From: an uncultured Fidelibacterota bacterium
GTDB lineage: Bacteria; Fidelibacterota; Marinisomatia; Marinisomatales; TCS55
Assembly (NCBI GenBank): GCA_913049685.1
Contig: CAJWZD010000004.1
Span: forward strand, 1-64,000
Length of the DNA stretch: 64,000 bases
Direction of reading: 5' to 3'
Shown here: in pieces, positions 1 to 64,000 of the stretch
Layout: every line of letters begins with the position of its first letter
Numbering within the stretch: position 1 is the first letter of the stretch
The notes under the pieces: model-generated
The model's database searches: none
What the model was told of the DNA's origin: nothing
Seen by the model: only the letters and a program-made list of their open reading frames with translations
Position numbers and translations under genes: made by a program

Positions 1-210
1 GATATTAAAAATCTTGGTGCACCAATGCAGGCAGGAACAATTGCTGGTGGTGTATTCTTGCAAGAGTTTGTAGGTGATACTCCATGGGTCCATATGGATA
101 TTGCTGGTATGGCATGGGGACCAACCAAGCCTTCTTATCAACCTAAAAATGGTGCGACAGGTTATGGTGTAAGAATAGTATATGACCTTTTAGAGAATAG
201 AATTAAGTAA
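1..210 (+). CDS. pepA: Leucyl aminopeptidase (peptidase M17), C-terminal end
   Basis: The reading frame is open from the left edge, so only the last 69 codons are present. The visible part matches the end of the M17 cytosol aminopeptidase catalytic domain: GTIAGGVFLQEF, WVHMDIAG and a GATGYGVR-type segment before the terminal helix. Family members are two-metal exopeptidases, usually hexameric, that release N-terminal residues such as leucine. The metal ligands lie upstream of this fragment and cannot be checked. The stop codon TAA is followed directly by the first base of a tRNA, so the two are probably cotranscribed. The family call is secure from the C-terminal signature; the exact substrate is unknown. 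Confidence 0.88.
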   Translation, partial: DIKNLGAPMQAGTIAGGVFLQEFVGDTPWVHMDIAGMAWGPTKPSYQPKNGATGYGVRIVYDLLENRIK

Positions 211-284
211 GGCAGCGTAGCTCAGTTGGTTAGAGCACCGGAATCATAATCCGGGTGTCCGGGGTTCGAGTCCCTGCGCTGCTA
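211..284 (+). tRNA. tRNA with anticodon CAU (elongator Met type, Ile2 possible)
   Basis: A full cloverleaf can be drawn. The acceptor GGCAGCG pairs with CGCTGCT and ends in a G1-U72 wobble. The D stem is GCTC/GAGC, the anticodon stem is CCGGA/TCCGG with loop ATCATAA (anticodon CAT), and the T arm contains GGTTCGAGTCC. The anticodon stem lacks the three consecutive G-C pairs of an initiator, and the window has a separate initiator at 8460-8533, so this is an elongator tRNA-Met or a lysidine-modified tRNA-Ile(CAU). CCA is not encoded. The gene abuts the upstream peptidase stop codon with no spacer. Confidence 0.93.
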
Positions 285-293
285 CTTAAAGAT

Positions 294-330
294 AAAGCCC
301 TGTAATTTTTATTAGTTACAGGGCTTTTTT
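294..330 (+). terminator. Rho-independent terminator after the tRNA
   Basis: AAAGCCCTGTAA at 294-305 is complementary to TTACAGGGCTTT at 316-327, with a ten-base AT-rich loop and a run of six T starting at 325. It lies ten bases after the tRNA and fits as the end of the pepA-tRNA transcript. Confidence 0.85.
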
Positions 331-399
331 AAACTAAATAATTAGATATATAGTTGTTTATTTAGTTGTGTAAAATTAGTAATAACTGTAACATAAATA

Positions 400-864
400 A
401 TGAATGATCACTATACAATATCCCTATTTACGAACGAATGGTGGTTTGTCAACATTGCATCATTTTCTACCATTTTTGTAATTGTATTTTGTGGAATAAA
501 AGTTGATTCAAAAAAAAAAGAATTTATTTCAAAGCTTATTTCCTTTGCTTTAATAACGAGATTTCTTTTAGTTCAATACTATCATCTATTTGTTTTAGAA
601 AATTGGGATAATGTAGTCAATTTGCCCTTGCATTTATGTGGAATATCATCAATTTTATCAGGTTTCACCTTACTTTACAGGAAACAATTTTTATACGAAT
701 TACTATTATATTGGGGATTTGCAGGTGCTTTTCACTCTTTTTTTACCCCTGAATTTACAACAGGTCACGAAGGTATTCTGTATTTAGATTATTTTATTTC
801 TCACGGTGGTATTTTTTTAGCAATTTTTTATTTTCATCTATCAAGCTTCTTATGGCGTTTGTAG
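400..864 (+). CDS. TIGR02206/YwaF-type integral membrane protein, 3' truncated
   Basis: The 154-residue product has about five hydrophobic segments and contains LPLHLCGISSIL and a later SHGGIF motif, which I recognise from the TIGR02206 (YwaF-like, TMEM164-related) membrane family of unknown function. Family members are usually well over 200 residues. Here the family-like sequence stops near residue 140, followed by about a dozen unrelated residues and a stop. The DNA from about 830 onward is the antisense of an aminotransferase gene on the other strand, so the 3' part of this gene is missing. I see no strong ribosome binding site. A possible -35/-10 pair at 366-394 would place transcription start almost at the ATG. 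It is probably non-functional, or an assembly artefact. Confidence 0.6.
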   Translation: MNDHYTISLFTNEWWFVNIASFSTIFVIVFCGIKVDSKKKEFISKLISFALITRFLLVQYYHLFVLENWDNVVNLPLHLCGISSILSGFTLLYRKQFLYELLLYWGFAGAFHSFFTPEFTTGHEGILYLDYFISHGGIFLAIFYFHLSSFLWRL

Positions 865-1276
865 TACTAAATCCTTTTTTACTCTCTGCAAGTCGTATTT
901 CAGCACCAGTGGTCGCTGCTACCCTAGACCAGGGATAGACTGTGCTTGGAAACGCTGAAGATGTGCTAACAATATTTTCGCCTTTTTTTGGTGAAATTGA
1001 CCACGCCAAAGATGATAAAAGCTCGGTAGCACTTGAACCTCCAGCAATCTCATACGGCTCTGCTCTTACAATATCTGCTGCAGTTTTGTGTAATTGGTCA
1101 AAAGCGCTCTCTTCTTTTTTTTCAGTAAAATTGTTACTTCCGTTAAGCGATACATCTTCGAACCATTTTTCGTTTGCCGTCTTAGCCTTACTGTAAGTCA
1201 AAGAAACATTTGCTGCATTTAGATAGCAGAAAGTGCTTGCAGAAGGAAAATCGCTTGGAGAAACAAGTGACTTCAC
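794..1276 (-). CDS. Class V aminotransferase-like protein, N-terminal fragment
   Basis: The 160-residue product resembles the first part of fold-type I, class V PLP enzymes (cysteine desulfurase/isopenicillin epimerase-like). It has an FCYLNAANVSLT start, a GGSSATELLSSLAW segment of the kind that binds the cofactor phosphate, and a GAEIRLAE strand. A complete enzyme has about 380-400 residues. The PLP-binding lysine and the whole second half are absent, so it cannot be a working aminotransferase. Homology-like sequence ends near residue 150 (about position 825), where the convergent truncated membrane-protein gene also ends. The start overlaps the stop of the upstream small membrane protein gene by four bases (ATGA), so it was cotranscribed with it. 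Confidence 0.6.
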   Translation of the reverse strand: MKSLVSPSDFPSASTFCYLNAANVSLTYSKAKTANEKWFEDVSLNGSNNFTEKKEESAFDQLHKTAADIVRAEPYEIAGGSSATELLSSLAWSISPKKGENIVSTSSAFPSTVYPWSRVAATTGAEIRLAESKKGFSTTNAIRSLIDENKKLLKKYHREK

Positions 1277-1503
1277 TTGATCCAGCTAAAATATCCGTAA
1301 ATATTCATTAATGTAATTATAAAAGACATCATAGCAGTTGAATAAGCTTTTACGGTTAGCGAGTAGAAACCAACCATAGTATTGCCTAAAATCCATATTA
1401 ACCATGAAATTGCAAGTTCGTTGGCATTAAAGTAGTAGCCCAGAACAACAAAAAAGGCGCCTAGCCAGCCAATTTTCTTCCACATATTTGAATTCTGTAA
1501 CAT
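1273..1503 (-). CDS. Small three-helix membrane protein, PnuC/CBU_0592-like half-size
   Basis: The 76-residue product is almost entirely hydrophobic, with three predicted helices at about residues 10-26, 31-48 and 53-74. It ends in NIYGYFSWIK, which is reminiscent of the C-terminal end of PnuC-type and SWEET-like repeats. I can name no transported substrate and no clear family, and homology to full-length PnuC is only an impression. It ends in a four-base overlap with the truncated aminotransferase and begins about ten bases downstream of the oxidoreductase gene, so it is part of a leftward operon. Confidence 0.55.
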   Translation of the reverse strand: MLQNSNMWKKIGWLGAFFVVLGYYFNANELAISWLIWILGNTMVGFYSLTVKAYSTAMMSFIITLMNIYGYFSWIK

Positions 1504-1513
1504 ATCTGGAATA

Positions 1514-2830
1514 TTAACTATTTTTAATCCGTTTTTTATAGATTTTTATAGTCTTTCTTTCAATAATTTCATTAATAAATAGTGCTTTAAGCGGATTCAG
1601 CTTAAGATTGGGATTCAAACCGTCGCTCATTCTTCGCAATTGTACATAATACCATGATATGATGCTTAATGCATTTAAAGACTTAAGTATTGTAATAGGA
1701 CTGTTAATTGAAAGCCATTTTTGGCCTATCGATAGGCTATCTTCAAAAATTGGTAAAACCTCTATTTCTTGCAATAATAGTTTCTTAACGGCTTTAGGGT
1801 CTGTGCAAAGAGGTCGAGCAACACCAATCATCTGACAGATGCTTGAAAGCGCTGCATTCATTCCATTTTGAGTGCGAAAGCCCCCAGTAACCATGAGAGG
1901 AAGGTCTGTTTGCGCTGAAATTTTTTCTGCATAAGATAAAAAATAGGATTCTCTTGCAATGGTGCTTTTTTTAAGAGAAATGTTTTTCTTGGGCTTTACT
2001 GCAAGATTATCATACCCCAGAAATTTAGCCTGTTCATAAGTCCCTCCAGATATTTCAAGCAAATCAATTTTTTCATCATAGAGAATTTTTGCCACAGCAA
2101 TTGACTCTTCATCGGAAAAACCTCCCTTTTGGAAGTCAGAAGAATTCAGTTTAACTGAAATTGGAAAATTTTTTCCAAGCTCTTTTCGACACGATCTTAT
2201 AATTTGAACTAATAAACGTGATCTGTTTATAAGTGAGCCGCCCCATCCATCTTTACGAATATTTATATTAGGCGATAAAAATTGGGACAACAAATAACCA
2301 TGGGCAGAATGGATTTGAATACCTGTAAATCCTACCTCTTTTGCGGCCTTAGCAGCAAAGGCAAATTGGTTGATTGTGTTTTTTATATCTTTAGGGGACA
2401 TTTCTACGGGAATACCAAATTTTCTTCCAGGAATTTTTAAGCGAACACTTGATGGGGCCAAAGGTGAGCTATTTATTGAACCCGGTGTTTGTCTACCAGC
2501 ATGGCTTAACTGCATCCAAAAATGTGTGTTGTTTCTTGTAGAAATATCAGTCCACTTTTTTAGCATATTTTTTTGGTCTTGAAAGTTTTTTTCGTCCAAA
2601 ATAATATTGCCTGCTCCTTCTATGTTAAACCGGTCTACCATTACATTTCCAGAAATAAGCAATCCACATCCCCCTTCTGACCATCTTCTATACAAGCTTA
2701 AGTGTTTTTCGCTAACATGGTTGTTTGAGTCTGCGATTCTTTCAGTCATCGCTGACTTGCATATTCTATTCGATATTCTAGAGCCACAAGTAAGAGTTAG
2801 AGATGAGTCTATCTTTGGAGAATTATTCAA
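1514..2830 (-). CDS. NADH:flavin oxidoreductase, Old Yellow Enzyme family
   Basis: This 438-residue protein is an FMN-dependent TIM-barrel oxidoreductase. Recognisable are ISNRICKSAMTE at the first strand, QLSHAGRQ near residue 110, and the substrate/flavin site HSAHGYLLSQFLSP with the GWGGSLINRSR segment after it. ISVKLN and LLEISGG strands follow. The 2,4-dienoyl-CoA reductase branch carries a four-cysteine Fe-S cluster and a second FAD domain; this protein is too short for that and lacks the cysteines, so it is the single-domain type. The physiological substrate cannot be read from sequence. It starts four bases after the end of the upstream symporter gene, suggesting cotranscription. Confidence 0.85.
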   Translation of the reverse strand: MNNSPKIDSSLTLTCGSRISNRICKSAMTERIADSNNHVSEKHLSLYRRWSEGGCGLLISGNVMVDRFNIEGAGNIILDEKNFQDQKNMLKKWTDISTRNNTHFWMQLSHAGRQTPGSINSSPLAPSSVRLKIPGRKFGIPVEMSPKDIKNTINQFAFAAKAAKEVGFTGIQIHSAHGYLLSQFLSPNINIRKDGWGGSLINRSRLLVQIIRSCRKELGKNFPISVKLNSSDFQKGGFSDEESIAVAKILYDEKIDLLEISGGTYEQAKFLGYDNLAVKPKKNISLKKSTIARESYFLSYAEKISAQTDLPLMVTGGFRTQNGMNAALSSICQMIGVARPLCTDPKAVKKLLLQEIEVLPIFEDSLSIGQKWLSINSPITILKSLNALSIISWYYVQLRRMSDGLNPNLKLNPLKALFINEIIERKTIKIYKKRIKNS

Positions 2831-2834
2831 TACA

Positions 2835-4223
2835 CTAATTCTTTTTTGTCAAATACAAATAGCATAAGCTAAACATGAACGGAATTACTCTTTCTAGCCA
2901 ATCCCCAGGAGTATTTGGTAAAAGAAAAAACAGTACCGCTAAAACAAATCCAATTAAAATTGAAGATAGAACAGATGATGCGCTAACATTCCATCTTAAG
3001 ATCTTTGAAATAACAGATGGTCCAAACGCTGACCCCATTGCTGTCCAAGCAAATAAAACTCTAGTAAAAATCTTTTCTGGAATAATGACTGCAATTAATG
3101 CAGATGATAGAATTACAAATCCAGTCACTAAACGAGATACTTTTAATGAATCGCTTTGAATGTTTAAATCTATACTTATTGATGATGAGCAAACTAATAT
3201 TTGACTATCAGCTGTAGACATAATTGCAGATATAACCGCAGCTAATAAAACTCCTTGAATCGCGGGATGAAAGATCTCATCAGAGATTCTAAAAAATATA
3301 TTTTCATTATTACTTAAGTCTGTAATCATAAAATGTCCAGCAATACCCAAAAGCCACATACCGGTAAAAACTATGCAAAACCAAATTAGAGCATAATTTC
3401 TTGACTTTTCTAATGTCTTTAAATCTTTAACTGAAATAAACCTTGATAATAAGTGAGGTTGTCCAAAGTAGCCCATACCTATACCTAAGTGGCCAACTAT
3501 AAGGCCCAATGCACTAAATCCAACGTTCCCTGCAGAAAAGCTCAAAAAATCACCAGATGCAGTTGACAACTTTTCGAATAAGCCTGCAAAGCCTCCGATT
3601 TTAGAAATAGCCATTACAGGCATAACTATAGCAGTGAAAGCCATTAAAAAGCCCTGTATTGTGTCTGTTATGCTGACTGCAAGGTATCCACCCAAATAAG
3701 TATAGATATATATAATAAAGGCGCTAAGGATTATGCTTTCAAAAATACTTAATCCAAAAGTATCGTTTAATGCATTTCCAGCTCCTTGAAATTGAGAAGC
3801 AATATAAAAAGTAAATGAAAAAATTATTATGAAAGATGCTGTGGTTAAAATATTTTTTCTTTCAGTTTCTTTGTAGCCATCTGAAATTAATTGAGGGATA
3901 GTAATGAAATTCTTTTTTTTTGTTATATCGTATATTGATGGTGCAACTTTTAGCCACGATATAAACATGCCGCCTACTACGCCAATTACAAGCCACAATG
4001 TAGATATGCCTTCTGAAAAAGCTATTCCACTTACTCCAAGCAATGTCCATGCAGAAGAATTGCTGGCTGAATAGCTTATCGAAGTAATGACTGGGCCAAG
4101 CCGTTTCCCTCCAACAAAATAATCTTCAATGGTTTTATTTTTCTTCCGCGTTGACCAGCCAACTAAAATTAAAAAAAAATTATAAAGGATTAAGGTGGCA
4201 ATAATTATTGAAGATTTATCCAT
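2835..4223 (-). CDS. Sodium:solute symporter (SSS family, PutP-like)
   Basis: This is a 462-residue inner-membrane protein with about 12-13 hydrophobic helices. The N-terminal DYFVGGKRLGP and the following SYSASNSSAWTLLG segment correspond to the first helices of SSS transporters, which line the Na+ site. GYFGQPHLLSRF around residue 240 matches the PutP/PanF group. Such proteins couple Na+ entry to uptake of amino acids, sugars or vitamins. Resemblance is closest to proline-type carriers, but specificity is not assured. It is followed after four bases by the flavin oxidoreductase gene. About 200 bases of AT-rich DNA separate it from the upstream SulP gene. Confidence 0.85.
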   Translation of the reverse strand: MDKSSIIIATLILYNFFLILVGWSTRKKNKTIEDYFVGGKRLGPVITSISYSASNSSAWTLLGVSGIAFSEGISTLWLVIGVVGGMFISWLKVAPSIYDITKKKNFITIPQLISDGYKETERKNILTTASFIIIFSFTFYIASQFQGAGNALNDTFGLSIFESIILSAFIIYIYTYLGGYLAVSITDTIQGFLMAFTAIVMPVMAISKIGGFAGLFEKLSTASGDFLSFSAGNVGFSALGLIVGHLGIGMGYFGQPHLLSRFISVKDLKTLEKSRNYALIWFCIVFTGMWLLGIAGHFMITDLSNNENIFFRISDEIFHPAIQGVLLAAVISAIMSTADSQILVCSSSISIDLNIQSDSLKVSRLVTGFVILSSALIAVIIPEKIFTRVLFAWTAMGSAFGPSVISKILRWNVSASSVLSSILIGFVLAVLFFLLPNTPGDWLERVIPFMFSLCYLYLTKKN

Positions 4224-4426
4224 ATTTGATGTATTAATTTTTTTTTAAAGAAAAGGAAGAAGGGCTTTTCTAGTTCACTTTAAAATTCATGAAATATAGC
4301 TCAATGTTTTTAAATATATTAATTATATAAAGTAGTTAAATATATCACCATAAGTAGTATCAAAAGATAAAAAAACCAACTTATTAAATTTTATTACATT
4401 AAATAAGATCGTTAATTAATCGGATT

Positions 4427-6610
4427 TCATTCCATTAATGCTCGAATAGTTGCGTTTGATTTCGCTAATCGATCGCTTAAAAGTCTTATTACATACGTAT
4501 GTAATTCAGCAGCACGATTTGAAGATTCATTTTTTAGTTTTTCAAAGTTTGCGAGAGATAAAAAATAGACTTCGCATTTATTTTCAGAAATTACCGACGC
4601 TGTAGCTAAAGAGTTTAAATACAGACTGACTTCTCCTACAATTGTTCCAGGACCCATAGATTTTAAGCGAATTTTTTTATTTTTATTTGAATTCAACTGA
4701 ACAGTAACCCTACCAGATTTAATAAAGAATAACCCCCGCGACTTAACCCCTTCCTTAATAATCTTAGATTTTTTTTCAAAAATTACAGTCTCAAAATATG
4801 GCAATAAATCAGAAAATTTTGATTCGAATAGTTGTGCTTCACTCAAGCTCTCGTCAAAATCTTGTAGTTCACTTGAAATGATTTCATCTTCGCACCATTC
4901 CATCGCATAATCTAAATCTTGAAATAATTTAAAGGTTTGATTTGATGTATCATTAAAAAGCCCTTCCGCTTTAAACTGATGCATGATGTTTTTGGGTAAG
5001 TTACAAAACAATATTTTAAAACGATTCAAATCTGCCAAGATCTTCATTTTATTAAAACTATTTACCGTTGATGAGTCAATGCCGGAAACAAGTTTAAAAT
5101 CAAATAAAAGAAATTTAAGAGTAGACCCTTTCTTTGATTGTAAATATTCTTTAACATTTTCAAGCAGTCGATTTGCAGAGCCAAAAAATAAATACCCTTG
5201 CAAGGGAAGTATTAATACGAGATTTCCAAATTTTTCTAAAACAGATTTTATTCTATCAGATCGCTCAACATTACTATGAAAATTTTTACCTGTAAGCCTG
5301 TGCTTAATGGTTTTTACTTTTGAGTAATTAACAACAAAAAGCGATACAGAAGCTAAAAGACCTGCAATTACACCTTCAAGAAATCCTATCGACCCAATAA
5401 CAAAAAAAATTAATAATATTACTAAATAATCACTTTTGGGAACGCGTTTCCATGTATTAATTATCCAATCTACAATAAAGGAGGAGCCTAAATAGAATAA
5501 AAGCCCACCAAGGATTATTCTAGGAAAAACAGATAATACCTTTGATCCAAAAAAAAGCGCAAAACCACACATTAACGCCACTACAATTGTGCTTAATTTT
5601 GTTTTTGAACCAATTGAATGCGCCAGAGAAACGCCTCCAAGAGCTAAATGCCCAGGAGGTCCTCCAAAAATCCCTGCTAAAATATTACCGGATCCTGTTA
5701 CTTTTAACTCTCTGTCCAAATCCATATCTTTTTTTATTATAAGCTCTAAACCGCTATAGTTGAAAAGAATAGATATTGAATTAAGAATCATCATGGTTCC
5801 AATAGCAGGCAATTGCGCAAAAAATACATTCCACTTAAAGCTGGCAATATACTTTAACGCAGAACCTTGATACAATCCTCCGTCTGGGAAAGGACCTAAT
5901 AACAATCCGTTAGATTCTATATACTCAAGGGAATATCCATTATAAAACATAATAAAATAAAATATTAAAATGCCCGATACAATGAAGCTTGGAAGTAAGG
6001 AGTAATGGCTAGTAAATCTTCCAGCAATAAGAATTGATATGCCAAATAGAAAACCTGGTAGCCATTTTAATAAAATTGATAGGTCTAAGAGCAATGAAAT
6101 ATTGGTAATAGAAAATTCAATTTCAGCAGTCATAATAAATGCAAATTTGATAATCAACCACCCAGTTCCAGCCAAAAAACCCCCAACAACGGGGTATGGG
6201 ATATATCTAACTAACTTTCCCATTTTGAGAGCACCTAAAATAAAAAAGAAAAACCCTACCATAATTGATGTAAAAGTTATTGTGACAAAAATGAATTGGA
6301 ATGCCTCATTAGGGCTCCAGCTCTTTCCAAAAGTTGCCATCACGTTAGTAGCTATAAGAGCTATTATTGCAATTGGAATATCTTGAGGGGTATTAATATT
6401 TATTGGATAACTAGCTGTAAAAAAAGAAAAAATGGCATAGAACAAAAATCCAAATAAAATAATACCAATGCCTTGTGGCAAAAAAGGTGATAAGGAGCCT
6501 GTAAATATTATTGAGCTCAGAGCCATTGCTATAACAATCAGAATAATCCCATTAATAAATCCAGAAACAATACCGGGTATAATATCAGGTTTCAAAAGTT
6601 TTTTTATCAT
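4427..6610 (-). CDS. SulP/SLC26-type anion transporter with STAS and cyclic-nucleotide-binding domains
   Basis: The 727-residue protein has three parts. Residues about 5-420 form a multi-helix SulP permease with GPPGHLALGG in the central motif and a preceding NSISILFNYSGLE stretch. Residues about 450-560 form a STAS domain with VSGIDSSTVN, the usual position of the conserved serine. Residues about 595-720 form a Crp-like cyclic-nucleotide-binding fold with GRVTVQLNSN, MGPGTIVGEVSLYLNS and ATASVISE. The GEVSLYLNSLATA stretch is the phosphate-binding cassette; the usual arginine before the TA pair is not obvious, so nucleotide binding is uncertain. SulP proteins move sulfate, bicarbonate or dicarboxylates. 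It is a single-gene unit with about 120 bases upstream before the divergent nth. Confidence 0.85.
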   Translation of the reverse strand: MIKKLLKPDIIPGIVSGFINGIILIVIAMALSSIIFTGSLSPFLPQGIGIILFGFLFYAIFSFFTASYPININTPQDIPIAIIALIATNVMATFGKSWSPNEAFQFIFVTITFTSIMVGFFFFILGALKMGKLVRYIPYPVVGGFLAGTGWLIIKFAFIMTAEIEFSITNISLLLDLSILLKWLPGFLFGISILIAGRFTSHYSLLPSFIVSGILIFYFIMFYNGYSLEYIESNGLLLGPFPDGGLYQGSALKYIASFKWNVFFAQLPAIGTMMILNSISILFNYSGLELIIKKDMDLDRELKVTGSGNILAGIFGGPPGHLALGGVSLAHSIGSKTKLSTIVVALMCGFALFFGSKVLSVFPRIILGGLLFYLGSSFIVDWIINTWKRVPKSDYLVILLIFFVIGSIGFLEGVIAGLLASVSLFVVNYSKVKTIKHRLTGKNFHSNVERSDRIKSVLEKFGNLVLILPLQGYLFFGSANRLLENVKEYLQSKKGSTLKFLLFDFKLVSGIDSSTVNSFNKMKILADLNRFKILFCNLPKNIMHQFKAEGLFNDTSNQTFKLFQDLDYAMEWCEDEIISSELQDFDESLSEAQLFESKFSDLLPYFETVIFEKKSKIIKEGVKSRGLFFIKSGRVTVQLNSNKNKKIRLKSMGPGTIVGEVSLYLNSLATASVISENKCEVYFLSLANFEKLKNESSNRAAELHTYVIRLLSDRLAKSNATIRALME

Positions 6611-6732
6611 AACAGAGTTATTTAATGATTTTTTTAAGGTTTGATTGAAATCAATTTAAAAATGAAAGACGAAGTAGTTGATACCTTTATTTTATTAAAT
6701 TGCAATAAATTGATAATAGTAAACCTGATGAA

Positions 6733-7383
6733 ATGAATCGATCTGAAAAAGCAAAAAAAATTAACGCAATTTTAGACAAACTCTACCCAAGTACGCCAAT
6801 CCCTTTAGATCACTATAGCGCATATACCTTATTAGTTGCTGTAATGCTATCAGCTCAAACAACTGATAAAAAGGTAAATCAAGTCACCCCCGAACTATTT
6901 AAGCGAGCTAATACTCCTGAAAAAATGTCAAGTCTGGACACACGGACTATACAAAATCTCATTCGAGAAATAGGTCTTGCTCCTACAAAAGCAAAAAATA
7001 TAAAAAAAATGGCAAATCAAATTATTAAAGAAGGTGGATTGCGACCCGATTGGGACTTTCTTGAAAGCCTAGCTGGGGTTGGTCATAAGACTGCTAGCGT
7101 TGTCATGTCTCAATGGTATGGGTTTCCTGCTTTTCCAGTTGATACACACATTCATCGACTCGCTGCAAGATGGGGACTTTCAAATGGTAAGAATGTTGAA
7201 AAAACTGAAAAAGATCTTAAGAAAATATGGGATAAAAACTTATGGAATAAGCTGCACTTGCAAATTATATTTTTTGGACGGGAGCACTGTCCAGCCAGAA
7301 ATCATAACCTTAATGAATGCATCATCTGCTCATGGGCTGCTAGCAAAAAACGTATTAACTCGGAATCAAAAAATAGAGCCTAA
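6733..7383 (+). CDS. nth: Endonuclease III-type DNA glycosylase/AP lyase
   Basis: This 216-residue HhH-GPD protein is involved in base excision repair of oxidised pyrimidines. The helix-hairpin-helix motif LAGVGHKTASVV spans residues 113-124 with the catalytic lysine K119, and the catalytic aspartate is D137 in VDTHIHR. LSAQTTDKKVN near residue 40 is typical of Nth. The C-terminal iron-sulfur loop is unusual: of the four cysteines in the E. coli pattern only the first (C186) and third (C196) align, the second and fourth positions are L193 and A202, and there is an extra C199. Length is normal. No good ribosome binding site is visible. Its last four bases overlap the end of the convergent SDR gene. 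Confidence 0.92.
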   Translation: MNRSEKAKKINAILDKLYPSTPIPLDHYSAYTLLVAVMLSAQTTDKKVNQVTPELFKRANTPEKMSSLDTRTIQNLIREIGLAPTKAKNIKKMANQIIKEGGLRPDWDFLESLAGVGHKTASVVMSQWYGFPAFPVDTHIHRLAARWGLSNGKNVEKTEKDLKKIWDKNLWNKLHLQIIFFGREHCPARNHNLNECIICSWAASKKRINSESKNRA

Positions 7384-8381
7384 TTTGCTTCTATTGCTTT
7401 GACATATATACTGGTATCTTTAACTGTTTTGTTGAATGATATAGGGTCAAATCCAAGCAAAGATTTTGCAGAATTTGAATTAATATTATAATCTAGACCA
7501 ATAACAGGTCTTACCATCTTCAAGGTTTTATCAAAATTTGTCATAAACTTGACCAAAAAGGCTGGCGGTGTTAGCGTTGGAGCATTGTATCCGAGCTCAA
7601 CGAGCTTATGTGCAAATTCTTTAGCCCAATATGTTCCTTCAGATACGATAAATCTTTTACCAATTGATTCATTATTCTCAAGCGCTGCAACATGCATTTT
7701 AGCAACATCTCTAACATCAACCATTCCAAATTTAATTGGAGGGGCAATGGGCATTTCTTTTTTTGCAAGCATATTGAAAAATTTCATAGATGTTGAATGC
7801 ATATGATCGCCAATGCCGGGACCTAAAACAACCGGAGGTAAAATTGTAGTTAGCTTAATTGATTTATTTTTTAGAACATAATCCCATGCAGCTTTTTCTT
7901 TTATTGTTTTACTTTTTATGTAAGGGTCGATATGCTTGATATTTTCATTTGTCCACTTACTTTCATCTAAATCTTTGTCTCCTGGAACACCCATCCATAC
8001 CGCTGCAATCGAAGAAGTTAAAATTACTCTATCTACATTATTTAATTTTGCCAATTTTAAAATTCTAATTGTTCCTTCTTCGTGGGGTTTGATTTGATCT
8101 TCTTCGGGTCCATCAAAATTCAAAGGATAAGGACCTGCAATATGCATTATTGCATCGCAACCTACTATGGCCTTATCCCAGCCTTTTTCTTTTAAAAGGT
8201 CGGCTTCAAAGAATTCGATATTAGTATCTTTTTTTAAATATTTATTTATATCAATTCTAACAGATTCAGCTTTATTAATATCCCTGATAGTCGTTCTAAC
8301 ATTGTATTCCTTTTTCAAGAGCTCTACGATGCAATGTTTGCCTATGTAGGAAGTGCCCCCTGTAACTAAAATTTTCTTCAT
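7380..8381 (-). CDS. NAD(P)-dependent extended SDR reductase (dihydroflavonol-reductase-like)
   Basis: The 333-residue protein has the Rossmann start VTGGTSYIGKH (residues 6-16) and the short-chain-dehydrogenase catalytic pair Y154/K158 in DPYIKSK, with serines near 123-124. The overall arrangement (LTSSIAAVWMG, then ILPPVVLGPG) is that of the dihydroflavonol-4-reductase/cinnamoyl-CoA reductase branch of extended SDRs. Bacterial members act on assorted aldehydes and ketones, and the substrate here is unknown. AAAGGGAAAATTATG gives a clear ribosome binding site for the chosen start. The gene lies just after the initiator tRNA and its terminator, so it needs its own promoter. Its 3' end overlaps nth. 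Confidence 0.83.
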   Translation of the reverse strand: MKKILVTGGTSYIGKHCIVELLKKEYNVRTTIRDINKAESVRIDINKYLKKDTNIEFFEADLLKEKGWDKAIVGCDAIMHIAGPYPLNFDGPEEDQIKPHEEGTIRILKLAKLNNVDRVILTSSIAAVWMGVPGDKDLDESKWTNENIKHIDPYIKSKTIKEKAAWDYVLKNKSIKLTTILPPVVLGPGIGDHMHSTSMKFFNMLAKKEMPIAPPIKFGMVDVRDVAKMHVAALENNESIGKRFIVSEGTYWAKEFAHKLVELGYNAPTLTPPAFLVKFMTNFDKTLKMVRPVIGLDYNINSNSAKSLLGFDPISFNKTVKDTSIYVKAIEAN

Positions 8382-8420
8382 AATTTTCCCTTTATTGGCT
8401 CATGAAGCTTGTCTATCATA

Positions 8421-8455
8421 AAAAACCCTCAATATTCAAGATATTGAGGGTTTTT
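8421..8455 (-). terminator. Rho-independent terminator after the initiator tRNA
   Basis: A perfect 15-base inverted repeat (AAAAACCCTCAATAT at 8421-8435 against ATATTGAGGGTTTTT at 8441-8455) has a five-base loop. Read leftward it ends in a U run and lies five bases past the 3' end of the initiator tRNA. Confidence 0.88.
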
Positions 8456-8459
8456 GTAG

Positions 8460-8533
<74 letters not shown>

Positions 8534-8610
8534 TCATGAATTATTTCAATAATGACTTATAAAAGCGGTCTGAAAGTTAGATGATTTTTATTCTTTAGCC
8601 AACTCTATTT

Positions 8611-8626
8611 TGTGATTCAAATCACA
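8611..8626. promoter_or_regulatory. Perfect Crp-type operator (TGTGA-N6-TCACA)
   Basis: TGTGATTCAAATCACA is an exact match to the two-fold consensus half-sites of Crp/CAP-family regulators, and flanking T/A extend the symmetry to 8+8 bases around a two-base centre. It lies between the initiator tRNA (leftward) and a rightward hairpin with a U run. The centre is 40-46 bases upstream of the position where a transcript ending at 8750 could plausibly start, the spacing of class II Crp activation. Being symmetric, it could instead act on the leftward tRNA. No crp gene is in the window, so the regulator is inferred from the site alone. Confidence 0.6.
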
Positions 8627-8659
8627 AATTTTAAATTAAGTGAAACTTTTAGATATTAA

Positions 8660-8750
8660 GAGAGTCTAAATTATTGCGAGCGCGAAAAATATTTGCCATC
8701 TATCTCTTACCTCTACAAACCTCCTTGGTTTATATCGCGCTCGCTTTTTT
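8660..8750 (+). ncRNA. Candidate Crp-controlled small RNA ending in a long hairpin
   Basis: The 3' part is clear: GCGAGCGCGA (8676-8685) is perfectly complementary to TCGCGCTCGC (8735-8744) and is followed by six T, a terminator signature on the + strand. The 49-base loop is C/U-rich and holds a small inner hairpin (AAACC at 8717-8721, GGTTT at 8727-8731) whose loop exposes UCCUU next to CC, giving ACCUCCUU, a sequence resembling the 3' tail of 16S rRNA. The 5' end is a guess (about 8660), based on a Crp-type site at 8611-8626 and a weak -10 (GATATT, 8652-8657). It lies antisense-adjacent to the der stop codon and could alternatively be a 3' structure of der mRNA. Confidence 0.4.
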
Positions 8751-10065
8751 ATTTTCTTCTAAAAGATAATCTGATTGGAACTCCCTCCAAATTGAAACTT
8801 TCTCTTAGCTGATTTTCCACAAAGCGCTTATAGCTCGATGGGATAAGTTTGGGATAATTTGTAAATATCACAAATAAATGAGGACCGGAGCTGACTTGAG
8901 TCATATATTTTAAACTTATTGCTTTACCTTTTGTAGCGGGAGGCTGTTGGAGTTTTAAAATATTTTGCAAAAACTTGTTCAAATCAGATGTGCCTAAATT
9001 AGTAAGCCTCAAATCATAGACTTGATTGGCAATTTTTAATATACTGCTTATACGCTGCTTTGTCTTAGCAGAAATAAATAACACTGGATAATGGGACAAA
9101 GATTTAAACTGGAGCGACATCTCTACTGTAAAATCTCGCATAGTGTTGGTTTCTTTCTCAATTAAATCCCATTTATTTACAATAATTGCCATACCCTTTC
9201 CTTTGTTAATCACTTCATCGGCTATCGATTTATCCTGCTTTGTAAAACCTTTATACGCGTCAATAACAACCAATACTACGTCAGCACCAATAATAGCTCT
9301 TCTAGTTCTAACGTTACTATAAAACTCTATATTATCATCGAGCTTGCTTTTTTTTCGTAATCCCGCAGTATCAACCAACGTTATCAGCTTATTATAATAT
9401 TTAAGCTTTGAGTCAATCGAATCTCTTGTAGTTCCAGCTATAGGCGTTACAATGGCCTGGTCCTTTTGAAGGAGAGAGTTTGTTATAGATGATTTTCCAA
9501 CGTTTGGCATTCCTACAATGGCTACCCTCATTCCATCTTCATGGTCATTAATTTCAGCTGGACTATTTATCTCGAGTTTTTCTAATATAGAATCGAGCAA
9601 ATCACCTGTTAGTCTGCCGTTTAATGCAGATACCGGATAAACAGGGTCAATTCCAAGTTGATGAAATTGATATACCTGTTCATCGTGATTGAGGCTGTCG
9701 CACTTATTCACTGCAAGTATAAATTTTTTCCCAGAATGGCGAATTAATTTCGCCAGTGATTTATCTGATGCGGTTGGGTCATTTTTACCATCGACCATAA
9801 ATAGTATAAGGTCCGACTCAGAAACTGCTGCTAGAGCTTGATCCCTAACAGCACTATTAAAAACATCTACATCTTCAGGTATGTATCCACCGGTATCAAT
9901 AAATGTTAAAGTATGCCCTGACCATTCTACTTCTCCGTAAATACGATCTCGCGTAATACCTTCCTCAGAACCAACAATGGCTTTTCGCTGCTTTAAAAGT
10001 CTATTAAAAAATGTAGACTTACCAACATTTGGCCTTCCTACTATAGCTATTTGATAATTTGACAT
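8749..10065 (-). CDS. der: Ribosome biogenesis GTPase Der (EngA)
   Basis: This 438-residue protein has two tandem GTPase domains and a C-terminal KH-like domain, the arrangement unique to Der, which acts in 50S subunit maturation. The first G domain starts with GRPNVGKST (residues 10-18) and has DTGG and NKCD. The second has GMPNVGKSS (about 184-192), DTAGLRKKSK and NKWD. The KH-like domain occupies roughly residues 350-438. Length is typical. The gene begins 14 bases after the end of the VOC gene and is probably cotranscribed with it. The stop codon abuts the T run of the GC-rich hairpin at 8676-8750. Confidence 0.97.
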   Translation of the reverse strand: MSNYQIAIVGRPNVGKSTFFNRLLKQRKAIVGSEEGITRDRIYGEVEWSGHTLTFIDTGGYIPEDVDVFNSAVRDQALAAVSESDLILFMVDGKNDPTASDKSLAKLIRHSGKKFILAVNKCDSLNHDEQVYQFHQLGIDPVYPVSALNGRLTGDLLDSILEKLEINSPAEINDHEDGMRVAIVGMPNVGKSSITNSLLQKDQAIVTPIAGTTRDSIDSKLKYYNKLITLVDTAGLRKKSKLDDNIEFYSNVRTRRAIIGADVVLVVIDAYKGFTKQDKSIADEVINKGKGMAIIVNKWDLIEKETNTMRDFTVEMSLQFKSLSHYPVLFISAKTKQRISSILKIANQVYDLRLTNLGTSDLNKFLQNILKLQQPPATKGKAISLKYMTQVSSGPHLFVIFTNYPKLIPSSYKRFVENQLRESFNLEGVPIRLSFRRK

Positions 10066-10079
10066 GATAAAAACCGAAA

Positions 10080-10502
10080 CTATTCTTCAAAAATGGATGA
10101 CTGGTCTTTAAATGATTTAAACTCAAGGGCGTTGCCGCTAGGATCTAAAAAAAACATAGTCGCCTGCTCTCCGCTCTCACCTTTAAATCTTACGTAAGGC
10201 TCAATAACAAACTTGATATTTTTTGTTTGAAGCATATTAGCAAATTCGTGCCACTGATCCCATTTTAAAATGACTCCAAAATGTCTAACTGGAACCATCT
10301 TGCCATCTACCTCACTTTTTTCTGTAGTCCTAACTTCATCTGGGCTAAGATGAGCGACGACTTGATGGCCAAATAAATTAAAATCAATCCATGAATCACT
10401 TGATCTACCTAGAGAACATCCTAATATTTCAGTATAAAAACTTTTTGCTGCTTTAAGATCGTCCACTGGAAAGGCTATGTGGAATGGTTGAATTTTTGAC
10501 AT
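10080..10502 (-). CDS. VOC family (glyoxalase/bleomycin-resistance fold) protein
   Basis: The 140-residue protein has paired beta-alpha-beta-beta-beta units typical of the vicinal oxygen chelate superfamily. It opens with [20 protein letters not shown] (H8 a likely metal ligand), has RHFGVIL in the middle (a second His) and ends with [15 protein letters not shown] (E a third ligand). The three candidate metal ligands are therefore present. The superfamily includes lyases, dioxygenases and resistance proteins, and the specific reaction cannot be assigned. CAGGAG eight bases before the ATG is a good ribosome binding site. It is the first gene of a two-gene unit with der. Confidence 0.8.
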
Positions 10503-10642
10503 TTACAAACTCCTGACTTAGGTAAATTTAACGCTAAAGAATTGATTTCTATTATAGGTTTGTTTTAATTCATACTTGATTAGAGAATTAAAATGGGGTT
10601 CGCATTCCAAAGTATAAATATAACTGTGAACGTTACCGAGGG

Positions 10643-10677
10643 AACTTGGTATTATTTCTTTAAAATAAGACCAAGTT
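10643..10677. other. Imperfect hairpin upstream of nrdJ
   Basis: AACTTGGT pairs with ACCAAGTT and, after one A/G mismatch, TTATTT pairs with AAATAA around a five-base loop. No T run follows on either strand, so it is not a standard terminator. It lies upstream of the nrdJ promoter candidate, which makes it more likely DNA-level symmetry or a 5' structure of another transcript. Confidence 0.4.
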
Positions 10678-10788
10678 AGTTGTTGGTGATGCTAATAGTT
10701 TATTCCCAAAATAAATTTATTGAGTAAATAATTTTCGTAAGTAGAAAAAATTTGTCGACCATGTTTTGTTTTTTTTTAACTTTTCTTC

Positions 10789-10817
10789 TTGATGGATTTT
10801 AGAAGGGTTTATATATT
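10789..10817 (+). promoter_or_regulatory. nrdJ: Sigma70-type promoter candidate for nrdJ
   Basis: TTGATG (10789-10794), a 17-base spacer and TATATT (10812-10817) give 4/6 and 5/6 matches to the housekeeping consensus. The predicted start near 10824 would leave a leader of about 90 bases before the nrdJ ATG. Confidence 0.45.
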
Positions 10818-10915
10818 TGTCATGCCAACCCTAGTAATTATCACTTTTTCAAATGCCAGTCTAAATTAACCTCGTTTTTTATAACTGTACCCACATACCA
10901 TAAAGGAAATCTGAT

Positions 10916-13321
10916 ATGGCTGAAGCGATTGAACTAAATTTTCCACCTGGAAAAAAGGACTCTGACGACATAAATAATATTGTCGAAGAGACGGTCAGAG
11001 AATTAACTAAGGAAGTTAATGAAAAAGATGAAACCGGCTCACCCCAACGCTACCACATAGAAAATTACTACGAAGGCGACACATTAGGAGCAGATGTATT
11101 AAAAAATAAATATCTTGCTCCATGGGAAAGCCATCCTTATGAGCTATGGCAAAGACAAGCAAAAGCACTGGCAAGTGTTGAAAAAACAAAGAAGCTGAAA
11201 AAAGAATGGGAACAGAAATTTTATTCTATTTTAGAAGATTTTAAATTTACTCCCGGGGGACGTATTATGCATGGTGCGGGCCGTGAAGATATAACCACCA
11301 CGCTTAACAACTGCTATGTTGTTGGAATTAAAGATGATTCAATTAATTCTATCTACAGAACGATCCAAGAGGAAGCGCGCACCTACAAATTTGGAGGTGG
11401 TTGCGGCCACGACCTATCCGTATTGAGACCTTCTGGTGATGCTATAAATGGTACTGGTGGTGAGTCTTGTGGGCCAGTTGGTTTTATGAATCTTTTTAGT
11501 GAGAATACAAATACTATAGCTCAACATGGTAGAAGAGGCGCAAATATGCAAACGCTTCGTATTGATCATCCGGATATTGAAAAATTTATATCGATAAAGA
11601 TGAACGATATAAATATGGTAAAATATTCCAATATCTCCGTTCTCTTAACGCACGAATTCATGCACGCTGTTGAAAATGACACAGATTTTGATCTTAAGTA
11701 TGAAGACAAAGTTTACAAGACCATTAAGGCAAAAGAGCTATGGGAAAAAATAATAGACTGCGCTCATTCAAGCGCGGAACCCGGTCTTCTCTTTTGGGAT
11801 ACCATGACAGATTACCACAATGCAGAATATTGTAGTCCTCTAGTCTCAACGAATCCATGCGCTGAACAACCACTTCCTGATGGCGGTTGTTGCAATCTGG
11901 GATCTATAAACCTTGAAAGGTATGTTGACGATAAAGGTAATTTTAAAATTGAAGAATTCAAAGAAACTGTTGGGATAGCTACTAGATTTTTGGATAACGT
12001 TATCGACTACAATCTAGATCGGCATGCACTCGATACACAAAAAGAGAATGCGAGAAACGACAGAAGGGTTGGTCTAGGCATTCTAGGATTAGGTGATATG
12101 TTGGTTAGAATGGGCATCAAATACGACAGTGAGGATGCTCTTCAAACAATCGATCAAGTCATGAAAATCTTTTGTGATACTGCGTATGAAACCAGTTCTG
12201 ATTTAGCAAAAGAAAAGGGTTCTTTCCCCCACTTCAAGTGGAACGGATATAGAAAGAGCAAGTTTGTTAAGAACCTCCCAAAAAGCCTCCGTGATAAAAT
12301 TAAAGATGATGGGATTAGAAATTCAACTGTCTTGACCGTCCCTCCAACAGGAAGTGGAGCAATTGTTGCAAGAGTAACTTCGGGAGTCGAGCCGATCTTT
12401 GCGACATCATACAAAAGACGTGTAAAAAAGAACGATGGCTTTGGAAGAGATTTTGATGAATACAAAGTGTATCATCCGATCATAGAAAAACTTTTTGGAG
12501 ATGATGACAATCTACCTGATCATGTAGTAACAGCTCATGATATTGATCCTTATTTTAGAGTTAAATTGCAAGGTGTAATTCAAAAATATATCGACTCTTC
12601 CATATCTTCCACGGTCAATTTAAAGCAAGGAGTAACAAAAGAAACGGTAGCAGATATTTATCTCACTGCATATAAAGCCAATCTTAAAGGAATAACGGTA
12701 TACCGAGAAGGCTCAAGAGAGGGTATTTTAATTACTAATGACAAAAAAGATGAGGATGTCGCTAAAACCGAAAGTCAATCAGTGGCTAATCTATCAGAAG
12801 AAAAAACTCCAAGGATGCGACCAAATGAGACTAATGGGATTACACGAAGAATACGCACTGGAGAAGGAACGCTGTACATTACTATCAATCAAGATGAAAA
12901 TGGACTTTGTGAGGTTTTTACCACAATCGGAAAAGCTGGCGGCAACGCAGCGGCTCAATCTGAAGCGATCAGCAGGTTAATATCCTTAGCGCTTAGATCG
13001 GGACTGGATCCAAACGCAATCGTAAGACAGCTTAAAGGTATATCGGGACCAAATCCCACCTGGGAAGATGGTCGCCTTATACTCTCAACACCAGACGCAA
13101 TTGGGAAAGCCCTTGATGACTATCTCAAGGAAAATAATGCTGGTAGCAATAGCAGTGCCTCATTGAAGGAAAAGGTTAGAATTACCATGGCTCAAGAAAC
13201 TTCCACTCAAGAAAATTCTTATGAATGCGCTGAAGGTCAAAGTCGCACTGATTGTCAGAATGTGATAAATGAGGGTGGATGCTTGACATGCAGGGAGTGC
13301 GGCTGGTCAAAATGCGACTAG
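10916..13321 (+). CDS. nrdJ: Adenosylcobalamin-dependent (class II) ribonucleotide reductase
   Basis: This 801-residue enzyme converts ribonucleotides to deoxyribonucleotides using a B12-generated thiyl radical, so it needs no oxygen and no NrdB. Catalytic landmarks are the redox cysteine in NNCYVVG (C133), the radical-site segment NPCAEQPLPDGGCCN near residue 312 (catalytic Cys and Glu) and PPTGSGAIVARVTSGVEP, a nucleotide-binding loop. Residues about 650-730 (GEGTLYITINQDENGLCEVF) are the small TSCPD-type domain found in this subclass. The last 35 residues carry a cysteine-rich tail (CLTCRECGWSKC) of the kind used for thiol exchange with thioredoxin. AAAGGAAATCTGATATG supplies a good ribosome binding site. 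It is a monocistronic gene ending at a bidirectional terminator. Confidence 0.96.
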   Translation: MAEAIELNFPPGKKDSDDINNIVEETVRELTKEVNEKDETGSPQRYHIENYYEGDTLGADVLKNKYLAPWESHPYELWQRQAKALASVEKTKKLKKEWEQKFYSILEDFKFTPGGRIMHGAGREDITTTLNNCYVVGIKDDSINSIYRTIQEEARTYKFGGGCGHDLSVLRPSGDAINGTGGESCGPVGFMNLFSENTNTIAQHGRRGANMQTLRIDHPDIEKFISIKMNDINMVKYSNISVLLTHEFMHAVENDTDFDLKYEDKVYKTIKAKELWEKIIDCAHSSAEPGLLFWDTMTDYHNAEYCSPLVSTNPCAEQPLPDGGCCNLGSINLERYVDDKGNFKIEEFKETVGIATRFLDNVIDYNLDRHALDTQKENARNDRRVGLGILGLGDMLVRMGIKYDSEDALQTIDQVMKIFCDTAYETSSDLAKEKGSFPHFKWNGYRKSKFVKNLPKSLRDKIKDDGIRNSTVLTVPPTGSGAIVARVTSGVEPIFATSYKRRVKKNDGFGRDFDEYKVYHPIIEKLFGDDDNLPDHVVTAHDIDPYFRVKLQGVIQKYIDSSISSTVNLKQGVTKETVADIYLTAYKANLKGITVYREGSREGILITNDKKDEDVAKTESQSVANLSEEKTPRMRPNETNGITRRIRTGEGTLYITINQDENGLCEVFTTIGKAGGNAAAQSEAISRLISLALRSGLDPNAIVRQLKGISGPNPTWEDGRLILSTPDAIGKALDDYLKENNAGSNSSASLKEKVRITMAQETSTQENSYECAEGQSRTDCQNVINEGGCLTCRECGWSKCD

Positions 13322-13349
13322 CATAAACTTCTCTTTCGAGATTTAAATT

Positions 13350-13385
13350 AAATAAAAAAGCCACTCATAAGTGGCTTTTTTATTT
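13350..13385. terminator. Bidirectional terminator between nrdJ and frr
   Basis: AAATAAAAAAGCCACT (13350-13365) and AGTGGCTTTTTTATTT (13370-13385) are perfect complements around the loop CATA. The A and T runs on both sides make it usable by the rightward nrdJ and the leftward frr transcripts. Confidence 0.92.
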
Positions 13386-13406
13386 AATTTAAGTTCTTTA
13401 TTTGGT

Positions 13407-13964
13407 TTAAATCTCTTTTAACTCTTCCTCTTTGCTGGACTGCAGTTTATTTAAGTTTTCAATATGATTATCTGTTAAAGTTTGAATTTCAGTTTCCTGT
13501 CTTCGAGTTTCATCTTCGGATACATGCTCTTCTTTGCTAAACTCTTTAATGTCATGAATTGAATCTCTTCGAATATTTCTTACAACTATTCTCCCATCCT
13601 CGATAAGCTGATGAACATATTTGATTAGATCCTGTCTTCTTTCTTCTGTCAAGCTTGGGATAGGAACTAAGACCGTATTTCCATTATTATTCGGGGTTAG
13701 GCCTAAGTTAGAATCCATAATCGCTTTTTCAATAATTGGTATTAACGTCTTCTCAAATGGTTGCAATGCTATCATCCTCGGTTCAGGTATCGTAATAGTC
13801 GAAACTTGATTAAGCGGCGTAGCTGTTCCATAGTAATCAACTTGAATAGAATTCAACAAATCAGGATTGGCACGTCCAGTTCTAACTTTAAGTAGTTCTG
13901 ATTTTGCGTGATCTACCGCTTGATCCATTTTTTGATTTGTATCTTTTTTTATTTCTTCAAACAT
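13407..13964 (-). CDS. frr: Ribosome recycling factor
   Basis: This 185-residue protein has the normal length for RRF, which with EF-G splits post-termination ribosomes. The N-terminal helix carries VRTGRANPDLL, followed by a small beta domain (DYYGTATPLNQVSTI) and IQPFEKTLIPIIEKAI-type sequence, here ALQPFEKTLIPII. The C-terminal helices are DKHI/E-rich as usual. It is the last gene of the rplM-rpsI-rpsB-tsf-pyrH-frr run, three bases after pyrH, and ends before a bidirectional terminator. Confidence 0.97.
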   Translation of the reverse strand: MFEEIKKDTNQKMDQAVDHAKSELLKVRTGRANPDLLNSIQVDYYGTATPLNQVSTITIPEPRMIALQPFEKTLIPIIEKAIMDSNLGLTPNNNGNTVLVPIPSLTEERRQDLIKYVHQLIEDGRIVVRNIRRDSIHDIKEFSKEEHVSEDETRRQETEIQTLTDNHIENLNKLQSSKEEELKEI

Positions 13965-13967
13965 ATC

Positions 13968-14684
13968 TTATTCTGAAATTAGTGTTCCTATATCTTGTCC
14001 TAGTAAAATATTTTTTAAATTGCCTTTACCATTTACATCAAAAACTCTGATCGGCAGCGTATTTTCCTTGCATAAAGTAATAGCTGTCATATCCATAACA
14101 CGAAGGTTTTTTCCAATTACATCAGAATAATTAATTTTATTGAATTGCTTAGCATCGCTGTGCAATTCAGGGTCTTTATCAAATACACCATTCACCTTGG
14201 TTCCTTTTAATAAAACCTCTGCTTTAAGCTCTGTTGCTCTAAGAGCAGCTGCTGTATCTGTTGTAAAATATGGATTACCGGTACCTCCAGCAACTATAAC
14301 TACTCTGTTTTTTTCAAGGTGCCTAAGAGCTCTTCTTCGTATATAAGGTTCAGAAATTTGAGAAACAGTTATGGCAGAAAGCGTTCTAGTTTGAACATTT
14401 AATTTCTCAAGTGCATCTTGAATGCTAATTGCATTCATTATAGTAGCTAACATTCCTAGATAATCACCAGTAACTCTTTCCATCCCTTTACTTGCAGCTT
14501 TTATACCTCTAAAAATATTTCCAGCACCAATCACTAATGCTATTCCTATACCCATTTCATGAACAGTCTTTATCTCATTAGCAAGCTCTGAGGCTTTTGA
14601 GGGGTCAATGCCATATGATTGATCTCCAGCCAACACCTCTCCGCTTAATTTTAATAAAACTCGAGAGTATGCAGGTTGAGACAT
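13968..14684 (-). CDS. pyrH: UMP kinase
   Basis: This 238-residue member of the bacterial amino-acid-kinase fold phosphorylates UMP to UDP. Key segments are RVLLKLSGE at the N-terminus (phosphate-binding lysine), IGAGNIFRG, MLATIMNAI, GTGNPYFTTDTAAALRA and KVNGVFDKDP. It lies between tsf and frr, the classical gene order, and links pyrimidine supply with the translation operon. Length is typical. Confidence 0.97.
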   Translation of the reverse strand: MSQPAYSRVLLKLSGEVLAGDQSYGIDPSKASELANEIKTVHEMGIGIALVIGAGNIFRGIKAASKGMERVTGDYLGMLATIMNAISIQDALEKLNVQTRTLSAITVSQISEPYIRRRALRHLEKNRVVIVAGGTGNPYFTTDTAAALRATELKAEVLLKGTKVNGVFDKDPELHSDAKQFNKINYSDVIGKNLRVMDMTAITLCKENTLPIRVFDVNGKGNLKNILLGQDIGTLISE

Positions 14685-14712
14685 GAGAAACTAAATTTCT
14701 AGTCTGGTCAAA

Positions 14713-15306
14713 TTATTCGCCAATTGCATAGCGTATAAAGCGATTTATAACGATATTTTCACCGAGCGTCGAAACGGCTTCTGTAAGTAAATCAGAAACT
14801 TTTCTTTCAGAATCTTTGATATATTGCTGTTCAATTAAACAGGATTCAGCATAAAACTTTTCTACTTTACCTTCAACCATTTTTTCAATGATATTATCTG
14901 GTTTGCCAGATTCTTTAGCTTGATCCATAAAAATATCTTTTTCCCTATTAAGAACTGCAGGATCCATATCATCGCGTGAAACTGAGCTTGGATTTGTTGC
15001 AGCAATTTGCATCGCTAAATTGTGAGCTAAATCATTAAAACCTTCAGTTTTCGCAACAAAATCAGTTTCACAATTTAATTCTAGAAGCACGCCTAATTTG
15101 CCTCCGTGATGGATGTAAGAAAAAACTAAGCCTTCTTTCGTTGTACGTTGCCCTTTTTTTTCAGCCTTAGCAACTCCAGTTTTTCGTAAATGATCAACCG
15201 CTTTTTCTAGGTCGCCATTAGTCTCTAAAAGTGCTTTTTTACAGTCCATCATTCCAGCGCCCGTTCTTTCCCTTAAAGTTTTTACAGTTTTTGCATTAAT
15301 AGACAT
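14713..15306 (-). CDS. tsf: Elongation factor Ts, short form
   Basis: EF-Ts releases GDP from EF-Tu. This protein has 197 residues: an N-terminal UBA-like domain (LRERTGAGMMDCKKALLE), the core ELNCETDFVAKTEGF with the TDFVA motif that contacts EF-Tu, and a C-terminal region of the second half-core. The E. coli protein has about 283 residues; the short form seen here occurs in Thermus and in several deep-branching lineages, where it works as a dimer. It sits between rpsB and pyrH. Confidence 0.96.
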   Translation of the reverse strand: MSINAKTVKTLRERTGAGMMDCKKALLETNGDLEKAVDHLRKTGVAKAEKKGQRTTKEGLVFSYIHHGGKLGVLLELNCETDFVAKTEGFNDLAHNLAMQIAATNPSSVSRDDMDPAVLNREKDIFMDQAKESGKPDNIIEKMVEGKVEKFYAESCLIEQQYIKDSERKVSDLLTEAVSTLGENIVINRFIRYAIGE

Positions 15307-15342
15307 ATATGTTTCCTAGAAATTAAAAAATAAATTAAAAAA

Positions 15343-16143
15343 CTATTCAGCGTCTTTTTTTGATGCTGCTTCAAGCTGTTCAGGAGCACCATCTTTATGT
15401 CTAGCGGGTAAATCTTTTTTTGTGACCCCTACTTTTTGAGGCTGATTATCAGGATTTTTAGATTTTTTTGCTGATGAATCAATTATTGCATTTGCAAGAG
15501 CAGCCATAATTAATTGGATTGTACGAATAGAATCATCGTTGGCTGGAATTGGATAATTTATGAGTGTAGGGTCTGTGTTTGAATCTACGATGGCAATAAT
15601 AGGAATCCCAAGTCTTCCAGCTTCTGCTACAGCAGTACTCTCCAATTTTGTATCAACAATTATTACAGCGTCTGGTAAGCGGCGCATATCTTTAATACCT
15701 CTATGCTGATCTGATAGTTTTATCCTCTCTCTGTTGAGCATCTGTACTTCTTTTTTTGTTTGATTTTCGTAAATCAAAGAGCCTTCTTTTTCTAACAAAT
15801 GTAAACGCTTTATACTTTTTTTAATTGTTGTGAAATTGGTCAATGTTCCACCTAGCCATCTCTCAACAACGTAAAACATCGAACACCTATCTGCTTCCTG
15901 CTGAACAATATCTCTGGCTTGTTTTTTAGTGCCAACAAATAGAAAAACTCCACCTTTTTTTGATTTAGATTTTATAAAATTTGTAGCTTTATCTAAGCAG
16001 CGGAGAGTCTCTTCGAGGTTAATTATGTGAATACCATTTTTTTCCATTAGGACGTAAGGCTTAAAATTCGGATCCCACTTGCGAGTTACGTGTCCAAAGT
16101 GAGCACCTGTACCCAATAAATCTTCAAATTTTATTTTAGACAT
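15343..16143 (-). CDS. rpsB: 30S ribosomal protein S2
   Basis: This 266-residue S2 protein has the family signatures FGHVTRKWDPNFKPY near the N-terminus, FVGTKKQARDIVQQEA, RWLGGTLTNF, and PDAVIIVDTKLESTAVAEA followed by GIPIIAIVDSNTDP. A C-terminal tail of about 35 charged residues (KKDLPARHKDGAPEQ and beyond) extends past the core domain. It is followed by tsf after 36 bases and preceded by rpsI with a 12-base gap. Confidence 0.97.
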   Translation of the reverse strand: MSKIKFEDLLGTGAHFGHVTRKWDPNFKPYVLMEKNGIHIINLEETLRCLDKATNFIKSKSKKGGVFLFVGTKKQARDIVQQEADRCSMFYVVERWLGGTLTNFTTIKKSIKRLHLLEKEGSLIYENQTKKEVQMLNRERIKLSDQHRGIKDMRRLPDAVIIVDTKLESTAVAEAGRLGIPIIAIVDSNTDPTLINYPIPANDDSIRTIQLIMAALANAIIDSSAKKSKNPDNQPQKVGVTKKDLPARHKDGAPEQLEAASKKDAE

Positions 16144-16155
16144 ATATTTATTCTT

Positions 16156-16548
16156 TTATCGTTTAGAAAATTGAAATTTTTTACGAGCACCTGGCTGGCC
16201 ATATTTTTTTCTTTCGACTTCACGAGCATCCCTTGTAAGGAAACCTGCTTGCTTGAGTGCAGGTCGAAAATCTGAGCTAACCTCATTAAGTCCTCGCGCT
16301 ATTCCAAGTCTTATTGCAGAGGCTTGGCCACTTAATCCTCCTCCTTTGACATTTACCCTAATATCATAAGAATTTCTTTGATCAGTTAAATCTAATGGCT
16401 GAGTAACTACAATTGCTAAACTCTCCCTACATAGGTAATCTTTAAATGGTCTACCGTTAACTATTATCTCACCCTTACCAGGAATCATATTGACTCTTGC
16501 AACAGAATCTTTTCTACGCCCTATTGCTTTATAAATTGCAACTGACAT
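16156..16548 (-). CDS. rpsI: 30S ribosomal protein S9
   Basis: This 130-residue S9 protein has the usual GRRKDSVARVNMIPGKG start, VNVKGGGLSGQASAIRLGIA centre and a basic tail RKKYGQPGARKKFQFSKR whose last residues reach the P-site tRNA. The start codon shares one base with the rplM stop (TAATG), so it is translationally coupled to L13, as in almost all bacteria. Confidence 0.97.
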   Translation of the reverse strand: MSVAIYKAIGRRKDSVARVNMIPGKGEIIVNGRPFKDYLCRESLAIVVTQPLDLTDQRNSYDIRVNVKGGGLSGQASAIRLGIARGLNEVSSDFRPALKQAGFLTRDAREVERKKYGQPGARKKFQFSKR

Positions 16549-16976
16549 TAAATATTTAGCTCTTTAGGTTGCTGTGCTTCATGTGGATGCTCAGGTCCAG
16601 TATAAACTTTTAGATGTTTAATAATGGCTCTGCCAAGCTTGTTTTTTGGAAGCATTCCCCATACTGCTTTCTCAACAATTCGTTCTGGCTTAGTTCTTCT
16701 CATATGATCTAGCTTGGTAAAAGTTGTTGATCCAATGTAACCTGAGTGCTTAAAGTAGGTTTTATTACTTTCTTTATTACCAGTAACACCAATTTTTTCT
16801 GCATTTACAACTACCACAAAATCTCCCATATCCATGTGAGGAGTAAAGGATGGTTTATGCTTTCCTCTGAGAACCTTTGCAACTTCGCTTGCAAAGCGCC
16901 CTAAGGTTTTTCCTTCAGCATTGGCAATGTACCATTCTTTGCTTATTTCGCTGGCTTTAAGTGATTTTGTCTTCAT
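16548..16976 (-). CDS. rplM: 50S ribosomal protein L13
   Basis: This 142-residue L13 protein has the diagnostic WYIANAEGKTLGRFASEVAK, HKPSFTPHMDMGDFVVVVN and GMLPKNKLGRAIIKHLKVY segments. It is the first gene of the translation operon, preceded by a near-consensus promoter at 17005-17032 that leaves a leader of only about 22 bases. No clear Shine-Dalgarno sequence lies in that leader. Confidence 0.97.
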   Translation of the reverse strand: MKTKSLKASEISKEWYIANAEGKTLGRFASEVAKVLRGKHKPSFTPHMDMGDFVVVVNAEKIGVTGNKESNKTYFKHSGYIGSTTFTKLDHMRRTKPERIVEKAVWGMLPKNKLGRAIIKHLKVYTGPEHPHEAQQPKELNI

Positions 16977-17004
16977 TGTTTTAACTTAGATTATAGCCGA
17001 CAAT

Positions 17005-17032
17005 ATTATACTTTATTTCGTGTTATAGTCAA
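17005..17032 (-). promoter_or_regulatory. rplM: Strong housekeeping promoter of the rplM operon
   Basis: Read leftward: TTGACT (17032-17027), a 16-base spacer, then TATAAT (17010-17005). This is a 5/6 plus 6/6 match to the sigma70 consensus, directly upstream of rplM and just past the 3' end of pyrC. A second TATAAT occurs at 16995-16990 without a matching -35. Confidence 0.75.
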
Positions 17033-17039
17033 CTTTTAA

Positions 17040-18332
17040 TTAATCTAGCCTAGCGATATGCCCTTTTACAATTGTTGCTTTAACTCTACCTTTGAGTCTT
17101 TGATTTATAAAAGGCGAATTATGAGACTTAGAGAAAATATTCTCGCTTGAGAAACTCCATTCTAAATCTGGATCAAAAATAGCTATTTCAGCATTTGAGC
17201 CTAACTTAAAAAGATCTTGATCCATCTTCATTACTTTTCGTGGATTTACCGTTAAACGTTTAATTAGTGAGATTAAATCCATTTTGTTATCATGAACTAA
17301 AATTTTATTGACTGCCCCAAAGCATGATTCAAGACCTATCATTCCAAATGGTGCAATATCAAAAGTTCCTTCTTTTTCTTCAATGGTGTGTGGCGCATGG
17401 TCAGTTGCTATACAATCTATTGTTCCACTCTTTACTGCTTCAATTAGGGCTTTTTTATCCTTTTTAGATCTAATTGGAGGAGCAACTTTTAGATTTGTAT
17501 TATAGGATACAAGATCTTCATCGGTAAAAAATAAATGATGCGCTGTTACTTCAGCGGATATTTTTTCGCTTTTCTTTTTTAAGGCCTTTATGTGCTCAAC
17601 AGATCTGAATGAACTTACATGTGGAACGTGAAGCCTCGCACCAGCATGAACGGCTATTTCTAAATCTCTGTGTACCATACTTGATTCAGTAATACCAGGA
17701 CTTGAAGGTAGACCAAGATTTGTTGAAACTTTACCCATATGCATTACTCCATCGCATTTTAAACATTCGTCCTCTGCGTGGTTAATGATAGGTATGTCAA
17801 ACATGCTTGAGTAATCAAGCGCGTTTTGCATTACTTTTGCGTCACCTATTGGTACTCCATCATCGCTGAATGCGATTGCACCCTCATTAATCATAGCTCC
17901 CATTTCGGTAATCTCTTTACCTTTTTGGGATTTAGTAACAGCGCCAATAGGAAAAATATTTATAGGGCATTCTTCAGATCTATTTATAATATATCTGGTT
18001 AATTCGGGAGTATCGATAGGGGGATCTGTGTTTGGCATGGCACATACCCCAGTAAAGCCTCCAGCTAGAGCTGCTAATGATCCAGAATTTAAGTCTTCCT
18101 TATCCTCTCCTCCTGGCTCACGAAAATGAACATGGGCATCAAAAAATCCATGAGTAATCATAAGATTATCACATTCTACAACCTCTGAGTTTTTGGGAGC
18201 AGATATTTTTCCAATTTGTTTTATTTTGCCATTTTCTATATGAACATCTGCTTTTTTCTCTGTTTCATTAAATGGGTCAAGTACAGTACCATTTATTAAT
18301 ATCTGATTTTTTTTGAGTTTGGAAATATTCAT
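17040..18332 (-). CDS. pyrC: Dihydroorotase (class I)
   Basis: This 430-residue amidohydrolase catalyses ring closure of carbamoyl aspartate in pyrimidine synthesis. Zinc ligands H67 and H69 are in DAHVHFREPGGEDKED, and later segments NHAED, HVPHVSS and ATDHAPHT supply further metal ligands and the catalytic aspartate. The length and the long PGGEDKED loop identify the class I type, which can associate with aspartate carbamoyltransferase. It directly abuts pyrB on the same strand and ends just before the rplM promoter. Confidence 0.95.
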   Translation of the reverse strand: MNISKLKKNQILINGTVLDPFNETEKKADVHIENGKIKQIGKISAPKNSEVVECDNLMITHGFFDAHVHFREPGGEDKEDLNSGSLAALAGGFTGVCAMPNTDPPIDTPELTRYIINRSEECPINIFPIGAVTKSQKGKEITEMGAMINEGAIAFSDDGVPIGDAKVMQNALDYSSMFDIPIINHAEDECLKCDGVMHMGKVSTNLGLPSSPGITESSMVHRDLEIAVHAGARLHVPHVSSFRSVEHIKALKKKSEKISAEVTAHHLFFTDEDLVSYNTNLKVAPPIRSKKDKKALIEAVKSGTIDCIATDHAPHTIEEKEGTFDIAPFGMIGLESCFGAVNKILVHDNKMDLISLIKRLTVNPRKVMKMDQDLFKLGSNAEIAIFDPDLEWSFSSENIFSKSHNSPFINQRLKGRVKATIVKGHIARLD

Positions 18333-19265
18333 TTAATCGGATTCCTCAGCAGGTTTTCCCCCAAGCAATAAGTAGAGAATGGACATTCTTGAAGCTACGC
18401 CATTTAAGACTTGATCTAAAATTATAGCTTGATCACTATCGACTACTGAGCTATCAATTTCAACGCCCCTATTTACTGGTCCAGGGTGCATTACTACTAT
18501 TTCTTTTTTATGTTTTAACATACGCTCATTAGTTATGCCAAAAAGATCACGATACTCTCTAACAGATGGTAGGAGACCTCCTTGCATTCTCTCTCTTTGA
18601 ATTCTTAGAACATTCAATGCGTCAGCCCATTCAATTACCTCATCAACATTATAGCTTATTTTAACTCCTAAATCTTCTGCGTATTTAGGAATCAATGTAG
18701 AAGGTCCACATAGCGTAACTTCAGCGCCCATTGTTTTCAATCCATAGATGTTACTCAAAGCAACCCTACTATGCATAATATCACCGATTATCGCGATTTT
18801 TAACCCTTTTAAATACCCAAACTTTTCATGGAGACTCATCATATCAAGAATAGCCTGCGTTGGATGTTCATGGGTACCGTCTCCAGCATTTATTACTACC
18901 GCATCAATATAATTGGTTAATTGAAGGGGTGAGCCTGGGGTGGGATGTCTCATAACAGCCGCATCTATTTTCATAGATTCGATGTTTTGTACGGTATCCT
19001 TGAAGGATTCACCTTTTTTTAAGCTTGAGGTAGAGGCTGAAAAATTCACAGTGTCAGCACTTAATCTTTTTTGTGCAAGCTCAAAACTAATTCTTGTGCG
19101 CGTGGAATTTTCAAAAAAAAGATTAACAATAGTTTTTCCCTTCAATGAAGGAACTTTCTTTATTGGCCTATTAAGGATTTCTTTAAATTTATACGCCGTG
19201 TCAATAATTGTTTGAATATCTTCACCTGGGTAGTCCTTGAGACCTAAAAGATGAATGTGTTTCAT
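18333..19265 (-). CDS. pyrB: Aspartate carbamoyltransferase catalytic chain
   Basis: This 310-residue protein condenses carbamoyl phosphate with aspartate, the committed step of pyrimidine synthesis. The carbamoyl phosphate loop STRTRISFE starts at residue 54, HEHPTQAILD lies near 135 and HPGPVNRGVEI near 270. Length fits a catalytic chain. No pyrI regulatory chain is adjacent; control is more likely through PyrR, encoded just upstream with a four-base overlap. Confidence 0.96.
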   Translation of the reverse strand: MKHIHLLGLKDYPGEDIQTIIDTAYKFKEILNRPIKKVPSLKGKTIVNLFFENSTRTRISFELAQKRLSADTVNFSASTSSLKKGESFKDTVQNIESMKIDAAVMRHPTPGSPLQLTNYIDAVVINAGDGTHEHPTQAILDMMSLHEKFGYLKGLKIAIIGDIMHSRVALSNIYGLKTMGAEVTLCGPSTLIPKYAEDLGVKISYNVDEVIEWADALNVLRIQRERMQGGLLPSVREYRDLFGITNERMLKHKKEIVVMHPGPVNRGVEIDSSVVDSDQAIILDQVLNGVASRMSILYLLLGGKPAEESD

Positions 19266-19816
19266 TTTGCATCCTTGTAATTAATAAGGCTAACGCTATC
19301 ATTTTTATCAATTTCTTCAAGCTCAACTTTTACATGCTCACCTTCATGGGTAGGAATATTTGCACCTATGAAATCTGCTTTAATTGGCACTTCACGATGA
19401 CCTCGATCAACTAAAACAGCTAGCTGAATTTTGCTTGGCCTACCAAAAGAATTTAATTCGTCTAGTGCCGCACGTATTGTCCTTCCAGTATATAATACAT
19501 CATCAATAAGAATTAAAATTTTATCGTTTATATTTCCAATAATACTAGTTCCCTTCACCTGCGGTACCACCAACCTTTCTCTGAAATCATCTCGATGGAA
19601 AGTAATGTCCAGTGAGCCAACTTGTATATCCTTACTTGTTATTTTCTCTATTTGCGATTTTATTCGCATTGCTAGGGGTTCACCCCTAGAAAGTATACCA
19701 ACAAGAAAAATACTGCTCACATCGGTATTTTTCTCAATTATCTCATGCGAAATGCGGGTTATTTTGCGATTGACATCACCCGAATCAAGTATCTTTATTT
19801 TTTTAAATTTTGACAT
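19262..19816 (-). CDS. pyrR: PyrR bifunctional pyrimidine operon regulator/uracil phosphoribosyltransferase
   Basis: This 184-residue type I phosphoribosyltransferase-fold protein has the PRPP loop ILIDDVLYTGRTIRAALDE at about residues 100-118 and VDRGHREVPIKADFIG near the C-terminus, both PyrR signatures. PyrR binds UMP and then a specific RNA hairpin in pyr leader transcripts; it usually also has weak uracil phosphoribosyltransferase activity. Here it heads pyrR-pyrB-pyrC, and the leader between miaA and pyrR contains a matching RNA loop (19877-19890), so autogenous control is likely. Confidence 0.95.
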   Translation of the reverse strand: MSKFKKIKILDSGDVNRKITRISHEIIEKNTDVSSIFLVGILSRGEPLAMRIKSQIEKITSKDIQVGSLDITFHRDDFRERLVVPQVKGTSIIGNINDKILILIDDVLYTGRTIRAALDELNSFGRPSKIQLAVLVDRGHREVPIKADFIGANIPTHEGEHVKVELEEIDKNDSVSLINYKDAK

Positions 19817-19824
19817 AAAATGTC

Positions 19825-19890
19825 TCGATAAGAAATTATCGACTGAAAGGAAATATAATAAGTTTTCAACTCTTACATTCTCTCAGGAAT
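19825..19890 (-). promoter_or_regulatory. pyrR leader: PyrR-type RNA loop plus start-proximal hairpin
   Basis: Read leftward, ATTCCTGAGAGAAT (19890-19877) folds as ATTC/GAAT around the hexaloop CTGAGA, which fits the CNGNGA loop of known PyrR binding sites, with the flanking UC on the 5' side conserved. Further on, TCGATAATTTCTTATCGA (19842-19825) forms a second hairpin ending only eight bases before the pyrR ATG. There is no long U run, so translation-level control is more likely than transcription attenuation. Confidence 0.5.
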
Positions 19891-19941
19891 AGCTTAAAGA
19901 GCGAATAAATATATTAAATAATCAATTTAAATAAAAATGAT

Positions 19942-20868
19942 TTATTTGATGAAAGGCAAAATCTTCTTTATGATTCGACTAGTAATGATCCCCGAATCCA
20001 TATCAATGATAAGGTTCATACTTTCTTTTTTAAACCATTTAATTTGCCTAACAGCATACTGATAAGTTTTTGTATTAATTTCTGATTCTAAGCTTTCAAG
20101 GCTAATATTGTTATTCAGGTATGAAACAATTTGACGATATCCTATCGAATCGAGGGGGTGCAGATTAATCCCTGGATATTTTTCAATTAAATTTTTTACT
20201 TCATCTATCCACCCATTTTTAATCATCCTTGCTGTTCTTTTTGAAATTCTATCTCTAAGTACACTTCTATCCCAATTTAGGTAGATCGAAAAAAGATTTA
20301 AATTAGAAGTAGGTTTATTTTTTTGTTTTTTAAAATGCTCTGAAGGGGGTTTTCCAGTTCCTTCATATATTTCTAATGCTCTTATGAGCCTTTTTCTGTT
20401 GTTGATGTGAACATGTATGTAATATTCAGGATCAATTTTTTTGAGTGTGTTCATCATTTCCTGCGCATTACCGCCATCGTATTGATCTTCAAGGTTTTTT
20501 CTTATTTTTAATTCAGATTTACTCTGATCAAAAATTCCACTATTCAAAGCTCTAAAATACAACCCAGCTCCACCGCATAGTATTGGTATTTTATCTCTAG
20601 ACTTTATCTGCTCAATACAAGAATGAACGAGCTTTGCGTAATCTCCAGCGTTAACTGCTTCTGTAACAGATTTGCCTCCAATAAGATGATGCGGTACGTC
20701 TTCCATTTCTTTTTTAGTGGGCTGAGCGGTTCCAATAGGAATATTATCGTAAATTTGTCTTGAATCTAAACCAATGACTTCGCCTTCAACTTTTTTGGCT
20801 AAATTAATTGCTAAATCAGTTTTTCCGCTCGCAGTTGGAGCTAAAATGGTGGGTATTGGTTCAATCAA
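19942..20868 (-). CDS. miaA: tRNA dimethylallyltransferase
   Basis: This 308-residue enzyme transfers a dimethylallyl group to A37 of tRNAs that read UNN codons. The P-loop LAPTASGKTDLA lies at residues 8-19, GLDSRQIYDNIPIGTAQPT follows with the substrate-site aspartate, and NNRKRLIRALEIYEGTG and DSIGYRQIVSYL are typical of MiaA. It is adjacent to a MutL C-terminal domain gene; mutL-miaA adjacency is common in bacteria, here with a reduced mutL. Confidence 0.96.
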   Translation of the reverse strand: MIEPIPTILAPTASGKTDLAINLAKKVEGEVIGLDSRQIYDNIPIGTAQPTKKEMEDVPHHLIGGKSVTEAVNAGDYAKLVHSCIEQIKSRDKIPILCGGAGLYFRALNSGIFDQSKSELKIRKNLEDQYDGGNAQEMMNTLKKIDPEYYIHVHINNRKRLIRALEIYEGTGKPPSEHFKKQKNKPTSNLNLFSIYLNWDRSVLRDRISKRTARMIKNGWIDEVKNLIEKYPGINLHPLDSIGYRQIVSYLNNNISLESLESEINTKTYQYAVRQIKWFKKESMNLIIDMDSGIITSRIIKKILPFIK

Positions 20869-20905
20869 AAAAATTCATTCACATTTTTAGGATAGGATGT
20901 CTAAT

Positions 20906-21562
20906 TCAAAATTTTTCTTTAATCTCATTTATTGGTATCTGAATGATTGAAGATCTACCTTGCGGGCAAATAAAGGGATCTTTTGTACCAAAAAGGCGAT
21001 TTACAATCTCTACCATTTCATTATCATCCAAACTGTCTCCGTGTTTTATGCAGGCTTGGCTAGAAAAACTTAGTGCTATAGCTTTTTCTTTTGACATGTT
21101 ATTTTTTATTAAGGACATAAATTTTTTTAATATTTTACTAATTATTTCAGCCTCATTTCCTCGCAACATGTCTGTTGGAATAGATTCTAAAACTACGCTA
21201 TCAGTTTCATTTTTTATTAAATCAAATCCGATCCTGTTTAAAAAAGGAAGTGCGTCTAATAAATTATAATAATCCTCAGAAGAAAACTTCAATTCAACAG
21301 GAAATAATAGAGTCTGTGACAATGGAAAGCTTGTGGATGGGTTTTGCAGCAAACTTAAAGCTCTTTCATAAAGAATGCGCTGGTGTGCAAGTTTTTGATC
21401 AATAATCACAATACCTGATTCAACAGGTGATACGATATAGGTATTGTTCAATTGCCAGATTTTATTTATATCAATATTATCAGAATAATTGTTTTTTTGG
21501 GATGCTAGTTTTGATACATACTGCTTTGCCCTATCAACGGCATCTAAAAAATTTTCAGTCAC
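20906..21562 (-). CDS. MutL C-terminal (dimerisation/endonuclease) domain as a stand-alone protein
   Basis: The 218 residues match only the C-terminal third of the mismatch repair protein MutL: a QLNNTYIVSPVESGIVIIDQ strand pair, DQKLAHQRILYE in place of the DQHAxxE metal motif, SSQACIKHGDSL and CPQGRSSII near the end. The N-terminal ATPase and transducer domains (about 330 residues) are absent, and no remnant of them precedes the gene: its ATG overlaps the FTCD stop by four bases. The nuclease motif is altered (H to K at the third position). It could be a genuine split protein acting with an ATPase encoded elsewhere, or what is left after a rearrangement of mutL. Confidence 0.75.
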   Translation of the reverse strand: MTENFLDAVDRAKQYVSKLASQKNNYSDNIDINKIWQLNNTYIVSPVESGIVIIDQKLAHQRILYERALSLLQNPSTSFPLSQTLLFPVELKFSSEDYYNLLDALPFLNRIGFDLIKNETDSVVLESIPTDMLRGNEAEIISKILKKFMSLIKNNMSKEKAIALSFSSQACIKHGDSLDDNEMVEIVNRLFGTKDPFICPQGRSSIIQIPINEIKEKF

Positions 21563-23259
21563 AATGACGCCATTACTTTATGAACATTGTCAATTATTAG
21601 CTTATAAGATTTTTCAATTTTCTTTTTTTTACTTTTAAGATCCTCGCTTATTCTATTTCTAAGATTTTTATTTTCAATTGCAGGCATATTAATTAAAACA
21701 TTCAAAGATGCGCCTTTAAATCCAGCATAGGCTGATTCAACAGCAACACCAATATCGCTTACTGAATTCGGATTTCCCTTTAAACTTAAAGTAATGCAAA
21801 GATCTACAACATCAGCACATAAAGAAGCTATGAGAAAAGGTGTTTCGAAAGCATGTTCGTTTGCATTTTTAAGCGCAATATTTTTAAGCCTAGCTTCTTC
21901 GTCGGTTTTTGCAGACAATTTATTAGAATCCATTATTGCATTAAATGCATTAGTATCTTCATCGACTAGTGCAGCAAGCTTATCTTTGATTAATTGCGCT
22001 TTTTTACCCAAGTCATTCATTTCACCTCTCAAATCAAAAAAATCTTTTTTATAATACGTTAATGAAGCGACCATAGAGCAAAGAGAAGCGCCGGTCGATC
22101 CAAGTAGCGCTGAAACAGATCCACCTCCTGGGGCAGGACTTTTACTAGAAACCTCATCTAAAAAATCTGAAGTAGATAAATCGACCAATTTATTTACTTC
22201 ATCGCTGATAGCATATTCGATAATCTTTTTATTTGGATCAAAAGAGCCTAAATCATTAAGACCTAATGATTGAACGGCGCATTCAATTATTTCATTCTCT
22301 GGAATCCCTTCGAAAGAATTTTGTTTGCGTAAGTAGTGTTTGCCAGTCAAAATAATAGCATCTAATGGTACAAGCCCAACAAGTTCGCTGCCTGTTACCC
22401 TCACACCGCGTTCGTAAGCAAGTTTACAAGCTGCATCAAAAACATCATAAATAGATGATGTTTTGTAATTATTTAAGTTGATAGAAATTTGAGCGCACTT
22501 ATACTCTTCAATATACCAGCCAACAGCTTTAACATCCTTGAAAATCCCTTTAATCTTTACAGGAGAACCATCTCTATTTCTAACGATATCACCATCTAAA
22601 AGGTTTGGCGATTTAGGGTTGGGGTTACGCTTACTTCTGCCTTTTTCTCTAAGTTCAAATGCTATGTCTGTTGCGAGGCGCTGATCAGCTGTGTTTAAGT
22701 TAATGTTGTATGCAATTAAAAAATTTCTAACACCAATCGCAGTTGCTCCAGATTTTGGATTAAAGTCTATTGGCCCGTAATCTGGTTTCCAGTCATTGCT
22801 CTTTAGCTTTTTCGAAAGCCCTTCGTATTCGCCAAATCTAATATCAGCTAAATTGACTCGTAATGGGCTAGAGGCTGACTTTTCATAAAGGTATATTGGT
22901 ATTGAAAGTTCATCGCCTACTTTTTTAGCCAGACGTCGGGATAAATCTATACATTCTTCATCAGTAACTCCAGAAATTGGAATTAGAGGACATACGTCGG
23001 TCGCCCCCATTCTAGAGTGGGTTCCGCTATGCTTAGACATGTCAATTAAATCTGCAGATGTTTTAATGGAATTAAAAGCTGCTTCTTCTACGGCTTCGGG
23101 GCTTCCAACAAAAGTTACTACAGTTCTGTTCGTATCTTTACCGGAATCAACTCCTAAAAGTGAAACTCCATCGACTTTCTTAATTGAGTCAGTGATTGCT
23201 GAAATTATATTGTTATTTCTGCCTTCACTAAAATTTGGAACGCATTCAACAAGCCTCAT
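21559..23259 (-). CDS. Bifunctional glutamate formimidoyltransferase/formimidoyl-THF cyclodeaminase
   Basis: The 566-residue fusion protein acts in histidine degradation and one-carbon metabolism. Residues 1 to about 325 are the formiminotransferase (start MRLVECVPNFSEGRN, then HSGTHSRMGATDVCPLIP with the catalytic histidine region, and RGVRVTGSELVGLVPLDA). Residues about 350-566 are the helical cyclodeaminase (SPAPGGGSVSALLGSTGASL and DTNAFNAIM). The order is that of the animal FTCD enzyme. No hut genes lie nearby. It overlaps the 43-aa ORF upstream and the mutL-C gene downstream by a few bases each, so it is embedded in a long operon. Confidence 0.93.
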   Translation of the reverse strand: MRLVECVPNFSEGRNNNIISAITDSIKKVDGVSLLGVDSGKDTNRTVVTFVGSPEAVEEAAFNSIKTSADLIDMSKHSGTHSRMGATDVCPLIPISGVTDEECIDLSRRLAKKVGDELSIPIYLYEKSASSPLRVNLADIRFGEYEGLSKKLKSNDWKPDYGPIDFNPKSGATAIGVRNFLIAYNINLNTADQRLATDIAFELREKGRSKRNPNPKSPNLLDGDIVRNRDGSPVKIKGIFKDVKAVGWYIEEYKCAQISINLNNYKTSSIYDVFDAACKLAYERGVRVTGSELVGLVPLDAIILTGKHYLRKQNSFEGIPENEIIECAVQSLGLNDLGSFDPNKKIIEYAISDEVNKLVDLSTSDFLDEVSSKSPAPGGGSVSALLGSTGASLCSMVASLTYYKKDFFDLRGEMNDLGKKAQLIKDKLAALVDEDTNAFNAIMDSNKLSAKTDEEARLKNIALKNANEHAFETPFLIASLCADVVDLCITLSLKGNPNSVSDIGVAVESAYAGFKGASLNVLINMPAIENKNLRNRISEDLKSKKKKIEKSYKLIIDNVHKVMASL

Positions 23260-23387
23260 TTTGCTGCCTGAGAAATTTGTAATAGGTAATTTATTAAAAA
23301 AATAACTACAACTAGAGATAATGCTGTACTAAGAATTGAGCGCTTATATCTTCTAGAGGGAACAATTTTTTTGAATAATCTTCTCAC
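23256..23387 (-). CDS. 43-residue single-helix membrane protein (small ORF)
   Basis: A GTG codon immediately after the M50 protease stop (same frame, TAA-GTG) opens a 43-codon frame whose TGA overlaps the FTCD ATG (ATGA). The product starts with a basic segment (VRRLFKKIVPSRRYKR), then has one hydrophobic helix (about residues 19-37) and ends ISQAAK. It fills the gap between the two genes exactly, with stop-start coupling on both sides, which argues for a real gene. AGG lies about nine bases before the GTG. I recognise no family; the topology recalls small division or assembly membrane proteins, but that is only resemblance. Confidence 0.5.
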   Translation of the reverse strand: MRRLFKKIVPSRRYKRSILSTALSLVVVIFLINYLLQISQAAK

Positions 23388-24005
23388 TTACATGCCTGCA
23401 AAAAGGAACATAAAAAAATTGACAAATGGACTCATAAATGCCCATATTATTGAAACCCCTGTGAACATGCCAAAAAGAATTAGACCCATTAAAATCTGAG
23501 GTCCATACATCTGTAATTGCATTACTAGCTGAGGATTTCTTCGAATCATTATTCCTGAAAAAATCTGCGATCCATCTAAAGGAGGTATTGGAATCATATT
23601 AAAAACAGCTAAAGAAATATTTATTTGTGTAAATAAAATCAACATCGATGTTAAAGGTCCAACATACCCGGTTAATCTAATTAAAATCCCGCCTATTAGT
23701 GCTAAAAAAAGATTTGAAGCAGGACCAGCAAAAGCAATTTTCATCATATCTTCTCTGGGATTTGCTAAATAACGAGAATCAACTGGTACAGGTTTAGCCC
23801 AACCAAATCCAACAAATAAAATCATCATTGATCCGAAAGGATCAAGATGTGCAATTGGATTAAGTGTTAATCTTCCTTGATTTTTTGCAGTAGGGTCACC
23901 GAGCTTATAAGCAACCCATCCATGAGAGAACTCGTGAAATACCAAAGCAAACAGCAAAACAGGTATTAGTAGTACTAAAACCTCTGGTGGGAGTCGAAAT
24001 AGCAT
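23388..24005 (-). CDS. Site-2 protease family (M50) intramembrane metalloprotease
   Basis: This 205-residue multi-pass membrane protein has the zinc motif HEFSH at residues 24-28 and the second metal-binding motif NMIPIPPLDGSQ at about residues 136-147. LGDPTAKNQGRLTLNPIAH after the first motif is typical of the short bacterial M50B group. It lacks PDZ domains, unlike RseP, so it is not the envelope-stress protease itself, and the substrate is unknown. Its start codon shares one base with the xerD stop (TGATG). Confidence 0.9.
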   Translation of the reverse strand: MLFRLPPEVLVLLIPVLLFALVFHEFSHGWVAYKLGDPTAKNQGRLTLNPIAHLDPFGSMMILFVGFGWAKPVPVDSRYLANPREDMMKIAFAGPASNLFLALIGGILIRLTGYVGPLTSMLILFTQINISLAVFNMIPIPPLDGSQIFSGIMIRRNPQLVMQLQMYGPQILMGLILFGMFTGVSIIWAFMSPFVNFFMFLFAGM

Positions 24006-24901
24006 CAGTCAAATCTCGGATGAAATGTCCTGTGGACTTCTTTTAAGTGCTCTTTATCTAGGTGGGTATAAATCTGAGTGGTGGAAATATCAGCATGCCC
24101 AAGCATTTCTTGAACAGATCGCAAGTCTGCACCTCCTTCAAGTAAGTGCGTTGCGAATGAGTGTCTTAAAGTATGGGGGCTAATTTCTTTATTTATTTCT
24201 GCAATGTTTGCCCATTTTTTTAGAAGAATCCATATCATCATTCTGGTAAGTTTTTTTCCGTTTCTGCTTAAAAATAGCTCTGCTGTCTTAGGGTCTTTTT
24301 CAGAAAAAGAAGGTCTTTCTTTTTCGATATAATCTTTAAGATTTTTTCTTGCCATAGGTCCAATAGGCACGAATCTTTGTTTTCCACCTTTGCCATCAAC
24401 CCGAATCATTTCTGAATCCCATAGAATATTTGCTAATTTAAAATTGCACAACTCAGTTACACGTAGACCGCAGGAATACATCATCTCAAATATGGCTACA
24501 TCGCGCATTGACATTGGAGCTTTTTTTGGAATGAAATGCAAAATTTTATCAATCTCTTCTACGGTAAGTATGCTTGGGAGTTTTTTTGCAACTTTGGGTG
24601 TATCAATAGATAAAACAGGATTATTATCAATTCTGCCTTCCGATAGTAAAAAATTATGATACGTTCTTATACAAGAAATAGCTCGCTTTATGGAATTCGC
24701 AGACATGTTTTCAGCATTCAAAAATCTTACATATGCTCGTAAATTTCTCTCTTTAACTAAAGCAATATCATCTAATCTTTGTCGTCTTAACATGAAGGAA
24801 TGGTATTTTACAAGGTCTCTCTTATATGAGGACAAAGAATTATCAGCCAACCCTTTTTCAATTTTCAATATTTTGATAAAATCTTTTATAAATTCGCGCA
24901 T
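24005..24901 (-). CDS. xerD: Tyrosine recombinase XerD
   Basis: This 298-residue recombinase resolves chromosome dimers at dif. The catalytic residues are visible: Arg in CGLRVTEL (about 160), HTLRHSFATHLL with His and Arg near 241-244, LGHADISTT with the second His, and the nucleophilic Tyr in QIYTHLDKEHL. The N-terminal SAM-like domain occupies residues 1-100. Length and spacing fit XerC/XerD; I choose XerD from overall resemblance, and XerC cannot be excluded. It is an internal operon gene, not part of an integrated element. Confidence 0.9.
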   Translation of the reverse strand: MREFIKDFIKILKIEKGLADNSLSSYKRDLVKYHSFMLRRQRLDDIALVKERNLRAYVRFLNAENMSANSIKRAISCIRTYHNFLLSEGRIDNNPVLSIDTPKVAKKLPSILTVEEIDKILHFIPKKAPMSMRDVAIFEMMYSCGLRVTELCNFKLANILWDSEMIRVDGKGGKQRFVPIGPMARKNLKDYIEKERPSFSEKDPKTAELFLSRNGKKLTRMMIWILLKKWANIAEINKEISPHTLRHSFATHLLEGGADLRSVQEMLGHADISTTQIYTHLDKEHLKEVHRTFHPRFD

Positions 24902-24905
24902 ATGC

Positions 24906-25469
24906 TTAAATATTTTGCTCTATATTTTCACATAATATGTGTTCAATTAGAAGGTGGCACTCTTGGATACGCTGGGTATCATCAGATGGAACTGAGATTA
25001 AAACGTCACCCTTATTTTTCATCTTACCCTGTGAACCTCCAGTTAAAATTATGCTTTGAATTCCAGCTTCTTTTGCAGTTTCTAAAGCTTTTAAGACGTT
25101 TTTTGAGTTACCACTTGTTGAGATAGCAATAAGAATATCACCAGAGGATCCCAGTCCTTCAATTTGTCGTGAGAAAATATGATCATAATTAGTATCATTT
25201 GCCCATGCGGTAATAAATGAAGTGTCAGTGGTAAGCGCAATTGAAGCTATTGGTTTTCTTTTATGGCTCCTCAAGCCACCCATTAATTCAGCAGCCATAT
25301 GTTGAGCATCTGCTGCAGAACCACCGTTTCCACACCACAGTATTTTATTGCCATTTCTAATAGATTCGAGCATTATTTCTGATGCGCGAACAATATCATC
25401 TATACACGTATCAAGCATACTTAATTTAGTTTTAGCGCTATCTCTAATAATTTTACGAAAATCAAGCAT
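24906..25469 (-). CDS. gmhA: Sedoheptulose 7-phosphate isomerase
   Basis: This 187-residue single SIS-domain protein has WCGNGGSAADAQHMAAEL, LTTDTSFITAWANDTNYDHIF and AISTSGNSKNVL, the sugar-phosphate-binding signatures of GmhA. It makes heptose 7-phosphate for the ADP-heptose of the LPS inner core, which implies a Gram-negative outer membrane. No other heptose genes are adjacent. Its start overlaps the gcvH stop by one base. Confidence 0.93.
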   Translation of the reverse strand: MLDFRKIIRDSAKTKLSMLDTCIDDIVRASEIMLESIRNGNKILWCGNGGSAADAQHMAAELMGGLRSHKRKPIASIALTTDTSFITAWANDTNYDHIFSRQIEGLGSSGDILIAISTSGNSKNVLKALETAKEAGIQSIILTGGSQGKMKNKGDVLISVPSDDTQRIQECHLLIEHILCENIEQNI

Positions 25470-25846
25470 TATTCTATAAACTCCTTGTAGTCCTCATTAG
25501 ACAACAAATTATTATACTCATTAAGACTATCTACAGATACTTTAATTATCCATCCAGAGCCATAAGGATCAGAGTTAATAAGATCAGGGCTTTCTTCGAG
25601 TTCATTATTAATTTCTACAATTTTACCCGAAACTGGAGCAAAGAGATCAGCAACAGTTTTTACAGCTTCAACTACACCAAATGTATCATCCTGATTTATA
25701 TTGCTTTCCAATTCAGGTAACTCTACAAATACAATATCACCAAGCTGTCCTTGCGCATGGTCAGTTATTCCGATTGTAGCTATATTGTTATCAATTACTA
25801 CCCATTCGTGCTCTTTCGTATATTTCAATTCATTTGGTATGCTCAT
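25469..25846 (-). CDS. gcvH: Glycine cleavage system H protein
   Basis: This 125-residue lipoyl carrier has the lipoyl-lysine K63 in the conserved VVEAVKTVADLFAPVSG segment and the usual KYTKEHEW start. It shuttles the aminomethyl group between the P, T and L proteins. None of those genes is nearby, and gcvH sits instead between accC and gmhA, so co-regulation with glycine cleavage is not evident from context. Confidence 0.96.
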   Translation of the reverse strand: MSIPNELKYTKEHEWVVIDNNIATIGITDHAQGQLGDIVFVELPELESNINQDDTFGVVEAVKTVADLFAPVSGKIVEINNELEESPDLINSDPYGSGWIIKVSVDSLNEYNNLLSNEDYKEFIE

Positions 25847-25852
25847 TTATTT

Positions 25853-27202
25853 CTAATCCTTATTATATTTAAATGTTTTTAAAAAGTTGGTGTCAAAATT
25901 TCCAGACTGAAATTTTTCATCTTTCATAATAGCCTGGTGAAAAGGTATAGTAGTCTTAGGACCTTCAATAATTGTTTCTTCCAAGGCTCGCTCCATGCGA
26001 TTAATAGCGGATTTTCTATCAGGTGAATGCACAATTAATTTTCCTAACAATGAATCATAATACGGAGGTATCTCGTAACCTGCATAAACATGGGAATCAA
26101 CTCGAACTCCTTTACCTCCTGGCATATGAAAACTTGAAATAGGAATGGCTGAAGGAGTAAAATTTTTGTCAGGATCTTCAGCATTAATCCTACATTCAAT
26201 TGAATGCCCTCTGAGCTTCATTTTGTATAAATAATCTGGGAACCTATCTCCCGAGTGTGTTCTAATTTGCCACTTAATTAAATCTGCACCAGTCACCATC
26301 TCAGTTATTGGATGCTCTACCTGAATACGGGTGTTCATTTCCATAAAATAAAAATCTTTATTTTTATCTAATAAGAATTCAACAGTTCCTACGCCGATAT
26401 ATCCAACAGCTTTGGCTCCAGCAATAGCAGCCTCACCCATTTTTTTTCTTAAATCCTCATTTACAGCAGGTGAAGGTGATTCCTCTACTAGTTTTTGATA
26501 TCTTCTTTGAATTGAGCATTCGCGCTCGCCTAAGCTTGCTACATTTCCGAATGCATCTGCTAAGATCTGAATTTCAATGTGTCTAGGGTTTTCAACAAAT
26601 TTCTCAATATACATATCACCATTATTAAATGCACTTCGAGCCTCGGAGCTTGCTGTCGTAAAAGCATTTTCAATTTCAGACTCTTTATGCACTAAGCGCA
26701 TGCCCCTACCACCGCCACCAGCGGAAGCCTTGAGCATAACAGGATATCCAATGTCATTTGCAATTCGCCGAGCTTCGCTAGGGTTTGATAAAATTCCTTC
26801 GTTACCTGGAATAACTGGAACTCCAGCTGATTTCATAGTCTTTTTAGCTTCAGATTTATCTCCCATTGCATTTATAATGTCTGGCTTTGGCCCTATAAAT
26901 GCGAAATTATTTTCACTGCAAATTTGAGAAAAATCTGCATTTTCAGATAAAAAACCATAACCAGGGTGAATGGCATCAGAATTTGTTATTTCACCAGCTG
27001 AAATAATACTAGGGATGCTTAAGTAAGACTCGCTGCTTTGAGGCGGGCCAATACAAACAGCTTCATCGGCAAATTTTGTATGCAGCGAGCTTTTGTCAGC
27101 TGTAGAATAAACAGCTACTGATTTTATCCCTAATTCGTGACATGCACGAATAATTCGCAGGGCGATTTCACCGCGATTGGCAATTAGTATTTTTTTATAC
27201 AT
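25853..27202 (-). CDS. accC: Acetyl-CoA carboxylase, biotin carboxylase subunit
   Basis: This 449-residue ATP-grasp enzyme carboxylates the biotin on AccB in the first step of fatty acid synthesis. Features are the N-terminal [17 protein letters not shown], the glycine-rich ATP loop [12 protein letters not shown] near residue 165, [17 protein letters not shown] and the catalytic [14 protein letters not shown]. Length is normal. It is two bases downstream of accB and forms the usual accB-accC pair. Confidence 0.97.
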
Positions 27203-27203
27203 T

Positions 27204-27662
27204 TTAAGAAGGGTTAATCTTAAATAAGGGCTGATTGTATTCTACAGGGGCACCATTTTTTATCAGTATTTCAGAAATAACTCCATTGCTTTCTGCTTCA
27301 ATCTCATTCATAATTTTCATTGCTTCAATAATGCATAGCGTTTGACCCTTTTTTACGACATCTCCAGCTTTTACAAATGATTCAGCTTCTGGAGAAGGAG
27401 CAGAGTAGAATGTCCCAGGCATAGGTGATAATATTTGATTATGATTAGTGATTTCAGGGCTTGTAGATATTTCATCCTTAGGCGAGGCAGTAGAATTAAT
27501 TTGTGTTGAATTATCTGAATCACTGCTTAATTTTTGGTCAACAACGTTAATTCCAGGGGATTTTACTACTCGATATTTTTTTCCCCAAAAATTGATATCT
27601 ATTTCGTTGACATCGCTATTCTCTAATATGTATATAATTTCTTTTAACTTATCTTGCCACAT
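27204..27662 (-). CDS. accB: Biotin carboxyl carrier protein of acetyl-CoA carboxylase
   Basis: This 152-residue protein has an N-terminal helical region, a flexible Ser/Thr/Asn-rich linker (about residues 45-75) and a biotinyl domain with the biotinylated lysine K116 in [14 protein letters not shown]. It follows efp by 44 bases and precedes accC, an arrangement widely conserved among bacteria. Confidence 0.96.
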
Positions 27663-27706
27663 AGTTTTCTCTAAATGTTGTTATGTATAATCCTAAGAAG
27701 ATACGA

Positions 27707-28270
27707 TTAACTTTTCACACGTTCAATATATTCTCCGGAACGAGTATCTATTTTCAGCAGATCATCAGTATCAATAAAAAGAGGGACTTGAAGACTATAT
27801 CCTGTTTCAACCGTTGCAGGTTTAGTGGCTCCAGTAGCCGTATTTCCTTTAACACCCGGCTCAGTATCTGTTACGCTTAATTCAACATGCGCTGGCAGCC
27901 TGACATCTAAAATATCAACTCCATCAAACAACAGATCAACGTTCATTCCTGGTTTTAGAAAATTCTTATTATTATTTACATTTTCATTTGGAATATTGAA
28001 TTGTTCGTAGGTTGTGTTATCCATAAAAATAAATGAATCAGAGTCATTATACAAAAATTGCATTTCTTTAGCTTCAATTTTTAAAAATTCAAGCTTTACT
28101 CCGGCATTAAATGTTTCATCGATGATTTTTCCAGAGGAAATATCTTTTAACTTTGTTCTTACGAATGCAGGCCCTTTACCAGGCTTAACATGCAAAAATT
28201 CAACAACTTTCATACGTTTATTTTTATGAAAAATTACAGAACCATTTTTTATGTCAGATGTGTTAGCCAT
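27707..28270 (-). CDS. efp: Elongation factor P
   Basis: This 187-residue three-domain EF-P relieves ribosome stalling at polyproline. The tip lysine that is modified in many species is K32 in KPGKGPAFVR. GGGAGACAAAATG-type spacing (GGGAG five bases from the start) gives a strong ribosome binding site. It is the first gene of an efp-accB-accC unit, with 58 bases separating it from the upstream BatD-like gene. No modification genes (epmA/epmB, ymfI, earP) are seen in the window. Confidence 0.96.
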   Translation of the reverse strand: MANTSDIKNGSVIFHKNKRMKVVEFLHVKPGKGPAFVRTKLKDISSGKIIDETFNAGVKLEFLKIEAKEMQFLYNDSDSFIFMDNTTYEQFNIPNENVNNNKNFLKPGMNVDLLFDGVDILDVRLPAHVELSVTDTEPGVKGNTATGATKPATVETGYSLQVPLFIDTDDLLKIDTRSGEYIERVKS

Positions 28271-28328
28271 TTTGTCTCCCTATAGCTATGAAATTTATAA
28301 CTTAATTTTCTTTTTTTATAATTTTTTA

Positions 28329-29261
28329 CTAATCAGCTAAGACTAATAATTTACTAGATGTTTGCTTTACAAAAGCAATTGAACGCTCAAGGAATTTAAT
28401 GCACTGATCATCTACTATATCATATTTTGCATATTTTACCAAATCTGCATTTCGAAAAATTGAAACTAAATCAATAACTTCATTATCATCAAAGGGAAGT
28501 ATAGAACTATTTTGATTTATCTCTTCTGTGGTCATTTCAAGAGCTCTCACAAAAAAACTATTTTCAATGTATTCACGCAAAATAAATGATATCTCAACAA
28601 AGAATTCTTTTTTATGCTGCTTGCTTGAAATATCAGACTTCTTCAATCTTTTTAGCTTTTTTAAAGCTGCGTCATAGGGTTTTTGGTTATTCTGAGGATT
28701 TTCAAGTATTAAATCTTCTTTTATTCTTTTTCTCCATAGCAAAAAAATTACAAAACCAATTAAAATCAAAAGAATAATTTTAATTACAAGTTTTAAGTTC
28801 TCATATGATTGAACCTCTACGGGGCCTTTTATAGGTATAATATCATCTGAAAGCGCGCTTAGGCTTAGGTTTTTTTCTTTGACCGAAATAACATTTACCC
28901 AAATTGAATCTGAATTAATTGTTGAGATGATTGAGCTATCTTCGCCCATAATATTGATGCCAATTTCAGGAATGGCCATCCTCCCAGTATCCCAAAAAAC
29001 CAATTCAAATATCGCATCAAAATATTTTTTTTTAGCATTAAAAGTAGAGCTTTTAAGTTGCATATTATCACTGAAGTATGTCTTTTGAAACTCAATGGTA
29101 TTTGAATCTGGATGACTTATGCCAATGTTTAAAATAACAGGCTCACCAATTGTAGTTTGAAGAGTGTCGATATCTATAGATAAAGCTATAGAATTATTTG
29201 ATTTTTCATTTACGCATGCAAATAAAAATAAGATAGTGAGCAGTATGGGATTTTTAGCTAT
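28329..29261 (-). CDS. BatD-like membrane-anchored lipoprotein, non-canonical start
   Basis: The first ATG at 29063 would give 244 residues, but the frame stays open upstream to an in-frame TAA near 29275 and encodes a lipoprotein signal (KNPILLTILFLFAC) and a beta-rich domain (LQTTIGEPVILNIG) continuous with the rest. No ATG, GTG or TTG exists in that extension before the lipobox; the best positioned candidate is ATA at 29261-29259, which overlaps the DUF58 stop (ATAG). CTG further in is possible. The mature protein has a periplasmic domain, a membrane helix (LKLVIKIILLILIGFVIFLLW) and a cytoplasmic tail with DUF4381-like character. Context (MoxR, DUF58) supports a Bat-type role. The start codon is uncertain; a frameshift in the A-rich tract is an alternative. 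Confidence 0.65.
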   Translation of the reverse strand: MAKNPILLTILFLFACVNEKSNNSIALSIDIDTLQTTIGEPVILNIGISHPDSNTIEFQKTYFSDNMQLKSSTFNAKKKYFDAIFELVFWDTGRMAIPEIGINIMGEDSSIISTINSDSIWVNVISVKEKNLSLSALSDDIIPIKGPVEVQSYENLKLVIKIILLILIGFVIFLLWRKRIKEDLILENPQNNQKPYDAALKKLKRLKKSDISSKQHKKEFFVEISFILREYIENSFFVRALEMTTEEINQNSSILPFDDNEVIDLVSIFRNADLVKYAKYDIVDDQCIKFLERSIAFVKQTSSKLLVLAD

Positions 29262-30133
29262 GGTCTTTTTTCTCTTTTTTTAAAAAAGCTCATCAACGGT
29301 TCAACATAGTCTTGGCTAATACATACATTAACTACATCGAAATTATTTTTTTTAGATTTATTATTAAAATTTTTCCAGTTATCAGAAATTAATTTTTCAG
29401 AAATGCTTCTATCTTTTTTAGATGTAGTATCAATCCAATATTCTTCATTTAATTCTGGGTCAAGAATTTTTACCAGCCCAATATCAGGTATTCTCTCTTC
29501 AGCTGGATCAGAAATACGAATACCAATTAAATCATGCTTCTTGTTTGCTAACTTCAAAGACTTCCAATAGCCATCATCTAAAAAATCAGATATTAAAAAT
29601 ACTACAGATTTTCTTGAAGCGACATTCATTAGAAAATCTAATGCGGTTTCAATGGAGGTTCCATTATTTGAAGGCTTATGAAATAATATTTCACGAATCA
29701 ATCGTAAAATGTGGGATTTATTTTTTTTTGGAGGGATATATTTTTCAACTTTGGAGCTAAACAAAATTAAACCAACCTTATCCTGATTATTTATTGCAGA
29801 GAAACCTAAAACCGATGCTAGTTCTGCTGAAATGTCAGATTTAAGATAATTTAGAGTACCAAATCCACCAGAAGAACTTATATCAACTAAAACATATACT
29901 GTAAGCTCTCTCTCTTCCTCAAAAACTTTGACAAATGGTGCATTATTTCTAGCTGTTACATTCCAATCAATCATCCTTATATCATCACCGGGAAAATACT
30001 CTCTTACTTCTGAAAAAGTCATACCTTGCCCTTTAAACACAGAATGATACTCTCCCCCAAAAAGATCATTAACTAATCCTTTTGTTCTTATTTCAATGTG
30101 TTTAACCTTTTGAAGTATTCTTTTTGGAATCAT
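29258..30133 (-). CDS. DUF58 domain protein (BatA-type vWA-like)
   Basis: This 291-residue protein begins with a basic helix, then the DUF58 signature GQGMTFSEVREYFPGDD..RMIDWNVTARN (about residues 32-65) and a vWA-like fold with VLVDISSSGGFG as the metal-site (MIDAS-like) strand. Such proteins pair with MoxR ATPases and are thought to help assemble or activate envelope complexes; the target here is unknown. It is transcribed 20 bases after moxR and runs into the BatD-like lipoprotein gene. Confidence 0.88.
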   Translation of the reverse strand: MIPKRILQKVKHIEIRTKGLVNDLFGGEYHSVFKGQGMTFSEVREYFPGDDIRMIDWNVTARNNAPFVKVFEEERELTVYVLVDISSSGGFGTLNYLKSDISAELASVLGFSAINNQDKVGLILFSSKVEKYIPPKKNKSHILRLIREILFHKPSNNGTSIETALDFLMNVASRKSVVFLISDFLDDGYWKSLKLANKKHDLIGIRISDPAEERIPDIGLVKILDPELNEEYWIDTTSKKDRSISEKLISDNWKNFNNKSKKNNFDVVNVCISQDYVEPLMSFFKKREKRP

Positions 30134-30152
30134 AGTCTTTCAACAAAAAGGG

Positions 30153-31163
30153 CTATGGTATTTCAATAGAATCAAATAGTCTTTGTATAATATCTTCAGA
30201 TGAAATTTCTTCTGCTTCAGCTTCATAACTAAGAATGATCCTATGTCTCAAAACATCTTTTCCTATGAATCTGACATCTTCAGGTGTGATATAGCCTCTT
30301 CCTTCAAGGAAAGCGCGAGCCTTAGAAGCCAGAATCAAACTAATAGAAGCTCTGGGGCTAGCACCATTTTCAATCAGATGAGAGAGGTCCGGGAGATTGT
30401 AATTAGAAGGGTTTCTAGTGCAAAAAACAAGATTCAATATATACTCTTCAACTTTTTCATCTACATATATATCATTAATTGATTGTTGCGCTTTTGTTAT
30501 CGCAGTAGCTTTGATTTTAGACTTTTTAATTTTGATAGGTTCGGTTCTAGCTGATGATCTTATAATTTGTCGTTCTTCATCCTTGTTTGGATAATCAACT
30601 TTTAACTTCATCATAAATCGATCAACCTGCGCCTCAGGAAGAGTATAAGTCCCCTCTTGCTCGATTGGATTTTGAGTAGCTAACACTAAAAAAGGTTTTC
30701 CAAGCTTAAAGGTAGATTCACCAATAGTAACTTGTCTTTCTTGCATAGCTTCCAATAAAGCGCTCTGTACTTTAGATGGGGCTCTATTTATTTCATCAGC
30801 TAGAATTATGTTAGAAAAAATAGGGCCTTTTTTTGTTTCAAAGCCGCTGGTTTTCTGATTGAAAATCAATGTACCAATTAAATCTGCTGGTAGCATGTCA
30901 GGAGTAAACTGGATTCTTTGAAAACTAGTGTTTATAGAGCTCGCTAAGGTATTCACTGTAAGAGTTTTTGCTAACCCAGGTACTCCCTCAAGCAATAGAT
31001 GGCCATTGGCAAGCATGCCAATAAGTATCTTATCAATTAATTCATGTTGTCCTACTATAACTTCAGCAATTGAATCTCGAAGGGAGGGAACAAATTTTGA
31101 ATCTTTTGCAATTCTATCATTAATTTCTGATAAGCTAAACTTTTTCATTTCATTTTTTCTCAA
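30153..31163 (-). CDS. MoxR-family AAA+ ATPase
   Basis: This 336-residue AAA+ protein has Walker A in GVPGLAKTLTVN (about residue 60), Walker B ILADEINRAPSKVQSALLEAM, sensor 1 LATQNPIEQEGTYTLPEAQ and the C-terminal lid with GASPRASISLILASKARAF. MoxR ATPases act as chaperones that insert cofactors or assemble complexes together with vWA proteins; the DUF58 gene directly downstream is the expected partner. Its start overlaps the end of the TPR lipoprotein gene by 14 bases. Confidence 0.94.
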   Translation of the reverse strand: MRKNEMKKFSLSEINDRIAKDSKFVPSLRDSIAEVIVGQHELIDKILIGMLANGHLLLEGVPGLAKTLTVNTLASSINTSFQRIQFTPDMLPADLIGTLIFNQKTSGFETKKGPIFSNIILADEINRAPSKVQSALLEAMQERQVTIGESTFKLGKPFLVLATQNPIEQEGTYTLPEAQVDRFMMKLKVDYPNKDEERQIIRSSARTEPIKIKKSKIKATAITKAQQSINDIYVDEKVEEYILNLVFCTRNPSNYNLPDLSHLIENGASPRASISLILASKARAFLEGRGYITPEDVRFIGKDVLRHRIILSYEAEAEEISSEDIIQRLFDSIEIP

Positions 31164-31638
31164 TTAAATGTTTTAATTCTGGGATTTCATTTATTCCTAA
31201 ACCCAAATATTTTAGTTCAAATTTTACAGATTCGACCATTTCATGATTAGGATATTTATCTATAAAATTTTTATAAATAATACTGGCTGAATCATGATTC
31301 ATAAGTTCATTAGCATGAATATATCCTTGCATAAAAATGGAAAAAGGGGCCTTATTATTTTCTGGAAAGGCTGCGGAAAATTTTCTGTATTCGCCAATCG
31401 ATTTAGAGAAGTCTTGAAGATCTCTGTAATATATTTCTGCAATAAGATATTGAGCATCTGGCGCTTTAGCATCATCGGAGAACTTGGTTATAATTTTTTT
31501 CAACAGTTTAATTGCTTCTTCTGGATTACCATTATTTCGGAATGTTTCAGCTTCGAGATAATACTCATTAGCAGTCATAAAAAGATCGCAAGAGCTTATA
31601 AAGCAAAGTAATAATATTATATGACTAGTTTTTTTCAT
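31150..31638 (-). CDS. TPR-repeat outer membrane lipoprotein (BamD/YfiO-like)
   Basis: I take the ATG at 31638, because it starts directly with a lipoprotein signal (MKKTSHIILLLCFISSC, lipobox ISSC); an in-frame ATG 51 bases upstream would add a non-signal-like segment. The 162-residue product then has tetratricopeptide-like helices (YYLEAETFRNNGNPEEAIKL, DAQYLIAEIYYRDLQDFSKS and a third pair near residue 105). That build is typical of BamD and CpoB/YbgF-type periplasmic scaffolds. The position between a tamA-like gene and moxR favours an envelope assembly role, but BamD identity is not certain and the protein is shorter than E. coli BamD. Confidence 0.7.
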   Translation of the reverse strand: MKKTSHIILLLCFISSCDLFMTANEYYLEAETFRNNGNPEEAIKLLKKIITKFSDDAKAPDAQYLIAEIYYRDLQDFSKSIGEYRKFSAAFPENNKAPFSIFMQGYIHANELMNHDSASIIYKNFIDKYPNHEMVESVKFELKYLGLGINEIPELKHLIEKK

Positions 31639-31716
31639 TAAAGTTAGCTTTTTGATGTTAAAATTTAAATAATCGCTGCATTTCATCAAAATTGGAATTA
31701 TTATAAAATAATATGA

Positions 31717-33579
31717 CTAGAATGCATAAAGAAAACCCAACTGAATTTGATATATTTTAGGATCAATTGAGTCACGAGCAAGATCTATCCTTAATGGACC
31801 AACCGGGAGATTCAATGTTAACGCTAAACCATAATTCCATACAAGGTTATCAATATTTATGTTTTCTGAATTTTCATAAATATTTCCTCCATCTATAAAT
31901 AATACACCACCAAATTCCCATAAAAGAGGAAATCTCAGCTCTACGTTTGTCAAAACCATCATTTCTTTTCCTGATGGTATATTGCTATCCTCATCGGCTT
32001 CATCAATATTTCCATCTCCATCATTGTCATAGTTATCATTGCTGTAATTTAGTAAGCGTAAGGGGCGAATGGCTCTGAGTGTATTACTACCACCTAAATA
32101 AAATTTTTCAAAAAGAATAGTTTCGTATTGATCATATTCTTTTGACCACCCTGTAATCATACCCCCATTTATTCTCGAAGCAAGGGTAATATGCTTTAGA
32201 ACTGTAATATAATTTCTAAGGTCTAAACTATATTTTATATACGATCTATTACCTCCAAGTGGACCGCCATAAGCATCTAAGCGAAAAATAGCCATATTCC
32301 CTTTTTTTGGATCTATGGGATTATCTCTATTGTCTTGATTGATATGAAATTTGAATTTTCTCTGTTCAATATCTTGACTAAATGCATCGGATTCATCAAA
32401 CCTTTCAAAAGTTAATCCCAAATCAACAAACGAACGTTGGCGATTCCATCGAAAAATATTTGAATACTGAAGACCAAAACGTTTAACGTAAGGCCCATAT
32501 TCATCGCCAAAGTTCTTAAATTGCTGAAAAAATAATTTTACTTGTGCTGGGAGCTTTATGGAAAAAGGTCTTTGGTTAGAGATTTTTATATCAAATCCCA
32601 GCCTTGGAAAAACAAACCCTTCTTCAGTTGGAACCACAACGCTTCCATCAGCCTCAAATCTATTCTTTGAGCCAAAAATCATTCGGTCAGTCCAATTTAT
32701 AGAGCCACCTAACCCGACAAGTGATCGTACGCCGGGCACATATTCAATTTCGTCAAGACCAAATTCTACCGCAGTTTCACCAACATTTTTAAATTCTCTA
32801 AGCCTAACTTCAAGATTCACAAGTGAATCTTTACCTGAAATTGTATGAGCGATAATATTGACGGATGAAAAGAAGCCAAGCTGTAAAAGATTTCGTTTTG
32901 TTTTATCAATCTTTTTTTTATTAAAAATTTTGCCATTTTGAAATTCAATTTCTTTTTTAACAAATAGTGTGTCTATTCGCTCCGCACCTGATATCCATGA
33001 ATCATTTATATAAACCTTTTTGCCTTCATCAACTTTTATAACAATTTGTACAGAATCTTGAATAGCTTGATCAATGTCTATTATCGAGAATATTTTTCCT
33101 TTTTCTTGAAGTAAATCATCAATGATTGATAATTTTTTATTTATAATAATTGGATTGTAAGGTTGACCTTCTAGTAGCCCTAGACTCAGTAAGACATCAT
33201 TATCGTCCAGTGAATTCAAACCTTCTATTTTCACATTTTTTAAAATGAATTGCCTTCCTTCATTGATTAAAAAAAAGATATCAACTTGGTTATTGTTAAC
33301 ATAAAATGAATCTTTTACAGTAGTTTCTAAAAAACCTTTTGAATTGTAATAATTTTTGATATTTATTGCATCGAGCTTCAGCAATCTCCTGTCAAAATCT
33401 ATTGAACTAAACATCATAATTGATGGTGGCTTTAACTCAATCTGATCCTTTAATTCATCTGAATCAATCAGCTTGTTTCCCACAAAAGATACTTTATTGA
33501 TTACGTTATTATTATTTTTTTGGGAAAAAGAAATTGATAAGAATAATAATGATATTATTAAATAATATTTTTTATGCAT
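31717..33579 (-). CDS. Omp85-family outer membrane protein (TamA/BamA-like)
   Basis: The 620-residue protein has a signal peptide (residues 1-19), POTRA-like repeats over about residues 25-260 and a beta-barrel domain from about 280 ending LGFLYAF with a C-terminal aromatic. The size matches TamA better than BamA. The lid-loop (L6) motif, normally VRGF/Y after FYLGG, reads FYLGGSNTLRAI here, so the invariant glycine is alanine (A503). Immediately after it, about 30 extra residues contain an EF-hand-like DNDGDGNIDEAD (518-529). A tamB-like gene directly upstream supports a Tam-type outer membrane protein insertion pair. Confidence 0.85.
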   Translation of the reverse strand: MHKKYYLIISLLFLSISFSQKNNNNVINKVSFVGNKLIDSDELKDQIELKPPSIMMFSSIDFDRRLLKLDAINIKNYYNSKGFLETTVKDSFYVNNNQVDIFFLINEGRQFILKNVKIEGLNSLDDNDVLLSLGLLEGQPYNPIIINKKLSIIDDLLQEKGKIFSIIDIDQAIQDSVQIVIKVDEGKKVYINDSWISGAERIDTLFVKKEIEFQNGKIFNKKKIDKTKRNLLQLGFFSSVNIIAHTISGKDSLVNLEVRLREFKNVGETAVEFGLDEIEYVPGVRSLVGLGGSINWTDRMIFGSKNRFEADGSVVVPTEEGFVFPRLGFDIKISNQRPFSIKLPAQVKLFFQQFKNFGDEYGPYVKRFGLQYSNIFRWNRQRSFVDLGLTFERFDESDAFSQDIEQRKFKFHINQDNRDNPIDPKKGNMAIFRLDAYGGPLGGNRSYIKYSLDLRNYITVLKHITLASRINGGMITGWSKEYDQYETILFEKFYLGGSNTLRAIRPLRLLNYSNDNYDNDGDGNIDEADEDSNIPSGKEMMVLTNVELRFPLLWEFGGVLFIDGGNIYENSENINIDNLVWNYGLALTLNLPVGPLRIDLARDSIDPKIYQIQLGFLYAF

Positions 33580-33590
33580 ACATCTCAGAA

Positions 33591-36500
33591 TTAATATACT
33601 CTGCGAACGCGAAATTTCATTTGCACCTGACCGCTTTCATCTACATTTCCTATTACTGAGAAATTAGGATTTAATTTATATTCAACACCTACTTTGTTTT
33701 TATATGCTGCTTCTAACGAAAAAGATCTTTTGTAGCTTAAGCTAAAATTTTGATTTAATCTTGCATTAATACTGAATTCCTCTCCTTGATTAGGATTAAG
33801 AAGTTCTGACGCTCCTGATATTTGAACATCTTGAATGATCCCAGAAGATTTTAATCCAGTTGTTTTAATAAAGTTTTTTTCAAGCTGTCTTTCTAAGTAC
33901 GCACCAAGTATTGTTTGAGCCTGAGTTCCAAGCCCCTCCGTAGAAAAACCTTCTTCAGATACCCTGGTGTTAAATGTTAATAATTGTAAAATATCGCTTT
34001 CAGAATATCCCTTATCGCTGTCAAATCTCCAATCCGGGTTATCAAATGGTCCAAAAACCCCGAGAAGTATTTCAGCGTCACCAATCTTTGTAGAAGCAGA
34101 TAGCTCTAAAAAAGGATTAAATCCTTGACCATCAAATACCATTGAACCTTTTAAATTCTCAAAAACGTCACCTAAATAATAATAAATTTGACCTTCAATA
34201 AACTCAATTTCTCCAGAATAATTCCATTCGTCATCATATAATTTTGACATACCCAATTCTCCTGAAATTTTTGCATCAATTTGTGAATTTCGTATTGAAA
34301 AGGAATCTTCTATTGGAAATCTAATATTATAACTAGTTATAACCCTTCCTTCGTCTTCAATGTCTAGAGAAGATTCGCTACCTGCAAACTCTTTATAAAT
34401 CGCTCCATTGTTAGCGCTAATTGTTCCAGATATATCAATAGTATCTTTACCAACAATATAAATTTCAAGGTCTGCAAAACTTTCAATGTCCTGATTTAAA
34501 GAACGATAAAAGATATTCTTGCCGGTTGTATTTATTGCATACCTTGGCTCAAAGAATTTGGTGAAATCAATACTTCCTGAAACATTTAAATTGCTTTTAT
34601 CAATTCTCCTTCCATCGGAATTGTTTAATGATCCCACAAATGACTTAATGGATAGCTTATTATTTAACAAATCTGCCTTAGCATTTATTCCTTTAACGGG
34701 TTCGTCCATCAGAACAGTATAGATACTTGTTTCTGAAAGATTGATGAAGCCATTTCGATTTAAATTCTTTTTAGGGCCTTCAATATTAAACTCTACATCA
34801 ATATCGCCAATAATAGAATCAATTTCAGATATATACGCTGAAATAAACTCAGCTGAACGAAAGGAGCCTTCGGATATAAGTTCTAATTCTGCATTTGGAG
34901 ATACTTCTCTTGAGTTAGAAATAAAATCCAGATCAACTGGTATTTTCGCATTACCTTTTATTCGGTTTTTATAAAATTTTGAGGAAAAATTATCAAAAAT
35001 CAGTTTTTTATTTTTATATATTCCACTGCCTATTACAGTTCCTAGCGAAAGCCTACCCCAAAAGGCATTGTCAATTTTTCCATTAAGGTAGTACTCCGTT
35101 TTTAAGGTATTGCCATCTATATCAAAAGATCCCGTGAATTGACCTTTAATTTGTGATAGATAATTATTTGAAATATTAGACATAAAAGATAGGTCAATAT
35201 TTTTGTATTTAGAATATAGTTTGGTAGGCTGGGGTTTTAATCTATCAAACGGAAAAGGAATTTTTCCTGAAATGAAAAAGGTTGATTTGTCATCGTAGTT
35301 AAGAGATACGGTATCAATAGAAATGACTCCATCTCGATAAAAAGCATCAACTCGTAAATTGTTGAAAGGCTGATCCACTAAGAATCCTTCCTTAACGCTA
35401 AAATCAAACTTAACCATATCCAAATTTGTATCTTTCGGAAAATTAATCTCACCAAAAAAACTACCATTTATGTTTTCGCTTCCTTTTATTTTTAATAATG
35501 GTAGAATATCTGAGGTAACGTTTGAAAATTTTATTTTTCCTACAAATGGATTAGTTTCAAAATATCCCTCAATAACACCATCATCCACATGCAGCTCAAA
35601 AGGACTTATTTCCAATTTATTATTAGATAAATTCAACTGAAGTTGAGATGGATTGATAAGAAAATGGTTTTGATATGCAAGTTGAAATTTGTCTACTATT
35701 AAAATAGAGTCAGCACTAAACTTTCCATTAAACTGCATAAAATCATCATTATTTCTTAATTCAAATGACGATATGATTATCTCATTGCCATTCAATGAAA
35801 ATTGACCATTCCCATTTTCAATTATAAAATCACTCCACAAACCCTCACTGAATTTTGTTTTTATAATCCCAGTCCTAAAATTATTTAAGTCTTCAAGCTG
35901 AGCATTAAGCTCAAAACTAGATAAGGAAATTTCATTGTATTCAAAATCGCTAATTGAGAGATCAACATCTACTGAAGTTTTCTCAAACGTACCACCAATT
36001 TTCATTGAACCTGTAGCTTTACCGTTGGATAATGTATCGCTCCAGAAAAAATTTATCAGCGAGCTTGAGGCCTCCGTGAGGTCAGCTTCGAAATCAAGAA
36101 TATTTTTATTGTAGTCAGCGCTGCCATTAATACTCACTAATGAACGATCTATTGAAAGTGTCACAGGATTAATAATTGTTAAGATAGAGTCAGAATATGA
36201 AATACCACCTGAAAAAGACGATGGCTCTTCGTTAAATCTAACCGACTCTGTTACATCAGCATTTATATCAAGAGATGTTATTAGCATGTCTCGAAAACTT
36301 CCATCTAATAATAAGTATCCAGATATACCAGTTTTCTGAGTTTTTAAGATCCATTCACTTAGATCTAAATTGTCAAGTTTTGCAATCCCATTAAATCTAC
36401 CAGCTTCTTCTATAAGACCATTTAAAGATAAGCTGGCTTCCTTTCCTTGAAGGTCTAATCTGTTTAAGCGCACATACCCTGAGTCGCTTTTTAATTCAAA

Positions 36501-37367
36501 ACTACCCTGCATACTTAATCCAAGCTCATTTTGGATTTGTAAGTTGCCAACATATTCAGAAAGGTTTGATTTAAATGTAAAATTTGCTGATATATTTGAA
36601 AGGTTTGGTTGCAGCGGTAGTTCTGAAAATATCGATTCAGGTATCTTGTAATCTTTCAACTCAATTTGAGCATAGATACTGGAGGTATCAAAAAAGCTGT
36701 ATTCAAAAAAACCGGAAAGATCTATATCGTTGATACTTGCTGAGTTTAAATCTATAGAAGCTGTATTCTTGCTGAATGACCCCTTAAGGCGTTTTGTGCT
36801 GACTTCAAATTTTGGAAAAATAGATGAAACATTAAGCTCTTTTAAATTGATATTAATTCTTTCATTTTTATTTAAAATTTCACCATTTATAAAAAAATTA
36901 ACAGAACGCAGCGAATCTTCAAAAGGAATATATAAACTTCCATCAATATATAAGTTCTTTATGCTTATTGGGAAACTACTAGGATCAAAGACCGCTATAT
37001 TTTGATCTGATTTATTATCCTGAAAAGTCATTGAAGGCTTTATAGTAGCATTTGAAACAGTTAATTGATTCAAAGTTACCCTACCTAATAACAATGGAAT
37101 AATTTTTATTCTCGCATTAATAGAAGGAAAAGTTACTGTTGAACCATCTAGCTTTGACAAGACTATATCATTTGATGAAACCTGAGTAAACAAATGCCCT
37201 GAGAAGTCACTATTTTTAATCATCCAACCAGAATCGTTTAGCTGATTATTTAAGTAGGTTACTATTCGATCTTGCCAAATGCTTGGTCTAAAAAAATAGA
37301 TTAAGACCGAGAAAGATAATGCAATCAAAGATAATACAATTTGCTGGTGATTTTTTTTCATAATCAA
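33591..37367 (-). CDS. TamB-like translocation/assembly module protein (DUF490)
   Basis: This 1258-residue protein has one N-terminal membrane helix (about residues 9-26) and then a very long run of short beta strands of the AsmA/TamB bridge type. The C-terminal about 300 residues (GEIEFIEGQIYYYLGDVFENL, ILGVFGPFDNPDWRF, TFNTRVSEEGFSTEGL) are the conserved TamB domain. Such proteins span the periplasm and are implicated in outer membrane protein or phospholipid transport. It is followed after 11 bases by the Omp85 gene, its expected partner. Confidence 0.9.
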   Translation of the reverse strand: MIMKKNHQQIVLSLIALSFSVLIYFFRPSIWQDRIVTYLNNQLNDSGWMIKNSDFSGHLFTQVSSNDIVLSKLDGSTVTFPSINARIKIIPLLLGRVTLNQLTVSNATIKPSMTFQDNKSDQNIAVFDPSSFPISIKNLYIDGSLYIPFEDSLRSVNFFINGEILNKNERININLKELNVSSIFPKFEVSTKRLKGSFSKNTASIDLNSASINDIDLSGFFEYSFFDTSSIYAQIELKDYKIPESIFSELPLQPNLSNISANFTFKSNLSEYVGNLQIQNELGLSMQGSFELKSDSGYVRLNRLDLQGKEASLSLNGLIEEAGRFNGIAKLDNLDLSEWILKTQKTGISGYLLLDGSFRDMLITSLDINADVTESVRFNEEPSSFSGGISYSDSILTIINPVTLSIDRSLVSINGSADYNKNILDFEADLTEASSSLINFFWSDTLSNGKATGSMKIGGTFEKTSVDVDLSISDFEYNEISLSSFELNAQLEDLNNFRTGIIKTKFSEGLWSDFIIENGNGQFSLNGNEIIISSFELRNNDDFMQFNGKFSADSILIVDKFQLAYQNHFLINPSQLQLNLSNNKLEISPFELHVDDGVIEGYFETNPFVGKIKFSNVTSDILPLLKIKGSENINGSFFGEINFPKDTNLDMVKFDFSVKEGFLVDQPFNNLRVDAFYRDGVISIDTVSLNYDDKSTFFISGKIPFPFDRLKPQPTKLYSKYKNIDLSFMSNISNNYLSQIKGQFTGSFDIDGNTLKTEYYLNGKIDNAFWGRLSLGTVIGSGIYKNKKLIFDNFSSKFYKNRIKGNAKIPVDLDFISNSREVSPNAELELISEGSFRSAEFISAYISEIDSIIGDIDVEFNIEGPKKNLNRNGFINLSETSIYTVLMDEPVKGINAKADLLNNKLSIKSFVGSLNNSDGRRIDKSNLNVSGSIDFTKFFEPRYAINTTGKNIFYRSLNQDIESFADLEIYIVGKDTIDISGTISANNGAIYKEFAGSESSLDIEDEGRVITSYNIRFPIEDSFSIRNSQIDAKISGELGMSKLYDDEWNYSGEIEFIEGQIYYYLGDVFENLKGSMVFDGQGFNPFLELSASTKIGDAEILLGVFGPFDNPDWRFDSDKGYSESDILQLLTFNTRVSEEGFSTEGLGTQAQTILGAYLERQLEKNFIKTTGLKSSGIIQDVQISGASELLNPNQGEEFSINARLNQNFSLSYKRSFSLEAAYKNKVGVEYKLNPNFSVIGNVDESGQVQMKFRVRRVY

Positions 37368-37417
37368 AATGAAGCTATACTCTTACTATGAAATTACACC
37401 TCTCCGGTTCCATAAAC

Positions 37418-37450
37418 AAAAAAAGCACACAATAAAGTGTGCCTTTTTTT
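37418..37450 (-). terminator. Rho-independent terminator after dnaK
   Basis: GCACAC (37425-37430) and GTGTGC (37437-37442) with A7/T7 flanks form a hairpin that, read leftward, ends in a seven-U run about 16 bases past the dnaK stop codon. Confidence 0.9.
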
Positions 37451-37465
37451 AAAATTGAATATAAG

Positions 37466-39376
37466 CTAATCTACAACTTCAAAATCCGCATCTTCAATTT
37501 CAGCGTCATCTTTTTTCTTTTTCTTACTCTTTTTTGAAGAACCGTCTTCACTTGGAGCTTGATCTGCGCTATCCTCTTTTGCAGAATCATACATTTTAGA
37601 CGCGACCTGGTTCCATGCATTGTTCAATTCATCAAGAGCAGATTTCAGGTTTTCAACGCTTTCTCCATCTTTTGCTGTTTTAAGCTTTTCAACATTATCT
37701 TCAAGCGACTTTTTTTCAGTATCATCCAATTTATCTTTGTATTCTTTCAAATTCTTTTCCGTTTGATAAATTAATTGCTCTGCCTGATTTTGCATGTCAA
37801 TTAATTCTCTTTTTTCTTTATCGTCAGATTCGTGTTTTTTAGCGTCATTCACCATTTTTTCAACCTCAGTATCAGATAGTCCGCTTGAAGCCTCAATTCG
37901 GATACTTTGTTCTTTTCCGGTAGCTTTGTCTTTTGCGCCAACGTTAAGTATTCCATTTGCATCAATATCAAAAGTAACCTCAACCTGAGGAACGCCTCTT
38001 GGAGCTGGAGGGATTCCATCGAGATGAAACCTTCCTATAGTTTTATTATCAACAGCCATTTCGCGCTCACCTTGAAGTACATGTATTTCTACAGTAGTTT
38101 GATTATCAGCGGCAGTAGAAAATACCTGAGATTTTTTTGTCGGAATAGTAGTGTTTCTTTCAATCAATTTTGTTGAAACACTGCCAAGTGTTTCAATGCC
38201 TAGTGATAAAGGTGTTACATCCAGCAATAAGATATCATCAACGTCGCCAGCCAAAACTCCTCCCTGGATAGCTGCTCCGAGGGCAACAACTTCATCTGGA
38301 TTTACACTCTGATTGAGTTCTTTAGCAAATATTTCTTTTACTTTTTCTTGAATTTTTGGTATTCTAGTAGATCCACCAACTAAAATTACTTCATGAATAT
38401 CTGATGTAGATAGACCCGCATCTTTTAAAGCTTTCATGCAGGGCTCAACTGTTCTTTCTACTAAATCAGATACAAGCTCTTCAAATTTAGCTCTAGTCAA
38501 AGTTAGATTTAAATGCTTTGGTCCAGATGAGTCAGCAGTAATAAATGGTAAATTAATTTCAGTTTGCTTTGAACTCGACAGCTCTTTTTTTGCAGTCTCC
38601 GCTGATTCGCGTAGCCTTTGAAGAGCCATTGGATCTTTAGTTAAATCAATACCTTCTGCTGTTTTAAACTCATTAGCTATCCAATTGATAACTTTTTGAT
38701 CGAAATCATCTCCACCAAGATGAGTATCGCCATTAGTTGATTTGACTTCAAATACACCATCACCAAGTTCAAGAATAGATATGTCAAATGTTCCTCCACC
38801 AAGGTCAAACACTGCTATGGTTTCTTCTTTCTTTTTGTCTAAGCCATAAGCTAAAGATGCTGCGGTAGGTTCATTTATAATCCTTCTAACATTTAAACCT
38901 GCAATCTTACCAGCATCCTTAGTAGCTTGGCGCTGGGAATCATTGAAATATGCCGGTACTGTAATAACTGCATCGGTAACTGTTGTTCCTAAGTGCTCTT
39001 CTGCGGTTTGCTTCAGTTTTTGAAGTACCATAGCGCTAATTTCAGGAGGAGAATAAGTTTTGTCAGAAATTTTTACTGCAACAGAATCTGACTTACCTTT
39101 AACTATCTCATAGGGCACATCTTTAGATTCTGCACTTACCTCCTTAAACATTCTTCCCATGAATCTTTTAATTGAAAAAATAGTATTTTGGGGATTTGTT
39201 ACTGCTTGCCTTTTGGCAGGTTGTCCGACTAATCGGTCATCATCTTTTGCAAAAGCAACTATTGAAGGAGTTGTTCTTCCTCCTTCTGAACTGCTAATAA
39301 CTGATGGCTCGCCACCTTCAAGAACAGCTACACAAGAATTTGTTGTGCCAAGATCTATACCAATAATTTTTCCCAT
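37466..39376 (-). CDS. dnaK: Molecular chaperone DnaK (Hsp70)
   Basis: This 636-residue Hsp70 has [17 protein letters not shown] at the N-terminus, [18 protein letters not shown], and [13 protein letters not shown] in the ATPase domain. The linker [19 protein letters not shown] leads to the substrate-binding domain, and a Lys/Glu/Asp-rich tail ends [17 protein letters not shown] nine bases from the ATG is a good ribosome binding site. grpE and dnaJ are not adjacent. No CIRCE element is visible upstream. Confidence 0.98.
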
Positions 39377-39417
39377 TTTATATTACTCCATTAAATAAAT
39401 TTGTGATTTCAAAATAT

Positions 39418-39447
39418 ATTGTACAAGATGCATGCCACTACAACTAA
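39418..39447 (-). promoter_or_regulatory. dnaK: Weak promoter candidate for dnaK
   Basis: Read leftward, TACAAT (39423-39418) is a 5/6 match to a -10 box, with TTAGTT 18 bases upstream (39447-39442) as a poor -35. The clpC-dnaK gap of 132 bases must hold a promoter if clpC and dnaK are separate units, but this assignment is tentative. Confidence 0.3.
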
Positions 39448-39508
39448 TATAGCATTATGTCATATGTATATTTATTTATATGCAATTATGACAGTTAGCG
39501 AATATTGA

Positions 39509-41974
39509 TTAAGGCTTTGTAGGTGCTTTTTTACGAGCTTTAGGAGAAACAGGAATAAATTCATACTTTCCAGCCTTGAGATCTATTTTGATTTTATCAA
39601 CATCATTAAATTTATTTTTTAACAATAATTCAGAGAGAGGATCTTCTATTGATTTTTGGATCTCTCTTCTAAGGTTGCGTGCTCCATATTCAGAGCTAAA
39701 ACCTTGAATTGCTAGATTCGATTTTGCTTTTTTAGTTATTGATACCGAAAAACCAATTTTATTTAAATTTTGGTACAAGTCTGACATTTGTAAATCAATT
39801 ATTTTAATTACATCCTCTTTCGAAAGAGTGTTGTAAATAACAGTTTCGTCTAACCTATTTATAAATTCAGGATTAAAAATACTTTTAACTTTTTCAAGAA
39901 TTTTATTTTTTATCTTATCGCTTTCTAATTCTTTAGTAGTTTCATTAAAACCAAAGGTTGAATTATTTTGGATTTCCTTTGTTCCAATGTTTGAGGTAAG
40001 AATAATTATTGTATTTTGAAAGTCAATTTTTCTTCCATAGCTGTCGGTAATTATACCCTCATCAAATAACTGCAAAAGCAGATTAAAAATATCTGGATGA
40101 GCTTTTTCTATTTCATCAAACAGTACCACAGAATAAGGGTTTCTTCGAACTTTTTCTGTTAGCTCACCACCTTCATCATAGCCAACATAACCTGGTGGTG
40201 CTCCAATTAATCTAGACATGGCAAAACGTTCTCTGTATTCACTCATATCTAACCTAACTAAAGACTCTTCTTTGCTGAAGAGATAGTGCGCCAATTCTTT
40301 GACAGTTTCTGTTTTACCAACGCCCGTAGGACCAAGAAACAGGTAAACCCCTATAGGCCTTCCTTGTCTTTTCAAGCCAGCTCTTGATCTTTGAATTGCT
40401 TTGCTCAGCGTTTTTATAGCATGGTTTTGTCCAATAATTTTTAGAGAAAGCTCATCTGCCATCTCTAAAAGCTTTTTCCCTTCAGATTCAGCTACTCTTT
40501 GAACAGGAATTCTAGTCATAGTTGAAACTACATCAGCAATATTTTCTTCCGATATAACCGTAGGGTTCAGCTCTTCATTCGACTTCCACTTTTTCTGCAA
40601 AATGCTCAGCTTATTAATCAACTTGTGCTCTTTATCTCTTAAGTTAGCAGCGTCTTCAAATTTTTGCTCAATTACTACAGAATTTTTTTTATTTCTTATA
40701 TTATCAATCTCTATTTCTAAGTCAATTATTTTTTGAGGTACTTTAATATTTAAGATGTGAGCTCTTGAACCTGCTTCATCTAAAACATCTATAGCTTTAT
40801 CTGGTAAAAATTTATCTGTTATATATCTATCAGAGAAATATACGCATGCACGAACCGCCTCATCTGAATAAGTTACATTGTGATGTTTTTCATAACTGGA
40901 TTGAAGTCCTTTAAGTATTTCAATAGATTCTTCCGATGAAGGTGGAGAAATATTTATTTTTTGAAATCTTCTCTCTAGGGCTCCATCTTTTTCAACGTGT
41001 TTTCGATATTCATCTAAAGTTGTGGCGCCAATACAGTGGATATCTCCTCGCGCTAGTGCTGGTTTAAACATATTTGAAGCATCAAGAGAGCCTGATGCTC
41101 CTCCAGCGCCAACTATTGTATGAAGCTCATCAATAAATAAAATTAGATTGTCCGTTTTTTCTAACTCTACCATTATGGTTTTCATTCTTTCTTCAAATTG
41201 ACCTCTATATTTAGTTCCAGCAACTAGACCCGCTAGATCTAAAGACAAGATTCTTTTATTATGAAGAGTCCTTGGTACATTTTTATCAATTATTTTTTGA
41301 CCTAATCCTTCAATGATAGCAGTCTTGCCAACACCAGGCTCTCCAATTAATACCGGGTTGTTCTTTTTTCTTCTAGATAAGATTTGCGCCACTCTTTGTA
41401 TTTCATCTTCTCTACCAATAACTGGGTCAAGATTACCGGCGCGAGCTAGCTCTGTTATATCTCTTGAGAAATGGTCAAGAGCAGGAGTTTTTGACTTAGA
41501 AGGCTTTGACAATTTCGAATCATTAGATTTCTCAAAATCTTCATTGGGATCATTATTTATTAGATCTAAAACGCTTTCATAATCTAAATTATGAGAATTT
41601 AAAACTTCGCGAGCAATTCCTTCATTTTCCTTGAGGATAGATAAAAGAAGGTGTTCGTCATCTGCAACGGCAGAGCCAAGCGCTGCTGCCTCATTAAATG
41701 CATTGCGAAGTATTCTTTCTGCTCTGCGAGTAAGTGGTAAGTGACCTAAAGTCATTGTATTACCCAAAGTTTTGATCAAATCCTCAATCATTAATTGTAT
41801 ATCTGAAATATCGCAATCATATATTTCAAATACCTTGGCGCTTAATCCTGATTTTTCTCTTAAAAGCCCCAAGAGCAGGTGTTCTGAGCCAACATAGCTA
41901 TGTCCCAACCGAATAGCTTCTTCTTTTGCATTCTTGATAATGCGTTGAACTCTTTGTGAAAAATTTTCTTTCAT
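39509..41974 (-). CDS. clpC: ATP-dependent Clp protease ATPase subunit ClpC
   Basis: This 821-residue Hsp100 protein has two N-terminal Clp repeats ([16 protein letters not shown] and [17 protein letters not shown]). The first AAA+ domain has Walker [11 protein letters not shown] near residue 213, and a middle UVR-like coiled segment ([19 protein letters not shown]) follows. The second AAA+ domain has [15 protein letters not shown] near 552 and a C-terminal D2-small domain. The UVR segment and length identify ClpC rather than ClpA or ClpB. It unfolds substrates for ClpP. It follows lolD after 33 bases and is probably the end of the lysS-lol-clpC unit. Confidence 0.96.
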
Positions 41975-42007
41975 AGCAAGATGAAGTTAAGAAGGGTTAA
42001 TACAACT

Positions 42008-42682
42008 TCAAACAGTATCTGATATGGATAAAGATCCTTTATCAAGAAAATAATTTTTATTACCTATTGAAGCAATTTCTTTATCATGCGTCGCGATAAT
42101 AATAGATTGATCAAATTCTTTGTTTATTTTTTCAAACAATTTGATCAATTGTTTGGCATTGCCTATGTCAAGATTACCGCTTGGCTCATCAGCAAGCACT
42201 ATTGCAGGTTTATTCACTAATGCTCTTGCAACTGCAACCCTTGATCTTTCACCGCCTGAAAGCTCTGAGGGATAATGATTCATTCTATTTGATAGCCCCA
42301 TAAATTGCAATAATTCTTTAGCGTATGAGTTATTTAAATCATTTTTATATATTTGTTGAGGTAATAAGACATTTTCAAGTGAATTAAATTCTGGTATGAG
42401 GTGATGAAATTGGAAAACAAAGCCTAAATATTGATTTCTAATTTTAGATAAGGAATCGTTGTTTTGTTTTACGATTTCTTTGTCATTTATCTTCAAAGTT
42501 CCCTCATCAAAAGTTTCTAATGTGCCAAGAATATTTAAAAGAGTGGATTTGCCAGATCCACTTGGCCCCATTATTGTTATGAGATCCCTTTTTTTAATTG
42601 ACAATGAAAGATCGCTGAAAACATCTAATTTTCCAGTATTATTATAAAAAGATTTTGATATATTTATTGCTTCTAAAATCAT
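42008..42682 (-). CDS. lolD: Lipoprotein-releasing ABC transporter ATP-binding protein
   Basis: This 224-residue ABC ATPase has Walker A GPSGSGKST (about residues 39-47), the Q-loop FQFHHLIPEFNSLENV, signature LSGGERSRVAVARAL and Walker B IVLADEPSGNLD. The LIPEFNSLENV stretch is typical of the LolD/MacB subfamily. With the two LolC/E-type permeases upstream (four-base overlap) it forms LolCDE, which extracts lipoproteins from the inner membrane for transfer to the outer membrane. Confidence 0.93.
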   Translation of the reverse strand: MILEAINISKSFYNNTGKLDVFSDLSLSIKKRDLITIMGPSGSGKSTLLNILGTLETFDEGTLKINDKEIVKQNNDSLSKIRNQYLGFVFQFHHLIPEFNSLENVLLPQQIYKNDLNNSYAKELLQFMGLSNRMNHYPSELSGGERSRVAVARALVNKPAIVLADEPSGNLDIGNAKQLIKLFEKINKEFDQSIIIATHDKEIASIGNKNYFLDKGSLSISDTV

Positions 42683-43866
42683 TTTTCAAGTGTTAGTGAA
42701 TTTTTTAAAGTTGCCAAATTAGTTCGTTTTGCTGCAACCATTGATGAAAAAAGAACCATTGTAAAAGATATCAGTAGAATTAATAAAAAATCATAAAAAT
42801 AAAATACCATCGGCAAGTAAGAAGTGAAATAAATATCACCGGGTAGTTTTATTAATCCAAAAATACTTTGTATAATTACAAAAACGAGTCCAAGGGTTAT
42901 TCCAATAGAAATACCAATTGTGCCCGTAAATACACCTTGCTTAATAATAATATTTCTTATCATGTTTTTTGTTGCTCCAAGAGTGGATAGAATTCCATAC
43001 TGTTTAATCTTTTGGATCGTAATCAACATTAATGTAGTAGAAAGGTTAAAACAGCCTACTAAAACTATAAGGCTCAATACGATTAGAGAACCTATTCGTT
43101 CAAGCTTCATAGCGCTAAAAAGATTGCTATGAAGATCTTTCCAGGTTTGTAGATCGCTATCAGGAAAAAGCGTGTAAATTTCACTTTTAATTTTGCTCAA
43201 ACTAGATTCTTTTTTAATTCTAATATCTATTCCATCATACTCATTTTTTCTTAGAAAAAGTCTTTTACCAACGTCTTTTTCGATAAATGCAATTTTATCA
43301 TTAAAATCTAAAACTTGGACATTAAATATACCCCCAACTATCACTCTAAACTGTCTCGGGAGCCCTAAAATTGTATTTTGATCAAGGGGGCTCATAATTT
43401 TTACTTCATCACCAACCCGCAGATTCATCCTTCTAGCAGTAGTTTTACCAATAATAATTTTTGGATGATCATGACTATTTATGACATCAATGTTGATATC
43501 ATAAAAATTTTCTATCTTATTTAAATCTATCGATTTAAATGTAATCATTCGGGTTGATTTATCATTTGCGATCATTAACCCAACTCTATCAACATATGGT
43601 ACAATCTGATCGACGCCGCTTATATTTGTAAGAGGTTCTAAGTTATCATCATACTTAAAGTTTCCTCTAAGCTTAATATCCCCTTCAAAACCAATTACCC
43701 TGTCAACTATCCTGCTTTCAAATCCATTTAATACAGAAACTGATAAAACCATAGCCATAGTGCCAACAGCAATTCCAAGTATTGCTATTAAACCTGTAAT
43801 TCTAGTAGGTCCAGCTTCTTTTCTTGTGAACATAAAATTTTTAGCGATTTTAGATGTAAAATTCAT
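42679..43866 (-). CDS. LolC/LolE-type lipoprotein-releasing permease (second copy)
   Basis: The 395-residue permease has one N-terminal helix (about residues 25-48), a large periplasmic MacB-like domain to about 255 and three C-terminal helices, the FtsX-like topology of LolC/LolE. Characteristic parts are ITGLIAILGIAVGTMAMVLS and QYGILSTLGATKNMIRNIII. It overlaps the preceding permease and the following lolD by four bases each. Which of the two corresponds to LolC and which to LolE cannot be decided here. Confidence 0.88.
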   Translation of the reverse strand: MNFTSKIAKNFMFTRKEAGPTRITGLIAILGIAVGTMAMVLSVSVLNGFESRIVDRVIGFEGDIKLRGNFKYDDNLEPLTNISGVDQIVPYVDRVGLMIANDKSTRMITFKSIDLNKIENFYDINIDVINSHDHPKIIIGKTTARRMNLRVGDEVKIMSPLDQNTILGLPRQFRVIVGGIFNVQVLDFNDKIAFIEKDVGKRLFLRKNEYDGIDIRIKKESSLSKIKSEIYTLFPDSDLQTWKDLHSNLFSAMKLERIGSLIVLSLIVLVGCFNLSTTLMLITIQKIKQYGILSTLGATKNMIRNIIIKQGVFTGTIGISIGITLGLVFVIIQSIFGLIKLPGDIYFTSYLPMVFYFYDFLLILLISFTMVLFSSMVAAKRTNLATLKNSLTLEK

Positions 43867-45059
43867 TCGTACTTAAGTGCTTGTGAGGGTTTAATTTTCA
43901 TAGATTGCATTGCTGGCCAATACGATATAAAACATGATACAACAAGCGTAATGATTGATATAATTAAAATTTGAGAATAGTTTATATCGATTGGAATGAA
44001 ATTCATGAAATAAATATCTTCAGGAATCCCTATAATCTTAAAATTATTTTGCAAAGATGCTAAAAATACAGCAATAAGTGACCCAAAAACCGCGCCTAAA
44101 GATCCAATTATTAAACCCTTTACTAGGAATATATCTTTGATTTTTGATGAAGGCATCCCAATAGCTGATAATATACCAATTTGTTTAGTTTTATCTATTA
44201 TAATCATTGATAATGATGAAAAAATATTGATTATACCAACAAGAGTGATAAGGCTAAAGATAAATAAAATTGGCCAACGTTGAACATTTAACCACTTGTA
44301 AAGAGCTCTATTTTTTTCTTTCCAAGTCAATGCCATGAGTGGATATGAAATTTTAGAATTTATTGATTTAAATATACTATTTAAATCATTTAAGTTTTTC
44401 AATCGTAAAACATAGCCTGAAATTTTTTCGTCTAGATTAAATAATTTTTTTGAATTACTAATATTCATAAAAACTGATGACTTATCATATTCTGTCATTC
44501 CGGAATGAAAAATGCCTTCAACTGTGAATTGCATAAATCTTTTACTATTAAGATGTAAAGATGATAAATCAAAAAGTGTGATTTTATCATTTAAACCAAT
44601 GCTGTACATATCAGCTAGGCCCTTACCAATAATTACTCCTTTTACCGATAAATTAGACGAACCTTCAACAATCAGCTTAGTAGCGAATATAAGATTATTG
44701 GGGTGCACCCCTTCAACAATCACACCTTCAGCAATCTGACCTTTTCTAAGAAGTGCGGGGTTTTGAGTAAATGATCCTATTGAAATATTTTTCGAATCGA
44801 TAGATAGCTTATCTTCAAGATCATAATCAAAAGGGCTAAAGGGTTCGCTTAAAAAATGCTTTATCCTTATATGCCCATCTACTTCTGTAATTTTTTCAGA
44901 AATAACCCTTTCAAAACCATTTAGAATGAACAGGGTAACTAAAAGGGCAGCGATTCCTATTGATAGGCCAAATACAGATAAAATACTTGCAGTTTTAACA
45001 AAACCGCTCTTATGATTCGATCTAATATGTTTTAAAGCTAAGAGAAAGCTAATTTTCAA
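43863..45059 (-). CDS. LolC/LolE-type lipoprotein-releasing permease (first copy)
   Basis: The 398-residue permease has the same build as the next gene: an N-terminal helix with KTASILSVFGLSIGIAALLV, a periplasmic domain with AEGVIVEGVHP, and three C-terminal helices including KQIGILSAIGMPSSKIKDIF. Two distinct paralogous permeases followed by lolD give the heterodimeric LolCDE arrangement rather than the single-permease LolFD type. It starts 11 bases after lysS. Confidence 0.88.
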   Translation of the reverse strand: MKISFLLALKHIRSNHKSGFVKTASILSVFGLSIGIAALLVTLFILNGFERVISEKITEVDGHIRIKHFLSEPFSPFDYDLEDKLSIDSKNISIGSFTQNPALLRKGQIAEGVIVEGVHPNNLIFATKLIVEGSSNLSVKGVIIGKGLADMYSIGLNDKITLFDLSSLHLNSKRFMQFTVEGIFHSGMTEYDKSSVFMNISNSKKLFNLDEKISGYVLRLKNLNDLNSIFKSINSKISYPLMALTWKEKNRALYKWLNVQRWPILFIFSLITLVGIINIFSSLSMIIIDKTKQIGILSAIGMPSSKIKDIFLVKGLIIGSLGAVFGSLIAVFLASLQNNFKIIGIPEDIYFMNFIPIDINYSQILIISIITLVVSCFISYWPAMQSMKIKPSQALKYE

Positions 45060-45070
45060 TTTTTTTAGAT

Positions 45071-46558
45071 TTATTCATTTTTCATTGCTGGAAATAAAAT
45101 TACATCTTTTATAGATCTATTTTCAGTTAAAAGCATTACTAATCTATCAATGCCTATCCCAACTCCTCCGGTTGGAGGCATACCGCACTCGATCGCTTGT
45201 AAAAAGTTTTCATCTACTGGATGAGCTTCATCATCACCTTCAATGGCAAGTTTTTGCTGCGATTCAAATCTTTCTCTCTGATCAAGTGGGTCGTTTAGTT
45301 CGGTAAAAGCATTGGCAAATTCTGCACCGCCTATAAATAATTCAAACCTTTCAACTATATTTGGATTTCCATTTCTATGTTTCTTTGCTAATGGTGAGAT
45401 TACAGTGGGGTAATCAATAATAAAAGTTGGTTGGATCAGTTTTGGCTCAACATGTTCACTCATAAGGCGATCTAGTAGTTGACTATAAGTTTCTTCAGGT
45501 TCAACTTTAAAGCCATTTTTTAAACACACTTTTTTCAATCCATCAAAATCTAAATTAGAAATATCTTCCCTAAGGCTTTCACTCAGTGCATCGAAGAACG
45601 AAATCCTATTAAACTTATTAGAAATATCTATGTCTTCATTGTTCCATTTCAACGACTTAACTCCAAGAGTTTTTGCGGTAGTTTGAATCATTTTTTCAAC
45701 CAAATTCATATTGTCTTCGTAATCAGCATATGCCCAATAAAATTCAAGCATAGTGAACTCTGGATTATGATTTCGATCCATACCTTCATTTCTAAAGTCT
45801 TTTGCAATTTCATAAACTCTATCAATTCCACCAATTATTAGTCTTTTTAGGTATAACTCATCAGCAATTCTAAGATAAAATTTTTGATCTAAAGCATTAT
45901 GATGAGTGGTGAATGGCTTTGCATTTGCACCTCCATATATTGGCTGAAGGACAGGAGTTTCAACCTCTAAAAAACCCATGTCATCTAAAAATGATCGAAT
46001 ACTTTTAATTATTTGAGATCTTTTGATAAAGGTTTCTTTTACATCACTATTAACAATTAAATCTAGGTGCCTATTTCTATATCTTAATTCTTTTCCGCTA
46101 AATGCATCAAAAACCTCATCTTCTTTTTCTTTAACAATAGGAAGAGGTCTGATAGCTTTACAAAGAACTGATAACTTCACTATTTTGACAGAAACTTCTC
46201 CAACTTTAGTTTTAAAAACAATACCTTCAATTCCTACTATATCGCCAATATCCATTAATTGAAAAATCTCATATTCAGAATCACCAACTTCATCTTTTTT
46301 TATGAAAATCTGAATTTTACCCGAACTATCTTGAATATTGAAAAATGAAGCCTTTCCCATCTTGCGAATAGAAATAATTCTACCTGCTAGCTTTACAGAA
46401 CAATTCTCAAGAGAATCAAAGGTTGAAATTATATCACTGCTTTTGTGGGTTGGTTTAAATAATGCTGGGTAAGGATTTACTCCTTTTGCAATTAACTTTT
46501 CAAGCTTCTCTTTGCGAAAATCAACAATTTGCTTAAAACTTTTTTGTTCTTCAGTCAT
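45071..46558 (-). CDS. lysS: Lysyl-tRNA synthetase (class II)
   Basis: This 495-residue class IIb synthetase has an N-terminal OB-fold anticodon-binding domain (VKLAGRIISIRKMGKASFFN, about residues 52-150). The catalytic domain contains motif 1 (GFLEVETPVLQPIYGGANA), motif 2 (DFRNEGMDRNHNPEF) and motif 3 (GMPPTGGVGIGIDRLVML). Length fits bacterial LysS. It lies 24 bases after prfB, an association also seen in proteobacteria. Confidence 0.97.
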   Translation of the reverse strand: MTEEQKSFKQIVDFRKEKLEKLIAKGVNPYPALFKPTHKSSDIISTFDSLENCSVKLAGRIISIRKMGKASFFNIQDSSGKIQIFIKKDEVGDSEYEIFQLMDIGDIVGIEGIVFKTKVGEVSVKIVKLSVLCKAIRPLPIVKEKEDEVFDAFSGKELRYRNRHLDLIVNSDVKETFIKRSQIIKSIRSFLDDMGFLEVETPVLQPIYGGANAKPFTTHHNALDQKFYLRIADELYLKRLIIGGIDRVYEIAKDFRNEGMDRNHNPEFTMLEFYWAYADYEDNMNLVEKMIQTTAKTLGVKSLKWNNEDIDISNKFNRISFFDALSESLREDISNLDFDGLKKVCLKNGFKVEPEETYSQLLDRLMSEHVEPKLIQPTFIIDYPTVISPLAKKHRNGNPNIVERFELFIGGAEFANAFTELNDPLDQRERFESQQKLAIEGDDEAHPVDENFLQAIECGMPPTGGVGIGIDRLVMLLTENRSIKDVILFPAMKNE

Positions 46559-46582
46559 TTAACAATTCTCTTAAATTAAATA

Positions 46583-47684
46583 TTAATTTACTTCAATATT
46601 ATGAATTAAAAATGATCGTATGAAATCATCAATTTTACCATTCATAACGCCATCTACATTTCCAGTTTCTTTATTTGTTCTATGATCTTTAACCATATTG
46701 TATGGATGAAAAACATAAGATCTAATTTGACTTCCCCATGCAATATCCATTTTTTTATTTTCCAAATCTTTTACGGCTTCTTTTTCTTTATCAATTTCTA
46801 ACTGGTAAAGTCTTGCTCTAAGAACTTTTAAAGCGGAGGCTTTGTTTTTGTGCTGACTTCTTTGATTTTGACATTGGACTACAACGCCAGATGGAATATG
46901 CGTAATTCGAATCGCGGAATCAGTTTTATTTACATGTTGCCCACCGGCCCCGCTAGCTCGATAGGTGTCTATTCTTAAATCGTTATTATCAATTTCAATT
47001 TTAATTTCATCATCTGATGATGGATATACAAACACTGAAGCAAAAGAAGTGTGCCTTCTGCTATTAGAATCAAATGGCGATATCCTTACTAATCTATGAA
47101 CACCTACTTCAGCCTTTAATAATCCGTAGGCATATTCTCCTTCAACTTCTATGGTGATATCTTTAATTCCCGCTTCATCGCCTGGCTGAAAATCTATTAC
47201 GTTTTTTTTAAAACCCTTACTCTCATACCAACGAGAATACATCCTGTAGAGCATTTCAGCCCAATCTTGGCTTTCTGTGCCACCCGCACCTGGATGAATA
47301 GTCATAATAGCATTTTGAGAGTCTTGAGGCTCACCTAAAATAGTTTTAAGTTCTAAATCATCAACTAAATCAATAAATTTAGTTAATTCATTGCTAACCT
47401 CTTCAATTTCAATATCTCCAGAGTGATAAAACTCAACTAAAATATTAAAATCATTTACTATTGTATCTATTCCACTCCACAAGTTTATTTCTTTTTCTAA
47501 AAGAGATATTTTTTTTAGTTGTACTGATGCAGTTTTATTATCATTCCAAAAGTTCTCATCAGTTGTTAATTGACGCATCTTAATTAGTTCTTCATTCTTT
47601 GACTGAAGGTCAAAGATGCCTCCGAAGTTCAGAATATTTTTTTTTAGTCTTAGAAAAGAGCTCTTTTGTCTCACCTATATCCAT
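46583..47684 (-). CDS. prfB: Peptide chain release factor 2 with programmed +1 frameshift
   Basis: RF2 reads UGA and UAA. The true start is ATG at 47684: 24 codons (MDIGETKELFSKT and on to SELRRHL) lead to an in-frame UGA at 47612-47610, and the rest continues in the +1 frame from GAC at 47611 to 46583, for about 366 residues in total. The single-frame ORF from 47674 has an artefactual N-terminus. The downstream part has GAGGTESQDWAEML, the SPF codon-recognition motif (RISPFDSNSRRHTSFAS) and the catalytic GGQ in RASGAGGQHVNKTDSAIR. It lies 17 bases after cdaA and 24 before lysS. Confidence 0.95.
47609..47624 (-). promoter_or_regulatory. prfB: RF2 programmed frameshift site
   Basis: Read leftward, CGG AGG CAT CTT TGA C reproduces the classical RF2 signal: an internal Shine-Dalgarno (GGAGG) three bases before the slippery CTT, the in-frame UGA and a C after it. 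When RF2 is scarce, the ribosome slips from CUU to UUU and continues at GAC. Confidence 0.93.
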
Positions 47685-47701
47685 AGTTATATATTTATTT
47701 A

Positions 47702-48478
47702 TTAGTCCTCTGTTGAGATAAACATTTTATCATTTAGATATTTTTCTAGAGTTGATTCTTTTACATTCCGCTTTACAAATTTGCCGTTCTCAGCAACAGA
47801 AACCTTGGATCTCTCTTCCGAGATTACAATAACTATAGCATCGGTCTCTTCCGATATACCTATTGCTGCTCTGTGTCGCGTTCCCATTTCTGAATCAATC
47901 ATCTTATTTTCAGTTAGAGGCAATATACAAGCAGCTGAATCAATTAAGTCATTTTGAATAATAACTGCACCATCATGAAGTGGAGATGATGGGCTAAAAA
48001 TTGATAGTAGGAGTGAAGATGTTACTTCTCCCCTAATTCGCATTCCCTGATCTTTATATGATCTGAGACCTGTTTCGCGCTGAATAACAATCAATGCTCC
48101 CCATCCTTTTTCTTTTAATTGAGATGTGGCCTCGATAATAGAGGTTATTGTTTTTGGGGTTCCGGCTCTAAATATTTGCTGAAAGAAACGAGTCTGACCT
48201 ATAAAAATAAGTAACCTTCTTAATTCAGGTTGAAAGAGAATAACAAAGGCAACAACAAGAACTGTTTGAAATTGGTTTACTAGCCACGATGAGGCGCTAA
48301 AACCAAATGCATTAAAAATAAATGAGCCAATCATTAGGATTATTAGCCCAATAAGCATTTGCCCTGCACGAGTCCCCCTAAAGTAAGTATAAACTTTATA
48401 AAAAAGCCAACTTACCAATGCAAGATCTACAAGATCAATTAATGTTATCTTAATAAAACCTATTTCAAATAAAACCAT
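47702..48478 (-). CDS. cdaA: Diadenylate cyclase (c-di-AMP synthase) CdaA
   Basis: The 258-residue protein has three N-terminal membrane helices (about residues 12-28, 40-58 and 68-84) and a DAC catalytic domain with the DGA motif in LHDGAVI (D169-A171) and the RHR motif in MGTRHRAAIG (R201-R203). This is the CdaA/YbbP architecture that joins two ATP molecules into c-di-AMP, a messenger of cell-wall and potassium homeostasis. It abuts folP exactly, a neighbour pair seen in other phyla. No phosphodiesterase gene is in the window. Confidence 0.95.
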   Translation of the reverse strand: MVLFEIGFIKITLIDLVDLALVSWLFYKVYTYFRGTRAGQMLIGLIILMIGSFIFNAFGFSASSWLVNQFQTVLVVAFVILFQPELRRLLIFIGQTRFFQQIFRAGTPKTITSIIEATSQLKEKGWGALIVIQRETGLRSYKDQGMRIRGEVTSSLLLSIFSPSSPLHDGAVIIQNDLIDSAACILPLTENKMIDSEMGTRHRAAIGISEETDAIVIVISEERSKVSVAENGKFVKRNVKESTLEKYLNDKMFISTED

Positions 48479-49315
48479 CTATGAATTCTCAATAATTTTC
48501 TCAACGATCAATAAACTTTTTTTGGTCTCTTCAACATCATGAACTCTTAAAATTTTTGCACCATTCTTGTAGCATAATGCTGCTGAAACAATGCTGCCTT
48601 CAAGCCTTCTATCAATTGGCTCATCAAGAGTTTCTCCGATAAATGACTTTCTCGATGGTCCAACCAATACAGGAAATCCCAGTTTAGATATCTGTTTTAA
48701 TTTAGCAATGATTTTGTAATTATCATTCAATGTCTTTCCAAAACCAATGCCAGGGTCAATGATTATTTTCTCATTAGATACGCCAGCATTTATTGCGATA
48801 TTAGCCTGCTTAGCTAAAAAGTCACATATCTCATTGATAATGTTATCATAGGTTGGGTTTTGTTGCATAGTCTTAGGTGTGCCTTTCATATGCATAATCA
48901 CTATTGGTGCCTTATGCATTGATACAATATTTACCATTTTTTTATCATGAGTCATTCCAGAAATATCATTAATCAAATGAGCTCCATTATCTAAAGCATA
49001 GTTTGCTGTAGAAGACTTATAAGTATCAATGGATATCGTTGTGTCAGTATTTTTTCCCAATTCAATGAGTAAGGGCGATATTCTTTTTATTTCTTCCTCT
49101 GATGATATAGGTTCTGCGCCAGGACGAGAGGATTCTCCTCCAATATCAATTATATTCGCACCTTTATCCAATAAATCATAAGCAAAATCAATTGCTTTAT
49201 TCGCTGAAATATATTTTCCACCATCACTAAATGAATCTGGAGTAGTATTAACTATTCCCATAATCAAACAATTTGAAGGTTTTTTTAGCCAGTTTTTAAA
49301 TTTCGATTCATTCAT
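48479..49315 (-). CDS. folP: Dihydropteroate synthase
   Basis: This 278-residue TIM-barrel enzyme joins p-aminobenzoate to the pterin in folate synthesis and is the target of sulfonamides. Signatures are MGIVNTTPDSFSDGGKY, IIDIGGESSRPGAEPIS and IIIDPGIGFGKTLNDNY, and later GPSRKSFIGE. Its ATG lies nine bases after a terminator hairpin that follows ftsH, so expression depends on read-through of that hairpin or on a very short separate transcript. Confidence 0.96.
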   Translation of the reverse strand: MNESKFKNWLKKPSNCLIMGIVNTTPDSFSDGGKYISANKAIDFAYDLLDKGANIIDIGGESSRPGAEPISSEEEIKRISPLLIELGKNTDTTISIDTYKSSTANYALDNGAHLINDISGMTHDKKMVNIVSMHKAPIVIMHMKGTPKTMQQNPTYDNIINEICDFLAKQANIAINAGVSNEKIIIDPGIGFGKTLNDNYKIIAKLKQISKLGFPVLVGPSRKSFIGETLDEPIDRRLEGSIVSAALCYKNGAKILRVHDVEETKKSLLIVEKIIENS

Positions 49316-49323
49316 TGCATATA

Positions 49324-49347
49324 CAAAAAACGCCTTTTACAAGGCGT
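49324..49347 (-). terminator. Terminator or attenuator between ftsH and folP
   Basis: ACGCCTT (49330-49336) and AAGGCGT (49341-49347) pair around TTAC, and the leftward transcript then has six U. The hairpin ends nine bases before the folP start codon, leaving no room for a separate folP promoter between them. Confidence 0.8.
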
Positions 49348-49377
49348 CTTTGTTAGTTTATCTATATTTATTTTAAA

Positions 49378-51375
49378 TTATTTTTTTTTCTTAGTATTGG
49401 GAGCTGCTTTTTTCTTTGTTGCTCCATTTTTTGAAGGTGCCAGTTTTTTACCATTAACAATTGCAAGTACGTCATCTCCATCTATAGTCTCTTTATCTAG
49501 TAAGGCATCAGCAATACTATGCAATTTTGAGATATTCTTTTTAAGTATTCGTTCAGCAGTTACTTGAGCTTTTCGAACTATTTTAACCACTTCTTCATCA
49601 ATAATCTTAGCCATATCCTCAGAATAATCTCTTTGGCTTTGTATTTCTCTTCCAAGAAAAACTTCTTCGTTCTTTTTTCCAAAAGTCATAGGTCCAATGA
49701 CATCACTCATTCCCCATTCACACACCATTTTTCTCGCAATTCCAGTAGCTTGTTCAATATCATTTCCAGCGCCCGTTGTCATTTCATTGAAAATTAGCTC
49801 TTCTGCTGCTCTACCACCCATCAAAATGGCTAGTCTACCATTAATATATTCTCGTGAATAGCCATGTTTTTCATCTATAGGCAACTGCATCGTTACTCCT
49901 AGAGCACGACCTCTTGGGATTATTGTTACTTTATGAACAGGGTCTGCGCCTTTTGTCTTAGCTGCAACAAGAGTATGTCCTCCTTCATGATAAGCTGTAA
50001 TTTTCTTTTCCTCTTCAGATAAAACAACGCTGGTTCGCTGAACTCCCATCATTACTTTATCTTTAGCTTCCTCAAAATCTGACATATCAACTGATTTTTT
50101 CTTTTTTCTTGCAGCCAATAGAGCGGCTTCATTTACAATATTTTCTAAATCTGCTCCAACCATACCAGGTGTACCCTGTGCAATAGCTTTAAGATCAACC
50201 TTATTCTTATTCATTACAATTTTTTTTGTATGAACGTTTAATATGCCTAATCTGCCATTTAAATCAGGGACGTCTACAATAATTTGCCTGTCAAACCTGC
50301 CTGGTCTAAGCAATGCAGTGTCTAAAACATCAGGACGATTAGTTGCTGCCATTAAAATTATATCTTCACTTTGCTCAAAACCATCCATCTCTACTAAAAG
50401 AGCATTTAAAGTTTGCTCTCTCTCATCATGACCACCTCCAAGTCCAGCTCCGCGCTGTCTTCCAACAGCATCTAATTCATCAATAAAAATAATACAAGGT
50501 TGATTTTGCTTCCCTTGTTCAAAGAGGTCTCTTACGCGTGAAGCCCCGACACCTACAAACATCTCAACAAAATCTGCTCCACTTAAACTGAAGAAAGCAA
50601 CATTTGCTTCTCCAGCAACTGCACGAGCTAGCAATGTCTTACCTGTTCCAGGAGGGCCAACAAGTAAAACTCCTCTTGGAATTTTAGCTCCAAGCTTTTG
50701 ATAGCTTTTTGGTTTTTTTAAAAATTCAACGACCTCATTCAATTCTTCTTTAGCTTCGACACAACCAGCAACATCATCAAACGTAACTTTAGGCATATCT
50801 GATGTCCAGATTTTTGCTTTACTCTTGCCAAAATTAAAAATGGATTTCATTCCGCCGCCGCCGCCTTGCATTCTTCGCATTAAAAAAATCCAGAATCCAA
50901 GAATTAATACCCAGGGCAATAGGTTTAGGAAATAACCCGTCCAGTCAACTGTTTGCTGCTTAAAACTATAGTCAACACCATTTTTATCCCATTCATTCAT
51001 AACGTCCCGATCAATAAAAGGGAGTTTCAATCGAAATCTTTTTACATCAATTGAGGAGCCACGCTTGTTAATTATATTTTGTTCTTGGGCTAGCTCACCA
51101 TGAAAAACTTCATCAACTATCTGGGCCTTTGAAATTAGGCCTTTATTCAAAAATGATCGATATTGAGAGTACTGAACTTCAATTTCTTCGCCATTAGGAT
51201 TTGTAAAGAGATTTGATAAGAAAACCGCTGAAACCAAAATCATTATCCATATAAAACTGGTTTTACTAGCTTTTCCAATTTGAAAACTGTCAGAGTTTTT
51301 ATCATTATTTGATTTAGGCATATTGTTCTTCGAATTGAGTTTTTCTTTATCTGTTTTTTTTGAATTAGAGTTCAT
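49378..51375 (-). CDS. ftsH: ATP-dependent zinc metalloprotease FtsH
   Basis: This 665-residue membrane protease has two membrane helices (about residues 40-56 and 146-166) around a small periplasmic domain. The AAA+ module has Walker [12 protein letters not shown] (from 240), Walker [15 protein letters not shown] and second region of homology [21 protein letters not shown]. The M41 protease domain has HEGGH (about residue 460). The N-terminal 35 residues and the C-terminus are Lys/Asn-rich. FtsH degrades unassembled membrane proteins and regulators. It is preceded by tilS and hpt, the conserved bacterial gene order. Confidence 0.97.
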
Positions 51376-51378
51376 TTT

Positions 51379-51909
51379 TTAAATAGCTTCCCCTAGCTTA
51401 AATATAGCGTTTAAGTTCCTGAATTCTTGATTATAATCCAAACCATATCCAACAACAAATTCAGATGATATTTCAAATCCTATCCAATCAATTTTCGATG
51501 ATAATTCTGAAGAGTCAGGCTTCATTAAAAGTGAAGCAATTCTTATTGATTTTGGATTTTTTCTTTTCAAGTGTTTTTTTAGGTATTTAATTGTATTTCC
51601 AGTATCTATTATATCTTCAACTATAATAATATTCTTTCCTGATACATCCAATGTTATATCTTTTTCAAATCTAATATTTCCCTCAGATTTAGTGCCTTTA
51701 TAACTAGATACCTTAACAAAATCTAATTTACATTCAATATTTACAGTTCTAATTAGGTCAGCAGCAAATATGATTGCTCCATTTAAAATAACAACAAAAA
51801 CAACAGAATCATCTTTATAAAAAGAGGAGATTTCTAAACCCATCTTTTTAACTCTTGCTGAAATATCAGACTTAGATATTAACTCAATTAAATTATGCGA
51901 ATCACTCAT
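51379..51909 (-). CDS. hpt: Hypoxanthine phosphoribosyltransferase
   Basis: The 176-residue salvage enzyme makes IMP and GMP from hypoxanthine or guanine and PRPP. The PRPP-binding loop is IIIVEDIIDTGNTIKYL, preceded by the flexible-loop segment VSSYKGTKSEG, and FEISSEFVVGYGLDYNQEFRN lies at the C-terminal base-binding site. Length is normal. The gene lies between tilS and ftsH with gaps of only 3-5 bases. Confidence 0.95.
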   Translation of the reverse strand: MSDSHNLIELISKSDISARVKKMGLEISSFYKDDSVVFVVILNGAIIFAADLIRTVNIECKLDFVKVSSYKGTKSEGNIRFEKDITLDVSGKNIIIVEDIIDTGNTIKYLKKHLKRKNPKSIRIASLLMKPDSSELSSKIDWIGFEISSEFVVGYGLDYNQEFRNLNAIFKLGEAI

Positions 51910-51914
51910 TTTAT

Positions 51915-53246
51915 CTATTTATATATGGAAAGTTCCATCAAATTAATAGTTTCATTTGTAACTCTAACCTTATCGCTCAATCTTTGTCCGCATAGCCAAA
52001 TTATCTCATCATCAGCTGTAACTACTAATTGCTTTTCTTTATTAAAACAATCAACTTTAGTGTCAATTAAATAGTCAGATACTTTTTTGCTACCCCTCAT
52101 TCCAAGTGGTTGGAATTTATCACCTTTCATCCAATTTCTAATTTGAATACTTTTATTCTTTATTTTATCAAAATCTATTAACTCTATATTTAAATCACTT
52201 TGAAAGTTTTGCTTATCAGTTTTTTTAAACGAAATAATGTTATCGTTAATATGATGATACCCAAATCTATCAATATCAATTTTTGATTTTTTAGCTCTAT
52301 TGTAACTTAAAATCCATTTTGACCTATCTCTTAGAATTATCCAACTCTTATTGATTTCTAATTTAGATCCTGTTTTTGATTTGACAATAAAATGCTTAAT
52401 TAAATTGTATTTGTGGCGTCTCCATGATATATCAGACTCTCCAATGATTTCTTTAATTAATCTAATTTTGAAGTAAATGTTGAGTTCCGACACATCGCTA
52501 TCATTAAGATTAAAATTATCATTTTTACTTTTCGTTATTTTCATTGCTAAAAATCGCATTAAAACTTTTTCTTTCAATATAGCATTTTGTGATTTCTGAG
52601 AAATATTAGAAAATTTATTTACAATCAAACTATCTTTTTCAATAAGTTTTGGGACAATACATTTTCTTACATAGTTACGCTTTATTGATATATCATCATT
52701 AGATATATCATGAATAAAATCAATGTTATTTTTTTTAGCATAGTAATTTATATCAGACTTTTTATAATTAAGCATCGGTCTAATAATCTGCCTATTTTTT
52801 GGAACAATACCCCTTAAACCCTTAATGGAGCATCCTTGCTGAATATTCATTAAAATCGTTTCAATATTGTCGTCAGCATGGTGAGCTGTTATTGCATAGT
52901 CAAATTTTAAATCATATAATGTTTTAAAATAATTTTCATAACGAATTCTTCGTCCCCACATCTCCATACTTTCGCCTTTGACGCTGTTTCTTATTTCAGA
53001 TTTAATAGTTAAGGGTATGTTTTTTTCAATAAACTTATTCTTTACAAAAATTTCATAATCATGTGCCTGATGAGTAAGGTTGTGATTGACATGTATTCCA
53101 TGTAATTGATTTTTTGGTATATTTTTTGAACAAAGATCAAATAAAACCATAGAATCAATGCCGCCAGATATACCAATTAACAGCTTATTATTTTCATAAA
53201 TAATTGAATTTAGGAACCTTGTAAAACTTTTGTTAGAAATCGTCAC
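51915..53246 (-). CDS. tilS: tRNA(Ile)-lysidine synthase
   Basis: This 443-residue N-type ATP pyrophosphatase has the P-loop motif LIGISGGIDSMVLFDL (SGGIDS at 27-32), HVNHNLTHQAHDYE and AITAHHADDNIETILM, followed by a C-terminal TilS domain (IRNWMKGDKFQPLGMRGSKK). It converts C34 to lysidine in tRNA-Ile(CAU) so that AUA is read. That makes a CAU-anticodon tRNA its substrate; the tRNA at 211-284 is one candidate. Confidence 0.95.
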   Translation of the reverse strand: MTISNKSFTRFLNSIIYENNKLLIGISGGIDSMVLFDLCSKNIPKNQLHGIHVNHNLTHQAHDYEIFVKNKFIEKNIPLTIKSEIRNSVKGESMEMWGRRIRYENYFKTLYDLKFDYAITAHHADDNIETILMNIQQGCSIKGLRGIVPKNRQIIRPMLNYKKSDINYYAKKNNIDFIHDISNDDISIKRNYVRKCIVPKLIEKDSLIVNKFSNISQKSQNAILKEKVLMRFLAMKITKSKNDNFNLNDSDVSELNIYFKIRLIKEIIGESDISWRRHKYNLIKHFIVKSKTGSKLEINKSWIILRDRSKWILSYNRAKKSKIDIDRFGYHHINDNIISFKKTDKQNFQSDLNIELIDFDKIKNKSIQIRNWMKGDKFQPLGMRGSKKVSDYLIDTKVDCFNKEKQLVVTADDEIIWLCGQRLSDKVRVTNETINLMELSIYK

Positions 53247-53254
53247 TTTGCTAA

Positions 53255-54202
53255 TTAAATGAAGCTAGAAACAACTTTAGCAGCTGATTTAGCTGATGAC
53301 ATAATGTAAAGATGAATACACGGAACGCCATGTTCAATTAATTCTTGAATCTGGCTCATTGCCCAATCAATCCCAGAAACCCTAATTTCACTTTTAGATT
53401 TTCCTTCAACAGATTTAATTAATTCTTTTGGCAAATTAAGGTAAAAATGTTTTGGCAACGCCTCCAGGTGCCGCTCTAATGACAAAATTTTAATTCCAGG
53501 TATAATTGGGATTTTGATTCCAATTTTATTGCACTGATCAACAAAATTAAAATAGTGTTTATTGTCAAAAAACATTTGGGTAACAATATAATCAGCACCA
53601 CAATCTACTTTGTATTTTAATTTTTCTATATCACTCTTCATGCTCTGAGCTTCAAAGTGTTTTTCTGGATAACCTCCGACACCAACACAAAAATTTGTTT
53701 TGTTAGGATCAACTAAATTTTCTAAGTATTTGCCATTATTCATTTTTTGGATTTGATCAACTAAGTCACTAGCATATTTATTGTAAATATTATTTTTTTC
53801 TAATTTTTTATTCTGTCTAAGCTCATCACCTCTTACGGCAAGAATATTGTCAATTCCCAAATAATTAAGTTCAATAAGCGCATCCTCGGTTTCTTCTTTT
53901 GTAAATCCATTGCAAAGAATATGAGGCACGGTCTCAACATTGAATTTATTTTTTATTGCCGCGCTTATTCCAATAGTCCCGGGTCTTTTTCTTCTTATAT
54001 GCTCAACTAAATTACCACGACCATCATCCTGATAATATGACTCGGCAGAGCGACTAGTGAGATCAATAAAAGGTGGATCGTACGGCATCAGTTCTTCAAC
54101 CAATTTAAAAACCTTATCAATTGAACCACCTCTAAAAGGAGGGATTATCTCATAACTAAAAAGAGTTTTATTAGATTGTTTAATGTAATCTGTTATTTTC
54201 AT
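53255..54202 (-). CDS. metF: Methylenetetrahydrofolate reductase
   Basis: This 315-residue FAD-dependent TIM barrel reduces 5,10-methylene-THF to 5-methyl-THF for methionine synthesis. FSYEIIPPFRGGS at the N-terminus contains the catalytic glutamate, followed by FIDLTSRSAES, ILAVRGDE, GVGGYPEKH, DCGADYIVTQMFFDN and IPIIPGIKIL. Length and the PPFRGGS variant resemble the Bacteroidetes-type enzyme. It is part of the run of small-spacing genes from ccm to ftsH. Confidence 0.94.
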   Translation of the reverse strand: MKITDYIKQSNKTLFSYEIIPPFRGGSIDKVFKLVEELMPYDPPFIDLTSRSAESYYQDDGRGNLVEHIRRKRPGTIGISAAIKNKFNVETVPHILCNGFTKEETEDALIELNYLGIDNILAVRGDELRQNKKLEKNNIYNKYASDLVDQIQKMNNGKYLENLVDPNKTNFCVGVGGYPEKHFEAQSMKSDIEKLKYKVDCGADYIVTQMFFDNKHYFNFVDQCNKIGIKIPIIPGIKILSLERHLEALPKHFYLNLPKELIKSVEGKSKSEIRVSGIDWAMSQIQELIEHGVPCIHLYIMSSAKSAAKVVSSFI

Positions 54203-54212
54203 AGAAATGAAT

Positions 54213-54851
54213 TTACATAAAAGTTAAAAATGGATTCGAAATTAATTCATATTTTAATTTTGTATCATCTCCATGACCTGGGTGAATTATTTTGTCATGA
54301 TTAACTGTTTTAATTAAAAATAATAAAGAATTTTTAAGCTGACTTGGGCTGCCACCAGGAAGGTCAGTCCTGCCAACGCTTCCATAAAAAAGAGTGTCGC
54401 CTACAAAAACGTGTTCTTCAATTTCGTAACAAACGCCTCCTGGGGTATGACCAGGAGTCTTAATAATATTGATCTTAAATTGATCGAAAGTGAGACTTTT
54501 ATGATCAGAAATCCAAAAATCAACAATAGGTTTTTGTTTTACTTCAACTCCAAACATCTCGCAGCTTTGTTCATACATATCTAAAATCATTTTTTCATTT
54601 TTATGCAAATAAAATGGTAAATCAAATAAGCTCTGAAGCTTTGAAACTGCTCCAATATGATCTAAATGAGCATGTGTATTTAAAATTGCAAGGGGCTTGA
54701 GTTTTTCATTATTTATAAAATCAATAATAACATTATCGTCATCCCCAGGATCAATAATGAGTGCTTTTTGAGAAGATACATCTCTAATTAAAAATGTGTT
54801 TTCTTGAAAAGGGCCAGTTACTATTCTATCAATAGCTAGGTCAAATTTCAT
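54213..54851 (-). CDS. Metallo-beta-lactamase-fold hydrolase (glyoxalase II-like)
   Basis: The 212-residue protein has the MBL metal motif THAHLDHIG, later His in TPGHTPGG, the bridging Asp in VFVGDTLFYGSVGRTDLPGG and HPGHGDDT, which together give two metal sites. The arrangement matches small hydroxyacylglutathione hydrolase-like enzymes (YcbL type) rather than the longer GloB. I start at the ATG at 54851 (MKFDLAIDRIV); an upstream ATG at 54866 is possible but lies deeper inside the preceding gene. Substrate is unknown. Confidence 0.87.
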   Translation of the reverse strand: MKFDLAIDRIVTGPFQENTFLIRDVSSQKALIIDPGDDDNVIIDFINNEKLKPLAILNTHAHLDHIGAVSKLQSLFDLPFYLHKNEKMILDMYEQSCEMFGVEVKQKPIVDFWISDHKSLTFDQFKINIIKTPGHTPGGVCYEIEEHVFVGDTLFYGSVGRTDLPGGSPSQLKNSLLFLIKTVNHDKIIHPGHGDDTKLKYELISNPFLTFM

Positions 54852-55914
54852 CAAAAAATAGCTCACCTAGACATTGTACTTTATCTTCAAAAGAATGTGG
54901 GTACAAAAAGTGCTCAGTAGCAGATATACTACTTAAGATCGAATTACCATCTTGAGGAGTAAAACAATAGCCGTAAACTTCGTGATTATTTTTAACATGC
55001 AATGATTGTTCTACAACAACGGTTTGATTTAAAATTCTGCCAAAATGGCCATGATCTCTTCCAAATGAAAAAACTGTGGAAGTCATATTTTTTGATGTCA
55101 TCGCAACAAGGTCATTTTTTTGCAATCTGTCTTTTACGTTATTCAACGTTATAGGTTCTTTCGTTTTGAGATAAAACCAAAGAACATGCATATATTGACT
55201 GTTTATTTTCATAGCAGATGAGAACATATTCAAATCATATCCAAGCGTTGAGAAAAGGTCGTGTGAATCCTTTGCGTGATGGGATCCAAACGTTTCATAG
55301 TCATGTGAGCCGACTGATGGTGCAGCAATAAAACTTCCAACCTGACTAGTGTCATTTGCTCTTCTTATGCACATAAATCTACCCTCTTTAAGGTTGTCTG
55401 GGCCATCCTCATTGATTGCTATTGTGTTTGTAATACAGGAAATATTATGGGTATTGCAAGATACGACCTGTATGAACTGATTATCAGTATTCTCTTTCAT
55501 GATTTTATCATTAATTCCTCTAGCGTATTTCATCCCAAATCCATCTTCACTTCCTTGAGCAATAAAGCCTTTTACATCCTTTAAAAAATTTTTGTAAAAA
55601 GACTCTTTATTATTACTCCCAACGCCTGAAGGAGTACAATCGATAACTACAGAGGCTCTTGAAATTGCTTCTTCAGCAATTAAATCAGATTCAATACCTA
55701 ATTCTTTAAATCCTGTTATTTTATCTTCATTAACAGAAATACGAGCTCCCCGCTTCAAAAGACTGAGAACTTTTGAGCGATCATCTTTTAGTGGGGTATT
55801 TTTATGAAAAGTTATCTGGTCAATTCCAAGCTGCTCTTTATAATCACACAATAAGCCGATAAGTGGTTCACCAATTGTACCAGTTCCAACGATATGAACA
55901 ATTTTTTTTGACAT
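54841..55914 (-). CDS. Type II (archaeal-type) glyceraldehyde-3-phosphate dehydrogenase-like protein
   Basis: The 357-residue protein begins with a Rossmann loop (HIVGTGTIGEPLIG). It contains DCTPSGVGSNNKESFY, the presumed nucleophile C153 in VVSCNTHNISC, and GSHHAKDSHDLF around H212-H213. These positions and spacings resemble the archaeal phosphorylating GAPDH (Gap2: DCTPGGVG, SCNTT, PSHHGPD). Bacterial glycolytic GAPDH (type I) differs completely in the SCTTNC region. It is slightly longer than archaeal proteins, and several conserved residues are replaced, so the substrate may differ. It lies between the ccm cluster and the MBL gene. Confidence 0.72.
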   Translation of the reverse strand: MSKKIVHIVGTGTIGEPLIGLLCDYKEQLGIDQITFHKNTPLKDDRSKVLSLLKRGARISVNEDKITGFKELGIESDLIAEEAISRASVVIDCTPSGVGSNNKESFYKNFLKDVKGFIAQGSEDGFGMKYARGINDKIMKENTDNQFIQVVSCNTHNISCITNTIAINEDGPDNLKEGRFMCIRRANDTSQVGSFIAAPSVGSHDYETFGSHHAKDSHDLFSTLGYDLNMFSSAMKINSQYMHVLWFYLKTKEPITLNNVKDRLQKNDLVAMTSKNMTSTVFSFGRDHGHFGRILNQTVVVEQSLHVKNNHEVYGYCFTPQDGNSILSSISATEHFLYPHSFEDKVQCLGELFFDEI

Positions 55915-55936
55915 AATAGAAAACCTCTAGTTAAAG

Positions 55937-56047
55937 CTATTCCTTATTTGATTTTTTTTCATTCTTAAGATGGTATAGAAACCAGAAAATAATAGAACCA
56001 AACACAGCAACATACACAAATAAAAAATAATTAAAAAAATTATACAT
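55937..56047 (-). CDS. ccmD: CcmD-like small heme exporter protein
   Basis: A 36-codon ORF starts six bases after the ccmC stop codon and encodes one hydrophobic helix (about residues 7-25) followed by a basic, charged tail (LKNEKKSNKE). Size, topology and position immediately after ccmC are those of CcmD, which stabilises the CcmABC-CcmE complex. Sequence identity in CcmD is always low, so the assignment depends on context. Confidence 0.7.
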   Translation of the reverse strand: MYNFFNYFLFVYVAVFGSIIFWFLYHLKNEKKSNKE

Positions 56048-56052
56048 CGTAA

Positions 56053-56712
56053 TTATTGTGAATTTTTATATCGTAAAATATGCGATCTGTATCTAAGCAT
56101 TAAAACATATAAGAGCGTGAAGGAAATAAGTGAAAAAATAAAAGGGTATAATATTCCTTCAGGCTGGCTTGCCATCTCTACTTGAGGGTGAGATTGAATC
56201 TCAGGCTCCCAGAATTGTACAGATACGAAAATTATAGGAACATTTATGAATGCTAGAATTCCTAACGCAGCAGCTTGGCGTCTGATGCGCTCGATATTTC
56301 CTCCAAAAGATCGAAACATGAAATAACCTAAATAAAATAAGAATAAAATAAGCGTGGTAGTTAATCGAGGCTCCCATATCCAAAATGTTCCCCAGATTGG
56401 CTTAGCCCATATTGGGCCAGTTATCAGAACGAGCCCCATAAAGAAAGTACCAATTTCAGCTGCAGCTAGACCAATATCATCCCAAGTATCATCATTCTTT
56501 ATAAATAGCATAAATCCAGCAATCATTACGATGAAATACGACAAAAAACCTACCCAGGCTGATGGTACATGAACATAAAAAATTTTTTGGGCCCAATGCT
56601 GATCTAAAATCATGGGAGTATTAAATATTATATTTAAAAGATTTATAAGAAACAGAGCAGCAATAAAGCCAACAAAAATTCTATTATTTCTAATACTAAA
56701 AAATAATTTCAT
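56053..56712 (-). CDS. ccmC: Heme exporter/heme handling protein CcmC
   Basis: This 219-residue six-helix protein of the HHP family has the tryptophan-rich WGTFWIWEPRLTTTL segment near residue 105-120 and FYVHVPSAWVGF before it, containing one of the external heme-ligand histidines. It presents heme to CcmE in cytochrome c maturation System I. It overlaps ccmB by one base, and ccmD follows. Confidence 0.94.
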   Translation of the reverse strand: MKLFFSIRNNRIFVGFIAALFLINLLNIIFNTPMILDQHWAQKIFYVHVPSAWVGFLSYFIVMIAGFMLFIKNDDTWDDIGLAAAEIGTFFMGLVLITGPIWAKPIWGTFWIWEPRLTTTLILFLFYLGYFMFRSFGGNIERIRRQAAALGILAFINVPIIFVSVQFWEPEIQSHPQVEMASQPEGILYPFIFSLISFTLLYVLMLRYRSHILRYKNSQ

Positions 56713-57374
56713 TATTCTTCCACTATAAAATCAAATAAAGCATATCCAGCAAGTCCAAATAATACAACAATTGAAACTATAATTAGAACCCAAACATTCC
56801 ATAATTCATAGGATTGTGAATTAATTATATTATTGGAAATTTTAGTTGCAGCAATCATTAAAGGTGATAGCAAAGGGAACATTAAAAGTGGTAAAAGTAT
56901 TTCACTGAAGTTTGATCTAATCACAATACCTGAAACAATACTAGCAATGGACATCATAGCTAGATTAACTAATAGTGAAGTTAGAATAAAAAAAGAAAGG
57001 TTTTCGGGAATGTCTAAAAGAAGTAATTTGAAAAAAGGAGTAATGATAATTAGTTGCGTAGTAGTTATAAAAATAAATCCGCTAACCCATTTGGAAAGAA
57101 ATATCAGGCCACGATCAACTGGAGCTGATACCATCAATGAAAAAGCATCAAACTCTTTTTCATATGCGAATGAACGATGTACGCCAATAACAACAATGAA
57201 CAAATTCATCAACCAAAACATTCCTGCTGAATAATTAGATAAAATCTCAGATGATATATTTGAAGAAAGTGCAAAAATAAGAATGATAGCCAAACCAAAT
57301 ATTAACATTGATAAAATAATTTGCTTTGACCTGAACTCTATTAAAAGTTCTTTTTTAATTAAATTAAGAAGCAT
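56712..57374 (-). CDS. ccmB: Heme exporter membrane protein CcmB
   Basis: The 220-residue protein has six membrane segments and the CcmB start KKELLIEFRSKQIILSML, with SLMVSAPVDRGLIFLSKW in the first cytoplasmic loop. It is the membrane partner of CcmA in the CcmABCD ABC-type complex that frees holo-CcmE. It lies between ccmA and ccmC. Confidence 0.93.
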   Translation of the reverse strand: MLLNLIKKELLIEFRSKQIILSMLIFGLAIILIFALSSNISSEILSNYSAGMFWLMNLFIVVIGVHRSFAYEKEFDAFSLMVSAPVDRGLIFLSKWVSGFIFITTTQLIIITPFFKLLLLDIPENLSFFILTSLLVNLAMMSIASIVSGIVIRSNFSEILLPLLMFPLLSPLMIAATKISNNIINSQSYELWNVWVLIIVSIVVLFGLAGYALFDFIVEE

Positions 57375-57377
57375 TTT

Positions 57378-58007
57378 TTAAAAAATACTACCTGACTCTA
57401 ATCTTAGGATGCGATCTCCATGAATTTTAGCTTTTTGATTATCATGAAGAACTAGAATTGCAGATTTATTTTGTATTTTAATTTCTGCAATTAATTGATC
57501 TACTAGTAAGATTCCATCTTCATCTAGACTTGAATAGGGCTCATCAAATAACAGTAAATCAGGATTAATTAAATCAATTTGAACAAGCTTCAACTTTTGC
57601 AACATTCCTCTTGAAAAAACATTGATTGGATTGTCAATAAAATCAATTAACCCATAACGATCTAATTTTTCTTCAATATATTTTTCTTTCGATGTCAAGC
57701 TTCTGAGGCTTAAAAGAAATCTTAAATTTTCTCTTGGTGAAAAAAATGAATACAAACCAGGATCGTGTCCGATGTAAAGGATATTCTGTCGATGTATGCT
57801 ATCGGCTGCAATCAAATTCTTTTCTTTAAATGCTACTGTTCCTGAATCTGCTTTCATAATTCTGGCAATTATCCTCAGAAGAGTACTTTTTCCTGAGCCA
57901 TTTTTACCCATCAAGGCAATGATTTCACCTTTGTTTTGTGTGAAACTTATACCATCAAGAACGCTCAATCTGTTAAAAGACTTGCAAATGTTCTTAACAT
58001 AAAGCAT
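57378..58007 (-). CDS. ccmA: Cytochrome c biogenesis ABC ATPase CcmA
   Basis: This 209-residue ABC ATPase has Walker A MGKNGSGKSTLLR (from about residue 33), the signature-like FSRGMLQKLKLVQ and Walker B LLLFDEPYSSLDEDG. The signature motif FSRGM deviates from LSGGQ, as is typical of CcmA. It powers the release of heme-loaded CcmE. The start abuts the CcmI-like gene stop. Confidence 0.92.
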   Translation of the reverse strand: MLYVKNICKSFNRLSVLDGISFTQNKGEIIALMGKNGSGKSTLLRIIARIMKADSGTVAFKEKNLIAADSIHRQNILYIGHDPGLYSFFSPRENLRFLLSLRSLTSKEKYIEEKLDRYGLIDFIDNPINVFSRGMLQKLKLVQIDLINPDLLLFDEPYSSLDEDGILLVDQLIAEIKIQNKSAILVLHDNQKAKIHGDRILRLESGSIF

Positions 58008-58283
58008 TCATTTTTTCTTTATACTGGCTATAATTTCAGACACTTCGGCTTTTATTTCAGATCTACGCAACAAAAAATCATCTTTATTTAAATTTCCAAT
58101 ATCAAATTCCATTTCAAGTTCTTTTATTTGACGATATAAAATGATTTTTTTTCTTTTTAATAAATCTTTATCGTAGGCGTTATTAATTACATTGATTTTA
58201 GATAGTAATAATGGCTGAATAGAATATATGAGTGGTGCTACAAATATAATGATAGTAAAAATATGGTTAGCAAGAAAATCCAA
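58008..58283 (-). CDS. Short CcmI/CycH N-terminal-domain protein
   Basis: The 91-residue protein has one N-terminal membrane helix (about residues 9-27) and then a charged helical hairpin (LYRQIKELEMEFDIGNLNKDDF) that matches the start of CcmI/CycH, where LaELerD-G-L-ee-F patterns occur. The large periplasmic TPR part of CcmI, which holds apocytochrome, is missing. Its position between ccmF and ccmA supports a role in cytochrome c maturation. Identity as a reduced CcmI is likely but not proven. Confidence 0.65.
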   Translation of the reverse strand: MDFLANHIFTIIIFVAPLIYSIQPLLLSKINVINNAYDKDLLKRKKIILYRQIKELEMEFDIGNLNKDDFLLRRSEIKAEVSEIIASIKKK

Positions 58284-58286
58284 AGC

Positions 58287-60248
58287 TTAATCCTTTCTAG
58301 GCCACAACGCAATTAACGTGCCAAAGGCCAATATGTATCCTCCGATCCATACCCATTTTACTAAAGGGTTAATCATAATTTTAATGAATGCGATACTATT
58401 ATCACTGCTTACAGAAGAGAATATCGAGTAGATGTCTTTATTCATTGTTGAATATATATCTAATTCACTATGAGGCTGTCGCTTATTTATATCGGGATTT
58501 TTGTGAAAATAAACTCTTTTTTCTGGTCGAAGGCTTGTAATGAAATTTCCAGCAGCATCTGACACGCGCAAATCAGTTATCCATGCATAATGATTGGGTC
58601 GTTCTTCTTCATACATTCTTGTTAATTGGAAATTATAATTAGCCACGCTCTCGATTTGTCCAACCTGAATACCAAATTCTTTTTCTTTGTCAAATGCATG
58701 ACCTGTAAAACCAACAAACATTAAAACAATTCCAAGATGGACAATATAACCACCATATCGTGAGCGATTCTTTTCAATCATTTTATATAAAGATAAGAAT
58801 ATCGTTTCATTAAACTTGCTTTTTCGAACTTTAACACCCTTGATAAACTCACTTGAAATAGCTATAACAACAAAAATGCACAGACTAAAAGATATAATTG
58901 TATAAGTAGTGAACCCTAAAAAAACAAATATGATTGCTCCTAAAAGTCCAAATGCAATAGGAAGTGCAAAGTTCTGTATTAGTTTATTATTGGAAGTACC
59001 TTTCCATGCAAGCATAGGGCCAATTCCTGTCAGGGCTAGTAGAGCTAAACCAATAGGTGTATTAATCTGATTAAAAAAAGGAGGTCCTACAGAAATTTTA
59101 TCTCCATTGAACCATTCGGTTATAACTGGAAATAATGTGCCCCAAAACACTCCAAAACACATAACTACAAAAATTAAGTTATTAAATAAAAACCCGCTTT
59201 CTCTTGATGAAACAGATTCAATTTTCCTTGGGGATTTTAAAACTGTCATTCGTGAAAACATCAATCCAAAGGAACTTGCAAGAATTATAAAAACAAACGA
59301 TAAAAATACAGGGCCAAGAGAAGACTCGGTAAAGGAGTGAACAGAGCTCATTACACCAGAACGAGTTAAGAAAGTTCCAAAAATACACAGGCTGAATGTT
59401 AAAATGATAAGAACCATATTCCAAACTCGAAGCATATCTTTTTTTTCTTGAACAATTATTGAGTGTAGAAAAGCGGTTGCAGTAAGCCATGGCATAAAGC
59501 TTGCATTTTCAACGGGATCCCAGGCCCAATAACCACCCCAACCTAACTCTTGATATGCCCACCAGCCACCTAAAATAATACCAATGCTTAAAAATAACCA
59601 TGAAACAAGAGTCCATCTTCTTATGCTTCGAATCCATAAAGCTCCAATGTCTTTATTAACAAGAGCAGAAAAAGCAAATGCAAATGGAACAGAAAAACCA
59701 ACATAACCAAGGTATAATGTTGGAGGGTGAATAGCCATAGTGATATTTTGAAGTAATGGATTTAATCCATTGCCATTTTGAACGACAAAGTCCGCTTGGG
59801 TTGGTTCAAATGGGTTTGTAATAAAATTGGTTAGTATGAGAAAAAAAAGCTGTATAACAGACATCGTTATTATGACCCATGGCATTAAGTTTAAATGCCT
59901 GTCTTGATTTTGAATAATGGTTACAGTATTGAAAATAGATAGAATAAAAAGCCAAAATAATAATGAGCCTGATTGACCAGCCCATAATGCAGAAATTTTA
60001 AAAATATTAGGTGTTTCATAGCTTGTATATCGAGCAACATAATCAATATCAAAATTGCTTACAAAAAGCTGGTAGCCCAGAATGAAGGTGGAAATAAAAA
60101 CAAAAAAAGATATTGCTAAACCTAGCCTTTGACCAGCAAGAAACAACCGATGATCTAGAGTGCGGTTGTATGCAATTAGCGTTATAATTGAAAGTACACT
60201 GCAACCCAGCGCTAGGTTTAATGCTACTCCCCCAGCAACAGGAGTCAT
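58287..60248 (-). CDS. ccmF: Heme lyase subunit CcmF
   Basis: This 653-residue membrane protein of the HHP family has about 14-15 helices. The tryptophan-rich signature WGGYWAWDPVENASFMPWL is near residue 238, with GTFLTRSGVMSSVHSF following, and a long periplasmic loop near residues 545-620. CcmF joins heme from CcmE to the CXXCH of apocytochrome. Length is typical. It overlaps ccmE by four bases. Confidence 0.95.
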   Translation of the reverse strand: MTPVAGGVALNLALGCSVLSIITLIAYNRTLDHRLFLAGQRLGLAISFFVFISTFILGYQLFVSNFDIDYVARYTSYETPNIFKISALWAGQSGSLLFWLFILSIFNTVTIIQNQDRHLNLMPWVIITMSVIQLFFLILTNFITNPFEPTQADFVVQNGNGLNPLLQNITMAIHPPTLYLGYVGFSVPFAFAFSALVNKDIGALWIRSIRRWTLVSWLFLSIGIILGGWWAYQELGWGGYWAWDPVENASFMPWLTATAFLHSIIVQEKKDMLRVWNMVLIILTFSLCIFGTFLTRSGVMSSVHSFTESSLGPVFLSFVFIILASSFGLMFSRMTVLKSPRKIESVSSRESGFLFNNLIFVVMCFGVFWGTLFPVITEWFNGDKISVGPPFFNQINTPIGLALLALTGIGPMLAWKGTSNNKLIQNFALPIAFGLLGAIIFVFLGFTTYTIISFSLCIFVVIAISSEFIKGVKVRKSKFNETIFLSLYKMIEKNRSRYGGYIVHLGIVLMFVGFTGHAFDKEKEFGIQVGQIESVANYNFQLTRMYEEERPNHYAWITDLRVSDAAGNFITSLRPEKRVYFHKNPDINKRQPHSELDIYSTMNKDIYSIFSSVSSDNSIAFIKIMINPLVKWVWIGGYILAFGTLIALWPRKD

Positions 60249-60673
60249 GTTTCTAATTCTTCAAGTTTATAATTAGACTCTTCACGTAAATCACCCTCAT
60301 AGCGAGATGCGCATTTTGTTTGAAGTTCATCAGCAACAAAGACACCATCACGGTATTCACCCGTAACTATAACCTCAGCACCATCTTTAAATAAGTCAGG
60401 TCGAGTCTTAGAGTAATTAACTGCAAGCTCAGCAGAACCTTCTTTTAAAACAAAGAAGCATTCAAGCTGGTTTGACTTAGATATCTCGATTGAACCATTT
60501 TTAACAATTCCACCTAATTTTATTCTAGACGAAATTTTGTTATTAACGAGGTTCTCAACAGAAACAAATCTAGCCATTGCTTTTTCATCGCTAGGATTAA
60601 AGGAAACCCATCCTATCCAAAATAGGATTACAGATAAAACCCCTAAAATCAAACTAAATATTTTACTATTCAT
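60245..60673 (-). CDS. ccmE: Cytochrome c-type biogenesis heme chaperone CcmE (CxxxY type)
   Basis: The 142-residue protein has an N-terminal membrane anchor (about residues 6-25) and an OB-fold periplasmic domain (FVSVENLVNNK, IKLGGIVKNGSI, GAEVIVTGEYRDGVFVADEL). In most CcmE the heme-binding motif is HxxxY; here it reads C121-A-S-R-Y125, the rarer cysteine variant known from archaea and Desulfovibrio. The residue that covalently holds heme would therefore be the cysteine. It is the first gene of the ccm cluster, 35 bases after the mutase. Confidence 0.92.
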   Translation of the reverse strand: MNSKIFSLILGVLSVILFWIGWVSFNPSDEKAMARFVSVENLVNNKISSRIKLGGIVKNGSIEISKSNQLECFFVLKEGSAELAVNYSKTRPDLFKDGAEVIVTGEYRDGVFVADELQTKCASRYEGDLREESNYKLEELET

Positions 60674-60708
60674 GACTCAAACAAATCCCCTAATCTTTAA
60701 CTACGAAT

Positions 60709-62367
60709 TTAAAACACAGAAGTTTCATTCCATTCACCAAATTCATTTTTCATTATTATTACTATTTCACCCATTGTTGCTCCAGCTTTTACAGCTCCTA
60801 TAATTGACGGTAGCAAGTTATTGCCATTTCTACATGAATCTTCAACTTCGGATAAAGTTTTTTTAACATACTCGCCATCCCTGGATTTTCTAAGTTTTTC
60901 TATTTTTTTATTCTGATACTCTTCAACATCTCTTCCAATTTCTAATATTGGTATATCGATCTTTTCATCAGGCTTTGTAAAATCATTAACCCCTACATGA
61001 ATAAGCTCATTGCTGTCTATTTTTTTTTGGTGGGCAGACGCTGAACGTGAAATCTCATACTGAAAATAACCTTTTTCTATTGCAGGTATAACACCACCCA
61101 TAGTTTCAATTTCTTTAAAATATTTTTCCGCCTCGTCTTCAATTTGGTCTGTAAGGTTCTCTACAAACCAAGAACCGCCTAGAGGATCTGTCACATTAGA
61201 TACTCCAGTTTCAAAAGCTATTATCTGTTGCGTTCGCAATGCAATTTCAGCTGCTTTTTCAGAAGGCAATGCTAGTGTTTCATCCATAGAATTGGTGTGC
61301 AGAGACTGTGTACCGCCAAGCACAGCTGCAAGACCTTGAAAAGCTGTTCTGGAAATATTGTTTTCTGGTTGCTGCGCAGTAAGTGAGCATCCCGCGGTTT
61401 GCGTGTGGAATCTTAACTTCCAAGATTCAGGGTTCTTAGCACCATAGCTATTCTTCATTCGCTTTGCCCAAATTCTCCTAGCTGCGCGAAACTTTGCTAT
61501 TTCTTCAAAAAAATCTAGGTGCGAATTGAAAAAGAAAGATAGTCTTGGGGCAAATAAATCAATATCAATACCAGCATTGATTGCATATTCAACATATGTA
61601 AAACCGTCAGCGAGCGTAAATGCTAATTCTTGAGCAGCTGTTGAGCCAGCCTCCCGAATGTGATAACCTGAAATTGAAACAGTGTTATACTTTGGCATGT
61701 TTATAGTGCAAAATTCAATCATATCTGTAACAAGTCTCATGGATGGTTCAGGAGGAAATATCCACTCCTTTTGCGCAATAAATTCTTTTAATATATCATT
61801 TTGAAGAGTACCTCTGAGATTTTTGATATCAACCTTTTGTTTTTCTGCGGTTGCGATATATAAAGCTAGCAGAATTATTGCTGGACCATTAATTGTTTGA
61901 GATACCGATATTTCTCCAAGATTTATACCAGAAAAAAGATCTTCCATATCATCTAGGCATGAAACAGAGACTCCACACTTACCCACCTCCCCTTCAGACC
62001 AAGGGTGATCTGGGTCGTAGCCCATCAATGTTGGCATATCATATGCTACGGATAGCCCTGTTTGCCCTTTCTTCAATAATGAATGAAATCGCTTGTTTGT
62101 CTCGAGAGCAGTACCGAATCCAGAAAACTGCCTTTTTGTCCAAAGTTTTCCGCGATACATGCTTGAGTGAACACCGCGCGTAAAAGGATACTGCCCAGGA
62201 AAGCCAATATTATCAATATAGTTTTCATCAGGATTTTTTGGGTAGTAAAGAGGGTCTAGTTTTTTACCGCTTAAAGTGTCAAAATTGTAATTCCTTGAGG
62301 GAGCATCAGTTAAGCTCTTCACCCATTCATGCTTTGCAGTATCAAAAGATTTTTTATTTTTTGACAT
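60709..62367 (-). CDS. Methylmalonyl-CoA mutase-type catalytic (large) subunit
   Basis: The 552-residue catalytic domain of B12-dependent acyl-CoA mutases has YPFTRGVHSSMYRGKLWT near residue 60, GLSVAYDMPTLMGYDPDHP, the active-site RFHTQTAGCSLTAQQPENN, and LPSEKAAEIALRTQQIIA. The C-terminal cobalamin-binding domain of fused enzymes is absent, so a separate small subunit must be encoded elsewhere. TRG-xxx-MY suggests methylmalonyl-type substrate, but related isobutyryl- or ethylmalonyl-type mutases cannot be fully excluded. Its start overlaps the cstA stop by 14 bases. Confidence 0.9.
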   Translation of the reverse strand: MSKNKKSFDTAKHEWVKSLTDAPSRNYNFDTLSGKKLDPLYYPKNPDENYIDNIGFPGQYPFTRGVHSSMYRGKLWTKRQFSGFGTALETNKRFHSLLKKGQTGLSVAYDMPTLMGYDPDHPWSEGEVGKCGVSVSCLDDMEDLFSGINLGEISVSQTINGPAIILLALYIATAEKQKVDIKNLRGTLQNDILKEFIAQKEWIFPPEPSMRLVTDMIEFCTINMPKYNTVSISGYHIREAGSTAAQELAFTLADGFTYVEYAINAGIDIDLFAPRLSFFFNSHLDFFEEIAKFRAARRIWAKRMKNSYGAKNPESWKLRFHTQTAGCSLTAQQPENNISRTAFQGLAAVLGGTQSLHTNSMDETLALPSEKAAEIALRTQQIIAFETGVSNVTDPLGGSWFVENLTDQIEDEAEKYFKEIETMGGVIPAIEKGYFQYEISRSASAHQKKIDSNELIHVGVNDFTKPDEKIDIPILEIGRDVEEYQNKKIEKLRKSRDGEYVKKTLSEVEDSCRNGNNLLPSIIGAVKAGATMGEIVIIMKNEFGEWNETSVF

Positions 62368-64000
62368 CGATGCTTATATCCTTATATGTTTTTTTAATTT
62401 GAAGCATTTTATTTATACCTTCAAATAACATCCAAATTATCAATACAATTAATAAAATAGTTAAAATAAATAAAGTATTATTTATTCCATAGAATGAAAT
62501 CGCGTTTACCATTAAAGCTGAAAAAGTTATAATCATTAAAAGTATCATAGGAATTAATAATGGTAATATAGGTTTTCTTTTTTTCCAAAAATAAAGAGTA
62601 AGAACCATTAAGGTTAAGGCTGCTAACATTTGATTGCTCGCACCAAAAATTGGCCACAATACCCATCCTGCTTGCTTGGAGATCCCAGATGAAGGATCTT
62701 CAATATTCCAAAAAGTCATGAATAATGCTGGTAAAACCGCTATTAGCGTAGCAAGGTATTTATTTGTAAGAATTTCTATTCTGGCAGCTTTTCCAAACTC
62801 ATTTAAAATGAAACGCTGTATTCTCATGGCGGTATCAAGTGTTGTTGCAGCAAATGAAATAACTAGTACGGCCATTAAAGTATTTGCAAAAGATTCTGGA
62901 ATACCAAGTGACTTTATAAGCGCTCCTCCGCCCAGAACAAATGCTGCTGCTTTGTTTCCACTAGCATGTTCCCAAGTATCATAATACATTGACCAGTCAA
63001 GGTCAGCAATATAACCGTTACTTGGAAGGTTCGCATGACCTACTAGAGAAATTCCCGCAACAGCTGCGATAGTAGATATTAAAGCAAGAGTTCCTTCGCC
63101 AAGCATTCCTCCATATCCAATCATTCTTGCGTCAGTAAAATTTTCCAATTGTTTAGAAGTAGTTCCAGATGCAACTAAACCATGAAAGCCGCTAATTGCG
63201 CCACATGCAATAGTAACAAAAAGCAAAGGAAATAAATTAGGAGCGCTTGGATCAGAAAGAGGTCTTATTGCTGGCGCAGAAACGACAGGCTGAGAAACTA
63301 TAACACCTAAAAATAATAGTGCAAGTCCAATAAATAACTGATGGCTATTTATATAATCCCTTGGCTGAAGGAGGACCCAGACAGGAAGTAAACTTGCAAT
63401 AGAAGCGTAAATAAATAAAAGAATGATCCAGATATTTTTTATATCAGGAGCTGAGGCAGAGGTAAAAAGAATTATAGGGTTGTTTGATCCAACCCAAACG
63501 AAAAAATAAAGTAAAGCTACAGAGCACAATGAGAGAAACAGGCCATTTATATTTTTTTTATTTAACAGTACTCCCATAATTAAAGCAATTACTATCTGAA
63601 TATTTACTGGAATAACAGATGTTGGGACTGAAACGAAAAGATCAGCAATTGCCATTGCGAAAACAGCAAGTACAAGCCATACCAATAGCAAAACAAAAAC
63701 AAGAAACATTAATCGAACACGTTTGCTAATCACAGATGAAGTTATATCTGCAATGCTTCGACCCTGTTCTTTTACGCTTAGAACTAGGGCCCCCAAATCA
63801 TGGGCAGCACCCATAAATACTGTTCCAATCAAAATCCAAAGTAATGCAGGAAGCCATCCCCAATAAGCCGCAACACATGGACCTATAATTGGAGCTGCGC
63901 CAGCTATAGAAGTGAAATGATGGCCAAAAAGAATGTGTTTTTTTGTAGCATGATAATCAATACCGTCAGACATGCTTATCGAGGGGGTAGTTAGCGGTTT
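62354..64000 (-). CDS. Carbon starvation protein CstA family transporter, 5' truncated by window edge
   Basis: The frame is open across the right edge, so the N-terminus is outside the window. An internal ATG at 63973 is probably not the start, because the open upstream codons read TTPSISMSDGIDY, matching the conserved TP-x-DG-DY stretch of CstA. The protein is an inner-membrane transporter with about 16 helices and the signature FGHHFTSIAGAAPIIGP near the start, followed by AHDLGALVLSVKEQGRSI. CstA proteins import peptides or pyruvate. It is followed by the mutase gene in a 14-base overlap. Confidence 0.9.
   Translation of the reverse strand, partial: KPLTTPSISMSDGIDYHATKKHILFGHHFTSIAGAAPIIGPCVAAYWGWLPALLWILIGTVFMGAAHDLGALVLSVKEQGRSIADITSSVISKRVRLMFLVFVLLLVWLVLAVFAMAIADLFVSVPTSVIPVNIQIVIALIMGVLLNKKNINGLFLSLCSVALLYFFVWVGSNNPIILFTSASAPDIKNIWIILLFIYASIASLLPVWVLLQPRDYINSHQLFIGLALLFLGVIVSQPVVSAPAIRPLSDPSAPNLFPLLFVTIACGAISGFHGLVASGTTSKQLENFTDARMIGYGGMLGEGTLALISTIAAVAGISLVGHANLPSNGYIADLDWSMYYDTWEHASGNKAAAFVLGGGALIKSLGIPESFANTLMAVLVISFAATTLDTAMRIQRFILNEFGKAARIEILTNKYLATLIAVLPALFMTFWNIEDPSSGISKQAGWVLWPIFGASNQMLAALTLMVLTLYFWKKRKPILPLLIPMILLMIITFSALMVNAISFYGINNTLFILTILLIVLIIWMLFEGINKMLQIKKTYKDISIDVKK

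What the first reader, a model, noticed from the sequence alone, without database searches (positions are those of the whole stretch)
8660..8750. Candidate small RNA with CCUCC loop behind the Crp site
A perfect 10-bp GC-rich stem (8676-8685/8735-8744) followed by six T is a terminator signature on the + strand, yet it encloses a 49-base C/U-rich loop instead of a short one. Inside it a 5-bp hairpin exposes UCCUU, and ACCUCCUU resembles the anti-Shine-Dalgarno tail of 16S rRNA. Many regulatory RNAs use such C-rich loops to block ribosome binding sites. With the Crp box this would be a Crp-controlled sRNA of about 90 nt, analogous in logic to Spot 42 or CyaR but in an unrelated locus next to der.
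Basis: partly seen in the sequence, partly recalled or inferred. Interest (0 to 1): 0.68.

Follow-up and report, generated by a model that had tools for sequence, protein, structure and literature searches.

The report
Stress-controlled small RNA of Marinimicrobia
A short stretch beside the gene der encodes a real, previously unlisted regulatory RNA, conserved across an order of uncultured ocean bacteria (Marinimicrobia/SAR406), that is probably made during envelope stress and blocks the ribosome-binding sites of membrane-protein messages.

Summary
The window is Marinimicrobia. The hairpin recurs in 53 of 245 genomes of the phylum, all but one of them in the window's order, usually converging on der. 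In 51 aligned copies the terminator stem is kept by extensive compensatory change. G·U pairs fall on the + strand (54, against 5 the other way), which fixes the strand. The loop keeps CUCCUUGGU (CCCUUGGU in SAR406). Rfam has no match.

The promoter is not sigma-70-like. All 51 copies carry an extracytoplasmic-function (ECF/sigmaE-type) -35 box G[G/A]AAC 34-40 nt before the stem (window GAAACTT-N15-GTCTAA), so the RNA starts near 8675 and is about 76 nt long. The Crp box is real but limited to four related genera, where its position shifts by whole helical turns. Hfq was not found in 41 genomes.

Most likely role: an Hfq-free, ECF-sigma-driven antisense repressor of Shine-Dalgarno sites. The best target is an unknown 69-aa membrane protein whose RBS pairs over at least 10 bp in most lineages examined; TonB-dependent receptors are secondary. 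Target evidence is suggestive only: no co-adaptation was shown. No expression data were available.

The parts
8611..8626 (.). Crp-type palindrome TGTGA-N6-TCACA
   Evidence: Exact palindrome; complete or degenerate copies upstream in g1, g6, g7, g8; G000 holds 5 such boxes vs 0 for a control palindrome, one of them about 200 bp upstream of its Crp homologue
8642..8648 (+). -35 element of ECF/sigmaE type, GAAACTT
   Evidence: G[G/A]AAC found 34-40 nt upstream of the modelled stem in 51/51 copies; control window 4/51, shuffles 2.1/51
8664..8669 (+). -10 element GTCTAA, spacer 15 nt
   Evidence: Sequence; conserved GTCTAA in most g1/g7/g8 copies, CGT/GTC-like at the same place in many others. Published sigmaE consensus GGAACTTTT / GTCAAA (PMC1804206)
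8675..8750 (+). sRNA gene, about 76 nt; start inferred (+/-2 nt) from the promoter, end from the terminator
   Evidence: Covariance models R1/R2, 28/130 genomes of the order and 53/245 of the phylum
8676..8685 (+). 5' arm of the outer stem (start of the RNA and terminator arm)
   Evidence: 9/11 stem pairs with double compensatory changes, 97.4% of cells paired, 0/500 shuffles; held-out set 99.4% in helix 1, 97 double-changed cells
8735..8744 (+). 3' arm of the outer stem
   Evidence: As above; G.U on + 54 cells, G.U on - 5 cells
8745..8755 (+). U-tract (T6, then ATTTT), overlapping the der stop codon 8749-8751
   Evidence: Sequence; T-rich in most relatives, weak in g4
8721..8729 (+). CTCCTTGGT, conserved loop and presumed seed (anti-Shine-Dalgarno plus GGU)
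   Evidence: CTCCTTGGT in A2 and most of A3; CCCTTGGT in the f15/SAR406 copies; one row interrupted by an N
8707..8713 (+). TTACCTC, second C/U-rich conserved loop motif
   Evidence: Present in nearly all g1/g7 copies
8695..8698 (+). GCCA, can pair with TGGT 8726-8729
   Evidence: 93% of cells paired in A2, 80% in A3
8749..10065 (-). der (EngA GTPase), convergent neighbour
   Evidence: Pfam EngA KH-like and MMR_HSR1 domains; der beside the RNA in most relatives
8459..8533 (-). tRNA-Met, divergent neighbour
   Evidence: same arrangement in the f15 (SAR406) copies

Best explanation
Window 8675-8750 (+) encodes a trans-acting, Hfq-independent small RNA of the Marinimicrobia, probably the noncoding arm of an envelope-stress response. 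An ECF sigma factor transcribes it from GAAACTT-N15-GTCTAA. In this family a Crp-type regulator bound at 8611-8626 adds a nutrient or cyclic-nucleotide input. The RNA is essentially one hairpin: the terminator stem holds out a single-stranded C/U-rich loop. The conserved loop CUCCUUGGU pairs with ACCAAGGAG at ribosome-binding sites and blocks initiation. The best candidate target is an unknown 69-aa membrane protein, with TonB-dependent receptors second. Shown: RNA structure, strand, order-wide conservation, promoter motif. Inferred: ECF control, Crp action, base-pairing repression, target identity.
For: Conservation and covariation. Strand from G.U asymmetry, 54 vs 5. ECF -35 in 51/51 against 4/51 control. 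Published sigmaE motif GGAACTTTT/GTCAAA: PMC1804206. Similar promoter GTTGAAACTTTTTATGGT...TTTGTT upstream of an ECF-sigma operon in G000 and G004. Crp box beside a Crp homologue in the same genome. No Hfq in 41 genomes, control positive. Target: in the 1.60 Mb of G000 read, ACCAAGGAGG occurs only opposite the sRNA loop and at the RBS of the 69-aa gene. WC runs of 9-15 bp with that RBS in 18 of 20 genomes compared, and 10 bp with one U.G in the two f15 genomes; g2, g3, f6, f7 exceed every one of 494 G000 background RBSs. TonB receptor RBSs with ACCAAGGAG.
Against: No expression data. Own sRNA-target pairs are not better than cross-lineage pairs (p = 0.25; by energy p = 0.10), so co-adaptation is not shown. 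In G026 the pairing lies outside the ACCAAGGAGG motif. Genera g23 and g30-36 of f7 keep ACCAAACCAAGGAGG at the 69-aa gene though in nearly all of them no sRNA was found. Strong SDs alone give 7-8 bp of pairing. Which ECF sigma is used is unknown; the autoregulated-promoter hint was seen only in two g1 genomes. In g4 the U-tract is weak.
Confidence: 0.8

Rival explanations
1. The hairpin belongs to the der transcript on the - strand: a 3' UTR structure, terminator or bidirectional terminator between der and tRNA-Met.
For: It lies right at the der stop, and the - strand folds well on its own.
Against: Stem substitutions give G.U pairs on + and A.C mismatches on - (54 vs 5). The U-tract is on the + side only. 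In several relatives the hairpin sits some 500-700 nt from der (e.g. G006, G046, G057). A promoter is conserved immediately upstream on +.
Confidence: 0.04
2. It is an sRNA that acts globally as a 16S 3'-tail mimic: ACCUCCUU competes for Shine-Dalgarno sites in general, or titrates a translation factor, without dedicated targets.
For: The loop contains a full anti-SD core, often in two or three C/U-rich copies. Own versus cross target pairing does not differ.
Against: The conserved core extends past the anti-SD into GGU, which SD pairing does not need. In G000 ACCAAGGAGG is unique to one RBS. Pairing of up to 15 bp with the 69-aa gene exceeds all background RBSs in four lineages.
Confidence: 0.15
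3. It is a Crp-controlled sRNA in the Spot 42/CyaR sense, transcribed by the housekeeping sigma factor, as first proposed.
For: A near-perfect Crp box sits at about -57, and at about -71 or -82 in related genera.
Against: No match to the housekeeping -10/-35 consensus was listed on + upstream of the RNA, whereas the ECF motif is universal and Crp boxes are lacking outside g1, g6, g7, g8.
Confidence: 0.08

Closest known systems
FoxI/FoxJ of Fusobacterium nucleatum (PMC11005410)
   Same: sigmaE-dependent, C-rich seed, represses abundant envelope proteins, in a phylum far from Proteobacteria
   Different: FoxJ is about 156 nt and was misannotated as the ylmH 5' UTR; no sequence comparison was made here; here there is a single hairpin, an anti-SD loop and, in some genera, a Crp box
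MicA/RybB of enterobacteria (PMC1804206)
   Same: sigmaE promoter GGAACTTTT/GTCAAA; candidate targets include outer-membrane protein messages
   Different: Hfq-dependent there, no Hfq found here; no Rfam match; seed in a closed loop (RybB's seed at a free 5' end is from general knowledge)
CyaR (RyeE) (PMC11795201)
   Same: Crp input, pairing with a Shine-Dalgarno site, OMP-type targets
   Different: No Rfam match, Hfq-dependent there; the ECF promoter seen here is not described for it
alpha-r14/NfeR1 'cuckoo' RNAs with CCUCCUCCC loops (PMC10746234)
   Same: Conserved anti-SD motif held in unpaired regions while stems change
   Different: Three hairpins and an alphaproteobacterial context; here one hairpin with CUCCUUGGU

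Membership tests
sigmaE-dependent OMP-repressing sRNAs (functional class) | ECF/sigmaE promoter at the gene | tested here: met
   G[G/A]AAC at -34..-40 from the stem in 51/51, GTCTAA or GTC/CGT about 16 nt on in many; sigma dependence itself untested
sigmaE-dependent OMP-repressing sRNAs (functional class) | Represses envelope-protein messages by pairing | tested here: inconclusive
   Complementarity to a 69-aa membrane protein and TonB receptors; no co-adaptation shown
sigmaE-dependent OMP-repressing sRNAs (functional class) | Hfq dependence (enterobacterial members) | tested here: not met
   PF17209 in 0/41 genomes; controls positive
CyaR, MicA, RybB, Spot 42 (Rfam families) | Match to the family covariance model | tested here: not met
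   cmscan of the window at gathering score, of 8400-8900 at E<=10, of ten relatives
Crp-activated sRNA | Crp box at an activating position | tested here: met
   TGTGA-N6-TCA(CA) at 57.5, 70.5-71.5 or 82.5 nt before the stem in g1, g6, g7, g8 only
Crp-activated sRNA | Crp-dependent expression | not testable with these tools
   needs expression data
alpha-r14 / cuckoo RNAs | Three hairpins each with CCUCCUCCC | tested here: not met
   one hairpin, loop CUCCUUGGU

The most novel reading that the evidence does not exclude
A founding sRNA family of an uncultured, Hfq-free phylum integrates an ECF envelope-stress sigma factor and, in one clade, a Crp regulator. It uses a terminator hairpin whose loop mimics the 16S anti-SD tail to control an uncharacterised 69-aa membrane protein and TonB receptors across SAR406 and its relatives.
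Probability: 0.45. Interest if true: 0.75.

Novelty: new variant of a known kind. Interest (0 to 1): 0.66.

Why it matters
Marinimicrobia (SAR406) are widespread uncultured marine bacteria, and the papers held in the library returned no small RNA study of them. An order-wide structured RNA with an ECF promoter would give a handle on envelope-stress control in this phylum. It would also add another distant phylum, after Fusobacteriota, to those where an envelope-stress sigma factor has a noncoding arm. The prediction can be tested directly in existing ocean metatranscriptomes.

Tried and rejected
Single-sequence folding to choose the strand (both strands fold). Energy-only target ranking with a crude gene caller on G000: misassigned starts dominate the list and the 69-aa gene ranked 78th; replaced by exact-run analysis. 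Co-adaptation test by permuting lineages: negative (p = 0.25; energy p = 0.10). Assigning a specific ECF sigma by an autoregulatory promoter: seen upstream of the operon in G000 and G004 only. Looking for the missing sRNA in f7 genera g23, g30-36: exact CTCCTTGGTTTG hits there are mostly antisense of the target RBS, the others show no such hairpin. The genome contigs and viral contigs pattern scans also returned non-Marinimicrobia records; none of those tested matched R1 convincingly (best E 0.22), so they are chance. A hit in G099 (3.9-kb contig) is almost identical to the g4 sRNA and may be a binning error. A CsrB-like protein-titrating role was considered and dropped because GGA motifs are only on the - strand.

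Full report
Check of the observation. The stem, loop and T-run are present exactly as described. The + strand fold is significantly more stable than shuffles (z = -4.0), but the - strand is too (z = -4.6), so folding alone cannot say which strand is transcribed. The whole window gives only two tRNAs in Rfam, and nothing relevant at E <= 10 around the site.

Where it comes from. A DNA search of relatives found the element in the same genus and several others of the family. Exact-pattern hits in named genomes that lie in the same records are Candidatus Marinimicrobia / Neomarinimicrobiota. der is convergent on the - strand and ends at 8749, inside the U-tract. tRNA-Met lies on the other side, divergent.

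A structured RNA family. A covariance model from 13 sequences found 28 of 130 genomes of the order. A second model from 26 sequences found 53 of 245 genomes of the phylum, only one of them outside the order and at E = 0.03. Most hits lie next to der, including weak ones, which is independent evidence that they are real. In the 26-sequence alignment 97.4% of outer-stem cells pair, nine of eleven pairs show double compensatory changes, and no shuffle reaches the observed values. In 25 further sequences not used to build the model, helix 1 is 99.4% paired with all seven pairs doubly changed; that alignment was fitted to the model, which leans towards the structure, but sliding the partners destroys the signal (37-54% of cells paired against 90.5%). 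The loop CTCCTTGGT is kept across A2 and most of A3; the SAR406 copies have CCCTTGGT. The named pattern hits outside the phylum do not match the model. Rfam models do not match ten relatives.

Strand. On the + strand the outer stems use 54 G.U pairs. The converse state, which would be G.U on the - strand, occurs 5 times. The U-tract is also on the + side.

Promoter. Upstream of all 51 copies there is G[G/A]AAC, 34-40 nt before the modelled stem; 49 of 51 have G[G/A]AAC followed by [CTA]?TT. A control window further upstream has 4/51 and 0/51. About 16 nt later comes GTCTAA in most of the window's close relatives and CGT/GTC-like bases in many others. This is the ECF/sigmaE architecture; the sigmaE consensus given for micA/rybB is GGAACTTTT and GTCAAA (PMC1804206). 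In the window it reads GAAACTT (8642-8648), 15 nt, GTCTAA (8664-8669), placing the start near 8675 and giving an RNA of about 76 nt. An ECF sigma gene (C29:10969-11490) sits in an operon with an anti-sigma-like gene and small exported proteins; the sequence GTTGAAACTTTTTATGGT...TTTGTT lies at the head of that operon in G000 and, upstream of the orthologous operon, in G004. I could not confirm this in other genera, so the responsible sigma factor remains open.

Crp input. TGTGA-N6-TCACA lies 57.5 nt before the stem in g1. In g7 and g8 it is at 70.5-71.5, in g7 inside the start of a divergent gene, and in g6 a degenerate copy is at 82.5. Relative to the -35 box these steps are close to whole helical turns. 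G000 contains five such palindromes against none for a control palindrome; one lies about 200 bp upstream of a Crp homologue with a conserved RETVSR recognition helix (family assignment). Outside these genera I found no box. Crp is thus a plausible clade-specific co-regulator, not the defining one.

How it probably works. Hfq was not found in 41 genomes while controls were positive, so an exposed, stem-protected seed is a reasonable design. The complement of the conserved loop, ACCAAGGAG, precedes ATG in every one of 22 genomes searched. A recurrent gene among them encodes a 69-aa hydrophobic protein with no NCBIfam match and only a sub-threshold TrbC/VirB2 pilin hit in Pfam for one homologue; the protein occurs in 105 of 130 genomes of the order, often as a tandem pair. 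In the nearly complete fetched set of G000 contigs (1.60 Mb) ACCAAGGAGG occurs at two places only: opposite the sRNA loop and at this RBS. Watson-Crick runs with this RBS are 9-15 bp in 18 of 20 genomes compared, and 10 bp with one U.G in the two f15 genomes. In G026 the run lies upstream of the SD; in f2 and f11 it uses a different part of the RBS or loop. In g2, g3, f6 and f7 the pairing exceeds that of all 494 G000 background RBSs. TonB-dependent receptors with plug domains are a second recurrent class in g2 and g3, and similar receptor-like starts occur in g6 and f11.

Limits. Permuting sRNAs and target sites among lineages gives no significant excess for own pairs (p = 0.25), so both elements are conserved but not demonstrably co-evolving. 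The g5 genomes, in which no sRNA was found, have TTCAAGGAGG at this gene, consistent with loss of pairing. Several f7 genera keep the extended RBS with no sRNA detected; either the RNA there has diverged beyond recognition or the extended RBS has another cause. G000 is 79% complete and its gene starts were called by a simple script. No transcript data were available.

Comparison and novelty. In logic it resembles FoxI/FoxJ of Fusobacterium (sigmaE-dependent, C-rich seeds, envelope targets; PMC11005410) and MicA/RybB. In loop chemistry it resembles the anti-SD 'cuckoo' RNAs (PMC10746234). It fails the Rfam membership test for all known families. I file it as a new RNA family and a new variant of a known kind of regulator. 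Literature searches returned no small RNA study of SAR406/Marinimicrobia in the held library, which lacks most subscription journals.

Noticed in passing
G000:C13:38007-38210 (-) and orthologues (L261-L310): An order-wide 69-aa hydrophobic protein without NCBIfam or above-threshold Pfam match, often as tandem paralogues and preceded by a terminator-like hairpin; widely conserved and unexplained.
   Followed up: partly
G000:C1 69755, C8 45431, C17 28927, C20 14187: Four further perfect TGTGA-N6-TCACA boxes, one about 200 bp upstream of a Crp homologue, others near signal-peptide proteins: a small Crp-like regulon in Marinimicrobia.
   Followed up: partly
L058/L003 (G002) upstream of the sRNA: The Crp box is altered on both arms, TGTAGCATTGCCTACA, keeping the palindrome: a possible shift in regulator specificity.
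   Followed up: no
window 4427-6610 (-): SulP-type transporter with a STAS-like region and a C-terminal stretch that matches E. coli Crp weakly (E 9e-7), i.e. a cyclic-nucleotide-binding-like domain.
   Followed up: no
L358-L364 (e.g. G006:C5:131616-132155): A second ECF sigma factor, conserved across the order including SAR406, lies directly after a holA-like gene and before an anti-sigma-like gene; a candidate for the sRNA's sigma factor.
   Followed up: partly
G099:C103:3832-3901: sRNA copy almost identical to the g4 type in a genome assigned to another family; possible contamination of that bin.
   Followed up: no
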